Program-made: the position numbers and the translations under genes
DNA from: Psychrobacter sp. DAB_AL43B
GTDB taxonomy: Bacteria; Pseudomonadota; Gammaproteobacteria; Pseudomonadales; Moraxellaceae
Direction of reading: 5' to 3'
DNA: 64,000 nucleotides
Assembly: GCF_900168255.1 (NCBI RefSeq)
Contig: NZ_LT799838.1
Location: 434,001 to 498,000 of the forward strand
Shown here: positions 1 through 64,000 of the stretch, piece after piece
Position numbering within the stretch: position 1 is the stretch's first letter
Layout of the letters: each line of letters begins with the position of its first letter
Notes under the pieces: generated by a model
Seen by the model: only the letters and a program-made list of their open reading frames with translations
The model's database searches: none
Told to the model about the DNA's origin: nothing

Positions 1-403
1 GAGCGATAGAACCTGTGACCAAACCGAGCAGTGGATCAAGCCCAAGTGCGCTTGCCATTGCTACCCCAACCACATCCTGTAAAACAATAAAAACAGATAC
101 AACGATGGTAAAAATGAGTAACGGTGAGCCACCCGCTTTAAGGCGTCCAAAATCGGCACTCAGACCAATTGAGGCAAAAAACATCAGCATAGTCGCTGTT
201 TGTAGACCTTGGTGAAAGTTAAAAGTATAACCCCATAGCAAATTAAGCGCATATACGATTGCGGCAGCAACTAGACCACCCGCGACAGGCTCTGGAATAT
301 TAAAATCTTCCAAGAACTTTATCTTCTTAACCAAGAAGCGCCCAAGTAACAGCACTAGTGTTGCAAATATTAGCGTGTAATATCCATTTAGTGTAACTTC
401 CAT
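1..403 (-). CDS. gltS: Sodium/glutamate symporter GltS, N-terminal part (cut by window edge)
   Basis: Reading the minus strand from the ATG at 401-403 gives about 134 codons that stay open to the window edge. The protein begins MEVTLNGYYTLIFATLVLLL and continues with an IPEPVAGGL motif, a FFASIGLSADF stretch and an LGLDPLLGLVTGSI segment. These match the N-terminal half of GltS, an inner-membrane Na+-driven glutamate importer. At least three hydrophobic helices are visible. The start is preceded on the minus strand by an AAGGATT ribosome site. The C-terminal part lies outside the window. The family call is firm; glutamate as substrate is inferred from the family. Confidence 0.9.
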   Translation of the reverse strand, partial: MEVTLNGYYTLIFATLVLLLGRFLVKKIKFLEDFNIPEPVAGGLVAAAIVYALNLLWGYTFNFHQGLQTATMLMFFASIGLSADFGRLKAGGSPLLIFTIVVSVFIVLQDVVGVAMASALGLDPLLGLVTGSIA

Positions 404-442
404 AAGTTAATCCTTTCTATAAATATAACTCTATAAATTAAC

Positions 443-480
443 CTGAATTCGGGATAAATCTGTTTTTATCTCGAATTCAG
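443..480 (-). terminator. Long inverted repeat between barstar gene and gltS, probable terminator
   Basis: Arms at 443-458 and 465-480 pair over 16 bases with one G-T wobble, around a 6-nt loop. The repeat follows the stop of the barstar gene on the minus strand and precedes gltS. The run after it is only moderately T-rich, so a regulatory role for gltS is also possible. Confidence 0.5.
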
Positions 481-505
481 ATTCTTGTGATATTAGCGAC
501 TAAAA

Positions 506-844
506 TCAGTCGTTTGATGCCACAATAATCCATAATTGTGGTTTGCCAAAATCGTTATAGGCGTCCTCAACGATGCGTTTAAAGACATTAAAGTCCTCAG
601 TATTTATTTTTTCCACCTCATTTAAGTAAATCTTTAGGTGTTTTATATCGCTATCAGTCAAACAGTCCCAAGCACTGTCCCAGTTATGCGAAAAATAACT
701 GGGGAAACTACCTACTTTTGCTAAGCTAGTCAATAGAGTTTCTTTATTTAAGACGTCGCCAATAGGGATATTAATCGCTTGTTCAGGAATACTGCCAATA
801 AGGGCAGAGCTGTTTTGATTAATATAATAAATCGCTTGGCTCAT
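506..844 (-). CDS. Barstar-family RNase inhibitor
   Basis: A 112-residue acidic protein with the barstar core: FPSYFSHNWDSAWDCLTD at about residues 47-64, the strand-helix region that in barstar contacts the nuclease. It is expected to bind and block a barnase/RNase Sa-type ribonuclease in the cytoplasm. The partner is almost certainly the gene directly upstream, whose C-terminal domain is RNase Sa-like. The ATG starts one base after that gene's TGA stop, and its ribosome site (GGAGG) lies inside the end of the nuclease reading frame, so the two are probably translationally coupled. Family assignment is strong; the pairing is inferred from context. Confidence 0.88.
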   Translation of the reverse strand: MSQAIYYINQNSSALIGSIPEQAINIPIGDVLNKETLLTSLAKVGSFPSYFSHNWDSAWDCLTDSDIKHLKIYLNEVEKINTEDFNVFKRIVEDAYNDFGKPQLWIIVASND

Positions 845-845
845 A

Positions 846-1616
846 TCAGTTTACCTCCAGTTTTTTAAAGCTATCGTAATGATCGATAGTCAAATAATAA
901 ATGGTTGGTGGATAACCGCCCGTGACAATGCGCCGTGCGCCGCGATGAGAAACGCCTGGCGTGGGTACGGTATATTCGCGATAGTAGCCTTGCGACTGCG
1001 CCGGTAAGCTGCCTTCTCGATTATAAAACGTCGTGCCATCTTTATTAGGATAAGGAAAAGGTCCACCTTGCTGAATCAGCGCAATGGTTCGATCTATCTG
1101 CACATCACCGATGATAGCAGTTGCGTTTGAGGTGCTAGATGGTTCAGAGGAAGTCTGCGATATCGTAGTTAGTTGCGTAGCATCTGCAAAAAAACTAGAT
1201 TTTAAGTCGGCAAAAAAATAGACCGCCACGGCAATAATGGCAATGATGCTAAATAAAGTGGATAGGGTGCTTTTTTTATGTTGATTGTTACGGTCGTTTT
1301 TTACTTTATGATTTGTCTGAGTACTATTGGAGTCATTTCGACCAGTATTTTTTGCACGGCGATGAGCTGAATTTGGCTCTGGACTTTTTGAATCTGCGAT
1401 TTCTAATATGCTCAATTCATTAGAGGCCACTTCAGTAGCTCTTAATTGATTTTTTTCATTACGCTCACTATTAAAATAAACGCGTTGCCCTTCGTTGATT
1501 GGCTGTGATAACCGCACTGTACTCACATGAAAAAACACGTCTTCACTTTGATTATCGACATTGATAAAGCCATAGCCTTTATCTGAATTCCAATGCTTAA
1601 TCGTGCCACTTTGCAT
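846..1616 (-). CDS. Cold-shock domain / transmembrane / RNase Sa-like fusion protein
   Basis: A 256-residue protein with three parts. Residues 1-64 form a cold-shock nucleic-acid-binding domain (GTIKHWNSDKGYGFI, DVFFHVS). Residues 80-118 are a basic, Asn/Lys-rich linker, and residues 119-136 are one membrane helix. Residues 167-256 match guanyl-specific RNase Sa/barnase: GGPFPYPNKDGTTFYNREG, YYREYTV, RGARRIV and DHYDSF. The catalytic Glu (E214), Arg (R228/R229) and His (H246) are all present. The cysteines that make the disulfide in secreted RNase Sa are absent. The positive linker predicts N-terminus inside and RNase domain outside. The barstar gene follows immediately. I do not know this domain combination as a described family. 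Confidence 0.85.
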   Translation of the reverse strand: MQSGTIKHWNSDKGYGFINVDNQSEDVFFHVSTVRLSQPINEGQRVYFNSERNEKNQLRATEVASNELSILEIADSKSPEPNSAHRRAKNTGRNDSNSTQTNHKVKNDRNNQHKKSTLSTLFSIIAIIAVAVYFFADLKSSFFADATQLTTISQTSSEPSSTSNATAIIGDVQIDRTIALIQQGGPFPYPNKDGTTFYNREGSLPAQSQGYYREYTVPTPGVSHRGARRIVTGGYPPTIYYLTIDHYDSFKKLEVN

Positions 1617-1663
1617 GGGCGTATCATCCTGTCGATAAAGTTTTTGCAGATAAAATAATGCTT

Positions 1664-1683
1664 ATATGTCATATATAACATAT
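1664..1683. promoter_or_regulatory. 20-bp palindrome upstream of the CSD-RNase gene
   Basis: The sequence ATATGTCATATATAACATAT is an inverted repeat with 9 of 10 bases matching per arm. It lies 48 bp upstream of the fusion gene's ATG, where an operator or promoter would sit. It may simply be AT-rich promoter DNA. Confidence 0.35.
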
Positions 1684-1693
1684 TTATTAAAAA

Positions 1694-1723
1694 TAAAAAA
1701 ACGCCAGCAATTAAGCTGACGTT
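1694..1723 (-). terminator. Rho-independent terminator of proA
   Basis: On the minus strand AACGTCAGC, a short loop and GCTGGCGTT form a stem with one G-U pair, followed directly by a T-run. It lies about 55 bp beyond the proA stop codon. Confidence 0.8.
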
Positions 1724-1777
1724 ATGTAACAATTATACTGCAGACAGAACTACAGATTGTATTGAAGACGTAATAAG

Positions 1778-3079
1778 TTAAGCGCGCGTTTCACCATGCC
1801 CATAAACAATCCACTTTTGTGAGGTCAAACCTTCGAGTCCAACGGGTCCACGCGCGTGAATCTTGTCGGTTGAGATGCCAATTTCAGCGCCAAGACCATA
1901 CTCGAAACCATCTGCAAAACGGCTAGAGGCATTAATCATGACGCTTGCTGAGTCAACTTCGCGGATAAAGCGTTGCGACTTGGTATAATTATCAGTAATG
2001 ATGACGTCGGTATGATGACTGCCATGGGTATTGATATGTTCAATCGCTTCATCAATGCCGGATAGGATTTTAATCGCTAAGATAGGAGCGAGATATTCGG
2101 TATCCCAATCCTGAGCGGTAGCGGCTGATAAATGACCTTTAAGCTTGGCATTGTCATTTAAAATAGCCTGTGATTTATCATCAAGGCGCAGTTGCATGGC
2201 ATCATCAGCTTTTATGATTGCTTCAGCGATTTTTGGTAATAGCTCATTGGCAACGGATTCATCAACCAATAGGGTTTCCATGGTATTACAGGTGCCATAA
2301 CGATGGGTTTTGGCATTGACGCTGACTTTAATGGCAATATCTGCATCTGCATCGCTATCGATAAAGGTATGACAATTACCGTCTAGGTGTTTGATCACGG
2401 GGACGCGAGCATCACGGCTAATGCGCTCAATCAAGCCTTTACCACCACGTGGTACGATGACATCGACATAGTCAGTCATAGTAATAAGCTCACCGACGGC
2501 AGCGCGGTCGGTGGTTTCTAGCACTTGGACACTATGCCCAGACATAGCGACTTTCTGTAACCCTTTTAAAATGCACTTAGCAATCGCTTGATTGGATTCA
2601 AATGCCTCAGAACCACCACGTAGGATGATAGCGTTGCCCGACTTTAGCGCCAAAGAGGCAGCCTCTAAAGTCACGTTCGGACGCGATTCATAAATCATAC
2701 CGACCACGCCAAGTGGCACACGCATTTTACCTAGATGAATACCGGATGGCTGATAAGTCATGTCAGTAACTTCACCAATAGGGTCGGGCAGCGCCGCGAC
2801 GTCTTTCAAACCTTGTAGCATAGCGTCGAAGCGAGCATCATTGAGCTCCAAACGATCAAGTAGAGCGGCGTCTAAGTTGTTCTTTTGCCCATTATCCATG
2901 TCGATTTTATTGGCGGCTAAAATATCTTGTTTGGCGCTTTTTAGTGCCTCGTGAATCGCCATAAGTGCTGAGTTTTTATCGCCAGTATTAGCAGCAGCGA
3001 GTGCCCTTGATGCTGCGCGCGCTTGCTTACCGACCGTTTGCATATAAGCGGTAATATCTGTGGTATTCGATTGACTCAT
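1778..3079 (-). CDS. proA: Gamma-glutamyl phosphate reductase
   Basis: A 433-residue protein that makes glutamate-5-semialdehyde from gamma-glutamyl phosphate with NADPH, the second step of proline synthesis in the cytoplasm. Visible family blocks are the [17 protein letters not shown] cofactor region (residues 121-137), the [14 protein letters not shown] segment, and the catalytic cysteine C264 in [14 protein letters not shown]. Near the end is the conserved [17 protein letters not shown] motif. Length is close to the usual 415-420 plus a short N-terminal extension. A ribosome site AAGGAATAAG precedes the ATG. proB is not in this window, so the pathway genes are not adjacent here. Confidence 0.97.
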
Positions 3080-3607
3080 AAATCTTATTCCTTATATTTA
3101 TAAATTAGCGGTTTGTAGACCCGTAATGATAGACCCTAGATTTTTATAAAATTGTCGAAAATAAATAAAAGCAGCTAAAATAGCTGTAAAAGTAACTAAA
3201 AAGGCAGTAAAGCTGCCAAATATCATCAATAATCTACAAAGATATAGTTTTCAGCACCCTTATGGCGCTCTGCTATTTAACATAGAGGAGATTACGACGA
3301 TAGTAAAGTCGATTTTGTGAACAAAGACTGTTTCTGCAAGCGTTACAGTGTCTTTTTACGACGTTATTTTTTTATGCTTAATTCTATATATTTAGTCTTG
3401 TCCATTTAATGAGATAGCCGCTATTTTAAGACCAGTTTATGGTTACGTATTTTTAACAGAAGTCCGCTGTAATTGCTAAGGTAGTGGCTATCAATCGTGA
3501 GTATAGTAAGTCATAAGCGGTTACGTGGTTTTTCAGCAATTTCTAAGTAACTGTTAATAATAATGCTTAAATGCTTAAATGCTCAATACTAAAAATGGAG
3601 AATAAAA
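3080..3607. other. 528-bp intergenic region between divergent proA and the Ala-Asn lipoprotein
   Basis: No convincing coding region. It must hold the proA promoter (minus) and that of the lipoprotein (plus). The only clear structure is an 8-bp tandem repeat, AATGCTTA twice then AATGCTCA, at 3562-3585, just upstream of the lipoprotein's ribosome site. Confidence 0.6.
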
Positions 3608-3994
3608 ATGGCAATTGACAATAATCAGGTTCAAAAAGCTGGCATGTATAAAAGCTGGCTGACTGTGGGATTGGTAGCAGTGGCATTAACGGTAAGCGCC
3701 TGCGGTAAAAAAGAAGAGGCTCCTATAGAAGCTGCACCAGCAGTCGATGCACAGACTGCGGTAGAAGAGGAGGCGACGGGCGTTGCCACTGCAGGCAGCT
3801 CTGATGATATTGCTGTTGCAAGTGCCGATGCCAATGCCAATGCTAATGCCAATGCCAATGCTAATGCCAATGCTAATGCCAATGCTAATGATGGTATGGT
3901 CGTCGGTAGTAATGATGATGTTGCCGTGGCGACTGCTGATGATGCAGAAATAATGGATGGTAGTGAGAGCGAAGAGCATATTTCAACTTACTAA
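3608..3994 (+). CDS. Small lipoprotein with Ala-Asn dipeptide repeat
   Basis: A 128-residue protein of unknown function. A hydrophobic signal (residues 15-31) ends in the lipobox VSAC followed by GKKEE, so it should be lipidated at Cys32. The mature part is acidic and low in complexity. It contains ten consecutive Ala-Asn pairs flanked by two similar segments, GSSDDIAVASADA and GSNDDVAVATADDA, suggesting an internal duplication. A GGAG ribosome site lies 7-8 bases before the ATG at 3608; an ATG at 3644 (MYKSW) is an alternative start. Its tail resembles those of the downstream binding lipoproteins. No enzymatic motif is visible. Confidence 0.7.
   Translation: MAIDNNQVQKAGMYKSWLTVGLVAVALTVSACGKKEEAPIEAAPAVDAQTAVEEEATGVATAGSSDDIAVASADANANANANANANANANANANDGMVVGSNDDVAVATADDAEIMDGSESEEHISTY
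3830..3889 (+). repeat. Hexanucleotide tandem repeat (GCYAAT x10) encoding Ala-Asn
   Basis: Ten consecutive 6-bp units GCC/GCT-AAT lie inside the lipoprotein gene. Unit gain or loss keeps the reading frame, so the tract can vary in length by slippage. Confidence 0.9.
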
Positions 3995-4038
3995 TTCAGT
4001 AGATAAAACAGCGCTAACAGTATTAAGATGATAAAATG

Positions 4039-4076
4039 AGGCCTATAACTGATTGCGCGTTATGGGCTTTATTTTA
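4039..4076 (+). terminator. Probable terminator of the Ala-Asn lipoprotein gene
   Basis: AGGCCTATAAC and GTTATGGGCTT pair over 11 positions with two G-U wobbles, followed by a T-rich run (TTATTTTAT). It lies about 45 bp after the lipoprotein stop. Confidence 0.65.
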
Positions 4077-4191
4077 TAGAGGCTATTTTAACGCCCAAAA
4101 TCTGAAGATCAGCAGCTATAGATCTTGCCTTTTTTCTACCTCTCTTTTTTATTCACATTTTCACTCATATTTATTGGAAGTCTGCTAAACC

Positions 4192-4989
4192 ATGCTTGAT
4201 ACTGCAAAGAATCCGACTCGGCCTATCGCCTTAGATTTACAAGACCTCCATAAAAGCTTCGGCTCATTGGATGTGCTAAAAGGGGTGTCTCTCACCGCCT
4301 ATGATGGCGACGTCATCTCTATTTTAGGCTCGTCCGGCTCAGGTAAGTCGACCCTGCTGCGCTGTATCAATCTGCTTGAAAAGCCCAATCAGGGTCGCAT
4401 CATCATCGGTAATGACGAACTGATGCTAAAGCCTGCTAAGTCAGGCGAGCTGCAAGCGGCTGATATCAAGCAGTTAGAAAGCTTGCGCGCGCGCGTGGGT
4501 TTCGTATTCCAAAATTTTAATCTATGGCCGCACAAAACGATTATACAAAATATTATCGAAGGGCCAATGCAAGTTTTAAAAATAAAAAAAGACCAAGCCA
4601 TTAGCGATGCTGAAAAACTGCTCGATAAGGTTGGTCTGCTCGATAAGAAAGATGCGTATCCAGCAAACCTATCCGGTGGTCAGCGCCAACGTGTCGCTAT
4701 CGCCCGCGCCCTAGCGATGCAACCTCAGGTTCTATTGTTTGATGAGCCAACTTCTGCATTAGATCCGGAGCTGGTCAATGAAGTGCTTGCCGTCATGCGA
4801 GAGCTGGCAGCAGAGGGACGCACTATGCTGATTGTGACCCACGAGATGCGTTTTGCTCGTGAAGTTTCGAGCAAGGTTGTGTTCTTACATCAAGGTGTTG
4901 TTGAAGAGATTGGTACCCCTGAACAAGTCTTTGATCATCCTAAATCTGAACGTGTCAAAGATTTTATGGCATCGCATCGTCAAAACTAA
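4192..4989 (+). CDS. Polar amino acid ABC transporter ATP-binding protein (HisP/ArtP type)
   Basis: A 265-residue ATPase that powers uptake through the inner membrane. It has Walker [10 protein letters not shown] (46-54), Q-loop [10 protein letters not shown], signature [15 protein letters not shown] (from 160), Walker [12 protein letters not shown] (181-191) and the switch His in VTHEM. The ASGELQ-like insert before the Q-loop (about residues 75-98) is typical of HisP-type ATPases. It is the only ATPase of this locus and probably serves the two permeases at 10.0-11.5 kb. The intervening binding-protein genes suggest a histidine/lysine/arginine-type system. The substrate is inferred, not shown. 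Confidence 0.9.
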
Positions 4990-6555
<1,566 letters not shown>

Positions 6556-6559
<4 letters not shown>

Positions 6560-6867
6560 CGATAGCCGTTCAGACTGTCCAATGCCAGCAGAGCAGAAGC
6601 CTTTTTTAGAATGTCACGCTCCATAGTCAGCCGCTTAACTTGTTTGCGCAATTCTTGAAGTTCTCGCTGTTCATCCGTTAAAGCGTTGCCGACTTTAGGT
6701 GCTTGGCCACTCATTTCTTGACGGTATTGACTCAGCCATTTCTGCAAGGTGGATTTACCTATCCCTAAGGAATCGGCCACATCAGGTATGGTGCGGTTGT
6801 GATCAACAACTAAGCTGATGGCTTCTAATTTAAATTCTCGGGTATATTGATTGCGTTTGTTGGTCAT
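6556..6867 (-). CDS. IS3-family transposase OrfA (helix-turn-helix)
   Basis: A 103-residue protein with an N-terminal helix-turn-helix (YTREFKLEAISLV, SLGIGKSTLQKWL) that binds the IS ends, followed by a leucine-zipper-like coiled coil (LQELRKQVKRLTMERDIL). The A6G slippery motif at 6601-6607 encodes the LKK of DILKKAS, the normal frameshift position in this family. A 4-base overlap links it to OrfB. Confidence 0.9.
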
Positions 6868-7535
6868 ACTATTTTCCTCTTTGGGTTAGTATAAACCTCT
6901 TACGTGCTGTCCTAATTTATTATGCCACTACAATCACTACCGAACGTCAAGAAAAAGTTGATTTCAGCGAGCCTTACTTTGCCAACACTATGGTATGGCT
7001 GACCGATACCAAAGGCAGCTTTGATCCTAAATCAATCAAGAACCTGACGCTTGGTGGTCAACGCTCAACGACGCCTGGCGCTTATTTGCAAGACAATTAT
7101 GAAGGCAAAGACGGCAATACCGTTCAGCTATATGATAATTATGACAATGCTTATTTAGACCTAAAATCTGGTCGTAGTGATGCGGTGTTAGCTGAAAAAG
7201 TGTCAGCCAAATCATGGTTAGCAGACAACCCACAAGGCTTCGGTATCGTTGGTGATGAAATTGATAATGACGATAATATTGCCATTGCTGTCCGTAAAGG
7301 TGATGCAATTAAAGAAGACTTTAATAAAGCGCTTAGCGAAATCCGTAGTAATGGTGAGCTTGCACGTCTTGAACAGCAAAACTTTGGTCAATAAGCTTTG
7401 ATTGCTAACCTTGAATCCATGGCTTTAATCAATGCTCATCATTAATAGCGTTGATGAATAGCGTTGCTAAGTAGCCTTTAATTCATAAATGGCGGATTAA
7501 TACACGGCTGATAAATATATTAAGGAATAATAAAT

Positions 7536-8483
7536 ATGATCATTTCAATGACATCATCGATAACTAAAAAAGCCTTGTGGTTAGCGCCACTTAGCGCAGC
7601 AATGCTTATGCTGGCAGGCTGTAATAATAGCTCAGCACCCGTAGACAGTACCGAAACGGATGCTGCTACTGATGCGCCTTTGAACATAAAAATCGCGACA
7701 GAATCAAGCTATAAGCCTTTTAGCTATACCGATGCTGATGGCAAACTGATCGGCTACGAGATTGAGCTGGTCGATGCTTTATGTGCACAAATGAAAGCGA
7801 AATGTGAAGTTATCTCGCAAGATTGGGATGGTTTGATTCCAGGACTGAATGCGCAGAAGTTTGATGCTGCTATTGCGGGTATGTCTATCACGCCTGAACG
7901 TAAAGAAGTCGTCGAATTTAGCGACCCTTATTTTCATACGGGCATCATCTTAATCGGTAAAAAAGGCGATGATGTCAATGTAGAAGCATTAAAAGGTCAG
8001 CCCATTGCTTCACAGCGTTCAACGGTTGCCTCGCAGTATCTACAAGAAAAACATGCTGATGCTGATATTAAGCTTTATGACACTCAAGACAATGCTTATT
8101 TAGATCTAACGTCAGGTCGTGTCCGGGCGATGATGTCTGATAAAGTAACAGGTCTTGACTGGCTGAAAACAGAAGCGGGTAAAGACTACGAAGTCAAAGG
8201 GCAAGAAATCAGCACCAGTGACGATGCGATGGGTATTGCCTTCCGTAAAGGCGATCCATTAGTCGCCAAGTTCAATAAAGCCTTGGCTGAGCTAAAAGAT
8301 AACGGTACTTATGATCAAATCACGGGTAGTTACTTTGGAACCAGCTCAACCGCTGCTGTGCAAAAAGCAGGCGTGACGAGCGGCGTTAAAGAAGTGGTGG
8401 TCGTTGATGATGCTAATGCTGATGCCAATACTGCTAACGCTGTGATTGCCAAAGAAGAGCAAGCAGAAGCAGCGACGAACTAA
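7536..8483 (+). CDS. Amino acid-binding lipoprotein, HisJ/ArtJ type (second paralogue)
   Basis: A 315-residue solute-binding protein. The signal sequence ends in the lipobox LAGC, followed by an acidic linker. The SBP_bac_3 domain (about residues 48-275) contains SSYKPFSYTDADGKLIGYEI, the cysteine pair LCAQMKAKC, WDGLIPGL, FDAAIAGMSITPERKEVV and the DNAYLDLTSGR segment. It delivers a polar or cationic amino acid to the HisQ/HisM-type permeases downstream. The C-terminus carries about 40 extra residues rich in Ala, Asn and Asp (DDANADANTANAV), absent from typical family members. An AAGGAATAATAAAT ribosome site precedes the ATG. The specific ligand cannot be read from the sequence. Confidence 0.9.
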   Translation: MIISMTSSITKKALWLAPLSAAMLMLAGCNNSSAPVDSTETDAATDAPLNIKIATESSYKPFSYTDADGKLIGYEIELVDALCAQMKAKCEVISQDWDGLIPGLNAQKFDAAIAGMSITPERKEVVEFSDPYFHTGIILIGKKGDDVNVEALKGQPIASQRSTVASQYLQEKHADADIKLYDTQDNAYLDLTSGRVRAMMSDKVTGLDWLKTEAGKDYEVKGQEISTSDDAMGIAFRKGDPLVAKFNKALAELKDNGTYDQITGSYFGTSSTAAVQKAGVTSGVKEVVVVDDANADANTANAVIAKEEQAEAATN

Positions 8484-8573
8484 TACTGTTTTTGGTTAAT
8501 GATTATTTTAGCCAATACGTATTTTAACCACTGCCTATTAGTATTTTACTTAGTAATCAAATCAAGGATGATT

Positions 8574-9593
8574 ATGAGCAACCATTTTGTCCCAGTTGCA
8601 GTCTCAGGTTCAATGACCAGCACCTCTGCTATTGGGTCGGTAGCAGGTAAGCATTTCTCAAAGCCGATGCTAGCAATGGCTGCGCTCTTAGCTTTAGTTG
8701 GTTGTAGTAATGGTCAAAATGAGTCTAACGATAGTGTCAGCTTAGATGCTGCTGAAACTGCTAAAGCAAAAGCAGCTTCAACAGATGATAATGTGTTGCG
8801 TATTGGCACCGAAGGGGCTTACGCGCCTTTTAACTATACCAATGCAGATGGGACATTGGGTGGCTTTGATATTGAGATAGCCAATGCTATCTGTGCGGAT
8901 ATGAAAATGACTTGTGACATCATGGCGCAAGATTGGGACGGTATTATCCCCGGTCTGAAGGCTGGTAAATATGATGCCATTGTTGCAGCGATGTCAGTCA
9001 CTCCTGAGCGCGCGCAACAGGTTGCCTTTACTGATCCCTACTTTAGCAATGCGTTGGTTTTTTTAGCCAAAAAAGACAGTGCCTTTGATCCAACCAATAG
9101 CAGCGATATCGATTCTCACTCTATTGCCGCGCAGCGTTCAACCATCTCTTCGCAGTGGTTAGAAAAAGCTTATCCAAAAGCCGATATGAAGCTATATGAT
9201 ACTTTAAGTAATGCTTTTTTAGATTTGGGTGCTGGTCGCGTCGATGCCATGATATCTGACAAACTGCCAGCGATAGAGTGGCTCAGCTCACCATCAGGTA
9301 GTAATTATGCCCTAAAAGGCGAAGAGATTGATATCAATGATAACTTTGCTATCGCTGTACGCCCAGGTGATGAATTACAAGCAAAAATTAATACCTCATT
9401 GGCCAATATAAAAGCCAATGGCACTTACGATAAAATCAATCAAAAGTACTTTGCTGTGCCAGCATCTGCTACGAGTACTGTGGCAACAAATACAAATACA
9501 AATACAAATACAAATACAGATACAGATACAGATACTACAAGCAATACTGTGAAAACCTCTGAGCAAGCAGTGGCAGATAGCAGCGCTCAATAG
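8574..9593 (+). CDS. Amino acid-binding lipoprotein, HisJ/ArtJ type (third paralogue)
   Basis: A solute-binding protein of 339 residues from the ATG at 8574. That start is chosen because AAGG sits 7 bases upstream; in-frame ATGs at 8499 and 8568 are badly placed. The signal has lipobox LVGC. The SBP_bac_3 domain has [37 protein letters not shown] and YDAIVAAMSVTPERAQQV. It is closer to the interrupted first paralogue ([20 protein letters not shown]) than to the second. The C-terminus ends in a Thr-Asn/Thr-Asp dipeptide tract. It is the binding gene nearest the permeases. Confidence 0.9.
   Translation: MSNHFVPVAVSGSMTSTSAIGSVAGKHFSKPMLAMAALLALVGCSNGQNESNDSVSLDAAETAKAKAASTDDNVLRIGTEGAYAPFNYTNADGTLGGFDIEIANAICADMKMTCDIMAQDWDGIIPGLKAGKYDAIVAAMSVTPERAQQVAFTDPYFSNALVFLAKKDSAFDPTNSSDIDSHSIAAQRSTISSQWLEKAYPKADMKLYDTLSNAFLDLGAGRVDAMISDKLPAIEWLSSPSGSNYALKGEEIDINDNFAIAVRPGDELQAKINTSLANIKANGTYDKINQKYFAVPASATSTVATNTNTNTNTNTDTDTDTTSNTVKTSEQAVADSSAQ
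9486..9533 (+). repeat. Hexanucleotide tandem repeat (ACAAAT x5, ACAGAT x3)
   Basis: Eight 6-bp units encode (Thr-Asn)5(Thr-Asp)3 in the C-terminal tail of the third binding protein. Length changes would stay in frame. Confidence 0.9.
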
Positions 9594-10007
9594 CAGCTAA
9601 ATAAAATGGTATGAATAATGAGAAGGACATCACTTAAATAGCGATGTCTTTTTTTATTTTTTGCTGAAATTTTACTGTAACGCTACTATTTTAGGCGTCA
9701 CTGACTGTCAAATTTAGTCAGGTTTAGCTGTTTTATTTGGTATTTAACAGTATAAGTGTCTATTTAGGCACGGCTTTTACGCGTCAGTATTAACATAGCG
9801 GCGGACGAATATGATAAAATCGGCGCTCATTTCTACTGCGTCAATTACCGCGGCAATAATCGTATGAATCTAGCGTCAATCTATGACGCAAGCGATCAAT
9901 ATCTATTTGGTCTAAAATACGCTTATTAGCAGCGCTCAGCCATTGATGCTGATTCTTTTAACTCATATTTTGCAACTTGCTAATATAAAGAGACTGAGTG
10001 GATAATT
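9594..10007. other. 414-bp intergenic region between binding protein and permease genes
   Basis: No gene seen. It begins with a terminator-like hairpin (9624-9656), so the permeases may have their own promoter in the remaining 350 bp. I could not identify one with confidence. Confidence 0.55.
9624..9656 (+). terminator. Rho-independent terminator after the third binding protein
   Basis: GACATC and GATGTC form a short stem (extended by A-T and G-U pairs) followed by a seven-T run and further T-rich sequence. Confidence 0.7.
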
Positions 10008-10742
10008 GTGTTTGATTTACAAGGATTTGGCGCGCTTTTATTGAGCGGCGCTACCGTCACCATACAGCTTGCCGTGACCAGCTTGGTCATCGGTATGGCT
10101 TTAGGTTTGCTCGGTGCCACAGCGAAGCTGTCTAATATTTGGCTGCTGCGTAAGCTTGCGACTGTCTATACCGCCACGATGCGTGGTATTCCTGAGCTGC
10201 TATTGGTACTGTTTATCTACTATGGTGGCTCTATATTACTGATGAGCATCCTCAAAAAGTTCGGCTATAACGACTATGTCGAGATTAGTGCTTTTTGGGG
10301 CGGTGTAATGGCGTTGTCTATCGCTTTTGGTGCTTATGCGACTGAAATTTTTCGCATGTCGATTCAAGAGATTCCGATAGGACAACGTGAAGCTGCACAA
10401 GCGATAGGCATGCGTCCTTTTCAGACCTTTTATCGTATTACCTTACCACAAGTATGGCAGATTGCTTTACCAGGATTGGGAAACTTATTCTTGGTTCTGC
10501 TCAAAGATACCGCATTGGTTTCAGTCGTTGGTCTCAAAGATATCATGTATCAGTCCTCGCGCGCGGCGCAGTCAACACAGCAGCCATTTACCTTTTATAT
10601 GGCGGCGGCGATTATTTATTTGGGTCTGACCATGCTGATTACTGGCTTTATGATGTGGCTTGAATGGCGTGCCAATCCGGCGGCGCGTTATGCTAAAAAT
10701 CTGAGCCGTCAAACCACTCACCGTCAATCGACCATAGGATAA
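10008..10742 (+). CDS. Amino acid ABC transporter permease, HisQ/ArtQ type
   Basis: A 244-residue inner-membrane protein starting at GTG 10008. It has five predicted helices and the BPD_transp_1 EAA loop (QREAAQAIGM...RITLPQVW, about residues 125-148) that docks on the ATPase. The N-terminal pattern LLSGATVTIQLAVTSLVIG is typical of HisQ/ArtQ. It should form a heterodimer with the next gene, whose start lies 14 bp downstream. The 29-residue C-terminal tail is basic. Substrate is inferred from the linked HisJ-type binding proteins. Confidence 0.9.
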   Translation: MFDLQGFGALLLSGATVTIQLAVTSLVIGMALGLLGATAKLSNIWLLRKLATVYTATMRGIPELLLVLFIYYGGSILLMSILKKFGYNDYVEISAFWGGVMALSIAFGAYATEIFRMSIQEIPIGQREAAQAIGMRPFQTFYRITLPQVWQIALPGLGNLFLVLLKDTALVSVVGLKDIMYQSSRAAQSTQQPFTFYMAAAIIYLGLTMLITGFMMWLEWRANPAARYAKNLSRQTTHRQSTIG

Positions 10743-10756
10743 AGGGGAGAGATACT

Positions 10757-11482
10757 ATGGATTGGAATTGGCAGGTTATTTTTGATCATATTCCTGATTT
10801 ACTCGGTGGTGCAGTATTGACTGTACAGCTGGTTGTGATATCAGGTGTTATCGGACTGTTTTTTGGTTTGGTTTTGGCACTGTTACGGTTGTCCAAAAAC
10901 TGGATGGTGCAGATATTACCATTTTTATATATTTTCTTTTTCCGTGGCACACCGCTACTGGTACAGATATTTTTGATTTATTACGGTCTTGGGCAGTTTG
11001 AAGCGGTACGTGAGTCGTTCCTATGGGAGCCAGTACTGAGTCAAGCGTATTGGTGCGCTATTATTGCCTTTACCTTAAATACCAGTGCTTATTTGGCAGA
11101 GATTATTCGCGGGGCTATCCAAAATATTCCAGTGGGTGAGCTCGAAGCTGCCGATGCGATTGGGATGTCAAAATGGCAAAAACTGACGCGTATTACTTTA
11201 CCGCGTGCTTTTGGTATCGTGATTCCAGCCTACAGTAATGAAGTTATCTTTATGCTAAAGGGCAGTGCGCTGGCTTCAACCATTGCTTTGATGGATATCA
11301 CTGGCGTCGCTCGTACGATTAGTGCACGGACTTATACCTTGATGGAGCTGTTCTTTGCTGCGGGTATTGTCTATCTCCTATTGTCTTGGGTTATCCTATT
11401 TAGCTTTAGAATGTTTGAAAAAAGAATGAATCGTCACGTAAGCTATGTGCCACCAGATGTGCTAACTAAGACAATTCCTTAA
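10757..11482 (+). CDS. Amino acid ABC transporter permease, HisM/ArtM type
   Basis: A 241-residue membrane partner of the HisQ-type permease. It has LLGGAVLTVQLVVISGVIGL near the N-terminus, FFRGTPLLVQIF in the second helix region, and an EAA loop LEAADAIGMSKWQKLTRITL. A ribosome site GGGGAGA precedes the ATG. Together with the ATPase at 4.2 kb and a binding lipoprotein it makes a complete importer. The ATPase lies on the far side of three binding-protein genes, an unusual order compared with hisJQMP. Confidence 0.92.
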   Translation: MDWNWQVIFDHIPDLLGGAVLTVQLVVISGVIGLFFGLVLALLRLSKNWMVQILPFLYIFFFRGTPLLVQIFLIYYGLGQFEAVRESFLWEPVLSQAYWCAIIAFTLNTSAYLAEIIRGAIQNIPVGELEAADAIGMSKWQKLTRITLPRAFGIVIPAYSNEVIFMLKGSALASTIALMDITGVARTISARTYTLMELFFAAGIVYLLLSWVILFSFRMFEKRMNRHVSYVPPDVLTKTIP

Positions 11483-11563
11483 TTATTTGGCATTGAGATG
11501 GCTATAGATAGTGCTGCATCTATTCCCAATAAAAATATCCATAATTTGCTGTGAGAGCCTAAT

Positions 11564-12280
11564 ATGAGCCAATCACCACATATGTCGTTAGCGAATGCTA
11601 TTGCTGCTGGTGTCAATGACGATAAAGCTATTACAAACGTTGATGAGCGCTTACGTGCACCTATTGGCAAGATCGTTTGCGTTGGTCGCAACTATGCCGC
11701 TCATGCTCGTGAATTGAATAATGAAGTGCCAACAGCGCCAATGCTGTTTATGAAACCAACCTCTGCGGTCGTTTCTATGCGTCATGGCGTTGTGCGCCCA
11801 AACCCAGAAATTTTTGGTGAGACACATTATGAAGCCGAGCTGTGTATTCAGCTGTCAGCGGATTTATCGGCAGCGACTATTGAGCAAGCACAACAAGCAA
11901 TCGGTGGCGTGACGCTAGGATTGGATTTAACCTTGCGTGAGCTACAAACCAAGCTAAAAGAAAAGGGTCATCCATGGGAGCGCGCCAAGTGCTTTGATGG
12001 CGCCTGTGTACTTGGTGATTGGATTGAGCCGCAAGCGTTCGGTGACTTTGGCAATGTCCAATATCAGCTTTATATCAATGATGAGCTAAAGCAAGATGGC
12101 GATAGCGCCTTGATGCTATTTCCAGTCTATGAATTATTGGTCAATATCAGTCATGCTTTTAGTCTACAAGCAGGTGATGTCATCATGACCGGTACGCCAA
12201 GCGGCGTTGGCGTATTGCAGGCAGGTGATGCGTTAACGCTAAAACTTGGTGCTCATGAATGGCAAGCGCAAGTTCGATAA
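11564..12280 (+). CDS. Fumarylacetoacetate hydrolase (FAH) family protein
   Basis: A 238-residue cytoplasmic protein of the FAH/YcgM type, which act as C-C hydrolases, decarboxylases or isomerases on 2-oxo acids with a divalent metal. Visible blocks: GKIVCVGRNYAAHARE (36-50), PMLFMKPTSAVV, the metal-binding HYEAEL (E90, E92), LGLDLTLRELQ with the third acidic ligand, and the end block DVIMTGTPSGVGVLQAGD. It lies 81 bp after the permease in the same direction and ends before a strong terminator. The exact substrate cannot be stated; acylpyruvase or oxaloacetate decarboxylase activity is known for near relatives. Confidence 0.85.
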   Translation: MSQSPHMSLANAIAAGVNDDKAITNVDERLRAPIGKIVCVGRNYAAHARELNNEVPTAPMLFMKPTSAVVSMRHGVVRPNPEIFGETHYEAELCIQLSADLSAATIEQAQQAIGGVTLGLDLTLRELQTKLKEKGHPWERAKCFDGACVLGDWIEPQAFGDFGNVQYQLYINDELKQDGDSALMLFPVYELLVNISHAFSLQAGDVIMTGTPSGVGVLQAGDALTLKLGAHEWQAQVR

Positions 12281-12332
12281 ATTTACGGTAGCAGCAGTAT
12301 GGTTTTAATCTTTAAGTGCATCGACGCTATCA

Positions 12333-12368
12333 AAAAATCCCAAGTTAATGCTTGGGATTTTTTTGTTT
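12333..12368 (+). terminator. Rho-independent terminator after the FAH gene
   Basis: AATCCCAAG and CTTGGGATT form a perfect 9-bp stem followed by TTTTTTTGTTTT. The A-run before it makes it potentially bidirectional. Confidence 0.9.
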
Positions 12369-12388
12369 TATAAGGTCATCAAACAGGA

Positions 12389-12439
12389 CTGTCATTAGAT
12401 TATCATCAAATTATCATTTGGATGTCAACGTACTGTCAT
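12389..12439 (+). promoter_or_regulatory. Pho box: five PhoB half-sites at 11-bp spacing
   Basis: Five 7-mers CTGTCAT, TTATCAT, TTATCAT, ATGTCAA and CTGTCAT start at 12389, 12400, 12411, 12422 and 12433, exactly 11 bp apart. This is the known PhoB direct-repeat architecture (7-bp half-site plus 4-bp AT-rich spacer). It lies about 105 bp upstream of the PhoX-type phosphatase start. Confidence 0.88.
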
Positions 12440-12544
12440 AAACACTCAGTAGACTTGGGCGTAATTCGTATTTTAATGGTTGCAACTATAAGATCGCAAT
12501 CAACTCTTTTATGCCAATCAAGCCCAACAGCAAGGTGACTGATA

Positions 12545-14758
12545 ATGACATTATTGAATAACAAACAACCACTTGCCCATGAAGTCGTTGAAGATTCCAA
12601 TCCGACCAACAATATCGATTTTCAAACCATTATTAATCGTCGTTTAAACCGTCGTAGTATCTTAAAAGGTGGCACAGGATTAACGGCAGCGGCGTTCTTT
12701 GGCGCGCTACCTTTGGTTGGCTGTAGTGATGACGATGACAGCAGTCCTACCAACAATAACAACAATAATAACGATAATAATGTTGCTATCCCTGCACAAG
12801 GTGATCTCAAGCGCCCCGAAACTTTGAAGTTTACAGCAGTGGCGCATTCCACTGCCGAAACGATGAGCGTGGCAGCAGGCTATAAAGCAGAGATTATACT
12901 GCCTCTTGGTACGCCGCTGATTTCTGGTATCGATGATTGGAAAGACAATCGAGAGCAGTCAGCAGAATCATTCGAATGGCGAATGGGTGATAACCATGAT
13001 GGCATGTGGTTCTTTGGCAAAAAGAAAGGTGCCTATGATGCCAAAGCATCAGAAAACGGGCTGCTGGTGATGAATCATGAATATGTAAATAGTAGCGAGC
13101 TGAGCCCATTTGGCTATCATGTGGTTCAAGATAATAACGCCGCGCCAATCTTTCAAAATCGCCGCCTCGCGAGCGACGTGCGCCGAGAGGTCAATTGCCA
13201 TGGGGTAGCTGTGGTTGAAATGAGCCGACGCGCCGATGGCATAGGCTATGAGATGGTACCTAATTCGAAATACAATCGCCGTATCACCAGCAGTACGACC
13301 GCACAATTAACTGGGCCAGTTGCCGGTTCTGATTTGGTTAAGACCAAGTTTGATCCGACAGGCTTTCAGACTCGCGGTATCAATAATAACTGCGGTGCAG
13401 GCTTGTCACCTTGGGGCACCTATTTGACGACAGAAGAGAATTTCTTAGGTGTATTCGCACGTGGGCAAGATGCCAGTCAATTAAGCGCTGGGCACAACTA
13501 TGGTCGCGAACGCTACGGGGCGACAGAGAACTTCCCTGGTTGGGAGTATTTATGGCATACTCCTGAAGCCAAAGATGCCAAGATAGCAGACGAGTTTTCA
13601 CGTTGGGATATGACCGCCGTCGGTAATAGTGCTGCTGATGATTATCGTAATGGCTTTAATACCTTTGGTTATATCACCGAGATTGATCCTTTTGATCAAA
13701 AATCTATGCCCCAAAAACGCACGGCACTGGGGCGTTTTGCTCATGAAAACTGCGCCTATGCCCCTGTTGAGCAAGGAAAACCCGTGGTATTTTACATGGG
13801 GGACGATGCTCGAGGCGAATATATCTATAAGTTTGTTTCCAAAGCCACATGGTCAAATAATGATATCGGGGGTGGATTAAAAGCGGGCGACAAGTATTTG
13901 AATGATGGCACGCTCTATGTTGCCCTCTTTAATGAAAATGGTCGTGGCGAATGGAAAGCGCTGATCCATGGTCAAAACGAACTGGATGCCTCCAATACTG
14001 TTTTGCCCTTTAATGGACAAGATGAGGTGTTGGTCTTTGCTCGTGCGGCGGCGGATGCGATTGGTGCCACTAAAATGGATCGACCAGAATGGGTGTCGGT
14101 TAGCCCTATGACGGGCGATGTGTATGTAACATTGACCAATAATAAATATCGCGGCGTACGTGATGATCAGCCACTTTCCGCTGCCAATCCGCGCAGTTAT
14201 GATACTGGTAGCAAAGCGCGCGGCAATGACAACGGTCATATTATTCGCTGGGCGGAAGCAGGTGGCGACCATGCGGCAACGAGTTTTGAATGGGATATTT
14301 ATTTATTTGCTGCGCCGAGTGATTTGCCAGCAGAAAACTTATCACAGTTGAATGATAATAACGATTTTTCTTCACCCGATGGTTTGTACTTCGATCCACG
14401 TGGCGTATTGTGGATTCAAACGGATGATGGCGCTTATACCGATACCAGCAGCTGTATGTTGCTGGCGGCGCTACCCGGTAATGTCAGCGATGGAACCCTT
14501 ACCACGACTTCGGCAGGACAACAAACCCGAGTCGGTATGCCTGCTAATAATGACAATATCAAACGTTTCTTTGTCGGTCCTGAAGGCTGCGAAGTCACAG
14601 GTATTACCATGACTCCAGACTTTAAAACATTGTTTATTAATATTCAGCACCCGGGTAATAATTGGGGCGCTATTGCCGGAGGCAGTACGCCGCGCTCAGC
14701 AACCGTGATGATTACACGCGAGGATGGCGATGTCATACTAGCAGAGTCGTTTGTCTAG
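12545..14758 (+). CDS. phoX: PhoX-family alkaline phosphatase, predicted Tat lipoprotein
   Basis: A 737-residue protein of the DUF839/PhoX family: Ca/Fe-dependent phosphatases that release phosphate from organic esters outside the cytoplasm. The N-terminus has a twin-arginine signal NRRSILKGG (35-43), then a hydrophobic stretch ending LPLVGC with Cys60, so it may be both Tat-exported and lipidated. An Asn/Asp-rich linker follows. The body contains LVMNHEYVNSSELSPFG, NCGAGLSPWGTYLTTEENF, WEYLWHTP and SPDGLYFDPRGVLWIQTDD, all family blocks. A Pho box upstream points to PhoB control under phosphate starvation. AAGGTGACTGATA precedes the ATG. Confidence 0.92.
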   Translation: MTLLNNKQPLAHEVVEDSNPTNNIDFQTIINRRLNRRSILKGGTGLTAAAFFGALPLVGCSDDDDSSPTNNNNNNNDNNVAIPAQGDLKRPETLKFTAVAHSTAETMSVAAGYKAEIILPLGTPLISGIDDWKDNREQSAESFEWRMGDNHDGMWFFGKKKGAYDAKASENGLLVMNHEYVNSSELSPFGYHVVQDNNAAPIFQNRRLASDVRREVNCHGVAVVEMSRRADGIGYEMVPNSKYNRRITSSTTAQLTGPVAGSDLVKTKFDPTGFQTRGINNNCGAGLSPWGTYLTTEENFLGVFARGQDASQLSAGHNYGRERYGATENFPGWEYLWHTPEAKDAKIADEFSRWDMTAVGNSAADDYRNGFNTFGYITEIDPFDQKSMPQKRTALGRFAHENCAYAPVEQGKPVVFYMGDDARGEYIYKFVSKATWSNNDIGGGLKAGDKYLNDGTLYVALFNENGRGEWKALIHGQNELDASNTVLPFNGQDEVLVFARAAADAIGATKMDRPEWVSVSPMTGDVYVTLTNNKYRGVRDDQPLSAANPRSYDTGSKARGNDNGHIIRWAEAGGDHAATSFEWDIYLFAAPSDLPAENLSQLNDNNDFSSPDGLYFDPRGVLWIQTDDGAYTDTSSCMLLAALPGNVSDGTLTTTSAGQQTRVGMPANNDNIKRFFVGPEGCEVTGITMTPDFKTLFINIQHPGNNWGAIAGGSTPRSATVMITREDGDVILAESFV

Positions 14759-14798
14759 TTAAATATTTACATCAGTACGGATATGTCTTAATAAACAT

Positions 14799-14832
14799 AA
14801 AAAATCCCAAGTCATGGCTTGGGATTTTTATG
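14799..14832 (+). terminator. Rho-independent terminator after phoX
   Basis: AATCCCAAG, a 6-nt loop and CTTGGGATT followed by TTT. The stem is identical to that of the terminator upstream of phoX. Confidence 0.88.
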
Positions 14833-14979
14833 TTTTGGGCAATAGTCGCTAATGTGCAAGCTTTGATGTCAGAAGATTGAGTACTTCTTTGACAATAAAC
14901 GTACTTGATGGTTAAATCATCTTCTTCTGTTTGTCGCCTTTACAGGATAATATAGCAAACTCCCTTCATTACTTGATAT

Positions 14980-16452
14980 ATGAAAACTATGCGCAGTCCA
15001 AAACCTCTAAATTCCATTCATGATTTATTTGCCACGACTCGGCGTCCACCTGATGCCGATAGCGAATCTGACTTTCAAGGCGATGTCTATGAAGAGTTGG
15101 ATAAACTTGAGTATATTTATGTGGATGAGCTGAGCGCAGAAAACGTAGATAACAGTGACACCCAGCCGTATCAGCCCATCTCTTTGGTTGATTTCTTTGA
15201 AGGCTTGGCTCAACTGGCAACGATGGGTGTGGTTGAGGTTACTGATATTGTAGAGGCTGTCCACCGCGAGATTCTATTGCGTCCTTTAGGGCGTTTTAAT
15301 GACGGTAATCTTGACCAGTGGCAGCGCGGTATCACTGGAAGAATTTATGGCGCAGTACGCAATACGATGCAATTGGTTGGAAATAACATCGCTGTTGGCC
15401 TTCGCCTTTATAACAATATTCTGAAACCAAAAAAAGTACAACCGCTACCGAAAAACTTGCGACGCATGGTCAATATCTTAAATGGGGTGATGGGCGATCA
15501 TCTGGTCAATCATGACAATCCATTGGCAGTTTCGATGACTTTGTATGATAAGAATAATTACGTGCAAAGCGGTGCATTGTCAGGGCGTGTTATTGTTTTA
15601 TGCCACGGGCTTTGCATGAGTCACTTAAGCTGGCAGATATCTGGAGAGAATAATCTAGGTAATACGCTAGTCAGCAGCTTACCAAATTCGACCGTTCTCT
15701 ATTTAAATTACAATACCGGTCGCCGTATCTCAAGTAACGGACGTAACTTTGCTAAAGTTCTGCAAAACTTAGTTGAGGATAACCCAGACATCAATCAGAT
15801 TGATCTAATCGGTCATAGTATGGGTGGTTTGGTGAGCCGTAGTGCGCTGTTTTATGGTAAAGAACAGGGTTTTAGCTGGGTAAAACGCGTGGGTAATCTC
15901 GTTACTTTAGGCTCGCCGCATCATGGCGCAAGCTTAGAGCGCATTGGTAATTTTGTCCAAGATAAAATCGCGAAGCTGCCATTTGCAGGGTCATTGGCGA
16001 CATTGGGCGATTTGCGTAGTGCTGGTATTATTGATTTGCGTTATGGCAGTATTCGGGATGCTGACTGGAAGTCTTTAGAAGGGCGCAGCGTCCTCCCAGC
16101 AGAGTTTCGTCATCCGACGCGTTTGCCCTTGCATGTGAATACGTATTTAGTCGCGGCGGCTTTGATTGAAACGCATTATGAAAATAAAACCACAAGCTTA
16201 CTGGGTGATGGACTGGTTTCAGTAGAGTCGGCACTTGGTGAGTATACCGAAGAGCATACTTTGGCAGTACCAGAGGGACATAAAGCGATTTTTTATGGCG
16301 TCAATCATATGAATCTAATCTATAGCGATAGAGTGCATCAGCAAATCCTTGCTTGGCTGTTAGATAATAGGTTGGGTGATGCTCATGAAGCGAAATATGC
16401 GCTTGATAGTCGTATCTATTCTTTTCCAAAGCAACATGAAGCAGCAGATTAA
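14980..16452 (+). CDS. Alpha/beta-hydrolase, lipase/esterase-like (PGAP1/triacylglycerol lipase type)
   Basis: A 490-residue protein. The first 190 residues are not recognisable. The hydrolase core starts around residue 202 with GRVIVLCHGLCMSHLSW, which supplies the oxyanion-hole HG. The nucleophile elbow GHSMGG places the catalytic serine at S280, followed by LVTLGSPHHGAS. A late Asp in LLGDGLVSVESALG and a His in GVNHMNLIYSDRVHQQIL fit the rest of the triad. No clear signal peptide is visible, so a cytoplasmic role is likely. The substrate is unknown. The gene is followed by a terminator hairpin that an IS has split. Confidence 0.8.
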   Translation: MKTMRSPKPLNSIHDLFATTRRPPDADSESDFQGDVYEELDKLEYIYVDELSAENVDNSDTQPYQPISLVDFFEGLAQLATMGVVEVTDIVEAVHREILLRPLGRFNDGNLDQWQRGITGRIYGAVRNTMQLVGNNIAVGLRLYNNILKPKKVQPLPKNLRRMVNILNGVMGDHLVNHDNPLAVSMTLYDKNNYVQSGALSGRVIVLCHGLCMSHLSWQISGENNLGNTLVSSLPNSTVLYLNYNTGRRISSNGRNFAKVLQNLVEDNPDINQIDLIGHSMGGLVSRSALFYGKEQGFSWVKRVGNLVTLGSPHHGASLERIGNFVQDKIAKLPFAGSLATLGDLRSAGIIDLRYGSIRDADWKSLEGRSVLPAEFRHPTRLPLHVNTYLVAAALIETHYENKTTSLLGDGLVSVESALGEYTEEHTLAVPEGHKAIFYGVNHMNLIYSDRVHQQILAWLLDNRLGDAHEAKYALDSRIYSFPKQHEAAD

Positions 16453-16561
16453 GGTTTTTTAATCACTATTCATAGCCTAAGAATAATAAAACGGATAAAT
16501 AAAAACCCTCAAGCATGTGAACTGACCCCCATAAGTTGGACACAACTTATGGGGTATTTTT

Positions 16562-17080
16562 ATGCGTTATACACTAGACTTCAAGATCGAAGTCATCGCA
16601 TACTATCGGCAAGGACATACCGGACTTGCCACAAGTGAGAAGTTTAAAGTAGATTCGAAACTTGTACAAAAATGGGTTAAGCAATACCAAAGCGGTGGCA
16701 TAGATGCCATCAAGCCAAAGTCGAGTAAAGCTCACTATAGTCGCGAGTTTAAACATCACGTGATTACGACCACGTTAGAGCAAGCATTAAGTCAATCCGA
16801 GGTCGCTTTAACGTTCAACATCAGCTCACCTGCCTTAATTAGTCATTGGCACAAAGCGTATCGGCTTTATGGCATGTCTGGACTAATATCCAAACGTAAA
16901 GGTAGAACCGCCATGACCAAGCCATTTATTACCGACAAACCAGATGATGAAAAAACACTAGCAGAACTCAAACGTGAGAATGAATACCTACGTGCGGAGG
17001 TTGCCTACCTAAAAAAGCTAGATGCCTTGCTCAAACAAAAGGAACAAGCAGTGACAAAGCAAGGCTCATCGAAGCACTAA
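16562..17080 (+). CDS. IS150-type transposase OrfA
   Basis: A 172-residue protein with two helix-turn-helix repeats: YTLDFKIEVIAYYRQGH with SEKFKVDSKLVQKWVKQY, and YSREFKHHVITTTLEQ with FNISSPALISHWHKAY. A coiled coil follows (LAELKRENEYLRAEVAYLKKL). This two-repeat, 170-residue form is typical of the IS150 subgroup. The slippery A6G (17011-17017) lies in the coiled coil. Confidence 0.92.
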   Translation: MRYTLDFKIEVIAYYRQGHTGLATSEKFKVDSKLVQKWVKQYQSGGIDAIKPKSSKAHYSREFKHHVITTTLEQALSQSEVALTFNISSPALISHWHKAYRLYGMSGLISKRKGRTAMTKPFITDKPDDEKTLAELKRENEYLRAEVAYLKKLDALLKQKEQAVTKQGSSKH

Positions 17081-17907
17081 GGGATAGCTGTTGTTTATCT
17101 GACTTACTTAAAGCCTCATGTCTGCCTAAAAGCGTCTTTTATTACCATAGAACAAAGCTTGAGAGTGACGATAAGTACGCTGATTTAAAACAGCGAATTA
17201 CTGAACTTTACCATCAGCATAAAGGCAGGTATGGCTACCGCAGAGTCACGGCCGCGTTAAAGTATCTAGGGATTCATCACAACCATAAGCTCATTGCTAA
17301 GCTTATGCGTCAAATGAAGCTTAGCGCAAAGATAAGACGTCAGAAGTACCGCTCCTATAAAGGACAACAAGGTAAAATCGCGAAGAATCATTTAAAGCGC
17401 CAGTTTTATTCAGGTCATCCGCATAAACGCTGGCTCACTGACATTACTGAGTTTAAGGTGGGTGATAATAAGCTGTATTTATCGCCTATACTCGATTGTT
17501 ATAACAATGAGATCGTCAGTTATACGCTCTCAAGGCGCCCAACCTATGACTTAGTTAGTAAGATGCTTGATGATGCTTTAGCAAAGACTAAAGCGTGTCG
17601 TGATAAGGCACTAATGCTGCACTCTGATCAAGGATGGCATTATCAAATGAGACAGTTTGGACAGGTGCTTAAACAGCATGGTATTAAGCAAAGTATGAGC
17701 AGAAAAGGCAACTGCTTAGATAACGCACTGATGGAAGGGTTCTTCGGGACACTTAAGTGTGAGACGATTTATATTGAAAAACCTCAAACGATTGAGGATT
17801 TAGAACAACAGATTCACGAGTATATTCATTATTACAACAATGAGCGTATTCAGATGAAACTGAAAGGACTGAGTCCTGTGCAGTACAGAACTCAGTCCTT
17901 GGGGTAA
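17011..17907 (+). CDS. IS150-type transposase OrfB (made as OrfAB by -1 frameshift)
   Basis: From the slippery site the -1 frame is open without a stop to 17907, about 298 codons. The first ATG is only at 17305, well inside the protein, so a standalone product from there would lack its N-terminal part. I read ALRDSCCLSDLLKAS and YHQHKGRYGYRRVTAAL upstream of that ATG, which are normal OrfB blocks. The DDE core shows Asp in WLTDITEFKV, Asp in LHSDQGWHYQ and Glu in GNCLDNALMEGFFGTLK. The element looks complete and possibly active. Confidence 0.88.
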   Translation, partial: KKARCLAQTKGTSSDKARLIEALRDSCCLSDLLKASCLPKSVFYYHRTKLESDDKYADLKQRITELYHQHKGRYGYRRVTAALKYLGIHHNHKLIAKLMRQMKLSAKIRRQKYRSYKGQQGKIAKNHLKRQFYSGHPHKRWLTDITEFKVGDNKLYLSPILDCYNNEIVSYTLSRRPTYDLVSKMLDDALAKTKACRDKALMLHSDQGWHYQMRQFGQVLKQHGIKQSMSRKGNCLDNALMEGFFGTLKCETIYIEKPQTIEDLEQQIHEYIHYYNNERIQMKLKGLSPVQYRTQSLG

Positions 17908-17994
17908 ACTAAACCGTCCAACATTTGGGGGTCAGTTCACATGACACTTGAAGGTTTTTTTATGGCCAAATGGCCAAGCAAATCAAACTAAAGA

Positions 17995-18975
17995 CTATTC
18001 AGCAAAAATTACCGCAACATCATCTTTGTTAAATTTGTAAATTTCACCGCAAAATCCGCAATCCATCTCAAAAGTACCGTTCTGTTCTGCAACGATATCC
18101 AATGCTTCCGTTTCACCGATTTGCTCGATTGCCATTTCACATTTTTCGCGTGAACAGGTGCAACCAAATGACAAAGAAACAGGGTCAGGAGCAACGACTT
18201 TTTCTTCATTATATAAGCGATAAAGAATCTCGTTGGTATCCAGCGTGGTCAACTCTTCCGCTTTTAGCGTGCGTGTCAATACAGACAAGCGTGTCCACAA
18301 ATCATCATCGATACCAGCGTCTGCATTTTGCTCGACTTCATAGGTTTCTTCGGCGGTACGAGGTAGCATTTGTACCAATATACCACCTGCTTGCAAACCA
18401 TCAGATGCCAAATTAATCAGCGTAGGAATCTGCGCCGATTGCTTTTGATAATGTGCTAAGCAGTCAGCCAAGTTGTCATGGCTACGCTCAACGATACCTT
18501 GGTACGGCTCGCCGCCATCAGGCTGGATATTAATAAATAATACGCCTTGACCCATAGCGCCAAGTTCAGCAAAGGCTTCTTTGGCATGGGTCATCTGGTC
18601 CCACGCTTGTATCTGCTCATCAGTTTCACCTTTCCAGCTGGCAAGGGCGCGGATGATACCGTTTTGATCGCATTCAGCCATCGCCCAATTGAGCAAGCTA
18701 TCGCTATCTGATGATTGCAATTGAATCGACAAGCGACCATCGATTTTAACGGTACTGATAAGCAAACTTGCTGCCGTCAGCATCTCGCCCAATAAGCGTT
18801 TAATTGCTTCAGGATAGGGCTTTTGCGCAATCGTCGTCGCATAGCTGCGTGATAGGCGCACCACATCACCGCGCACCGGCGAGTCTTCGATAAAAAAGCG
18901 CTGGCGTAAGTCGTTATCGGGAGTATTGCCAACAGTTTGGTCAGCGGAGTTTGGGGCTTGAGTATCTTGTGTCAT
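17995..18975 (-). CDS. hslO: Redox-regulated chaperone Hsp33
   Basis: A 326-residue cytoplasmic chaperone that is activated by oxidation and holds unfolding proteins during oxidative heat stress. The zinc-binding redox switch is intact: CTC (C272, C274) and CGFC (C306, C309), with the usual spacing. The N-terminal body has family blocks such as LSRSYATTIAQKPYPEAIK and LLGEMLTAASLLISTVK. It is about 30 residues longer than the E. coli protein, mostly at the acidic N-terminus. It is convergent with the lipase gene and divergent from gltI. Confidence 0.96.
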   Translation of the reverse strand: MTQDTQAPNSADQTVGNTPDNDLRQRFFIEDSPVRGDVVRLSRSYATTIAQKPYPEAIKRLLGEMLTAASLLISTVKIDGRLSIQLQSSDSDSLLNWAMAECDQNGIIRALASWKGETDEQIQAWDQMTHAKEAFAELGAMGQGVLFINIQPDGGEPYQGIVERSHDNLADCLAHYQKQSAQIPTLINLASDGLQAGGILVQMLPRTAEETYEVEQNADAGIDDDLWTRLSVLTRTLKAEELTTLDTNEILYRLYNEEKVVAPDPVSLSFGCTCSREKCEMAIEQIGETEALDIVAEQNGTFEMDCGFCGEIYKFNKDDVAVIFAE

Positions 18976-19354
18976 AGGTCATTTATAAGATTAAGAAGTT
19001 GCTAGCTTTATGGGGATTGATACGAATTTATCAATCATATGTGCTAGATTGCTTGACAGTTTTAGGGCGTTTATTAAGGATAAATACTCGTCTTAATCAC
19101 TATACGTATTATTTGCGCCAAAGCCCATTTTCGTTGATGGTCATTTAAGTTTGAAAAATAGAAACCTTGAAAATATAAGGCCCATTAAAAAAAGTTTACC
19201 CCAATCAGTCAATTTGTTGTACAGTAACATTGAGTTGCATAGTGATAAATAACAGCAACAGCACGGACGCATGGCGATAAATTGGATTACAACAAATCTA
19301 TAACGCCTAAGTTCCCTTCAAATTTTGTGATAATGTGATAAAAGGATGTATCTC
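18976..19354. other. 379-bp divergent intergenic region hslO / gltI
   Basis: No gene seen. Promoters for hslO (minus) and the gltIJKL operon (plus) must lie here. A TTGACA hexamer is present at 19053-19058 but no good -10 follows at the right distance, so I do not call a promoter. Confidence 0.5.
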
Positions 19355-20350
19355 ATGACTTACTCTCTTTCTACCTCTATTTCCAAACCCTTAACATTGG
19401 TTGCCTTTATGGCGCTAGGATTGGCAGGCTGTAACAACAGTAATCAAACTACCTCTGAGGCTACACCAGCAGATGGCGAAGCGACCACAGAAGCGGCAGC
19501 AAATGCCAATGGTACCTTAAAAAAGATCAAAGATTCAGGCACTATCGTGGTCGGTCACCGTGACTCCTCTATTCCGTTTTCTTATATCGCTGACGACCCT
19601 AATCAGCCTATCGGTTATGCCCATGATTTAGAGATGAAAGTGGTTGAAGCAGTGAAAGAAAAATTGAATATGCCGGATCTAAAAATTCGCTATAACCTAA
19701 TCACCTCACAAACCCGTATTCCATTAGTACAAAACGGCACGGTAGATTTTGAGTGTGGTTCAACGACCAACAATGAAGAGCGCCAAAAACAAGTGGCATT
19801 CTCTAACGGCTTCTTTGAAATTGGTACGCGTCTATTAACCAAAAAAGACTCTGGTATTAAAGACTTCGAAGACCTGAAAGGTAAGACTTTAGTGACGACT
19901 GCTGGTACTACCTCAGAGCGTTATATCCGTCAGTATAATGATGATAAAAAGATGAATACCAACATTATCTCAGCAAAAGACCATGGCGAAGGCTTCTTGA
20001 TGTTAGAGAACGGTCGTGCTGATGCGTTTATGATGGATGACGTACTACTCGCGGGTGAAAAAGCCAAAGCTAAAAACCCTGATGATTGGGTTATCGTTGG
20101 TACGCCACAGTCATTTGAGATTTATGGTTGTATGATGCGTAAAGACGACCCTGAATTTAAAGCGGTGGTCGATGAAGCATTAGCCAATGTCTTTAAATCA
20201 GGCGAAATTAATACTATTTATGACAAATGGTTTATGAATCCTATCCCACCGAAAAACGTCAATCTAAAGTTTGAGATGTCAGATAACTTAAAAGCCTTGA
20301 TTGCCAATCCACATGATAGCGATCAGCCAAAAGTAGCGACTGCGCAATAA
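19355..20350 (+). CDS. gltI: Glutamate/aspartate ABC transporter binding lipoprotein
   Basis: A solute-binding protein of 331 residues from the ATG at 19355. That start has AAAGG 9 bases upstream; the in-frame ATG at 19346 overlaps the ribosome site. The signal ends in lipobox LAGC, so this GltI is predicted to be a lipoprotein, unlike the soluble E. coli form. The SBP_bac_3 domain contains GTIVVGHRDSSIPFSYI, PIGYAHDLEMKVVEAVKEKL, VDFECGSTTNNEERQKQVAF and AFMMDDVLLAG, all closely GltI-like. It heads the gltIJKL operon. Confidence 0.94.
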   Translation: MTYSLSTSISKPLTLVAFMALGLAGCNNSNQTTSEATPADGEATTEAAANANGTLKKIKDSGTIVVGHRDSSIPFSYIADDPNQPIGYAHDLEMKVVEAVKEKLNMPDLKIRYNLITSQTRIPLVQNGTVDFECGSTTNNEERQKQVAFSNGFFEIGTRLLTKKDSGIKDFEDLKGKTLVTTAGTTSERYIRQYNDDKKMNTNIISAKDHGEGFLMLENGRADAFMMDDVLLAGEKAKAKNPDDWVIVGTPQSFEIYGCMMRKDDPEFKAVVDEALANVFKSGEINTIYDKWFMNPIPPKNVNLKFEMSDNLKALIANPHDSDQPKVATAQ

Positions 20351-20458
20351 CCATCCTTGTCCCTCAACATAGCATGCTTACGCGTTCAGATTGTTTGTCA
20401 AATTTCTTGATGGCAGTCTGAGGCGTGAGCTTTTTAACCGTTGCTCGGAGAGACAATT

Positions 20459-21205
20459 ATGAATTATAGCTGGAACTGGGGTGTGCTCTTTGAGCAGACC
20501 GGTATCGGTAATGAGCTGTATATCCATTGGATGATTACGGGTCTCGGCTGGTTGTTATTGATTGGCAGTATTGCTTGGGCAATCGCCATGGTGGTTGGTA
20601 CCATCTTTGGTATTATGCGCACCTTACCGAATAAAGGCGCGCGTGCTATTGGCACCGCTTATGTGACTTTTTTCCGTAATATTCCTTTATTAGTACAATT
20701 GTTTTTCTGGTTCTATATCGCCCCCGGTTGGCTGACGCCATCCATACAAGAGTGGTGGTATAAAGACTTGTCTCCAAATACTTCCGCCATGCTATCAGCT
20801 AGTATCGGTCTTGGTTTATTTACCGCTGCCCGTATTGTCGAACAAGTACGTACCGGTATCGAGTCGCTACCAAAAGGACAAATCAATGCCGCCTACGCGC
20901 TCGGTTTTAGCATCCCGCAAGCCTATAAAGAGGTGCTGCTGCCGCAAGCATTTCGGATTATCTTACCGCCAATGAGCTCGGAGCTGACCAACTGCTTTAA
21001 AAATGCGTCGGTAGCGTCTTTAGTGGGGGTAATGGAGCTGATTAGCCAAACCAAAACCATCAGTGAATATACCCAAAACAGTCTCGAGATTTATACTTAT
21101 GCGACTATTATCTACTTGGTGTTTAATCTGTCTTTGATTGCCATTATGGGTTTGATTGAACGTAAATTGCGCGTACCTGGGCTGATTGCAGGGAGTCAAA
21201 AATGA
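20459..21205 (+). CDS. gltJ: Glutamate/aspartate ABC transporter permease GltJ
   Basis: A 248-residue membrane protein. The ATG at 20459 is chosen because GGAG lies 8 bases upstream; a TTG at 20441 is in frame but has no site. The N-terminus NYSWNWGVLFEQTG is typical of GltJ. It has the helix motif FFRNIPLLVQLFFWFY and an EAA loop NAAYALGFSIPQAYKEVLLPQ-like segment that contacts the ATPase. Its stop overlaps the gltK start by four bases (ATGA). Confidence 0.94.
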   Translation: MNYSWNWGVLFEQTGIGNELYIHWMITGLGWLLLIGSIAWAIAMVVGTIFGIMRTLPNKGARAIGTAYVTFFRNIPLLVQLFFWFYIAPGWLTPSIQEWWYKDLSPNTSAMLSASIGLGLFTAARIVEQVRTGIESLPKGQINAAYALGFSIPQAYKEVLLPQAFRIILPPMSSELTNCFKNASVASLVGVMELISQTKTISEYTQNSLEIYTYATIIYLVFNLSLIAIMGLIERKLRVPGLIAGSQK

Positions 21206-21873
21206 ATATGATGACTGAACTTGCAACCGCATATCCAGGCTTGATGGGCGGTATGCTCACCACTTTAAAGGTATTGTTTTTAGCTATCTTAGGTGGTATC
21301 AGCTTAGGAACGGTATTGGCCTTGATGCGGCTATCTGGTATCAAAGCGCTTGAGATACCCGCTAAGCTATACGTCAACTACTTTCGTTCTGTGCCATTAT
21401 TACTCGTGCTACTGTGGTTTTATTTTGCCGTACCAATGATTTACTTTTGGATAGCGGGTAAATATCTACAACTAGATACAGCCTTTACCTCTTGTGTGGT
21501 CGCCTTTATGATGTTTGAGGCAGCTTATTTTTCAGAGGTGGTACGCGCCGGTATTCAATCCATCGGCAGTGGTCAGGTTAATGCCGCTAAAGCACTGGGC
21601 ATGACTTATGGGCAAACGATGCGTTTAATTATTTTACCGCAGGCTTTTCGAAAGATGTTGCCGCTGATTTTGCAGCAATGTATTATTTTATTCCAAGATA
21701 CGACATTGGTTTTTGCCATTGGCTTGACGGATTTTTTCCGTGCCGCTTATGTACGCGGTGAGCTGATGGGCTTACTGACACCATATATACTTGGGGCAGG
21801 GGCGGTCTATTTTATCATCAGTTTGAGTGCCTCTATTGGTGTGCAACAATTGCAAAAACGTCTAAGGTTTTAA
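21202..21873 (+). CDS. gltK: Glutamate/aspartate ABC transporter permease GltK
   Basis: A 223-residue inner-membrane permease, partner of GltJ. Family blocks are GMLTTLKVLFLAILGGI, VNYFRSVPLLLVLLWFYFAV and the EAA loop NAAKALGMTYGQTMRLIIL. The ATGA overlap with gltJ indicates translational coupling. The gltL gene follows after an 82-bp gap. Confidence 0.94.
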   Translation: MNMMTELATAYPGLMGGMLTTLKVLFLAILGGISLGTVLALMRLSGIKALEIPAKLYVNYFRSVPLLLVLLWFYFAVPMIYFWIAGKYLQLDTAFTSCVVAFMMFEAAYFSEVVRAGIQSIGSGQVNAAKALGMTYGQTMRLIILPQAFRKMLPLILQQCIILFQDTTLVFAIGLTDFFRAAYVRGELMGLLTPYILGAGAVYFIISLSASIGVQQLQKRLRF

Positions 21874-21955
21874 GGTTTTGCTACCTCTGTATTGAAACCT
21901 GCGTAAGAATAGCTTTATTTAATAATTACGAAAATAATGTGGTTAGGAGCCAGTG

Positions 21956-22774
21956 ATGAATGAGCCGGTGATAAATAACGCTGACACGTATATAAATGAA
22001 TTTGGCGGACTGGTCACCGACAATGGTCATGCAAGCGATGAGATTGTCATCAAAATGACCGATGTCAGTAAATGGTATGGCGACTTTCAGGTGATGACTG
22101 GCTGTACCGCGCATGTGCATAAAGGCGATGTCGTGGTGGTCTGTGGTCCATCGGGCAGTGGTAAATCGACCTTGATAAAAACGGTCAATGGGTTAGAGCC
22201 TTTTCAAAAGGGCGAGATAATGGTTAGCGGTATCTCAGTGGGTGCGCCGAAAACTAATTTGCCTAAGCTACGTAGTCAAGTTGGGATGGTGTTTCAGCAC
22301 TTTGAGCTGTTCCCGCATCTGACGATTATTGACAATTTGACCGTTGCCCAAATCAAAGTATTAGGTCGTAAAGAAGACGAAGCTAAGAAAAAAGCAATGG
22401 CCTATTTAGATCGAGTTGGGCTAACGGTTCAGGCGGCGAAATATCCAGCTGAGCTATCCGGTGGTCAGCAGCAGCGCGTAGCGATTGCCCGTGCCTTAGC
22501 GATGGATCCTGTGGCGATGCTCTTTGATGAGCCAACCTCAGCACTCGATCCTGAGATGATTCAAGAAGTGCTTGATGTCATGGTTGAGCTCACCCGTGAT
22601 GGCATGACCATGATGTGCGTGACCCATGAGATGGGCTTTGCCAATCAGGTTGCCAATCGTATTATCTTTATGGATGAAGGTCATATCGTCGAAAACTGTA
22701 GTAAGGATGAATTTTTTGAAAGTGCAAAAAGCGACCGCGCGCAAATGTTCTTATCCAAGATTCTGAATCATTAG
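21956..22774 (+). CDS. gltL: Glutamate/aspartate ABC transporter ATP-binding protein GltL
   Basis: A 272-residue ATPase with an N-terminal extension of about 25 residues before the conserved IKMTDVSKWYGDFQV. It has Walker A GPSGSGKST, Q-loop VFQHFELFPH, signature [15 protein letters not shown], Walker [12 protein letters not shown] and the VTHEM switch histidine. The ATG at 21956 has GGAG 6 bases upstream; the preceding GTG codon is less well placed. A strong terminator directly after it closes the operon. Confidence 0.94.
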   Translation: MNEPVINNADTYINEFGGLVTDNGHASDEIVIKMTDVSKWYGDFQVMTGCTAHVHKGDVVVVCGPSGSGKSTLIKTVNGLEPFQKGEIMVSGISVGAPKTNLPKLRSQVGMVFQHFELFPHLTIIDNLTVAQIKVLGRKEDEAKKKAMAYLDRVGLTVQAAKYPAELSGGQQQRVAIARALAMDPVAMLFDEPTSALDPEMIQEVLDVMVELTRDGMTMMCVTHEMGFANQVANRIIFMDEGHIVENCSKDEFFESAKSDRAQMFLSKILNH

Positions 22775-22800
22775 CGTATAAGTTAGATTTTTTATCATGA

Positions 22801-22829
22801 GAAGCGTCTATAGATAGACGCTTTTTTTG
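22801..22829 (+). terminator. Rho-independent terminator of gltIJKL
   Basis: AAGCGTCTAT and ATAGACGCTT form a 10-bp stem with a very short loop, followed by seven T residues. Confidence 0.9.
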
Positions 22830-22947
22830 TTGTAATTAATTTATATATTTAATATGAATGTTAATGTGAGTGAATATCTGTTTACTGATATAATATCGGT
22901 CAATATTCTGATAATTAAAATAATTCGTCAACTTTATTGGAGCTAAT

Positions 22948-24183
22948 ATGAGTGTAGAAAATCTGTCCATGTCATCGACCTCATCGTCTAATACATCGTC
23001 TGAAGGTATTGTTATCATTGGCGCAGGCTTAGCAGGCTGGCATGTCATTGATGCCATTCGCGCAAAAGATAAAGACATCCCAATTACCTTGATTACTGCC
23101 GATAATGGCGATCGTTATCATAAGCCGATGCTAACCATGGCGATTAGCCAAAATAAGCGTGCATCGGATTTAGTGCGAGCGACTGGCGTTGATGCCGCAA
23201 CAGCAGCAGGGATAACTTTATTGGCGAATACCAATGTCAGCGATATTGACCCTGCCACGCAACAATTACAGCTTATCTCTGCGCTGCGCTCAGATCCTGT
23301 TTACACCAATTATGCAACTATCAGCTATGACAAGCTGGTCTTGGCAATGGGTGCCCATCCTATCTTTCCAAAAAGCTTACCAGAAGAGCTCGTCTGGCAT
23401 GTTAACCATATTGAGCGCTTTGGGCAGCTACAAGAGCAGCTGGCAGTTGGCTGTCAGCGCGTCGCCATTATTGGTGCCGGTATGGTAGGCACTGAAATTG
23501 CTGAAGATTTGTTAAAAGCTGGTCATCATGTGACGCTGATTGATTTAAATGATGCGCCGCTATCGCAAATGCTACCGCCAAAAGCGACTGCACGTATTGC
23601 CCAAGCAGTGAAATCACAAGGTATTAACTTTTTGGGTGGTTGTCAGGTATCTGAAGTGATTCGTAATAGTGAAGGTGAGTTGCAGGTTAGCTATAAGCCA
23701 GTTGTTTCTAGCACAGAAAATGCAGAGTCTGAGACATTAATCGTTGATCATGTGATTGCCAGTACGGGTCTGACAGTTGATGATAAATTGCCAACAGCGG
23801 CAGGGGTTGAGTTTAATCGCCGCACTGGTATTGAGGTTGACGCACCGACGCTGCGTACCACTACTGATAACATTTATGCGATTGGTGATTGTATGTCTAT
23901 CAATGGCGTTGCCTGCCGCTATGTAGCACCACTGCGTGCACAAGCCGCCACCATTGCTGATGATATCTTAGGGTTAGAGCATCGCGGCTATAACCATAAA
24001 CCACCGATGATTCGCCTAAAAAATAAAGCGATTTCGGTGATGATAACAGGTGTACCGCAAGCGAATGGCAATTGGCAAGTAACCACTGAAAGTGATGATG
24101 AGCTTATGATGGATTTGTTAGATGATAATTCTGCGATTGTTGCAACAGTGACCATTAAAGCGCCACCAATAGTATCAGCTTAA
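22948..24183 (+). CDS. FAD-dependent pyridine nucleotide oxidoreductase, rubredoxin-reductase-like
   Basis: A 411-residue flavoprotein. The FAD-binding GIVIIGAGLAGWHV lies near residue 25 and the NAD(P)-binding RVAIIGAGMVGTEIAEDL around residue 173. The second FAD motif is TTDNIYAIGDC near residue 310, followed by a small C-terminal dimerisation domain. The pattern (RYHKPMLTMAIS, GAHPIFP) resembles rubredoxin-NAD+ reductase of alkane degraders such as Acinetobacter RubB. No rubredoxin or alkane hydroxylase gene lies nearby, so the electron acceptor is unknown. The first 25 residues are Ser-rich and of no clear function. Confidence 0.85.
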   Translation: MSVENLSMSSTSSSNTSSEGIVIIGAGLAGWHVIDAIRAKDKDIPITLITADNGDRYHKPMLTMAISQNKRASDLVRATGVDAATAAGITLLANTNVSDIDPATQQLQLISALRSDPVYTNYATISYDKLVLAMGAHPIFPKSLPEELVWHVNHIERFGQLQEQLAVGCQRVAIIGAGMVGTEIAEDLLKAGHHVTLIDLNDAPLSQMLPPKATARIAQAVKSQGINFLGGCQVSEVIRNSEGELQVSYKPVVSSTENAESETLIVDHVIASTGLTVDDKLPTAAGVEFNRRTGIEVDAPTLRTTTDNIYAIGDCMSINGVACRYVAPLRAQAATIADDILGLEHRGYNHKPPMIRLKNKAISVMITGVPQANGNWQVTTESDDELMMDLLDDNSAIVATVTIKAPPIVSA

Positions 24184-24274
24184 TAATTGTAAAAATGCTT
24201 TTAGTCAACTGTCTTGGCTTTTTAATTTGCCATATATTTTTAAGTTAAGAATATTCTGAAATTTAGTCCTAACT

Positions 24275-24317
24275 AAAAAGCCAGCCACGTATCAATAGCG
24301 TGACTGGCTTTTTTGTC
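24275..24317 (+). terminator. Rho-independent terminator after the flavoprotein gene
   Basis: AAAAGCCAGCCACG pairs with CGTGACTGGCTTTT over 14 positions with one mismatch, followed by TTTTTTG. The flanking A-run makes it potentially bidirectional. Confidence 0.9.
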
Positions 24318-24404
24318 TCAAATATCTACCATATTTTTATGCTATCTTTAATAAAGGCTTTAGTATTTAATGCTAATTAAATGATACGTATTGTATTGCT
24401 ATGA

Positions 24405-24434
24405 TTGACAGGCTTTCATTGATAGCGTTATAGT
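24405..24434 (+). promoter_or_regulatory. Sigma70-type promoter upstream of the acyl-CoA synthetase gene
   Basis: A consensus -35 TTGACA (24405-24410) and a -10 TATAGT (24429-24434) are separated by 18 bp. Transcription would start near 24441, about 98 nt before the ATG, and could drive the whole leucine cluster. Confidence 0.6.
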
Positions 24435-24538
24435 AGTTGACACGATGTAAGACCTATTCAAGGAAGAAAGACTTGTTTACAGGCGATTAACAAGCACGAT
24501 TAATAAGCACCGTAAAAAGTAAAACGAAAGGACTCGTT

Positions 24539-26296
24539 ATGACTCAAACTATTGACTTCGATAGCATTCTAAATAATATTCCCAGTATCAATATAGGCGC
24601 GCGCTCTGCTAATGCGCCCCTTACTCAAAGCTATGATAAAGGTCCTGATGTACCACTGATTGAAGCAACCATCGGTGACTTTTTTGATGCCATTGTTGCC
24701 AAATATCCTGAGCGAGAAGCGTTGGTCTCCCGTCATCAAAATATTCGTTGGACTTACCGTGAGCTACAACAGCAGGTCAATCAATTGGCGAGTAGCATGA
24801 TTGAGATGGGGCTTGAGATTGGTGATCGTCTCGGCATCTGGTCGCACAATAATGCTGAATGGCTACTTATACAGTTGGCAACTGCCAAAGTTGGCGTAAT
24901 TTTGGTTAATATCAATCCTGCCTATCGTACCTTTGAGCTTCAGTATGCCCTAAATAAATTAGGCTGCTCAGCACTAGTATTGATGCGCCATTTTAAAAGT
25001 AGCGATTACGCGCAGCTTATCCGTGAATTATGCCCTGAGATTTATCATAAAAACCATCAACAGTTGGATCTAGTCGAAATTCCTACGATTGAGCGTATCA
25101 TTTGGATTGATGAACCTAATAGCGATGAGAACTTTAATTTTATGCAAAAGTTCTCTGCTTGGATGGCAGAGGGCGATGCCAACGATCCACGAGTAGCAGA
25201 GCGGCAAGCGCAGCTTAAAAATACCGATTCTATTAATGTGCAGTTCACTAGTGGTACCACGGGTACGCCGAAAGGGGCGACCTTGAGCCATCGTAATATT
25301 CTTAATAACGGCTATTTTATCGGTGAGGCAATGAACCTAACCGAAAAAGATAGATTATGTATTCCGGTACCCTTGTATCATTGTTTTGGTATGGTGCTTG
25401 GTAACTTAGCGGTATTAACCCATGGCGGTTGTATTCTTTACCCGAATGACGGCTTTGATCCGCTTACCGTATTACAAACAGTTGAAGAAGAGAAATGTAC
25501 GGCGTTGCATGGTGTACCGACGATGTTTATCGCGATGCTCGACCATCCGGATTTTGATAATTTTGATTTATCCACTTTACGTACTGGCATTATGGCTGGC
25601 TCTAGCTGTCCGATTGAAGTGATGCGCCGCGTCATTGATAAGATGCATATGAGCGAAGTTACGATTGCTTATGGGATGACTGAAACCAGTCCGGTTTCTT
25701 GCCAGACCAATGAACATACGCCGCTTGATAAGCAGGTCTCGACAGTCGGACTGGTACAACCAGCGCTTGAAGTAAAAGTTATCGATAGCGAAACCGGCAA
25801 AATCGTGGCAATTGGTGAGACGGGTGAGCTATTAACCCGTGGCTATTCGGTAATGAAAGGCTATTGGGGCAGTCGCTTTAAATCGCGTGAAGCGATTCAA
25901 GATGGCTGGATGCATACTGGCGATTTGGCGACCATGGATGAAGATGGTTATGTCAAAATCGTTGGTCGTAGTAAAGATATGGTCATCCGTGGCGGCGAAA
26001 ATATCTATCCAGTAGAAATTGAAAACTATTTATACCGTCATCCCAAGATTCGTGACGTGCAAATTGTTGGTATACCTGATGAGCGTTATGGTGAAGTACT
26101 GGCCGCATGGATTATCCCCAAACATCCTGACACCTTGACCGAAGAAGAAGTGCGTCAGTTCTGTAGTGAGCATATCGCCCATTATAAAGTTCCGACCTAT
26201 TATCGCTTCGTGACCGAATATCCAATGACCATTACCGGTAAAATTCAAAAATTCAAAATCGTTGAACAGATGAAAGCAGAGTTGGGCTTGACCTAG
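24539..26296 (+). CDS. AMP-dependent acyl-CoA synthetase of the leucine/isovalerate cluster
   Basis: A 585-residue cytoplasmic ligase that activates a carboxylic acid to its CoA thioester via an acyl-AMP. Motifs: P-loop-like [14 protein letters not shown] (237-250), [36 protein letters not shown], and the C-terminal catalytic lysine in [10 protein letters not shown]. It heads a run of liu genes on the same strand. A branched short- or medium-chain acid such as isovalerate is a reasonable guess for the substrate, but this is inferred from context only. The terminator and promoter just upstream mark it as the first gene of the unit. Confidence 0.88.
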
Positions 26297-26440
26297 TACG
26301 GTTGCTATTGGCTGCTAATAACTGTGAGCGGCTAATAACGGTTAGCAGTCAATAAGAATAAGCCACTGTAACAAGGTAACGTCTGTAAAAAAGCAACGTC
26401 ACTAGATCATAATTAAAAGACAAGTATAAAAAGGGATACC

Positions 26441-28051
26441 ATGAGCGCCATCATAACCAGTAAATTGAGTCCAAACGCTGCTGAATTTCAGCAAAACAGC
26501 GCCGCCATGCAAGTGGTGGTTGATGATTTATATGAGCATTTGCGTAAAATTGCCCAAGGTGGATCGGAGCGCGCGCGCGCCAAGCATTTAGCTCGTGGCA
26601 AGTTGCTACCACGTGAGCGTGTTGAGCGTTTGCTTGATGTTGGTACGCCATTTTTAGAAGTGGCTCCGATGGCGGCCTACGATATGTATGGCGAAGATAT
26701 TCCTGCTGCTGGCGTGATTGCAGGTATCGGTCGTATCAACGGTACTGAATGTATGATTATCTGTAATGATGCCACCGTAAAAGGCGGTACGTATTTTCCG
26801 ATGACCGTCAAGAAGCATCTGCGTGCCCAAGAAATAGCCCAAGAAAACCATTTGCCGTGTGTCTATTTAGTGGATTCGGGTGGCGCAAACTTACCCAATC
26901 AAGATGAGGTGTTCCCCGATAAAGAGCATTTCGGTCGTATCTTCTTTAATCAAGCCAATTTGAGTGCAGCAGGTATTCCACAAATTGCAGTGGTAATGGG
27001 CAGCTGTACCGCAGGCGGCGCTTATGTACCAGCGATGAGTGACGAATCTATTATTGTCAAAGACCAAGGGACTATCTTTTTGGGTGGTCCGCCACTGGTA
27101 AAAGCCGCCACTGGTGAAGAAGTGACAGCCGAAGATTTAGGCGGTGCTGATGTGCATACGCGTCTGTCAGGTGTCGTCGATCATTTAGCGCAAAACGATA
27201 CCCATGCGTTATCGTTAACGCGTAATATCGTCAGTCATCTTAATCGTCCAGCCAAACAAATCGCCAATCAAATTACTCCACGTCCACCGCGCTATGATGC
27301 TAAAGAGCTATATGGCGTTATCCCTACTGATACGCGTAAGCCATTTGATATTAAAGAAATCATCGCCCGTATCGTTGATGACAGCGCTTTTGATGAGTTT
27401 AAAGCACGTTTTGGCACGACGCTGGTTTGTGGGTTCGCGCATATCGAAGGTATGCCGGTTGGTATTATCGCCAATAACGGCATTCTGTTCAGTGAGTCGG
27501 CGCAAAAGGGCACGCACTTTATTGAACTGTGCTGTAAGCGCAAAATCCCATTAATATTCCTGCAAAACATCACCGGCTTTATGGTCGGTCGTAAATATGA
27601 AAACGAAGGTATCGCTCGTCATGGTGCCAAGATGGTTATGGCGGTTGCCAATGCCAAAGTACCAAAATTCACCGTCATCGTCGGTGGTTCATTCGGTGCG
27701 GGTAACTACGGCATGTGTGGCCGTGCTTATAGTCCTCGTTTCTTATGGATGTGGCCAAATGCGCGTATTTCTGTCATGGGCGGTGAGCAAGCAGCTTCCG
27801 TACTCGCGACCGTCAAGCGTGATAACTTTGATCGTAAAGGCGAAGCGTGGAGCGACGAAGATGAAGCAGCTTTCAAAGCGCCAATACGTGAGATGTACGA
27901 AGAGCAAGGTCATCCTTATTATGCCACTGCCCGATTATGGGATGACGGGGTAATTGACCCTGCTGATACGCGTAATGTATTGGCATTAGCGCTTAGTGCG
28001 GCTCATAACGCCCCGATTGAAGAGACGACTTTCGGTGTCTTTAGAATGTAA
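26441..28051 (+). CDS. liuB: Methylcrotonyl-CoA carboxylase carboxyltransferase (beta) subunit
   Basis: A 536-residue subunit that transfers carboxybiotin CO2 to 3-methylcrotonyl-CoA in leucine breakdown. It carries the carboxyltransferase folds: [20 protein letters not shown] near the N-terminus, [19 protein letters not shown] (oxyanion region), [19 protein letters not shown], and [16 protein letters not shown]. Length agrees with the family (about 535). It pairs with the biotin-carrying LiuD encoded two genes downstream. Neighbouring liuC, liuD, liuE and liuA make the MCC assignment much more likely than propionyl- or geranyl-CoA carboxylase. Confidence 0.95.
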
Positions 28052-28143
28052 TATGTAAGGTATACAGTGTCTGGTTAGACCACTGTTAGATGCATAATAA
28101 TATGCCAAAACCTTCATCACGATTTAAAGTTAAAGAGACATTC

Positions 28144-29025
28144 ATGGTAAACGATATCAAAAATAAAACGCAATCATCAGCTATTGATAAGGCTAAAGCA
28201 GCCGCTCCGATAAAAAGTGTTGAATCTGGAAATAATTATAAAAGCCTATTGGTTAACGTTAAGCAGCATGTGGCGACGGTTACTTTAAATCGTCCTGAAA
28301 TACGTAATGCTTTTAATGATGAGATGATTGCTGAGTTGACCGATGCTTTCAAGGCGCTTGGCGATGATGATCAAGTACGCGTTATAGTCTTAGCGGCTGC
28401 TGGAAAAGCCTTTTGCGCAGGTGCCGATCTTAACTGGATGCGCGCCATGGCAGATTATAGCTATGAAGAAAACTTAGCCGATGCCGATAAATTAGCGCAA
28501 ATGCTTAAAACTATTTACCAATGTCCAAAGCCAACGATTGCCGCTATTCAGGGTGATGTTTATGCTGGCGGTATGGGCTTGGTAGCAGCATGCGATGTTG
28601 CATTTGCCGTTAAAATTGCTAATTTCTGTTTAAGTGAAGTGCGACTAGGCTTGGCGCCTGCGACCATTAGCCCGTATGTCATTCGTGCGATGGGTGCACG
28701 AGCAGCGCAGCGTTACTTTTTGAGTGCGGAAGTCTTTGATGCTAAAAAAGCACGCCAACTTGGCTTTATCCATGAGCGCGTTAGCGAAGAATGGCTTGAT
28801 GATGTGGTAGCAACGTTCTGTGAAAATGTTGTCAAAAACAGTCCAGACGCGGTAAAAACCTGCAAAACCTTACTTCATGAAGTAGCCGAACAACCTATTA
28901 CTGAAAAGCTTATTAAGCGTACGGTCAAAGGAATCGCCGATATTCGCGCCTCCGAACAAGGTAAAGAGGGTGTACAAGCCTTTTTACAAAAACGTAAGCC
29001 TAGTTGGCAAGCTGAAGATAAATAA
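28144..29025 (+). CDS. liuC: 3-methylglutaconyl-CoA hydratase (enoyl-CoA hydratase family)
   Basis: A protein of 293 residues from the ATG at 28144, which has an AGAG-type ribosome site. An in-frame ATG at 28090 would add 18 residues but has none. The crotonase fold starts near residue 35 after a charged leader that most relatives lack. Oxyanion-hole motifs are GKAFCAGADLNWMRAM and GDVYAGGMGLVAACD; RLGLAPATISPYV follows. The FCAGADLNWM form is characteristic of methylglutaconyl-CoA hydratases. It makes HMG-CoA from 3-methylglutaconyl-CoA, the substrate of LiuE. Confidence 0.92.
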   Translation: MVNDIKNKTQSSAIDKAKAAAPIKSVESGNNYKSLLVNVKQHVATVTLNRPEIRNAFNDEMIAELTDAFKALGDDDQVRVIVLAAAGKAFCAGADLNWMRAMADYSYEENLADADKLAQMLKTIYQCPKPTIAAIQGDVYAGGMGLVAACDVAFAVKIANFCLSEVRLGLAPATISPYVIRAMGARAAQRYFLSAEVFDAKKARQLGFIHERVSEEWLDDVVATFCENVVKNSPDAVKTCKTLLHEVAEQPITEKLIKRTVKGIADIRASEQGKEGVQAFLQKRKPSWQAEDK

Positions 29026-29197
29026 TCAACAGTAAATTATGAATAATGAAATCCACATGCTTGCTAAGCAGATAGGCACTAAGCAGATAGATATTAACCA
29101 AATTAGTATTAAATAATCAGCATCGACAAGTCAGGGAAGTCTATCAATAAAGGCTGATGCTACGATAAAAATATAGGGCAAAATAATAAGGATAGTT

Positions 29198-31351
29198 ATG
29201 TTTTCTAAAATTTTGATCGCCAATCGCGGTGAAATTGCCTGCCGAGTAGCAGCAACGGCGAAGCGTATGGGTGTCAGTACGGTTGCGGTTTACTCTGATG
29301 CAGACCGCCATGCTAAACACGTCGCTGTCTGTGACGAAGCGGTTTATTTGGGCGGCTCTGCCCCAAAAGATAGCTATTTAAAAGGCGATGCTATTATTGC
29401 GGTTGCTCTTGAAGTTGGCGCGCAGGCGATTCATCCGGGTTACGGTTTTCTAAGTGAAAATGCTGATTTTGCCCAAGCATGTCAGGATGCAGGCATCGTA
29501 TTTATTGGTCCATCGGCAGCTGCTATTCGTGCTATGGGTGGTAAATCTGAGTCTAAGCGCTTAATGGAAACGGCTGGCGTACCACTCATTCCTGGTTATC
29601 ATGGCGACAATCAAGACGGTGCATACTTACAGGCGCAAGCTGATGCAATCGGCTATCCGGTATTGATTAAAGCCAGTGCTGGCGGTGGCGGCAAAGGTAT
29701 GCGTATCGTCGAGCAAAGCGCGGATTTTATCGGCTTACTAGAATCTTGCCGCCGTGAAGCGATTACCAGTTTTGGTAATGACCAAGTATTGATTGAAAAA
29801 TATGCCTTAAAACCGCGTCATATCGAAATCCAAGTATTTGGCGATAGCCACGGCAATTACGTGCATTTATTTGAGCGTGATTGTTCGGTTCAGCGCCGCC
29901 ATCAAAAAGTGTTAGAGGAGGCACCAGCACCCGGCGTTGATGTCAGCATGCGCGAGGAGATGGGTGCCGCAGCTATTGAAGCGGCGCGCGCGGTGAATTA
30001 TGTCGGCGCAGGGACGGTCGAGTTTATCGTTGAGCAGCGTGAGACATCCATGCATTTTTACTTCATGGAGATGAATACGCGCTTGCAAGTTGAACATCCG
30101 GTCACTGAAGCGATTACTGGTTTGGATTTGGTTGAATGGCAGCTCTTGGTTGCTGCTGGCAAGCCACTACCAAAAACCCAAGATCAGCTGGTTATCAATG
30201 GTCATGCTATTGAAGCGCGTATCTGCGCTGAAAACCCTGACAATGATTTTCTGCCAGCGACAGGGACGTTATTTGCCTATCAAAAACCTGAACACAGTAC
30301 TTTTTCTATTACAAACTGTGGCAACGATGTGCGCATCGATGATGGTGTTCGCGAAGGCGATATTATTAGCCCTTTTTATGATTCGATGATTGCCAAATTG
30401 ATTGTCCATGCGCCAACCCGTGAGCAAGCGTTGGCCAAGCTTGATCGGGCACTAGCGCAAACGCGCATCGTTGGGCTACCGAATAACGTAGCGTTCTTAC
30501 GCTATATTATTAATACCGATTCATTTAGTCAGGCTAATTTAGATACCGCCTTGATTGAGCGTGAGCAAGCAAATCTCTTTGATCAGCAGCCTCTTGAGCT
30601 ATCGACGCTTGTTGCAACGGCAGTAGTACAACAGCTGACGACTGAGTCGCTTGTTAATCAAACTGCTAATAGTAATGACCCTTTTAATCAGCCTTCAGGA
30701 TTCCGTGCTTATACCAATTATACGCGGCAGTTTAGCTTGGTGTATAACGAGCAGTCTTATCTGGCGCTGATTAGTGATTGGAACAATGCTGCTAATGCTA
30801 GTAATAAAATCAATGATAAAATCAGCCAGTTTAATATCGTTATTGAGCAGCATACGACCAACAATGATGTCCAAAATACTGCTCATCAAACCAGCCCTAA
30901 TCAAACGACTAAGCAGACCAAACCACTATGCAATATTTTGCATAATGGTCAGGTCAGCTATATCAGCGATGACGCCCATAACCATACATTATGGTTAGAT
31001 AAAATCCGCGTACAGGTACAAAGCTGGCTTCATAATGAAACGGTTCATATCTTTACAGATGCTGGGCGCGATCAGATTAAACTGATCGATATTATGGCGC
31101 ATGTCGGCGAAGATAATGCTGCCGTTGGTAGCTTAAAATCACCAATGCCCGGGCAAGTTATTGCCTTTAAAGTAGCGGTAGGCGATATGGTCAAGCAAGG
31201 CGAACCATTAGCGGTGATTGAAGCGATGAAAATTGAGCATACTATTACCGCGCCAACCGATGGCATCGTCGCCGAGCTACTATTTAAAGCTGGCGATTTG
31301 GTGGCCGATGGTGATGAGTTGTTGCGGCTTGAGAGTGTGGTTGAGGCATAA
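29198..31351 (+). CDS. liuD: Methylcrotonyl-CoA carboxylase biotin-containing (alpha) subunit
   Basis: A 717-residue protein with biotin carboxylase first: FSKILIANRGEIACRV, GYGFLSENADFA, the ATP-binding KASAGGGGKGMRIV, and EMNTRLQVEHPVTE. The C-terminal biotin carrier domain contains EAMKIEHTI, which places the biotinylated lysine at K678. The middle region (about 500-600) is Asn/Thr/Gln-rich and poorly conserved. It needs biotinylation by BirA, encoded about 4 kb downstream. It acts with LiuB on 3-methylcrotonyl-CoA. Confidence 0.96.
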   Translation: MFSKILIANRGEIACRVAATAKRMGVSTVAVYSDADRHAKHVAVCDEAVYLGGSAPKDSYLKGDAIIAVALEVGAQAIHPGYGFLSENADFAQACQDAGIVFIGPSAAAIRAMGGKSESKRLMETAGVPLIPGYHGDNQDGAYLQAQADAIGYPVLIKASAGGGGKGMRIVEQSADFIGLLESCRREAITSFGNDQVLIEKYALKPRHIEIQVFGDSHGNYVHLFERDCSVQRRHQKVLEEAPAPGVDVSMREEMGAAAIEAARAVNYVGAGTVEFIVEQRETSMHFYFMEMNTRLQVEHPVTEAITGLDLVEWQLLVAAGKPLPKTQDQLVINGHAIEARICAENPDNDFLPATGTLFAYQKPEHSTFSITNCGNDVRIDDGVREGDIISPFYDSMIAKLIVHAPTREQALAKLDRALAQTRIVGLPNNVAFLRYIINTDSFSQANLDTALIEREQANLFDQQPLELSTLVATAVVQQLTTESLVNQTANSNDPFNQPSGFRAYTNYTRQFSLVYNEQSYLALISDWNNAANASNKINDKISQFNIVIEQHTTNNDVQNTAHQTSPNQTTKQTKPLCNILHNGQVSYISDDAHNHTLWLDKIRVQVQSWLHNETVHIFTDAGRDQIKLIDIMAHVGEDNAAVGSLKSPMPGQVIAFKVAVGDMVKQGEPLAVIEAMKIEHTITAPTDGIVAELLFKAGDLVADGDELLRLESVVEA

Positions 31352-31431
31352 ACCCTCAAGTATAAGCTTCATTATAATTTCAAAACGATAGATTTCGGCT
31401 TAATAAATACATTAATAAAAGGATGGCACTC

Positions 31432-32352
31432 ATGAATCACTCGTATCCAGATCACGTATCGATCGTTGACGTCAGCCCACGTGATGGCTTGCAAAATGAG
31501 TCCAAAACCGTACCGACTGCCATCAAGCAAACACTGATTGAAGACTTGATTGCCGCTGGAATTAAAAAGCTCGAAGTGACTAGTTTTGTCTCGCCAAAAT
31601 GGGTACCGCAAATGAATGATAATAGCGCGCTGTTGGATGCGCTTAAACCCACACGGCATGATGATGTTTGTTATTCCGTGTTAGTACCTAATATGCGCGG
31701 CTTTGAAAATGCGATTTTGCATCGTCCTGATGAAATCGTGATTTTTGGTTCAGCAAGTGAAACCTTTAGCCAAAAAAATATTAATTGTAGTGTTGATGAG
31801 AGTATCGAGCGTTTTGCGCCCGTTGCTGCTGCGGCAAAAGAGAATGGTATCAAAGTACGCGGTGTCATTTCCTGTACCGTCGGCTGTCCTTATGAAGGCG
31901 AGATTGATCCCAGCCAAGTAGCGTACGTGACCAAGCGTCTGGTTGAAATTGGCGCCGAACAAATTGGTATTGCTGATACGATTGGTGTTGGTACGCCGAT
32001 TAAAGTACAGCGTGCCTTACAAGCAGCACTTGAGCATGTCGATATAGCGGCAATATCGGGTCACTTTCATGATACTTATGGTCAGGCACTAAGCAACACT
32101 TTAGCCGCCTTGCAAATGGGCGTACGTGAGTTTGATACTTCCGTTGCCGGACTTGGTGGCTGTCCCTATGCCAAGGGTGCAACGGGTAATGTAGCGACTG
32201 AAGATGTGGTTTATATGCTACACGGCATGGGCATCAGTACCGGTATTGATTTGGATAAGTTGGTTGTTGCTGGTGAGCGTATCAGTGAGTTTTTGGGTCG
32301 TCCTAATGGCTCAAACGTCTCACGAGCATTGATTAATAAACGTCAGTCTTAA
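31432..32352 (+). CDS. liuE: Hydroxymethylglutaryl-CoA lyase
   Basis: A protein of 306 residues from the ATG at 31432 (AAGG 9 bases upstream; an ATG at 31423 abuts that site). It cleaves HMG-CoA to acetyl-CoA and acetoacetate, the last step of leucine breakdown in this cluster. The TIM-barrel motifs are VDVSPRDGLQNE with the catalytic Arg and metal-binding Asp, GHFHDTYGQALSN with metal-binding His, and the signature VAGLGGCPYAKGATGNVATE with the active-site cysteine. The product acetoacetate is not obviously handled by genes in the window. Confidence 0.95.
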   Translation: MNHSYPDHVSIVDVSPRDGLQNESKTVPTAIKQTLIEDLIAAGIKKLEVTSFVSPKWVPQMNDNSALLDALKPTRHDDVCYSVLVPNMRGFENAILHRPDEIVIFGSASETFSQKNINCSVDESIERFAPVAAAAKENGIKVRGVISCTVGCPYEGEIDPSQVAYVTKRLVEIGAEQIGIADTIGVGTPIKVQRALQAALEHVDIAAISGHFHDTYGQALSNTLAALQMGVREFDTSVAGLGGCPYAKGATGNVATEDVVYMLHGMGISTGIDLDKLVVAGERISEFLGRPNGSNVSRALINKRQS

Positions 32353-32425
32353 GAAATAGCATGATAAATACAGTTAACCATAATATAAGTAATCTAAGCT
32401 AAATGAATAGTTATATGGATTTATA

Positions 32426-32494
32426 GCTGGGACAAATTTTCTCACTTGCTGTGCGACTTCGTCACTCCAGATGCTTCAAGAAATTTGTCCCAGC
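32426..32494. repeat. Dispersed palindromic element, copy A (69 bp)
   Basis: Perfect 14-bp outer arms GCTGGGACAAATTT / AAATTTGTCCCAGC enclose a core CTTGCTGTG...CACTCCAGA.GCTTC with a small inner hairpin (GAC-TTC-GTC). The same core and the matching but differently sequenced arms recur at 45017-45082. It lies between liuE and liuA. Confidence 0.85.
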
Positions 32495-32576
32495 CATATT
32501 ATTTTAGCTATATTGTCTCTTTTTAAATTGACCCAACGCTATTAAGAAATTAAACCTCAAAATACAAGGAATAGTT

Positions 32577-33764
32577 ATGAGTTTACCCGGATTAGATTTT
32601 CAGCTTGGCGAAGATATCGATGCGCTACGTGATATGGTGCAAAAATTTGCTGCGAATGAAATTGCCCCGCGTGCCGCTGAGATTGATAGCAGCGATCAGT
32701 TCCCCATGGACTTATGGCAAAAAATGGGTGATTTAGGTCTGCATGGCATCACCGTTCCAGAAGCTTACGGCGGTGTCGATATGGGCTACGTTGCGCATAT
32801 GGTCGTGATGGAAGAGATTAGCCGCGCGTCGGCTTCGGTTGCGCTCAGCTATGGCGCCCATTCAAATTTATGTATCAATCAGATTAAGCGTAATGGCAGT
32901 GAAGCACAAAAACAAAAATACCTGCCTAAGCTACTCAGTGGCGAATTTATTGGCGCACTGGCCATGAGTGAAACCGGAGCCGGTTCTGACGTTACTAGTA
33001 TGAAGCTGAAAGCCGAAGAAAAAGACGGCAGCTATATTTTAAACGGCAGTAAAATGTGGATTACCAATGGTCCTGATGCGGACGTGATGGTGGTTTATGC
33101 TAAGACCAATCCTGAGCTTGGCGCTAAAGGTATGACTGCCTTTATCGTTGAAAAAGGGATGGCAGGCTTTGGTACGGCGCAAAAGCTCGACAAATTAGGC
33201 ATGCGTGGCAGCCATACTGGCGAGATGACCTTTAATAATGTCGAAGTCCCTAAAGGAAATATCTTAGGGGAATTAAATACAGGCGTGAAAGTATTAATGA
33301 GTGGCTTAGATTATGAGCGCGCGGTTTTGGCAGCCGGTCCTATTGGTATCATGCAAGCGGTGATGGACAATGTCGTCCCTTATATCCATGATCGTAAGCA
33401 GTTTGGACAAGCGATTGGTGAGTTTCAGCTGATTCAAGGTAAAGTCGCTGATATGTATACCATTTTGCAAGCAGGTCGTAGCTTTTTATATACGGTCGGA
33501 AAAAACCTTGATATGTTGGATCAACGCGGCGCAGGTCATAGTCGAGAAGTGCGTAAAGACTGCGCCAGCGTTATTTTATGGTGTGCTGAAAAAGCCACTT
33601 GGATGGCAGGCGAGGGCATTCAAATATTTGGTGGTAATGGCTATACCAACGAGTATCCGCTTGGTCGTTATTGGCGTGATGCTAAGCTGTATGAGATTGG
33701 CGCGGGCACCAGCGAGATTCGCCGTATGCTAATCGGTCGTGAATTGTTTAACGAGACTAAGTAA
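32577..33764 (+). CDS. liuA: Isovaleryl-CoA dehydrogenase
   Basis: A 395-residue FAD acyl-CoA dehydrogenase that oxidises isovaleryl-CoA to 3-methylcrotonyl-CoA. It shows [39 protein letters not shown], and the C-terminal [23 protein letters not shown]. The catalytic base is at E247 in [10 protein letters not shown], the alternative position used by isovaleryl-CoA dehydrogenases rather than the usual helix-K glutamate; this supports LiuA over a general short-chain enzyme. It is last in the cluster here, although liuA is usually first in Pseudomonas. A palindromic element lies in the 224-bp gap before it. Confidence 0.95.
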
Positions 33765-33883
33765 ATGCTTTTCAGCTAATAGCAAACTTTTATCTAAAAT
33801 ATCAGCTCTAAAATATAAAAATGTGCTACGTTATGTATCCAATAGCGTTGCACATTTTAATGATTTGGATAAAAGACTTTTAT

Positions 33884-34393
33884 ATGATCAGTAAACTACT
33901 TAGCAATCCAGCCTGTAATACGGTTCCTAATAATATAGACTATAATTCTACAACCAATATAAAAACTATTTGTACCTATAGTTTGTTAGCTAGCATACTT
34001 ATACTGCTTACGTTGACAGTAAGTATAACGCCAGCACAGGCAGAGTTAGTTGATTTATCTAACTCTGAGTCAGTGATTCAGTTTTCTAGTCGAGACGCAA
34101 ATTGGTTACAGCCGCCAAAATTTTCTTTTAATAGACGCTCACTCAGATGCTTAGATGAAGAAACTGGTGAACCTGTTAAGATTAGTAGGGAACAGAAATT
34201 CGAAGTAACATTGGGACTTCAGGTTGATAAGCAAGGTAAAATAACCAAAACATATGTCAAAAAAAGTAGCGGTAATAAGTGTTTCGATAGAAGCGCTGCT
34301 CGACAGGTCCAGACAGGGCGTTTGATGCCATTTCTGTTGAAAGGAAAAGCAGTAAGAGGAAGGGTGAGTTTACCCATTGCATTTGAATATTGA
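33884..34393 (+). CDS. Secreted/anchored protein with TonB C-terminal-like domain
   Basis: A protein of about 169 residues if started at the ATG 33884; ATGs at 33821 and 33860 are also in frame and none has a strong ribosome site. A hydrophobic segment LLASILILLTLTVSI ends in PAQAEL, a good signal peptidase I site. The C-terminal 90 residues resemble a TonB C-terminal domain: VTLGLQVDKQGKITKTYVKK, SSGNKCFDRSAARQVQTG and VRGRVSLPIAFEY. There is no proline-rich linker or ExbB/ExbD nearby, so it may be a TonB-like periplasmic protein rather than an energy transducer. Two Cys (CLDEE, KCFD) could pair. Confidence 0.65.
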   Translation: MISKLLSNPACNTVPNNIDYNSTTNIKTICTYSLLASILILLTLTVSITPAQAELVDLSNSESVIQFSSRDANWLQPPKFSFNRRSLRCLDEETGEPVKISREQKFEVTLGLQVDKQGKITKTYVKKSSGNKCFDRSAARQVQTGRLMPFLLKGKAVRGRVSLPIAFEY

Positions 34394-34441
34394 GCACACT
34401 AATTGGTAATAAAAGCTTTCTCTATATAGTTTGCTCAAACT

Positions 34442-34476
34442 AAAAAAGCAGTACGCTTAAAACGTCCTGCTTTTTT
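34442..34476. terminator. Bidirectional terminator between the TonB-like gene and coaX
   Basis: AAAAAAGCAGTACG pairs with CGTCCTGCTTTTTT with one mismatch. A-run and T-run on opposite sides serve both convergent genes. Confidence 0.9.
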
Positions 34477-34506
34477 AATGTTTATTTTATAAAGGCGGTC
34501 AAATCC

Positions 34507-35235
34507 TTAAAATTGTTTGCTATGGTCAAAATAGCGTGCAAGACCATTTAACAATAAGTCATCACGCAGTCGTACTGGACGGTTGACGTGTTGGGCGATA
34601 ATGGCTGCGTCGCCACCGGTCATTATGATCTCGAAGTTGGGATGGCGCGTGCTAATCTCGTTAATTGCACCGACGATAGACAGCATAATCCCGCGATGTA
34701 CCGCATCTTTTGTGGTAATGCCCTGACCGACACTATCAAAGGTGCCATTAGAGATAGTAATTTGCTTGGTACCAGAAAATAATGATTCGCGTTGTAGATA
34801 AATACTAGGGAAAATATAGCCGCCCAAATGCTCCGCATGATCGATCAAATCAATCGTCACTGCTGTACCGCAGCCAATCACGCATTGACGTTTTGTCTTA
34901 TCAACGGCACCCAGCATTTGTAGCCAGCGATCACAGCCTAACTGTTCATCATTATAAGCGCTTTTCATCAAAGCGTGCTCAGCATCGACATGAACAAATT
35001 CAAACGGAATATTAAGCTGACCTAAAGTCTCTGAGACCTTCATGTTAAGGTCATCGCCCAGCACCGATGAGATACCGATAAAACTAGGCGCATAACGCTC
35101 AAAGCGATCGGTTAGACCCATAAGTAATTCAGCAGGCGCTTGCAAATGCTGCTTGGCATCATGTGAGACTATTTGTCCGATATCATCGGTAAGCCAGTAT
35201 TTAAGGCGGGTATTTCCAAGATCAAGCCAGAGCAT
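34507..35235 (-). CDS. coaX: Type III pantothenate kinase
   Basis: A 242-residue cytoplasmic kinase of the ASKHA fold that phosphorylates pantothenate, the first step of CoA synthesis. Motifs: N-terminal phosphate loop MLWLDLGNTRLKYW, NDEQLGCDRWLQMLGA, VIGCGTAVTIDLID with the catalytic Asp region, LGGYIFPS and IIMTGGDAA near the end. The birA gene lies 37 bp upstream on the same strand, a linkage often seen in gamma-proteobacteria and Bordetella-type genomes. coaD at 58.2 kb supplies a later step of the same pathway. Confidence 0.94.
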   Translation of the reverse strand: MLWLDLGNTRLKYWLTDDIGQIVSHDAKQHLQAPAELLMGLTDRFERYAPSFIGISSVLGDDLNMKVSETLGQLNIPFEFVHVDAEHALMKSAYNDEQLGCDRWLQMLGAVDKTKRQCVIGCGTAVTIDLIDHAEHLGGYIFPSIYLQRESLFSGTKQITISNGTFDSVGQGITTKDAVHRGIMLSIVGAINEISTRHPNFEIIMTGGDAAIIAQHVNRPVRLRDDLLLNGLARYFDHSKQF

Positions 35236-35272
35236 AAAAGTCCCTTTATAGAGTGCTCGTTAAGTAAGTGCT

Positions 35273-36232
35273 TTAAGCCTTATCAATAACGTCAATGCGT
35301 CCGGTAAAAAGCGCAGAAATATTACCGTTATCTTGCCTTAATTGCAAACATCCATGTGTATCGATACCGCAAGCATGACCGGTCATTATTTGCTCTTCAC
35401 TATTATGGTCTTGGGTGACGTGCAAGCGCAGACCTGTCAGCGCATCCATCGAGTCAAACTGCTTTAAGAAGCTGTCCAAATTATACGTTTGACCAGTGGG
35501 CTTCTCTAACCCTAAATGCTCAAAGCGCGTCATAGCCGCCATTAATGCCTTGCTCATTTTCTGATAAATCACTTGTAAGCTTGGCAGACTGCTAGCTCGT
35601 TGTTTTGGCTCCAGCATCTGTTCAATATCCTGTAAGCTAATCGCTTGATAACTCATGCCTTCGCACGTTTGCGCGGTTAGCTTTGGTGTGGCTTGGACAT
35701 TGAGACCAACGCCCATCACCACGCCGACCAATTTGCCCGCTTGTGATACTGGCTCTATCAGAATACCAGCGAGTTTATTAAAGGGCAGTGTTTGGTTATC
35801 CAATAAAGATTTATCCACGGCAGATTGATATTGATGTCGATTGTGATTTCGATGTTGATAAAAACCTAAGTCATTTGCCCACTTGACACCGATTGGTGTC
35901 AAACCTTGCGCCCGCAATTGCGTATTTAGCGTTTGGATAATGGGCATTTTTGCCAGCTCGACGCCGATGATTAACGATAATAAACCACTAATCGGCATAT
36001 GTACCGGATGATATAACGACAGATAGACATTGCCGCGCGGCGATTGCCATGAGCGTCCTCGTTGCCCGCGTCCTGCGCTTTGGCTCTCAGCCGTTAACAG
36101 GTGCATGACTGCTGCATTTAGCACACCGTTTTGCACTGCTGCGATAAGCTCACTATTGGTCGAGGCGCTAGTTGTTAGATGGCGATGGTTAAGCTCGGGT
36201 AGCTGGCGAGACAAGCTGGCAAGTGACGTCAT
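35273..36232 (-). CDS. birA: Biotin--[acetyl-CoA-carboxylase] ligase, without DNA-binding domain
   Basis: A 319-residue biotin protein ligase that attaches biotin to carrier lysines such as LiuD K678 and AccB. The catalytic loop is GRGQRGRSWQSPRGNVYLSL (residues about 54-73), with KWANDLGFY and KLAGILIEPV following, and a C-terminal SH3-like part. The protein starts close to the catalytic core, so the helix-turn-helix that makes E. coli BirA a repressor is missing (a group I ligase). A Gln/His-rich insert lies near residues 125-145. It cannot itself regulate bioA or bioD through that domain. Confidence 0.92.
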   Translation of the reverse strand: MTSLASLSRQLPELNHRHLTTSASTNSELIAAVQNGVLNAAVMHLLTAESQSAGRGQRGRSWQSPRGNVYLSLYHPVHMPISGLLSLIIGVELAKMPIIQTLNTQLRAQGLTPIGVKWANDLGFYQHRNHNRHQYQSAVDKSLLDNQTLPFNKLAGILIEPVSQAGKLVGVVMGVGLNVQATPKLTAQTCEGMSYQAISLQDIEQMLEPKQRASSLPSLQVIYQKMSKALMAAMTRFEHLGLEKPTGQTYNLDSFLKQFDSMDALTGLRLHVTQDHNSEEQIMTGHACGIDTHGCLQLRQDNGNISALFTGRIDVIDKA

Positions 36233-36448
36233 AAGTTTAGTCGATGTGGTTAATGTAGCAAATGTAACATGGGTAATCTTTGATATACTGAGCGATTGTT
36301 GCCAATAAAACTGTCGCTAATAAACAGTATCAAGTAGACAGCATAAAGCTCAGGTTGCGATTTGGCAAATGCAATTGAGAACGCTGATCTACGAATAAGT
36401 ACGAGATAAAATAAGCGCAATACGAGATTATTATAAAAGGTTCGTTCT

Positions 36449-37255
36449 ATGATGTTATATGTGTGGTTTGTTATTGCAGGGGCGTTTGCTGGTGTTAGCG
36501 CTGGCTTGTTTGGCGTCGGTGGCGGCATGATTATTGTACCGGCGCTGGTATGGATTTTTACCGCTTATAATTTTCCGCCTGAAGTGGTGACCCATTTGGC
36601 AATCGGAACTTCTTTAGCGACCATCGTTGTGACCTCAATCAGCTCAATGACTGCGCATAATAAGCGCGACGGCGTACGCTGGGAAGTGTGGCGCAAAATG
36701 GCATTGGGATTGGTCATCGGTAGTTTGGTCGGTGCCGGTATCGCCGATATGATTGACGGCAAGGCATTACAAGCCATCATTGGTATCGGTGCGTTATTAG
36801 TCGCTATAAAAATGCTATTTTTCTCTAATAAAGAGCAATTGGGCAAGCCGTTACCGTCTACGGGCGTGCAGTTTGGTGCGGGTGCGGGTATTGGTATGGC
36901 ATCGTCTATCTTTGGGATTGGTGGTGGTAGTTTGACCGTACCTTTTTTAAACTGGGCGGGGCTACCGATGAAGCAATCGGTCGGTACTTCAGCGGCTTGC
37001 GGTCTACCGATTGCGCTGGCTGGCGCGGTAGGTTTTGCATGGTTTGGTCAAGACGTGGTCAACCTACCTGAAGGCACGATAGGCTTTGTCCATATCACAG
37101 GCTTTATATTTATTTCGGTTGCCAGCTTCGCTATGGCAAAAGTCGGCGCCAAGCTTGCGTATAAATTACCAGCTTTAATGCTTAAACGCGCCTTTGGGGT
37201 GTTGTTATTGTTTGCTGGTGGGCAGTTGTTATTAAGTGGGATTGGGGTGATTTAG
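36449..37255 (+). CDS. TauE/SafE-family sulfite/sulfonate exporter-like permease
   Basis: A 268-residue protein with about eight hydrophobic helices. It shows the two DUF81/TauE repeats: AGVSAGLFGVGGGMIIVPAL near the start and GMASSIFGIGGGSLTVPFLN in the second half. The family exports or moves small sulfur-containing anions, but the substrate varies. An AAAGG ribosome site lies 8 bases before the ATG at 36449. It is divergent from birA and not linked to any sulfur gene here. Confidence 0.88.
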   Translation: MMLYVWFVIAGAFAGVSAGLFGVGGGMIIVPALVWIFTAYNFPPEVVTHLAIGTSLATIVVTSISSMTAHNKRDGVRWEVWRKMALGLVIGSLVGAGIADMIDGKALQAIIGIGALLVAIKMLFFSNKEQLGKPLPSTGVQFGAGAGIGMASSIFGIGGGSLTVPFLNWAGLPMKQSVGTSAACGLPIALAGAVGFAWFGQDVVNLPEGTIGFVHITGFIFISVASFAMAKVGAKLAYKLPALMLKRAFGVLLLFAGGQLLLSGIGVI

Positions 37256-37545
37256 GTTTAGTCTAGAGAAATATTTTGAGCATTAGAAACATTAATTAAA
37301 AAAACAAAAGCTACTAAATAAAGCGAATAGTTATTAGACGGATAGAAAATTTACATAATGAATAATACTGTACATATGCCTAGATGTTTATGATAATATT
37401 TTGCTTATCTCTATTTGCTTAAGTCAGTAAGATCAATAAATGAGATAGATGATCATGGAAGGTCATCATTGAAGATAGCTATTAAAGAAAATCATGAGCC
37501 CTATTAATAATAGGTAACTACATACAGTACAAGGAAGCACTGACC

Positions 37546-39516
37546 ATGAGTAAGCCAAATGATAAAACCGCCAAAGTGACTGTCAATGAAGAGAGTGCTA
37601 CAAACACAGTCACAGACAAAAAAGTTATTCATAATGTTTTTGTTGATACGTTAGAAAAACCTATTAATACCCCTCTTTCTAGACCTTCTGTTGATCCCAG
37701 CTTATCTCAACGATCCGATAGTAATGTTCAAAGTAACGTCCAAAACAGTGTTCAGAATACGGCAGGCCTTGATAGACGCCGCTTTATAAAAGGTTTCGGC
37801 ACAATAGGTATAACGGCTGTAGGGGCCTCTAGTTTAGGCTTAACAGGTTGTGGCTCTGACGATGATAGCTTTAATACGGAGGTAGGTGAGACCGCTAGCT
37901 TTGATCATGGCGTTGCCAGTGGTGATCCTTTATCTGATCGAGTTATCTTGTGGACACGAGTGACACCGCAAAAAATAGGCTCTCAACAATTCACCGTTAA
38001 GTGGTTTATGGCGCGTAATCAGCAAATGACGGATTTGGTTACACAAGGTGAGGTAACTACGAGCGCTGTAAAAGATTATACGGTTAAGATTGATGTTGAC
38101 GCTTTAGAACCCAATACCGTTTATTATTACCAGTTTGCAGTTGGCAAAAAGGTCAGCCGGGTTGGCAAAACAAAGACCTTACCCGTGGGTCAAGTAAATC
38201 AAGTTAAAATGGCTGTTTTCAGCTGTGCTAATTATCCAGCAGGATTTTTTCATGTTTATGCGGATGCTGCTAAGCGTAGTGATTTAGATGTTTTAATCCA
38301 TCTAGGGGATTATATTTACGAATATGGCCGCACTACTACTGATGCTCAAGGCAATACTGTACCAGCCTATGCTTCGGCAAGCGCGGCGATTATCGATCGT
38401 GAAGTCCTGCCAGCACAGGAAGCCTTTACTCTCAGTAGCTATCGCACACGTTATGCTCAATATAAGACCGATACAGATTTGCAAGACTTGCATGCTATTG
38501 CGCCAATGATTGCGGTATGGGACGATCATGAGCTGGCAAATGACACCTACGAAGATGGCGCTGATAATCATCAACCTGATAAGGAAGGAGGCTGGGATGC
38601 TCGTAAGCTAGCCGCAGTCACCGCCTATCATGAATGGATGCCAATACGCACTAGTGAAGCACAAAGCAAGATCTATCGTAGCTTTGAGTTCGGTAACTTA
38701 CTGAGCCTGAATATGCTAGACACCCGTGTCATCGGGCGTGATAAGCAGCTTAATTATGTGGATTATATTAAACAAGATAGTATTGTCGGTGCCTATATTG
38801 ACACCACTGCTTTTAGAGCAGCTACTAATGACACTAACAGGGAGCTGCTAGGACTTAGCCAAAGCAACTGGCTGGTTAGTCAGATGCAGCAATCGACCGC
38901 CAAATGGCAAATACTCGGTCAGCAAATTCTGATGGGACGCATGGACATACCAGCGCCCGTGATCTTAAACCTTGCCGATCCTAGGCTTGGGCTCGATATT
39001 AATGCCTATTTAGCTTTAGTACAGAAAGCACAAACCAATCCACAAGGTTTGACGGCTAAGGAAGCAGCTCTTATACAACAGCCAGCTGTTCCTTACAATA
39101 TCGATGCTTGGGACGGTTATGGCTCAGCACGTCAAAGGGTGTTAACGGCGGCTAGAAGTTATAATAAGAATTTAGTAGTACTTGCGGGAGATTCACACAA
39201 TGCTTGGGCAAATAATCTAACTACTGATGACGGCGTAGCAGCTGGCGTTGAGTTTGCGACTAGCTCTGTCAGTTCGCCAGGCTTTGAAGAGTATATTCCT
39301 AATCCACCAGCACAGGTCAAAGCGGTATTGACTCAACTAATAGGAGGCTTGAAATATATGAATCCTAATGAGCGTGGTTATATGGCGATTACCGTTACCC
39401 CTGAGTCCTGTCAGTCAGAATGGATATTTGTCAGTGATATTCTTAAACAAACTTATAGCAGCTCAGTAGGACAAACGTTAAAAGTGGTGGCTGGTGAGAA
39501 TAAGCTGAGTGTTTAG
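37546..39516 (+). CDS. phoD: PhoD-family alkaline phosphatase, predicted Tat lipoprotein
   Basis: A 656-residue phosphodiesterase/phosphomonoesterase with metallophosphatase fold. After an unusual 76-residue Asn/Ser-rich leader comes the Tat motif DRRRFIKGFG (77-80 RRRF), then a hydrophobic stretch ending LTGC (Cys102) and an acidic linker. PhoD blocks: FDHGVASGDPLSDRVILWTR, LDVLIHLGDYIYEYG, AVWDDHELANDTY and LVVLAGDSHNAWANN, which supply metal ligands. The long leader is odd for a Tat signal; a later start is not obvious because no Met with a ribosome site precedes RRRF. AAGGAAG lies before the ATG at 37546. No clear Pho box is seen upstream, unlike phoX. Confidence 0.92.
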   Translation: MSKPNDKTAKVTVNEESATNTVTDKKVIHNVFVDTLEKPINTPLSRPSVDPSLSQRSDSNVQSNVQNSVQNTAGLDRRRFIKGFGTIGITAVGASSLGLTGCGSDDDSFNTEVGETASFDHGVASGDPLSDRVILWTRVTPQKIGSQQFTVKWFMARNQQMTDLVTQGEVTTSAVKDYTVKIDVDALEPNTVYYYQFAVGKKVSRVGKTKTLPVGQVNQVKMAVFSCANYPAGFFHVYADAAKRSDLDVLIHLGDYIYEYGRTTTDAQGNTVPAYASASAAIIDREVLPAQEAFTLSSYRTRYAQYKTDTDLQDLHAIAPMIAVWDDHELANDTYEDGADNHQPDKEGGWDARKLAAVTAYHEWMPIRTSEAQSKIYRSFEFGNLLSLNMLDTRVIGRDKQLNYVDYIKQDSIVGAYIDTTAFRAATNDTNRELLGLSQSNWLVSQMQQSTAKWQILGQQILMGRMDIPAPVILNLADPRLGLDINAYLALVQKAQTNPQGLTAKEAALIQQPAVPYNIDAWDGYGSARQRVLTAARSYNKNLVVLAGDSHNAWANNLTTDDGVAAGVEFATSSVSSPGFEEYIPNPPAQVKAVLTQLIGGLKYMNPNERGYMAITVTPESCQSEWIFVSDILKQTYSSSVGQTLKVVAGENKLSV

Positions 39517-39569
39517 CTAGCTACTACTTAATTTTACTACTGCTGTTGATATAATGACTTGTAATAATA

Positions 39570-39606
39570 GCGCTCATCTCTTTTTAGAAATGAGCGCCTT
39601 TCTATG
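39570..39606 (+). terminator. Probable terminator after phoD
   Basis: GCGCTCAT and ATGAGCGC form an 8-bp stem around a 12-nt loop, followed by CTTTCTAT. The T-run is weak. Confidence 0.55.
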
Positions 39607-39707
39607 TCATTACTTATAACTTCGAATACAGACAATACAAACCCTAAAAATCCCCCACAATTTAAGGTAGAATAGCCGCCTGTTTTTGCTAAGTTTACTG
39701 ATCCTTC

Positions 39708-42700
39708 ATGCGTCTAAAATCTCTTAAGCTGGCAGGCTTTAAATCCTTTGCCAATCCAACCACCTTTACCTTTCGTCATGGCATTACCGCCATTGTCGGG
39801 CCAAACGGCTGCGGCAAATCTAACGTGATTGATGCTATTCGTTGGGTGCTTGGCGAGACCTCTGCCAAGCAGCTACGTGGCGGGGCGATGAGTGATGTCA
39901 TTTTTGCCGGTACGCAAGATAAAGCCGCCAAAAGTGTCGCCAGTGTCGAGCTGACTTTTGAGCATACGCAAGATGAGCAAAATGGCATAAGGCATGAGTT
40001 TAATTTATATCAAGAGCTGTCAGTTCGCCGTCAGATAAATAAAGACGGTCGCTCCGATTACTTTATCAATGGCACGCGCTGTCGCCGCCGAGATGTCGTC
40101 GATGTGTTCTTGGGCACGGGGCTTGGCGCACGCAGTTATGCGGTCATCGAGCAAGGCATGATTGGGCGAATTGTTGAGTCCAGCCCCATGCAGCTGCGTG
40201 AATTTATTGAAGAGGCGGCAGGGGTGTCACGCTATCAAGCGCGCCGCGAAGAAACACAAAAGAAGTTAGAGAAGACCCAAGATAACTTAGCGCGCCTGTA
40301 TGATATGCAAAGCGAGCTGGTCAGCCAACAAAAGCGATTGTCCAAACAAGCAGCAGGTGCTCAGCGTTACGAAGCGCTAGCCTTGACACTTGCTGATATT
40401 AAGCAACAGCTCGCCATTCAGCAGTTATATCAAGCTAAGCATACCCAGCAGCAGCAAAAAATAGCTCACGAGCGTAGCGCTACCGAAGTTGCAGCCCTGC
40501 AAGCGAACTATGAAATGCTAAAAGCTCAGCAAGATAAGCTTGCAACGCATATCAATCAAGAACAATGGCTCAAAGACGATGCCCAAAGTGCCCACTATCA
40601 GCAGCAGCTAAGCTATCAACAAGCCGAGCATCAACTTAATGATGCAAGGTCACAACTGACCGTCATTGAGCAGCAACTAGCCAGTTTGGATGAGCAGCGT
40701 GTACAGACAGTCAATGAGATTGAGCGCTTAAAATTTGAGCAAGCTGAGCAGCAGGATATATTAGAAGAACTGCGTCCCAAGCTTACTGAATTGACAAGCA
40801 AACGTGAATCGCACAAACGTAACGAGCAACCATTACAGCGCGCTTGGCATGAAGCGCAAAACCAGCTATCACGGCTGCAAGATAATGCCCGCACGCTTGA
40901 GCAGCAGCAAGCTATTAACACACAAGCACAAAAGCGCTATCAGCAAAGCGATGATAAGTGGCAGCGCCGTCAGCAACATTGGCAGAATTTATGGCAGCAG
41001 TTACAACAGTCACTATTGCCTATTGATACTAATAATGGTGCTGATGGGCGCGAGAAAATTGATGCGAACAATTTACAGCAGACCTTAGAGACGCAGGTTA
41101 CTGAGCTAAATAAGCAATTGCAGCAGATTGAGCGCCAACAAGACAGCGTTGCTGAGCGATTATCAGAGCTACAACCGCAAGCGTATGATTTACAACAGCG
41201 CTTAAACACGCAGCAGCGCGAATTGAGCGAGTCTGAAAAACGCCACGCCGTATTGGCAAGTGAATACGATACCTTACAGCAGATATTGCATCCTAAACCT
41301 CAGCCAAAATCTCAACAACCTCTTAATGAGCAGACTGATTTAGAAAGCAATGCTGTCAATAACGATCACAATTTGGCTGTTGCAACCTTGCGTGAACAGA
41401 TTGAACTAAGTGAAAAAGGACGTGAGCACTCGCAGCTACTCGATAGTATATTGGCGCTATGGCTGGATAGTCATGTGCTGGTTTCAAATCAAGCCAACCA
41501 ATCAAGCGTTAATAACGCAGACAATGACTCTCAAAAAGCGAGTAGCTTATGGCAGGCGCTTGAGCAAGATTTAACTGATGTGTTTACGTATCAAGCTATG
41601 CAAAACCAGAATGTTAATATTAAAGATAAGTCGTCAATAGAAACGGGTCATAGCTTATGGTTATCTGCTACGCAAAATTACGTGAATGCAGAGCTATTTA
41701 TTGGTGATTTACCAGATAACTTGGCTGATAAAGTATTGCCTTTATCCCAGCTGATTACGCAGCCAGCATTGGCACTTTGGCAGCAGTGTTACTTGTATAT
41801 CGCCCAACCTGAGGGCGATAATCAACAAACTCTCAAAGAAATTGCCGATATCTTACAAGTATTGCCATCGTCAGCCATTCTGCTAACGTCTGACGGTTGG
41901 CTTATCAGTCGTCAAGGTACGATCAATCTAAGCAAGTTTGCTGGCGCGCAAAATGGTCAAAATGATAGCAGTAGTCAATTTCTAACACAGCGTTTGCAGC
42001 AGCGCACTCGTTTGCAAACGCTAGAAGCGTTGCTTGATGACACTGAGATAAAAATCCAAGACCAGCAAAAAGCCATTGCTAAAAACCAGCATGACTATGA
42101 TGCACTGACAGTTAATGTAGAAGAAACACGCGCTCAAGCCGAACAGTTGACCCGCGATAAACATCAATATCAACAGCAACTCACCACCAAACAAGCTTAT
42201 GCTGAACGCATGCAAGCTGACAGTAAACGTCTAAATGCTGATAAAGTTGCCCTTGAGCAAGAGCAGCAAGAATTGGCGCAAGAGCTACAAGCGCTTAATG
42301 CTGAGCAGCAACATATCCAAAGTGAGATAGCAGTACTGACACCAAAAATAGTGGATGCGCGGGCAACCAGTCAGCAATTGCAAACTGAGCGTAATAAGCT
42401 AAATCACAGACGCCAAGCAGATGATGACGCTTGGCAAGCATTACAACTGCGTATTCAGCAGAGCGAGATGCGGTTAGAACACAGCGTTAGCAGTCTCGCG
42501 CGTGCGACCGCACAACATGACAAGTCATTACAAAGCGAGCAGAGCTTAAAAGCAACTTATGAGCAGCAGCAACATAAACTGCCAGCCTTGCAGACCGCAT
42601 TGCAAACGGCACAAACTGCGCGCAATGAGCAGCAAACGTTATTGACGACGCGCGAAACCGCATTGAATGTGCTCAAGCAAGATTATGTGCAGCAGCAGAC

Positions 42701-43661
42701 TGAATTGGATACGTTGCAACAATCATTGCAAACACAACAAAGTAAGCTTGCTCATCATGCCACCGAGTTGGCACTAAGTGCGGCGCGTTTAGAGGATGCC
42801 AGTAGCCATACGCAAGATGCCCTAGACGCATACTATCGCGTCAGTCATAAATATAAAGGGCAATCGGATATATGGCAGCATCCGCAGCAAACAATGAGTG
42901 TCTCAAACTTATTAGCTGACTTTATTGCCCATGATCGCCGTGTACGTCCAGACAAAATCGCTGAGCTTGAGTCTGAGCGTAGCAAGCTCGAACAGCAATT
43001 AAGTAAAATAGGCGCGGTCAATCTAGCGGCAGTGGCTGAATTGGCGGAAGTTAATGAGCGTCTAGAGCCACTGGCGCAGCAGACAGCAGATATTGCCGCC
43101 AGCATGCAGACATTGAAAGATGCCATTGCCTCTATTGATGAGACGACCAAGACGCTCTTTATGCAGACACTTGATGCGGTTAATAATGAGCTTGCTAATT
43201 TATTTGCCAAAGTCTTTGGCGGTGGGCAAGCCAGTTTGACCTTGAACACTGACGATATGCCAGCCAATATACCCGCTGATAAACATAAGTCAGAGCAGTG
43301 GCGGGCAGGGTTAACCTTGATGGCGCAACCAAAAGGTAAGCGTAATAGCCGCCTTGCTGTACTGTCAGGCGGTGAAAAAACCCTCACCGCGCTGAGTTTG
43401 ATTTTTGCGATATTCAAGCAGCATCCGGCACCGTTTTGTGTGCTTGATGAAGTCGATGCGCCACTTGATGATGCCAACGTTGCTCGCTTTACTAGCTTGA
43501 TTCATGAGTTGGCAGATGATTTGCAATTTATTTTCATCAGTCATAATAAGCTGACGATGCAGATTGCGGATGAGCTAAAAGGCGTTACGATGCCAAGCGC
43601 GGGGATTTCTACTTTGGTTAGCGTTTCGCTCGATGAGGCCGCACGCTATATTACTCAATAG
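39708..43661 (+). CDS. smc: Chromosome segregation protein SMC
   Basis: A 1317-residue ATPase that compacts and segregates the chromosome. The N-terminal Walker A GPNGCGKSN lies at residues 31-39. Two long coiled coils (about 170-500 and 740-1080) flank a hinge region. The C-terminal head has the signature VLSGGEKTLTALSL and Walker B FCVLDEVDAPLDD. It is over 100 residues longer than typical SMC (about 1170); the extra length is mostly Asn/Gln/Ser-rich sequence around the hinge (about 520-640). No clear ribosome site precedes the ATG. Partners scpA/scpB are not in the window. zipA and ligA follow on the same strand. Confidence 0.96.
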   Translation: MRLKSLKLAGFKSFANPTTFTFRHGITAIVGPNGCGKSNVIDAIRWVLGETSAKQLRGGAMSDVIFAGTQDKAAKSVASVELTFEHTQDEQNGIRHEFNLYQELSVRRQINKDGRSDYFINGTRCRRRDVVDVFLGTGLGARSYAVIEQGMIGRIVESSPMQLREFIEEAAGVSRYQARREETQKKLEKTQDNLARLYDMQSELVSQQKRLSKQAAGAQRYEALALTLADIKQQLAIQQLYQAKHTQQQQKIAHERSATEVAALQANYEMLKAQQDKLATHINQEQWLKDDAQSAHYQQQLSYQQAEHQLNDARSQLTVIEQQLASLDEQRVQTVNEIERLKFEQAEQQDILEELRPKLTELTSKRESHKRNEQPLQRAWHEAQNQLSRLQDNARTLEQQQAINTQAQKRYQQSDDKWQRRQQHWQNLWQQLQQSLLPIDTNNGADGREKIDANNLQQTLETQVTELNKQLQQIERQQDSVAERLSELQPQAYDLQQRLNTQQRELSESEKRHAVLASEYDTLQQILHPKPQPKSQQPLNEQTDLESNAVNNDHNLAVATLREQIELSEKGREHSQLLDSILALWLDSHVLVSNQANQSSVNNADNDSQKASSLWQALEQDLTDVFTYQAMQNQNVNIKDKSSIETGHSLWLSATQNYVNAELFIGDLPDNLADKVLPLSQLITQPALALWQQCYLYIAQPEGDNQQTLKEIADILQVLPSSAILLTSDGWLISRQGTINLSKFAGAQNGQNDSSSQFLTQRLQQRTRLQTLEALLDDTEIKIQDQQKAIAKNQHDYDALTVNVEETRAQAEQLTRDKHQYQQQLTTKQAYAERMQADSKRLNADKVALEQEQQELAQELQALNAEQQHIQSEIAVLTPKIVDARATSQQLQTERNKLNHRRQADDDAWQALQLRIQQSEMRLEHSVSSLARATAQHDKSLQSEQSLKATYEQQQHKLPALQTALQTAQTARNEQQTLLTTRETALNVLKQDYVQQQTELDTLQQSLQTQQSKLAHHATELALSAARLEDASSHTQDALDAYYRVSHKYKGQSDIWQHPQQTMSVSNLLADFIAHDRRVRPDKIAELESERSKLEQQLSKIGAVNLAAVAELAEVNERLEPLAQQTADIAASMQTLKDAIASIDETTKTLFMQTLDAVNNELANLFAKVFGGGQASLTLNTDDMPANIPADKHKSEQWRAGLTLMAQPKGKRNSRLAVLSGGEKTLTALSLIFAIFKQHPAPFCVLDEVDAPLDDANVARFTSLIHELADDLQFIFISHNKLTMQIADELKGVTMPSAGISTLVSVSLDEAARYITQ

Positions 43662-43851
43662 CGCAAATAATTGATAACTGGCAGCGATGGTCAGTGTTAT
43701 AGTTAGGGCTAAGGCTATAACGTAACGCAAGTATGTCGGGCTGACGGTAAACGATGACTAGATGGTGACGATATTAATTAGCCATGCTAGACTATTGCCA
43801 TTTATACCCTCTTGTGTATTCCCTTTTGTCATAGATTAGGATGTATTTCTC

Positions 43852-44877
43852 ATGACCGCTATTCAGTTTATATTGATTGCCATTGCCGCATTTATTGTGC
43901 TTGCAGGGCTATTTATGGTCATTCGTAGCTTTAAGCGCCGCAAAAACGCTGAAGCTTTAGCGGTTAATTATGATAAAAACGGTATTCCAATTATACCGCG
44001 TCATGAGCGCAATATCGTCGATCAGCCAGACTTGGATGATACGGTTGCTGGCGAGACGAGCATCGGCCCTGATCGCAGTTATTTAAATGCGGTCGTTGAA
44101 GAAGAGCCTTTGACCCAACCCCATACCAATATCGATGCACAGCTGACGGCTGCCCACAATCCTATAAGCGGCAATGTAAATAACGATAATAACCATGTAA
44201 ATAATGAGGATTATGCGCGCTGGCAGGATGAGCAACACTATGCCGATAATAGTGAGTTTGCAGAAGCGGCTCAGCAAATGCATATCGAGCAAGAGCCTGA
44301 TGCGTTTTCTAGCCTTATGTCTGCGACGGACAGTCTGATGCCATCGATTGATACGGCAGAAGAGCCAAGCTTTAATGATAATAGCCCGATACTCGACCAG
44401 CATCTGTCAGAGCCTGTTGATGACGTTCAAAACGCGCCATTAATCAACGCCAAAGACAATATCAATATCACCATTTTGCCGCATCAATATCGCGACCGTC
44501 CAGCAGCAGTGATTCGTGGTCGTGATTTATTGGCGTTAATTGATAAATATGGTCTGCGCTATGGGGCGATGAATATGTTCCATCGCTATGAGCAAAAAGA
44601 CGGTACAGGCATGCTATGGTTCAGTATGATGGGTATCACCGATAGTGGTATTGCGCCTTTTGATCCGCATAGCGTAGCGACTAATAGTTATAACGGTGTG
44701 GTAGTTTTCTTATCTTTGCCGCATCCGCAAGCGCTGCGCAGCTTTGATAGCATGATGAGCGTTGCCTATATGATGGCAAGCGATTTAGATGCCATTATGC
44801 TTGATGAAGAGAATGAACCAATCACACCTGAATATAAGCAGCAATTGCGTAACCAAGTTCGCGACTACGAAGGTTAA
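43852..44877 (+). CDS. zipA: Cell division protein ZipA
   Basis: A 341-residue bitopic membrane protein that anchors FtsZ at the division site. One N-terminal helix (FILIAIAAFIVLAGLFMVI, residues 6-24) is followed by a basic RSFKRRKN. An acidic, Asn/Asp/Gln-rich linker covers about residues 55-200. The C-terminal FtsZ-binding domain includes INITILPHQYRDRPAAVIRG, YGLRYGAMNMFHRYEQKDG, LWFSMMGITDSGIAPFD and VVVFLSLPHP. The order smc-zipA-ligA matches that in related bacteria. Confidence 0.92.
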   Translation: MTAIQFILIAIAAFIVLAGLFMVIRSFKRRKNAEALAVNYDKNGIPIIPRHERNIVDQPDLDDTVAGETSIGPDRSYLNAVVEEEPLTQPHTNIDAQLTAAHNPISGNVNNDNNHVNNEDYARWQDEQHYADNSEFAEAAQQMHIEQEPDAFSSLMSATDSLMPSIDTAEEPSFNDNSPILDQHLSEPVDDVQNAPLINAKDNINITILPHQYRDRPAAVIRGRDLLALIDKYGLRYGAMNMFHRYEQKDGTGMLWFSMMGITDSGIAPFDPHSVATNSYNGVVVFLSLPHPQALRSFDSMMSVAYMMASDLDAIMLDEENEPITPEYKQQLRNQVRDYEG

Positions 44878-44923
44878 GAGCTACCAAGATTAATCAAAAA
44901 TCGGTAAATACTGGTATTACTCT

Positions 44924-44961
44924 AAAAGGCAAATAGCGATTGACGTTATTTGTCTTTTTTC
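44924..44961 (+). terminator. Rho-independent terminator after zipA
   Basis: AAAAGGCAAATA pairs with TATTTGTCTTTT (one G-U), followed by TTTTTT. Confidence 0.85.
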
Positions 44962-45016
44962 ATTTTTACTTATAGTCAGTTTAAAATAAAAAAGTCGCCC
45001 ATTTAACATCGCTTTA

Positions 45017-45082
45017 CTGGGATAGATTTTTCTCGCTTGCTGTGTGCTATGCACTCCAGAGGCTTCGAAAAACCTATCCCAG
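45017..45082. repeat. Dispersed palindromic element, copy B (66 bp)
   Basis: Arms CTGGGATAGATTTTTC and GAAAAACCTATCCCAG pair over 15 of 16 positions. The core CTTGCTGTG...CACTCCAGA.GCTTC and an inner hairpin GTGC-TAT-GCAC match copy A at 32426-32494. Where the outer arms differ from copy A, most changes are compensated on the other arm. Confidence 0.85.
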
Positions 45083-45181
45083 CAGCGCTGCGTTTTATTT
45101 GTAAAACGCTAAGTACATTCTAATTTTCTACAAAATGATATCCGAGTATCCTGCAAACTTGTTATCATATCGGCATCTTGA

Positions 45182-47308
<2,127 letters not shown>

Positions 47309-47312
47309 TAGC

Positions 47313-47360
47313 TAGAGTGAGAGCTTAGTGATGTTATTACTATACTCTCACTCTAATTTT
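47313..47360. terminator. Hairpin between convergent ligA and the NACHT gene
   Basis: TAGAGTGAGAG (47313-47323) and CTCTCACTCTA (47345-47355) pair perfectly over 11 bp around a 21-nt loop, followed on the plus strand by ATTTT. It probably ends ligA transcription and may act on both strands. Confidence 0.65.
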
Positions 47361-47390
47361 AAAAATTTATATACATAATGATTGCTACTT

Positions 47391-50351
47391 TCACATCAAG
47401 TCTTTAACTAGTCTATTAAACTTAACTGACGGAGTATCTTGATCTAATAAATATATTACGTCTCGATATTCATCACTTATTTTATATTGTTTCATAGTTG
47501 GCTTTTTTGGATCTCTATAGTTTTTTACTACACCTTTTTCTATAAGAGTAGAAAGTAAACTAACGGCGGATAGCTTTTTTCTAACCTGTGCTTGTTTTCT
47601 AGGATAAAAATTACCCCGTTCATAAAAAAGCTTAAATACTTTTATTAAATCCGTTGAAATATCTTGTTTTTGATCTTTTTTATCTTCACGTGTCTGGCTA
47701 ATCAAATGGTGGATTTCTATTAAATTACAACTAGGGCTAAAAAGTTTTTCAGGAATATTTGTAGACATACCGTCTCGAGGGTCAATATCTTTAAAGTATG
47801 AATCATAAAACCTAGTTGAATTATCAAAAGTGCATTCCCAGAAATATTCATAATTAATAAAAATACAGTCTTTAAGAATTTTGCCGCGGAAATCGAATGT
47901 TGGCTTGCTAGAAGAGTTTCCAAAAATATCAATGAGACATAAGCCTTGTATGTATCCATTACTTTCGAATATTTTTTCAATGATATCAGTTCTAGTATTA
48001 ATATTGGACTGGTTATTGCCTTTCTCTAAAAGAGTCAACAGAAGGGTTACTATTGCAGAAACAAATAAATTCTTATCATTTAAACTTTCATTGTTTATAT
48101 TATCTATTAAGTCTAAGCAAAAAAGTACTAAGTCGTCGTCAAGAACTACTTTTTCTGAAATGGACTTGGCAAAGCTAGTGTCAAATTTTAAGTAGCCACT
48201 AATAATTCTAAAAATATTTTCTTCTATTTCAGGTAAGTCTTTAGTATTAAAGAATTCTGATACTAAAAGCGATTTAAAGTATATGTCGAAAACATCATAT
48301 CTAAAATAAAAATTCTCATCCTTATATAAAATTAAGGGGTGGCCTTTAATTTTATCTATATATGAATTATCAATTTCAACATCTATATTTTTATTCTTGA
48401 GTACTTGTTTAATATCGGTGATGCTTATACTGTTTTTCTTACTAGAAGCCATACTTATGAATAATTTAATCTGATGGTCTAGGCTTAAACTATCTAATTT
48501 TACGATTTCTCTAGTACATATTTGGGCAACTAATACATCTAAGTGGTTCTTTTTATCTAAATACTGACTATTTATTTTGTTGTTTATATCTATATCATCA
48601 TTATCTGATTCAATAAGATAACTGATCATATCTAAAAGAAAGGGAATGTAGGTTTTTTGTTCAGAAATATATCCATCTTCTTTTGTTTCAATCGCTAACT
48701 TGTTAGCTAAAAGCATAGCCTTGTTTATTTTCTTTTCTTGAACTAGTTTTTTTGAAAAGAATTCTGTTGCTAAATCACTGTTAAAAGCTTTTAGGGTTAT
48801 TTCAGGAAGTAAGATTTTCTTACCAACTTCATTCCAAAAATGATCTCTACAGGTAATTAAAATTTTAGTTCTGTGAAGACCTGATGAATATTCTTCGAAT
48901 ATTGAATTTATAAAAGTTTCTATATCAAATTTATCACCAAGCTTAGCGATAACCTCATCTATCCCATCTAATACAATGACTAGACTACCATTATCGATTG
49001 ATAGTTTGAGAAGATCTTTACTAAACTTTGAACCCTCTAAACTTTCAACTTCCATTAATGCATTGTAAAAATCGAAAACATCACTGATTTTGTTATCTTG
49101 ACTATAGTTTCTTGAAAGTTCACTAATTATTTTTTTAGAATCAATAAATAATATTCCTAAACTATTAACTTCGTCATAAACATAGTCCAGAAACTGTTTC
49201 GCAAGTGTAGTTTTCCCAATACCACCATGACCACTTACAACAAATAAAGGCTCGCTTTCGGTATTAAACCACTCTTTAAGTCTATCGATAGCGGATAGGT
49301 CTAAGTTACTATTACTATCATTGTCATACAGCCCATTAACATAGACAGGGAGGTTGAATTTTTCGTATGGAAGGATACAATCCTTATATAAATGTTCATA
49401 TCCAAATTCGTCGATAAAGAAAACATGATTAGTACCAAAAAGCTTTCTTATATTCTCTTTTCTTCTATCTACATCTTTAATATTAGGCTTATCTATCAAT
49501 ATTATAGTTCTATTAAAATCTAAAATTAAGTTATTTTTCTTTATTTCTCCTAAGGTTTTCCCTTGGTTTGTCTTCTCATGTAGATAGATAAATTCTTTTG
49601 AGTCTGAGAACCTATCAACTAATTTGTACACTTCATATATAATATTATCTTTCCATTTCTTTACTTTAACTGGAAAATTTTCTGCTAAAGAAAAGCTTGA
49701 GTTTTTATCTATGTATAGTTGAATAGTTTTTTCTATAGACCTTTCAGGCGTTGTTACAACTTCGTCTTCATTTTTTCTATTTTTCAAGAAGTATTTTCTA
49801 TATTCTTCAAACTCATACTTCAGTTCTTCTATTTCAGAAATATTGGCAGTTCTTATTTCATCTGCTTTTTGACCTTTTCTAACTAAAACGACTCCTTCAT
49901 CCAATGATCTAGTTTTAGTCTGTAATTCTTTTTTTGTTTCAGTTATAAAAATTGGGGAGGGTATGCTAAAAACTAATAATTCAACATCATTGTAGTTTAC
50001 TTTATTTATACTAAAATTTATAAATGCTGGCCGTGTACATTTTTCTAGTCTTTGAACTAAGTCTTTCTTAAAGCTGTCAATATTCCTAAGTTGTTTTATC
50101 TTGGAGAAATCTATGTTGTATGATTTTTTTTCACTTTCACAAAATCCAAATATTAGATATCTACTTTGACCTACATAACTATGATAAGCGTTGGCAAGTG
50201 AAATTATATCCTTTAGGAATTCTCCCCATTTAACTGCCATATCTTCACTAGGCGTACTATCATCCCAATACCACTGCCTTTTAAACTCTAATATGGGCGA
50301 CTCTTCTTTCGCTAGAATCAGTTCAATATCGTCTTGCATTTTGCTTTCCAT
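47391..50351 (-). CDS. AlbA_2 (Schlafen-like)-NACHT STAND NTPase, probable anti-phage defence protein
   Basis: A 986-residue protein in visibly AT-rich DNA unlike its neighbours. Residues 10-165 resemble the AlbA_2/Schlafen domain: EESPILEFKRQ, DIISLANAYHSYV, YLIFGF. Residues 365-510 are a NACHT-type NTPase with Walker A GHGGIGKTT (374-382), Walker B LVIVLDGIDEV (457-467) and sensor ILITCRDHFW. Residues 520-780 are alpha-helical. A short pentapeptide-like run lies around 816-855 (FDFRGKILKDCIFINYEYF), and the last 80 residues look like a winged helix. STAND NTPases of this layout sense phage and trigger an effector; here the N-terminal domain is the likely effector. That role is inferred. M1 lacks a ribosome site; M5 (50339) is a possible start. 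Confidence 0.8.
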   Translation of the reverse strand: MESKMQDDIELILAKEESPILEFKRQWYWDDSTPSEDMAVKWGEFLKDIISLANAYHSYVGQSRYLIFGFCESEKKSYNIDFSKIKQLRNIDSFKKDLVQRLEKCTRPAFINFSINKVNYNDVELLVFSIPSPIFITETKKELQTKTRSLDEGVVLVRKGQKADEIRTANISEIEELKYEFEEYRKYFLKNRKNEDEVVTTPERSIEKTIQLYIDKNSSFSLAENFPVKVKKWKDNIIYEVYKLVDRFSDSKEFIYLHEKTNQGKTLGEIKKNNLILDFNRTIILIDKPNIKDVDRRKENIRKLFGTNHVFFIDEFGYEHLYKDCILPYEKFNLPVYVNGLYDNDSNSNLDLSAIDRLKEWFNTESEPLFVVSGHGGIGKTTLAKQFLDYVYDEVNSLGILFIDSKKIISELSRNYSQDNKISDVFDFYNALMEVESLEGSKFSKDLLKLSIDNGSLVIVLDGIDEVIAKLGDKFDIETFINSIFEEYSSGLHRTKILITCRDHFWNEVGKKILLPEITLKAFNSDLATEFFSKKLVQEKKINKAMLLANKLAIETKEDGYISEQKTYIPFLLDMISYLIESDNDDIDINNKINSQYLDKKNHLDVLVAQICTREIVKLDSLSLDHQIKLFISMASSKKNSISITDIKQVLKNKNIDVEIDNSYIDKIKGHPLILYKDENFYFRYDVFDIYFKSLLVSEFFNTKDLPEIEENIFRIISGYLKFDTSFAKSISEKVVLDDDLVLFCLDLIDNINNESLNDKNLFVSAIVTLLLTLLEKGNNQSNINTRTDIIEKIFESNGYIQGLCLIDIFGNSSSKPTFDFRGKILKDCIFINYEYFWECTFDNSTRFYDSYFKDIDPRDGMSTNIPEKLFSPSCNLIEIHHLISQTREDKKDQKQDISTDLIKVFKLFYERGNFYPRKQAQVRKKLSAVSLLSTLIEKGVVKNYRDPKKPTMKQYKISDEYRDVIYLLDQDTPSVKFNRLVKDLM

Positions 50352-50450
50352 GAAGTTTAGTAAATATGTCGCATCTTATCATTAATATAACATTTGTTTA
50401 TAAAAATATTTAATCCCAATATTATTATTAAACTTCAAATATTTGCCTCA

Positions 50451-50975
50451 TCAGTTGTTAGCATGCCCCTTCACTTCACCTTTTTTACCATCTGGCTTAA
50501 TTTCTATAGGTAACACTAGTCCTTTTGCAAAATCCCCAGCCAACACATAATTATAGCTGCTGGCAGCGACATCGGGCGTGGTATGAATGATAAGCGTCAT
50601 GTCTTTATCATCGGTCAGCTGATGTGAGACATAGCTTTCACTTAGCTGATCCAATGCTTTTGACAGCGCCTCGTTACTTGCCATACTTACGGTCAGATTA
50701 TGCTGAGCAGTGGCGTTATCAACTTTGAAATACTCGGCGTAGTCGCGGACATTTTGGCTATCAAGCGCAAACGGATACTGATAATTAGCGAGATCGGCTG
50801 CCTGTTCACCGCTTGCCATTGCTGACCAGTCAACCGTATTTGCCGCCGCTGCGTCTGCCGTCGTTACCGCTGCGTCAGAGTTTTTATTAGCAGTATCAGT
50901 GCTATTGTCGCAACCGGTTAGCGCCCACATGCTTGCAGCAGCGATTATTACTATATTCGTTAGGCGCTTTGACAT
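50451..50975 (-). CDS. Putative lipoprotein of unknown function
   Basis: A protein of 174 residues from the ATG at 50975, which has GAGAG upstream; an in-frame ATG at 51002 adds nine residues. The signal MSKRLTNIVIIAAASMWALTGC ends in a lipobox. An Asp/Ala/Thr-rich linker follows. The rest (YQYPFALDSQNVRDYAEYF, DKDMTLIIHTTPDVAAS, AKGLVLPIEI) matches nothing I recognise. It lies about 100 bp upstream of the NACHT gene on the same strand with no clear terminator between them, so read-through is possible. Base composition is like the core genome, so it is probably not part of the same transfer. Confidence 0.65.
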   Translation of the reverse strand: MSKRLTNIVIIAAASMWALTGCDNSTDTANKNSDAAVTTADAAAANTVDWSAMASGEQAADLANYQYPFALDSQNVRDYAEYFKVDNATAQHNLTVSMASNEALSKALDQLSESYVSHQLTDDKDMTLIIHTTPDVAASSYNYVLAGDFAKGLVLPIEIKPDGKKGEVKGHANN

Positions 50976-51142
50976 CGACGTATTCTCTCTATTGTTTATC
51001 ATAAGATGTTTTTATACATGGGCTATTTTGACAGCTTTCTTGGCGCTTCTCTAGCTAAATGCGTCAGAATACTGACTCTTTAACATCGTAAAATTAAATA
51101 ATGCGTATTGTCATCTATAAGACCATTTAAAATGGTAGGCAT

Positions 51143-51172
51143 AAAAAAACAGCCACCAAATGATGACTGTTT
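51143..51172 (-). terminator. Rho-independent terminator after the MliC-like gene
   Basis: On the minus strand AAACAGTCATC and GGTGGCTGTTT form an 11-bp stem with two G-U pairs and an ATTT loop, followed by TTTTAT. Confidence 0.8.
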
Positions 51173-51251
51173 ATAGTAATGCTAATTATAGTAATGCTAA
51201 GTTTAACAATGATAGGTTTATCGTTATCAATGCACGATTAAACCGAAATCA

Positions 51252-51662
51252 TTATCTACCCACTTGGCAATTCACTTGGTATTCTTTACCGTCAGCCCAT
51301 TTCATAGCAAAGATACCTTTGTCGCCTTTCATGTGCCATGCATAGACAACTTCTGGGTTCGACTCATTCACGTAGCTTGCTGTATCGCCTTGTACTGCGC
51401 CATTTAAGATAACTGGCTGATTTGCCCAGTTTACTTTAGGCAATGTGGCGTTTAGCATTACTTGTTTTTTGTTGATTGACTGTTTTGCGTTGATAGTGCT
51501 GCCATCAGTACAGGTATAAGGTGCTGGTGCCATACGGTCATAAGATGCGTCAGTTACGCTTTCTGAAGCAGGAGTATTTGGCGTAGTAGGCGCAGTAGTG
51601 GCACAGGCGCTTAGTAGAGCGAGGGCAGGTAGAGCAGTAGCAATTTTAGTGAGGGTGTTCAT
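51252..51662 (-). CDS. MliC-like lipoprotein (possible C-type lysozyme inhibitor)
   Basis: A protein of 136 residues from the ATG at 51662, chosen because GGAG lies 6 bases upstream; an ATG at 51692 is in frame but unsupported. The signal ends with lipobox LLSAC. The mature domain has YTCTDGSTINAKQSINKKQV, then WHMKGDKGIFAMKWADGKEY and a final CQ, with two Cys that could form the MliC disulfide. The small all-beta pattern fits the MliC/COG3895 group, which protects cells from lysozyme, but the key Ser/Lys loop is not certain. Call it a lipoprotein with moderate MliC likeness. Confidence 0.6.
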   Translation of the reverse strand: MNTLTKIATALPALALLSACATTAPTTPNTPASESVTDASYDRMAPAPYTCTDGSTINAKQSINKKQVMLNATLPKVNWANQPVILNGAVQGDTASYVNESNPEVVYAWHMKGDKGIFAMKWADGKEYQVNCQVGR

Positions 51663-51692
51663 GGTTTTCTCCAAAGGTATAAAAGCTATCAT

Positions 51693-52022
51693 GTATTTGT
51701 TATTAACTATGCGTTAAGCATATAGCGCATATACTAACGAAAACAGCACTTAAATAATGTTAGAAATTGTTTGTTACGTGTTCATTTAGTTACTTAACGA
51801 CTGAATAATGTAACGCTTTATTTAAGGTGTTTATTATTTAAGGTATTTAAAAACCGCTAAGTGTTAACAACCTGAACAATGAGTGTGTTCAAACATAATT
51901 AATTTTAAATAAGAAAGCGTCTATCGACTGGAGAGCCGATAGACGCTTATTGTTGAACTGAGTTAAGACGTTGTGACTGCTTTAAAAACGACTTAATTTG
52001 GCAGTATGATCTACCATATTAG
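51693..52022. other. 330-bp intergenic region upstream of the MliC-like gene
   Basis: AT-rich and without a gene. It holds the ygiQ terminator hairpin (51915-51948) and presumably the promoter of the MliC-like gene. Confidence 0.55.
51906..51948 (-). terminator. Terminator of ygiQ
   Basis: AAGCGTCTATCG (51915-51926) and CGATAGACGCTT (51937-51948) pair perfectly over 12 bp. On the minus strand the stem is followed by TCTTATTT, downstream of the ygiQ stop. Confidence 0.75.
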
Positions 52023-54455
52023 CTACTTAGTTTTGCGTGGCGGTAGACCGGTATGCTGAGTTTGGAAATTACCTTTAGTTACTTTTTTAGCATTTCTACC
52101 CGAGGTGTTTTTCGCAGCGCTCGCACTATTATTATTGCGCTTCACCGAATCATTACCTAAGCGGCTGTTCTTTTTACGTGCCGATTGATAGCTATCTTGT
52201 GCGGCTTCACGCCCTTCTAAGCTGGCATTAAATGGTGGAATTAAGCAGCCACGATTTTTACCGATCAAATCACCACGCCCCATATCTTGCAGCGCTTTAC
52301 GTAACATTACCCAGTTTTTAGGATCGTGATAGCGTAAGAAGGCTTTATGCAATTTGCGCTGCTTACCAGATTTGACAATATCCATATTACCTTCGTCACG
52401 GCTGATTTTATGCAGTGGGTCTTTATGAGTGTGATACATAGTCGTCGCGGTCGCCATCGGGCTTGGGTAAAACGCTTGTACTTGGTCAGCGCGGTAGCCA
52501 TTGCTTTTTAGCCATAGCGCTAGATTCATCATGTCTTCATCTTTGGTGCCCGGATGGGCGGCGATAAAGTAAGGAATCAAATACTGCTCTTTGCCCGCTT
52601 CTTGGCTGTACTGCTCAAACATGGCTTTGAACTTGTCATAATTGCCCATGCCAGGTTTCATCATTTTTGATAGCACGTTTTCTTCTGAATGCTCAGGGGC
52701 AATTTTTAGATAACCGCCTACATGATGACTGACCAATTCTTTGACATATTCAGGATCTTTAATCGCCAAGTCATAACGCAGACCTGAGGCGATAAGGATT
52801 TTTTTCACGCCTTTGATATCACGCGCTTTACGGTATAATTTCGTCAAATTACTATGATCGGTAATCAGATTTTCGCAAACATCAGGATAAACGCAAGACG
52901 GTTTGCGGCAGTTTTTCTCAATCGTCTCGTCTTTACAGTTTAGGCGATACATATTAGCGGTTGGCCCACCAAGGTCAGAGATAACGCCAGTGAAGTTCGG
53001 TGCAGTATCACGAATCGCTTCGACTTCACGTAAGATAGATTCTTCTGAGCGGTTTTGAATAATGCGTCCTTCGTGCTCGGTGATAGAGCAAAAAGTACAG
53101 CCACCAAAACAGCCGCGCATGATATTGACCGAAAATTTAATCATGTCATAAGCAGGAATGCGGGCATCGCCATAGCTTGGATGCGGCAGACGCGCATAAG
53201 GCAAGTCAAACACATAATCCATCTCTTCCGTCGATAACGGAATCGGTGGCGGATTGAGCCACACATCTATAGAGGTATGCGAGTTACCCGCGCCGCTGCT
53301 ATGACGCTGTACCAGCGCGCGTGCATTACCCGGATTGGTCTCAAGGTGCAAGATACGGCTGGCATGGGCATAAAGCACAGGGTCGGATTTGACATGCTCG
53401 TAATCAGGCAGACGAATGACGGTTTGCTCACGCGGTGGCATTTTGAATTTATGCTTACGAGCGGTTTGTGGTTTATCAAAGCCGCGCATTTGTACCACTT
53501 GGGTTTCTTCGTCGACTTGCTCTGCGTTGAGAATTTTATTTGCCACTGGCTCAGACACGAAGCCTGGATATTGCCCTGCCATTCCCGATAGCGCTTGCCC
53601 AACAGGTGAATCAGAAGGTTTATCTTGCTCAATTGAGCATTGATCAACGTCTTCAGTCATGACATATGGGTTGATAATTGGATCAACACGACCGACGGTA
53701 TCGACATCATTACTAGCAACTTCGGTCATGCCTGCTTGCCAATGACGACGGGTTGGGGTCAATAAATAAGATGTACCACGTAAGCTACTCATTTGCTCAA
53801 AGCTATAACCCTTTGATAAACCATGTACCACATCGACGATGGCGCGCTCAGCATTACCATATAATAAAACATCGGCACGGGCATCCATCAAAATACTACG
53901 ACGGACTTTATCCGACCAATAGTCATAATGCGCGATACGGCGTAAGCTGCCTTCGATACCGCCCAAGATAATAGGCACATCAGGATAGGCTTCACGGCAG
54001 CGCTGGCTATAAACAATAGCGGCGCGGTCAGGGCGTTTGTCCGCGACGTTACCCGGAGAGTAGGCGTCATCGCTACGAATTTTACGGTCAGCGGTATAAC
54101 GGTTAATCATGCTGTCCATATTACCGGCAGTCACGCCGTAAGCGTAGACGGGCTTACCAAGCTCCATAAAGGCGTCTTTACTTTTCCAATCTGGCTGCGC
54201 AATGATACCGACGCGAAAGCCTTGTGCTTCTAGCAAGCGTCCGATAATTGCCATACCAAAGCTTGGATGATCGACATACGCATCGCCTGAGATGATAATG
54301 ACGTCACAGGCATCCCAGCCAAGCGCATCCATCTCTTTGCGGCTCATCGGTAAATAAGGCGCAGGCTCGTAGCAGCTCGCCCAATGTTTGTCGTAGTCGT
54401 AAAGGGGTTTAGTACCTTGTTTAAAGGCGGTGCGGGCGATGGTATCGGCAGACAT
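52023..54455 (-). CDS. ygiQ: YgiQ-family (UPF0313) radical SAM protein
   Basis: An 810-residue radical SAM protein. The N-terminal part has a cobalamin-binding-like segment ([20 protein letters not shown]) and the UPF0313 block [20 protein letters not shown]. The 4Fe-4S cluster cysteines are in CFGGCTFC around residues 449-456, followed by [14 protein letters not shown]. The C-terminal part has [15 protein letters not shown] and ends in a Lys/Arg/Asn-rich tail of about 60 residues. The biochemical role of YgiQ is not established. It stands alone, with a hairpin terminator directly downstream. Confidence 0.94.
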
Positions 54456-54686
54456 GAGCGGACCTGTTAATTAGAAAAATTGCACTGAAAATATAGCCCC
54501 TATTAACAAAGGATAATAATGGCTAAATTAAAAGCGCTCATTTTAACATGAATTGCACTCACGATGTCATAAACAGTGATAAACGATTGGCGATAAGTTA
54601 TTGATAGCGTAAGATAATATACCAGTAAGGAGGCTTCTAAAAAATTAGAAAACCCCTTATTTTAAGCAGTCTTTAGTAGAGTAAGT

Positions 54687-55445
54687 TTATTGCTCTAGTA
54701 GCTGGAAAGGGAAAGTAATCACGTCAAAAGCAAGAGCAAAGGGTAGTAAGACCAGTTTTTGAGCGCTATTGGGTCCATTACGCGAGACTTGAGTCTGCTG
54801 GGTTTGGGTGTAAAAGCTCACCATATAAGGTTTGCTTAAGGCGCGATAATTTGATTGAATTAAGCTTAAGTTACTCACTTGTGGGTAGATGGCGCCTTTC
54901 ACAGGAACGCTAAAACAAAAGCGCTGAGCATTGATGCGCTGATCACTGGCTGACGTGCATTCTTTACCGTTATTTTGTAAAAAGAACTGATAGTCAGAAC
55001 GCTTAAACTCATCCTTTAGTTTGGCGTAAGAAAGCTTCATTTCTCCTTGAAAATAACCATCATTGTTGGGTACATAAAACTTCATCTCATTATCGACTTG
55101 GATATTTTTTGGGGTTAAATTGGTCAATAAATTCACCATCTCCGTTCCCCCTTGAGTCAGCACATAGCTGTTTTTTTCACCGACGATGACCATCGTAGCG
55201 TTTGGCATCTTTGGTAATGCTTGGGCAGGACGACCAAAAGCGACGATTTGATCTTCGGATAAGACATTATTGCTAGGCGTGCTGCTGACCTGATTGTTAT
55301 TTTCTAATAATGAGCTGGTGGCACAGCCTGAGCTGGCTAGCAAGGCGGCAAACAAAGCGCCTGAGATTACAGTTTTTGGATTGATACGTTTTAGAAGTGA
55401 ATGAATAGGTTTTTCTATATTAATATGAGCGGTACTTTTAATCAT
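54687..55445 (-). CDS. Putative lipoprotein of unknown function
   Basis: A 252-residue protein. After a long, basic n-region, the hydrophobic stretch VISGALFAALLASSGC ends in a lipobox (Cys near residue 42). The mature part includes GRPAQALPKMPNATMVIVGE, NDGYFQGEMKLSYAKLKDEF and RINAQRFCFSVPVKGAIYP, and ends in a hydrophobic KLVLLPFALAFDVITFPFQL. I do not recognise a family with certainty; the VLLPFALAFDVITFP ending is reminiscent of small YceK-like lipoproteins. AAGG precedes the ATG. It stands alone between lrp and ygiQ. Confidence 0.65.
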   Translation of the reverse strand: MIKSTAHINIEKPIHSLLKRINPKTVISGALFAALLASSGCATSSLLENNNQVSSTPSNNVLSEDQIVAFGRPAQALPKMPNATMVIVGEKNSYVLTQGGTEMVNLLTNLTPKNIQVDNEMKFYVPNNDGYFQGEMKLSYAKLKDEFKRSDYQFFLQNNGKECTSASDQRINAQRFCFSVPVKGAIYPQVSNLSLIQSNYRALSKPYMVSFYTQTQQTQVSRNGPNSAQKLVLLPFALAFDVITFPFQLLEQ

Positions 55446-55624
55446 AAGAGGGCATCCTTGTCCGTATTTTTAAATTGAATTGACTATATTTACTTATTAT
55501 TAATATTAGCAGTTATTCATTACTAATATCGATTATTTAAAGCAATATAGGCAAGTTAATATAAATGTCTATTTTCTATTTAGAACTGACTATATTTAAT
55601 AAAAGCTATATCCTACAGAAAAAC

Positions 55625-56092
55625 TTAATCCAGTAAAATCTTGGTGCCACTCTTGGTAAAGTTCATCACAAACTGGCTTTTAAAGCTGCGCACATTATTC
55701 TCGTACGTCAGCAGATTGCGTGTAAATTCATGATAATCATTCATATTTTTGGCATTGACCATCAACATAAAATCCGCATCACCCGACACTTCATAACAGC
55801 TCATGACTCGCGGTTGATCGTGCATCAAGCGCTCAAATCGATGCTGCATTGAGTTGTTAGAGCGCAACATCTCTATCATCACCACCGCTGTTAGCCCGTA
55901 ACCAACCTTATTTGGATCAACGATAGCGACTTGTTTGGTAATCACGCCGTTGTCTATTAATGCTTGAATGCGGCGCTGAGCAGTAGCGATAGAGACGTGA
56001 ACTTGTGCTGCCACAGCTTTCAATGGCAATGTCGCATCTTCTTGTAGCAAGTTCAAAATGGCCTTATTGGTACTGTCTAAAAAATCGCTCAC
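55625..56092 (-). CDS. Lrp/AsnC-family transcriptional regulator
   Basis: A protein of 155 residues started at GTG 56092, which has GGGGAG upstream; the frame extends to a TTG at 56110 that lacks a site. The N-terminal helix-turn-helix reads STNKAILNLLQEDATLPL and AQVHVSIATAQRRIQALID. The C-terminal RAM domain (VVMIEMLRSNNSMQHRFERL, VSGDADFMLMVNAKNM) binds amino acid effectors and forms octamers. It is divergent from the EamA exporter gene, the usual layout for an Lrp-type regulator and its target. Confidence 0.92.
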   Translation of the reverse strand: MSDFLDSTNKAILNLLQEDATLPLKAVAAQVHVSIATAQRRIQALIDNGVITKQVAIVDPNKVGYGLTAVVMIEMLRSNNSMQHRFERLMHDQPRVMSCYEVSGDADFMLMVNAKNMNDYHEFTRNLLTYENNVRSFKSQFVMNFTKSGTKILLD

Positions 56093-56132
56093 GGTATGTA
56101 ATCTCCCCAAATAACAGCATTAGATTTTTATA

Positions 56133-56165
56133 TTATTATCACTATAAATCAATTTATGATAATAA
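56133..56165. promoter_or_regulatory. AT-rich inverted repeat in the lrp/eamA divergent region
   Basis: TTATTATCA (56133-56141) and TGATAATAA (56157-56165) are perfect 9-bp arms. The region between them contains ATAAAT / ATTTAT. It lies about 40 bp from the regulator's start and is a candidate Lrp-type operator. Confidence 0.5.
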
Positions 56166-56330
56166 AACTACTTTGTTGACCATAAATAGATAAGTTTATT
56201 CAAAAATAAATTGATATAGAAATAATATTTCACTATCTATCGGTAAAATACAGCGCATCAATCAAAGCTGACCAACAAACAAACCATCAATAGCTGGTTC
56301 GTTGAAGGTCTACTATTTACGGTGCTACTT

Positions 56331-57353
56331 ATGTCAACCTCAGTCCTATCTACTGTACTCACGAATACGCTAGCAACCACCGTTTCGCGCTTGCCACTGC
56401 CTGCGATGTGGACAGCAGGTAGCGCACAGCAACGCACCTTAATCATGGGCGTGATGCTGGCGATATTGTCAAACGTTTTATTTGGCGTGCTTTATGCTTA
56501 CAGTAGCTTTTTAGCGCCGTTATCAGGCACGCAAGTATTTATCTGGCGTATGCTAGCGATGTGGGCGGCATTAATAGGCTATTTACTCATTAGTGGGCGT
56601 TTAGGCACTCATATCGACAAACTAAAAACCTTAGGTTCTGTTAAGCAATGGGCTTGGTTACTATTACCAACGCCGATATTTCTCAGTCAGTTTTGGCTAT
56701 TTATGTGGGCGCCAGTAAATGGTCAAGGTGTACAGACAGCAATGGGTTATTTTTTATTCCCACTGATGATGGTGGTATTTGGTTGCGTGCTATTTGGCGA
56801 AAAGTTAAGTCGTTTGCAATGGTTGGCAGTGGGCTTTGCCGCATTAGGGGTGGGCAGCGAGATTGTGCGCACGCAAAGCGTTTCATGGGCAACACTTTGG
56901 GTCTGCGGAACCTATCCTATTTATTATATTTTACGTCGTCTGCAGGGTATCAGTGCGATTACTGGCTTATTGGTCGATTTAACCATTTTTGCACCGTTTG
57001 CTTTGGCGTATCTATTCTTTATTGCACCAAGTAGCTTAAGCTTAGTTGGTGGTTCAGGATTTTTTATCATGATGCTAATAGGTTTGGGTATCTTAAGTGT
57101 ATTGGCAATGAAAACCAACGTCGATGCCAGTCAGATGCTGCCGATGAACGTCTATGGCATGATGAGCTATATAGAGCCGGCGTTATTATTTATTTTGGCA
57201 ATCACTGTATTAGGTAATCCATTTGAGTCAGCGATGATCTATAGCTATGGGTTAATTTGGCTTGGGATTGTCTTTTTAATTGCGCACGGGGTGCGTCAAT
57301 TGCGCCGTTCTCATAAGCAATCGAAAATGACAAAAATTTCTCAAGCGGCTTAA
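56331..57353 (+). CDS. EamA/RarD-type drug/metabolite transporter
   Basis: A 340-residue inner-membrane protein with about ten hydrophobic helices and two EamA repeats. The first has ILSNVLFGVLYAYSSFLAPL with SGTQVFIWRMLAMWAAL; the second includes LPMNVYGMMSYIEPALLFIL. This pattern is closest to RarD within the DMT superfamily. The start is uncertain: ATG 56331 or GTG 56322, neither with a good ribosome site, so the first 35 residues may be shorter. It is divergent from an Lrp-type regulator, suggesting export of an amino acid or related metabolite. Confidence 0.85.
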   Translation: MSTSVLSTVLTNTLATTVSRLPLPAMWTAGSAQQRTLIMGVMLAILSNVLFGVLYAYSSFLAPLSGTQVFIWRMLAMWAALIGYLLISGRLGTHIDKLKTLGSVKQWAWLLLPTPIFLSQFWLFMWAPVNGQGVQTAMGYFLFPLMMVVFGCVLFGEKLSRLQWLAVGFAALGVGSEIVRTQSVSWATLWVCGTYPIYYILRRLQGISAITGLLVDLTIFAPFALAYLFFIAPSSLSLVGGSGFFIMMLIGLGILSVLAMKTNVDASQMLPMNVYGMMSYIEPALLFILAITVLGNPFESAMIYSYGLIWLGIVFLIAHGVRQLRRSHKQSKMTKISQAA

Positions 57354-57383
57354 GCGTTTATACAAATGATGAGTAAACCAAAT

Positions 57384-57426
57384 AAAAAAAGGACGATTCA
57401 GCCAATTGGTTGAATCGTCCTTTTTT
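57384..57426. terminator. Bidirectional terminator between the EamA gene and smpB
   Basis: AAAAGGACGATTCA and TGAATCGTCCTTTT pair perfectly, and the inner GCCAATTGGT adds further pairing. A-run and T-run at either end serve both convergent genes. Confidence 0.92.
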
Positions 57427-57475
57427 ATCGCGCTAAAAATAATCAATTTAAGACAGTAGTATTAAACCAATAAAT

Positions 57476-57949
57476 TTAGTCGGCATTTTTAAAGCCGCGC
57501 TGCTTATCACGTTCCCAGTCTCGGTCTTTAAGTGTTTTGCGTTTATCATGCTGCTTTTTACCTAATGCTAAGGCAATCTGACATTTTACCAACGAGTTTT
57601 TCCAGTAGCAGGATAACGGCACGCAAGCATAACCTTTTTGATTGACTGCACCCATTAATTTTTCGATTTCGCGGCGATTAAGTAATAGCTTACGCGTACG
57701 GATACTATCAGGACTGACGTGCGTTGAGCTACTCAGCAACGGCTGAATATGCGCGCCAAATATGAAAGCTTCATTATTACGAAAAATAATATACGCTTCG
57801 GTAATGGTCATTTTACCCGCGCGAATGGCTTTCACTTCCCAGCCTTGTAACGACAGTCCTGCCTCAAAAGTCTCTTCAATAAAGTACTCATGACGAGCCT
57901 TTTTATTGGCACATATTTGATTTTCCGGTTTTTTTGATTTTTTTGACAT
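57476..57949 (-). CDS. smpB: SsrA-binding protein SmpB
   Basis: A 157-residue protein that binds tmRNA and brings it to stalled ribosomes. Blocks: [51 protein letters not shown] and the C-terminal basic tail [20 protein letters not shown] that reaches into the mRNA channel. Length is normal (about 160). The tmRNA gene ssrA is not in this window. Confidence 0.97.
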
Positions 57950-58129
57950 AATTTCTCCATAAGGACTTCAAAATATATTGCCCTTGTCTAACAGTCCTCA
58001 TCCGAACCCTTTAATATGGATTGTCTTTTATTAAGTAATAAGAGGGATGAGTCGAACCGACTATTGTAGCAAAGCAGTCGGTGTAAAGGTAAGTCGGCTG
58101 TTAGGACAAATGTAGCAGATAAGTATTAA

Positions 58130-58711
<582 letters not shown>

Positions 58712-58729
58712 ATCGCGTAGCTGTGTTAG

Positions 58730-59041
<312 letters not shown>

Positions 59042-59044
59042 AAC

Positions 59045-60376
59045 ATGACAACATCACTATTATCTACGAAACTTTCATCTGCCAACAGTTTTGACCAGCA
59101 ACATCTTTGGCATCCCTATGCCAGCCTGCCGCCCAGTTATCCCAATATCGTGATTGACCATGCCGTTGGTATTTATATTGTCACCGAAGATGGTACGCGC
59201 CTGATTGATGGTATGTCATCGTGGTGGGCGAGCGTGCATGGTTATAATCATCCCAAATTAAACGCGGCGATTATTGAACAATTGGGCAAAATGGCGCATG
59301 TCATGTTTGGCGGTTTGACCCATCAGCCCGCGATAGACTTGGGTAAAAAACTACTGTCAATCGTTCCTGCTGGACTTGATGCTATCTTTTATTTTGATAG
59401 TGGTAGTATCGCAGTGGAAGTGGCTCTGAAGATGGCGCTGCAATATCAAATAGCGGCTAAGCGTCCAACCAAGCAGCAGTTTGCCTCGACTCATTCTGGC
59501 TACTATGGTGATACCTGGCATGCCATGAGTGTTTGTGATCCAGTCGCTGGCATGCATAGTTTGTATGGTAATCAATTGCCAATGCAGCATTTTGTAGCAG
59601 CGCCACCACTGGGTTTTGAGCGTGAGCTGATCCAAAGCGAGCGTGATGAATTAACGGCGTTTTTTGCTAAAAATAGCGATAAGCTTGCTGGCTTTATTAT
59701 CGAGCCGATTATTCAAGGCGCAGGCGGTATGCGCTTTTATAATCCTGAGTATTTACAACTATTGCGCAAACTTTGTGACGAGCATGATGTGCTACTGATT
59801 GCTGATGAAATCGCCACAGGATTTGGTCGCAGCGGTAAATTATTCGCTTGTGAGCATGCAGGTATTAGCCCTGATATTATGACGATTGGTAAAGCATTGA
59901 CGGGCGGTTATATGACTTTTGCCGCCACATTATGTACGCGCCACATTGCCGATACCATTAGCCACAGTGATTATCCAGCTCTCATGCATGGACCAACCTT
60001 TATGGGCAATCCGCTGGCATGTGCCGTTGCTTGTGCATCGATTGATTTGATAGTGTCTTATGATATCGAAGCGCGCACTACAAATATGAAAACTGTCATG
60101 GAGCAGCAACTTAACCCAGCTGCAAGGCTAGAAGGTGTTAAAGAAGTGCGTTGTTTGGGTGCGGTAGCGGTGATTGAGTTATATGACGCTGTCGATATGC
60201 CAGTCTTTCAATCTTTGCTGATTGAAAATGGCATTTGGGTTAGACCCTTTGGTAAATTAGTTTATATCATGCCGCCTTATGTGATTACTGATGATGAACT
60301 TATTACCCTTTGCCAAGCGCTATTAACAGTGGTCAGTATTTATTTAACTCAAGTTTCTTTGACCACAAAAGAATAG
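59045..60376 (+). CDS. bioA: Adenosylmethionine--8-amino-7-oxononanoate aminotransferase
   Basis: A 443-residue PLP enzyme that makes 7,8-diaminopelargonate using SAM as amino donor, in biotin synthesis. Diagnostic segments: DQQHLWHPYASLPPSYP at the N-terminus, DGMSSWWASVHGYNHPKLN (BioA-specific double Trp), HSGYYGDTWHAMSVCDP, LIADEIATGFGRSGKLF, and the PLP lysine in MTIGKALTGGYM. It starts three bases after yfhL, with no separate strong ribosome site visible, so coupling is likely. bioD follows 11 bp after its stop. Confidence 0.96.
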   Translation: MTTSLLSTKLSSANSFDQQHLWHPYASLPPSYPNIVIDHAVGIYIVTEDGTRLIDGMSSWWASVHGYNHPKLNAAIIEQLGKMAHVMFGGLTHQPAIDLGKKLLSIVPAGLDAIFYFDSGSIAVEVALKMALQYQIAAKRPTKQQFASTHSGYYGDTWHAMSVCDPVAGMHSLYGNQLPMQHFVAAPPLGFERELIQSERDELTAFFAKNSDKLAGFIIEPIIQGAGGMRFYNPEYLQLLRKLCDEHDVLLIADEIATGFGRSGKLFACEHAGISPDIMTIGKALTGGYMTFAATLCTRHIADTISHSDYPALMHGPTFMGNPLACAVACASIDLIVSYDIEARTTNMKTVMEQQLNPAARLEGVKEVRCLGAVAVIELYDAVDMPVFQSLLIENGIWVRPFGKLVYIMPPYVITDDELITLCQALLTVVSIYLTQVSLTTKE

Positions 60377-60387
60377 CAAGGATAACT

Positions 60388-61107
60388 ATGAGCGTTCTAT
60401 TTATCTCTGGTATTGATACCGATATTGGCAAGACCTATGCAACCGGCATGATTGCAAAAGCGCTTATGCAGCAAGGTATCAATGTCATTACTCAGAAGTT
60501 GGTACAGACGGGCGTGGCAATAAATCCAGATAACGGTGAGATAGGTATTGCCGATGATATTATTACCCATCGTCAATTAATGAATATTCCGCTACAGCCA
60601 TGTGACCTTGATAACACGACGTGTCCTTATCGTTATGAGAAGCCTGCGTCACCGCATTTATCCGCTAAACTTGCCCATAAGGTGTTAGACCCTGAAGTGA
60701 TTACCAAAGCGACACGCCGTTTGCAAAGTAAGTATGACGTGGTGTTATTAGAAGGGGCTGGCGGGTTGTTAGTCCCAATCACTGAGCAGTTATTAACCTT
60801 AGATTATATTGCTAAAGAACGCTATCCAGTTATTCTGGTTACCTCTGGGCGCTTGGGTAGTATCAATCATACCTTGCTGAGTTTGGAAGCGATAAAGTCG
60901 CGTGGTTTAAACGTTCATAGTGTTATTTACAACCACATTCATGACAATTCTGCTCAGACGGATGAACAGATAGCAGCTAGTACGATAGAATTTTTGCAAA
61001 GTTATCTTCAGCAGCATTATCCAAGTGCACATTGGTTGTCTTTACCTGTGCAAGAGGATAATGGCTTTAATAATGTAGATTATATACTTCCTCAAGACTT
61101 TATATAA
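60388..61107 (+). CDS. bioD: ATP-dependent dethiobiotin synthetase
   Basis: A 239-residue enzyme that carboxylates diaminopelargonate to dethiobiotin with ATP. The P-loop is in FISGIDTDIGKTYATGMI, the phosphate-binding lysine follows in VITQKLVQTG, and EGAGGLLVPI is the conserved second block. The ATG at 60388 (AAGGATAACT upstream) is chosen over an upstream in-frame Met inside bioA. bioB, bioF and bioC are not in this window, so the biotin genes are dispersed. rnpB follows within 70 bp. Confidence 0.95.
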   Translation: MSVLFISGIDTDIGKTYATGMIAKALMQQGINVITQKLVQTGVAINPDNGEIGIADDIITHRQLMNIPLQPCDLDNTTCPYRYEKPASPHLSAKLAHKVLDPEVITKATRRLQSKYDVVLLEGAGGLLVPITEQLLTLDYIAKERYPVILVTSGRLGSINHTLLSLEAIKSRGLNVHSVIYNHIHDNSAQTDEQIAASTIEFLQSYLQQHYPSAHWLSLPVQEDNGFNNVDYILPQDFI

Positions 61108-61157
61108 ATCACCGCTAAAAATAAGCTAAAAAAACTTTCCGAAAGCAGGATTTATTT

Positions 61158-61166
61158 TGCTATAAT
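61158..61166 (+). promoter_or_regulatory. rnpB: Extended -10 promoter of rnpB
   Basis: TGCTATAAT is a perfect extended -10 element seven bases before the start of the RNase P RNA. No good -35 box is visible, as expected for extended -10 promoters. Confidence 0.75.
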
Positions 61167-61172
61167 AGCGCG

Positions 61173-61553
<381 letters not shown>

Positions 61554-61662
61554 TTTTTTTAGTACTTTTTTTAAAAGTACATTGTAGTACAGGCTTGGTT
61601 TTTAAAATTGCTGTTATTTTGAATTTAATTCAATGTTTTTTGCAAAAAATGCTTTTTAGGGG

Positions 61663-61691
61663 TTGACGCAAGTCACTCATATCGGCATAAT
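61663..61691 (+). promoter_or_regulatory. Promoter of the tRNA-Met gene
   Basis: A -35 TTGACG (61663-61668) and a -10 CATAAT (61686-61691) are separated by 17 bp. The mature tRNA begins 15 bp downstream. Confidence 0.75.
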
Positions 61692-61705
61692 ACCGAGCCT
61701 TAAAT

Positions 61706-61782
61706 GGCGATGTAGCTCAGCTGGTTAGAGCGCATGACTCATAATCGTGAGGTCAAGAGTTCAAGTCTCTTCATCGCCACCA
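61706..61782 (+). tRNA. tRNA-Met (anticodon CAU)
   Basis: A 77-nt cloverleaf: acceptor GGCGATG/CATCGCC, D-arm GCTCAGCTGGTTAGAGC, anticodon stem-loop CATGACTCATAATCGTG with CAT at 61740-61742, T-arm AAGAGTTCAAGTCTCTT, and encoded CCA. It resembles elongator tRNA-Met; a CAU tRNA-Ile2 cannot be fully excluded without identity-element analysis. Confidence 0.92.
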
Positions 61783-62199
61783 TTTATATGCAGTTGCTCA
61801 AATTTAAAAAGCCAATCATTATATGATTGGTTTTTTTTTGCCTGCTTTATGGCCGATAATAAATGGTTATACACAAAATCTATCAGTTCTAGCTTAGTCA
61901 ATGTTCTGTATTTGAAGTCAGTCTGATTAACCTCATTTATCAATCAAAATCTTGCTGATAAAATCGCCTTACTTTACAGTGGAAAACTGCTAGAATACTC
62001 TCACATGCCTGCGCGTAGTAATAAGTACTATTAATTAGTAATAAGCGCCATAGGCTTTTAATTTGATAAGATAGTTTCTTAACTTAATACGGTAGTATTA
62101 GCGTATTGGCTGATATTAAGTATGAGTGGAGATTCTATTGATTCCATCTAACAGCATTTATTTTCATTACTCCATCCTCCATTATTTAGTAGGCGCTTT
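61783..62199. other. 417-bp intergenic region tRNA-Met / lepA
   Basis: After the tRNA terminator (61806-61839) no convincing gene is seen. A 60-codon minus-strand frame overlaps the tRNA and terminator and is not credible. The lepA promoter should lie in the final 200 bp. Confidence 0.55.
61806..61839 (+). terminator. Rho-independent terminator after tRNA-Met
   Basis: GCCAATCAT, a TATA loop and ATGATTGGT, followed by a run of nine T residues. Confidence 0.92.
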
Positions 62200-63996
62200 G
62201 TGACTGCATTAGCCAATATTCGTAACTTTTCTATTATTGCCCACATTGATCATGGCAAGTCGACCCTTGCTGATCGTTTTATTCAGATGTGTGGCGCGCT
62301 GCAAGATCGCGAGATGCAGGCGCAAGTCCTCGATTCGATGGATATTGAGCGTGAGCGCGGTATCACGATTAAAGCACAATCGGTGACGCTGTATTATGAC
62401 CATCCCAATGGTGAGCGCTATCAGCTGAACTTTATTGATACCCCGGGACACGTCGATTTTTCTTATGAAGTCTCACGTTCATTAGCGGCTTGTGAAGGCG
62501 CGCTATTGGTCGTTGATGCGGCGCAAGGTGTGGAAGCACAATCCGTTGCCAACTGTTATACCGCAGTTGATCAAGGTTTAGAGGTAATGGCAGTCTTAAA
62601 CAAGATTGACTTACCACAAGTTGAGCCTGAGCGTGTCATCCAAGAGATTGAAGATATCATCGGTATCGATGCCGTTGATGCCCCACGCGTTTCAGCAAAA
62701 TCTGGTCTTGGCGTTGATAAATTACTTGAAGCGTTGGTTGAATTTATCCCTGCGCCAACGGGTGATCGTGACGCCCCGCTACAAGCGTTGATTATTGATT
62801 CGTGGTTTGATAATTACTTGGGCGTCGTATCATTAGTACGTGTGCGCCAAGGTACGATAAAAAAAGGCGATAAACTTTATATTAAATCTACCAAAGATGC
62901 GCATCTAGTCGGCTCAATTGGTGTCTTTACCCCGAAGCCTGTAGATACGGGTATTTTACAAGCGGGTGAAGTGGGCTTTATTATTGCGGGTATCAAGGAC
63001 ATTGCTGGTGCGCCGGTTGGTGATACGATTACTCATGCCAGTACGCCTGATGTTGAGCGTATTCCTGGGTTTAAACAGATTACCCCGCAAGTTTATGCCG
63101 GTATGTTCCCTGTTGAGTCTACTGATTTCGAAAAATTCCGTGAAGCGCTGCAAAAGCTACAGATTAACGATGCGTCGTTATTTTTTGAGCCAGATACTTC
63201 AGATGCACTCGGTTTTGGTTTCCGTTGTGGCTTCCTCGGTATGCTGCATATGGAGATTATCCAAGAGCGTTTAGAGCGCGAATATGACTTGGATTTGATT
63301 ACCACTGCGCCTTCGGTGATTTACGAGATTGTGAAAAAAGATGGCGAGATTATTTACGTTGATAACCCATCAAGATTGCCTGAACCTAATAATATTGAAG
63401 AATTCCGTGAGCCAATTGCCCGTTGTCAGATTTTAGTACCGCAAGATTACTTGGGTAACGTCATGACCTTGTGTATCGAGCGCCGCGGTGTGCAAGTTGA
63501 TATGCGCTTTATGGGTCGCCAAGTGCAACTGATCTTTGATATTCCGATGGGTGAAGTAGTCATGGATTTCTTTGACCGCCTAAAATCAGTCTCACGTGGC
63601 TTTGCTTCGCTTGACTACAATTTTGAGCGTTATCAAGTCGATAAGTTGGTTAAAGTGGACGTACTGATTAATGGCGATAAAGTTGATGCGCTTGCCATGA
63701 TTGTCCATGAAACCCAATCACGCTACCGTGGTAATGCGCTGGTTGGGAAGATGAAAGAGCTGATCCCGCGTCAGATGTTTGATGTGGCGATTCAAGCGGC
63801 GATCGGTAGCCAGATTATTGGACGTAGTACGGTTAAAGCTATGCGTAAAGACGTCTTAGCCAAATGTTATGGCGGTGATGTCTCGCGTAAGAAAAAGCTA
63901 TTGTCTAAGCAAAAAGCCGGTAAAAAACGCATGAAGCAAGTCGGTAATGTGGAGATTCCACAAGAAGCCTTCTTAGCAGTACTTCAAGTAGATTAA
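62200..63996 (+). CDS. lepA: Elongation factor 4 (LepA)
   Basis: A 598-residue ribosome-associated GTPase. The start is GTG at 62200. GTPase motifs are AHIDHGKST (G1), RGIT (G2), DTPGHVDF (G3) and NKIDLP (G4). EF-G-like domains follow, then the unique C-terminal domain with [20 protein letters not shown] and the basic [20 protein letters not shown]. The length is normal (E. coli 599). The gene ends four bases before the window edge; lepB is the expected next gene but lies outside. Confidence 0.97.
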
Positions 63997-64000
63997 GATA

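Follow-up and report, generated by a model that had tools for sequence, protein, structure and literature searches.

Known barnase-type enzymes carry a cleavable signal peptide and are secreted as free enzymes. In type II toxin-antitoxin systems, the antitoxin gene usually comes first and both proteins are cytosolic. In the barnase/RNase Sa-barstar pairs of Bacillus and Streptomyces, an enzyme with the RNase Sa fold and invariant catalytic positions is encoded beside a barstar, with the RNase gene first. The same RNase and immunity families occur in polymorphic toxins with a barnase tip and Imm-Barstar, and toxin-before-immunity gene order has been tied to outward trafficking (PMC3482391).

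The locus described here lies in a window of Psychrobacter sp. DAB_AL43B (the whole 64,000-nucleotide stretch that was analysed), which is part of one 3.31 Mb contig of a genome with a completeness rating of 100%. It resembles the Bacillus and Streptomyces pairs in fold, catalytic positions, adjacent barstar, and gene order; unlike them, its ribonuclease has an N-terminal cold-shock domain (CSD), an apparently uncleaved anchor, and no disulfide cysteines. It differs from type II toxin-antitoxin systems in that the RNase gene comes first and the RNase is predicted to be outside, and from polymorphic toxin and CDI systems in having no delivery domains and a conserved rather than exchangeable tip. 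The pair is a real, conserved variant of the barnase-barstar kind, with a CSD that is predicted to be cytosolic. Database names such as "ribonuclease domain-containing protein" and "guanyl-specific ribonuclease Sa/cold shock CspA family protein" exist, so the architecture is already visible in annotation; among the titles and opening lines of abstracts covered by a literature search, no published study of it was found.

Domains of the ribonuclease and its barstar

The 256-aa open reading frame at 846-1616(-) combines a CSD, a transmembrane (TM) helix, and an RNase Sa domain, and no domain other than CSD and Ribonuclease exceeds the Pfam cut-off. Its TGA stop (848-846) is followed by the single base 845 and then by the barstar ATG (844-842), in agreement with the first-pass annotation, which had placed a barstar gene one base after the stop. 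The features of the locus are as follows.

846..1616, minus strand: CSD-TM-RNase Sa protein, 256 aa (Pfam, sequence search against solved relatives, AlphaFold, Foldseek)
1425..1616, minus strand: cold-shock domain, residues 1-64 (Pfam CSD, 52.4 bits; dN/dS 0.064)
1266..1424, minus strand: variable basic linker, residues 65-117 (mean majority frequency 0.41; dN/dS 0.365)
1203..1265, minus strand: predicted transmembrane signal anchor, residues about 118-138 (hydropathy and charge bias in 74/74; dN/dS 0.055)
1119..1202, minus strand: second variable linker, residues 139-166 (dN/dS 0.526; pLDDT <50 in 135-164)
849..1118, minus strand: RNase Sa domain, residues 167-256 (PF00545, 72.3 bits; invariant active-site positions; RNase Sa fold)
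506..844, minus strand: barstar-family inhibitor, 112 aa (PF01337, 43.7 bits; Foldseek ranks 1-29 barstars; interface positions)
1627..1630, minus strand: AGGA, putative ribosome-binding site (read from the sequence)
1700..1723, minus strand: intrinsic-terminator-like hairpin between proA and the CSD-RNase gene (terminator and hairpin scans)
1732..1737, minus strand: TATAAT box, putative -10 element of the pair, just upstream of the hairpin (recurrence across regions)
443..480, no strand assigned: inverted repeat 3' of the barstar, possible terminator (consensus match only)

The Pfam CSD profile (PF00313) matches residues 3-64 (E 4.7e-14) and the Ribonuclease profile (PF00545) residues 173-253 (E 5.1e-20, cut-off 24 bits). 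By sequence, the closest solved relatives of the frame are RNase Sa3 (1mgr, E 1.7e-22), Sa2, and Sa. The AlphaFold model contains two confident domains (most 10-residue blocks with pLDDT of at least 90) separated by low-confidence linkers, confidence being low at residues 72-117, 119-121, and 135-164 and the TM helix poorly modelled. Among the 50 Foldseek matches listed for this model, RNase Sa, Sa2, and Sa3 occupy ranks 1-30 and cold-shock-domain chains ranks 31-50. Pfam, hydropathy, and Foldseek thus bear out the three parts that had been delineated at first.

Residues 199, 201, 214, 225, 229, and 246, which we take to form the catalytic and guanine sites (RNase Sa numbering), are invariant in 74/74 distinct Psychrobacter proteins, and the catalytic Glu, Arg, and His together with the guanine-site Asn and Glu are invariant in all 65 rows of a wider alignment, A2, two rows of which are identical. 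The catalytic residues are therefore intact within an RNase Sa fold, as had been stated, and guanyl-specific RNase activity would be expected of such a PF00545 member. The disulfide cysteines are absent, as was also stated, and the protein has no Cys at all; the observation is not informative, since 71 of the 74 Psychrobacter homologues are likewise Cys-free. Missing cysteines were rejected as a sign of cytosolic location because relatives without a CSD, e.g., L054 and L227, also have none (read from the sequences).

Over the 74 distinct Psychrobacter proteins, the mean majority frequency is 0.88 in the CSD, 0.85 in the TM segment, and 0.91 in the RNase, against 0.41 and 0.51 in the linkers. 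The dN/dS values given above (171 close pairs of 2701, common to all segments) follow the same division, and the RNase (0.044) is the slowest-evolving segment of the protein.

The barstar assignment is based on a PF01337 match to residues 25-98 of the 112-aa frame (E 2.7e-11, cut-off 23.4 bits). By sequence, the frame resembles solved barstars weakly, the best E being 0.044. In a Foldseek search with the barstar model (pLDDT 85), ranks 1-29 are all barstars, with a best E of 2.9e-3, none at or below 0.001, and TM-scores of about 0.4-0.6. The barnase-contacting residues of barstar are presumably Y29, N33, D35, W38, and D39; their equivalents are kept in Psychrobacter barstars (Y29 in 68/72, the other four in 72/72) and, less uniformly, in a wider barstar set, A3 (N33 and D35 in 49/49, D39 in 47/49, Y29 in 36/49, W38 in 32/49). 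The barstar evolves faster than the RNase (median dN/dS 0.134 vs 0.064, calculated on different pairs for each). Its ATG lies exactly one base after the RNase stop in 74 of 79 Psychrobacter loci (three of the 79 being repeats of a genome); two of the remaining five have zero gap and three have no ATG within 12 bases, two of these (L027 and L100) with a GTG at that one-base spacing instead. L078 and L084 have a split barstar frame, and that of L082 is cut by the contig end.

Predicted orientation in the membrane

The more positive flank of a TM helix stays cytosolic (the positive-inside rule). A single hydrophobic segment stands out in the 74 proteins (19-residue mean of at least 1.85, next best at most 0.87), and its N-terminal side is the more positive in 74/74 when 15 residues on each side are counted (means +3.9 vs -2.2). 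Under the rule, the protein should adopt an N-in/C-out orientation, its CSD facing the cytoplasm and its RNase lying outside it; the membrane-tethered RNase Sa-type enzyme of the first-pass annotation, with this same arrangement, is upheld by prediction. An AxA motif follows the helix in only 2/74 proteins, the cleavage motif being absent in the other 72, which makes cleavage by signal peptidase I unlikely. The position of the helix behind the CSD likewise distinguishes it from a classical cleavable signal peptide. The initial suggestion that dual topology or processing is needed is, given the rarity of AxA, unnecessary.

Occurrence in Psychrobacter and other bacteria

PF00545 was found in 83 of 105 Psychrobacter genomes and PF01337 in the same 83 (82 above the curated cut-off), the barstar match adjoining the RNase in all 83 by coordinates. 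The CSD shares the open frame with the RNase in 77 of them (76 by loci, G184 by full-length match), although in one of the 77, G226, the CSD within the frame is incomplete, beginning at about residue 26. The database search thus confirmed both the architecture and the adjacency of the barstar, and an assembly fusion of two genes, a finding by which the first-pass annotation would have been refuted, was rejected, since so many genomes carry the CSD-RNase fusion in one frame. Among the six RNase-positive genomes outside these 77, the RNase ends a 1457-aa frame in G083, the CSD is missing in G174 (P. celer), G164 has one stop, the CSD-RNase frame is broken in G236 and G232, and G235 meets a contig end. 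A second, unlinked barstar match is present in 9 of the 83 genomes.

The site is mostly constant: in 74 of 81 Psychrobacter loci, proA precedes the gene in the same orientation; proA was not found in the other 7 within the 103 to 1695 upstream bases searched. Of the 22 Psychrobacter genomes without PF00545, 20 were examined at proA, as were G083 and G029, a genome of the sister genus. Barstar remnants persist beside proA in two of the 20 without PF00545 (L121 and L122), with no RNase match there, as expected if the RNase was lost before the inhibitor. On a proA tree of 62 rows with the gene and 20 without, G083 belonging to the second group and the shorter proA pieces being excluded, gene presence has to change five times. 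The idea of a mobile element was set aside: no plasmid or phage record matched more than 80% of the query, partial matches numbering 188 plasmid and 4 phage records in collections that may omit records near the window's genome. The 1457-aa frame of G083 (L069 2146-6929(-)), a Psychrobacter genome that lacks the CSD-RNase, has the RNase domain at its end, and a barstar match below the cut-off comes next; the frame has the look of a polymorphic toxin.

According to one interpretation, the locus encodes an antibacterial toxin-immunity pair, the RNase being displayed or shed and killing neighbours without barstar. This would match the toxin-immunity gene order, the G083 frame with its tip of the same RNase family and adjacent barstar match, and the barstar remnants of L121 and L122. 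It is nevertheless unlikely, as the 256-aa protein has no delivery or repeat domain above the Pfam cut-off, its RNase is the part that evolves most slowly, unlike an exchangeable toxin tip, the cleavage motif is absent from nearly all homologues, and the site beside proA is mostly stable.

Outside Psychrobacter, PF00545 occurs in 15 of 369 genomes of a class-wide sample, where the two loci with a CSD are the window's own and L060, from another family, which also has a barstar. A contig scan, from which 80 of 451 relatives (mostly Psychrobacter) were kept, includes at least six Pseudomonas/Stutzerimonas loci with CSD-TM-RNase (L195, L205, L211, L212, L213, and L215); in all six, a barstar match lies at or across the RNase stop, that of L205 in a long overlapping frame. 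The architecture is also found in Cardiobacteriaceae, where the TAE3-ERU3 protein P0122 is identical to that of G608 (L228), a genome of the same family as that of L060. The G608 protein keeps the active-site residues (row of alignment A2). A profile search of this whole genome, rated 100% complete, gave no PF01337 match, and the next large frame downstream of the RNase lies on the other strand and resembles no barstar. Either an inhibitor is not needed in G608, which would fit an enzyme exported as it is made, or it is beyond recognition. In a tree of 29 CSD-TM-RNases with 24 plain RNases and in one of CSDs, a single clade of all CSD-RNases is not rejected (p-AU 0.374 for the RNase and 0.276 for the CSD, both short domains with few columns); one origin of all CSD-RNases is compatible with both.

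Other relatives combine the RNase with different N-termini. In all six betaproteobacterial (Rhodocyclales-type) relatives looked at (L220-L225), the N-terminus is lipobox-like; L068 and L227 begin with a short anchor. These assignments were made by eye, and none of the eight has a CSD. These Thauera/Azoarcus-type, Marinobacterium, and sister-genus pairs resemble the Psychrobacter pair in that a barstar match overlaps or follows the RNase in all eight (in L224 in a long overlapping frame), and differ from it in their anchors. The view that barnase-type enzymes are always freely secreted is made doubtful by the lipobox-like N-termini.

The reading that we consider probable, if not strongly so, is that the pair consists of an inner-membrane type II (N-in/C-out) envelope RNase acting in the periplasm and a cytosolic barstar neutralising the unexported enzyme. 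It draws on the adjacent presence of both families in the same 83 of 105 genomes, the uniform charge bias, and the rarity of AxA; on the toxin-before-immunity order, the other anchors of CSD-less relatives, and the loss of the CSD in P. celer; and on the low dN/dS of CSD, TM segment, and RNase relative to the linkers and the preserved barstar interface positions. The anchor would export the RNase Sa domain yet keep it on the cell, where it might cut RNA reaching the periplasm, for salvage or clearance, while the CSD-TM segment would replace the lipobox or short N-terminal anchor of relatives. From what is known of the family, the barstar, probably encoded on the same message, would neutralise RNase folded before export. 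The neighbours proA and gltS lend no support to scavenging.

The proposed cytoplasmic immunity by barstar is likely, but not strict, given G608. That genome bears on the envelope-RNase reading in two ways: an RNase with no detected barstar fits an enzyme working outside the cytosol, and it slightly lowers confidence in an explanation that includes a neutralising inhibitor, which may not always be needed or may be beyond recognition. The unlinked second barstar matches in Psychrobacter also count against it, as does the strong conservation of a cytosolic CSD, for which an RNase in the periplasm offers no obvious rationale. If the reading is right, the best-known enzyme-inhibitor pair would be extended to a cell-attached form in Gram-negative bacteria, a single RNase family would be seen to be attached to the envelope in several ways, and the question posed would be why a cold-shock RNA-binding domain lies across the membrane from an RNase. 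P. celer, without the CSD, and the Cardiobacteriaceae TAE3-ERU3, with no detected barstar, are the natural comparisons.

The cold-shock domain and the upstream region

The RNP-like aromatics of the CSD are retained in the Psychrobacter set (Y15 in 72/74, F17 in 73/74, F28 and H30 in 74/74). In a comparison with CspA, two surface aromatics of canonical Csps are presumably replaced, so that RNA binding by the CSD may be altered, which again weighs against the envelope-RNase reading. The dN/dS of the CSD, near that of the RNase and far below that of the linkers, indicates that the domain is under strong purifying selection and is not a passive tail; it would thus do something in the cytosol. As a guess, it may control the expression or placement of its own enzyme by binding RNA.

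In P. celer (L115 1705-2205(-)), the CSD is absent and the start, MQSGK, leads directly into the pre-helix segment, while the TM, RNase, and barstar frames are all open despite this in-frame loss. The CSD is thus dispensable for survival of the gene in that lineage. Such intactness, and the relatives that do without the domain, would suit the idea that the CSD is a by-product, left from an ancient gene fusion and serving only to provide the signal anchor with an N-terminus. That idea is very unlikely, however, in view of the low dN/dS of the CSD, the invariance of F28 and H30, and its full or partial retention in 77 of 83 genomes.

An N-terminal CSD followed by hydrophobic segments is shared with proteins that have no RNase domain in Pfam. 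In the Acinetobacter-type loci L139, L144, L146, and L147, a CSD and an Excalibur domain flank a hydrophobic segment (19-residue mean 1.96 to 2.84). A search with residues 1-128 of L147 gave 86 proteins, 65 of them with both CSD and Excalibur labels, the species-named ones being all from Acinetobacter; no paper about a CSD-Excalibur protein was found among titles and beginnings of abstracts. The window's own genome encodes a CSD-DUF1294 protein (L036 1486-2145(+)). A CSD before a membrane segment is therefore not special to the RNase. A common clade of the RNase CSDs and the Excalibur CSDs is nearly rejected (p-AU 0.065). In L142 (729-1355(-)) and L145 (936-1658(-)), the order is reversed by eye, hydrophobic stretches coming first and the CSD being C-terminal.

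The first-pass annotation had suggested an RNA-binding ribonuclease. A form of it in which the CSD presents the substrate to the nuclease is not supported, as it does not agree with two domains predicted on opposite sides of the membrane throughout the 74 proteins, with CSD-less relatives that keep the pair, with the loss of the CSD in P. celer, or with a CSD-TM segment that also precedes Excalibur. A related proposal is that of a stress RNase, cytosolic or of dual topology, whose CSD and RNase share their RNA targets and whose switch is the barstar. The union in a single chain of an RNase with a domain of the RNA-binding type, the purifying selection on the CSD, and a cytosolic inhibitor would all be in its favour. 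The uniform charge bias with a single hydrophobic segment, the CSD-less proteins of P. celer and other relatives, the Excalibur proteins, and a genome (G608) that manages with no detected barstar make it hardly probable, and the envelope RNase with its cytosolic barstar is preferred.

Among 65 distinct regions downstream of proA that contain the gene, 39 have a TATAAT box just before a terminator-type hairpin (25 lack the box and one has no hairpin); among 20 regions without the gene, one does (17 lack the box and two have no hairpin), hairpins being found by a general stem search. This single case is L121, with its barstar remnant. Shuffled windows give a rate of 0.027; the rows are related, so no formal test applies. 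A promoter scan of the window gave 5 promoter-like sites against 4.7 expected, i.e., no excess; the TATAAT at 1732..1737 is not on its list, and the scan also requires a -35 element. If TATAAT is a -10 element, transcription would start at the hairpin, which could allow attenuation.

The cold-shock proteins of E. coli are antiterminators. The CSD-TM segment might be a general gammaproteobacterial module coupling cytosolic RNA or temperature sensing to outside effectors (RNase Sa, Excalibur), and the Psychrobacter CSD could regulate its own production through antitermination at the hairpin downstream of TATAAT, a combination that appears quite unlikely. No clear hairpin with a T-run precedes the start in 8 non-Psychrobacter loci (the start of L195 set at position 2998). 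With no leader evident there, a family-wide attenuator is not supported, and self-regulation through the leader is speculation.

The neighbours of the pair are proA and gltS, the latter recognised by eye from ORF N-termini. At 3608-3994(+), the window also contains a 128-aa frame in which inspection by eye shows a long Ala-Asn repeat and, at the N-terminus, a lipobox-like sequence.
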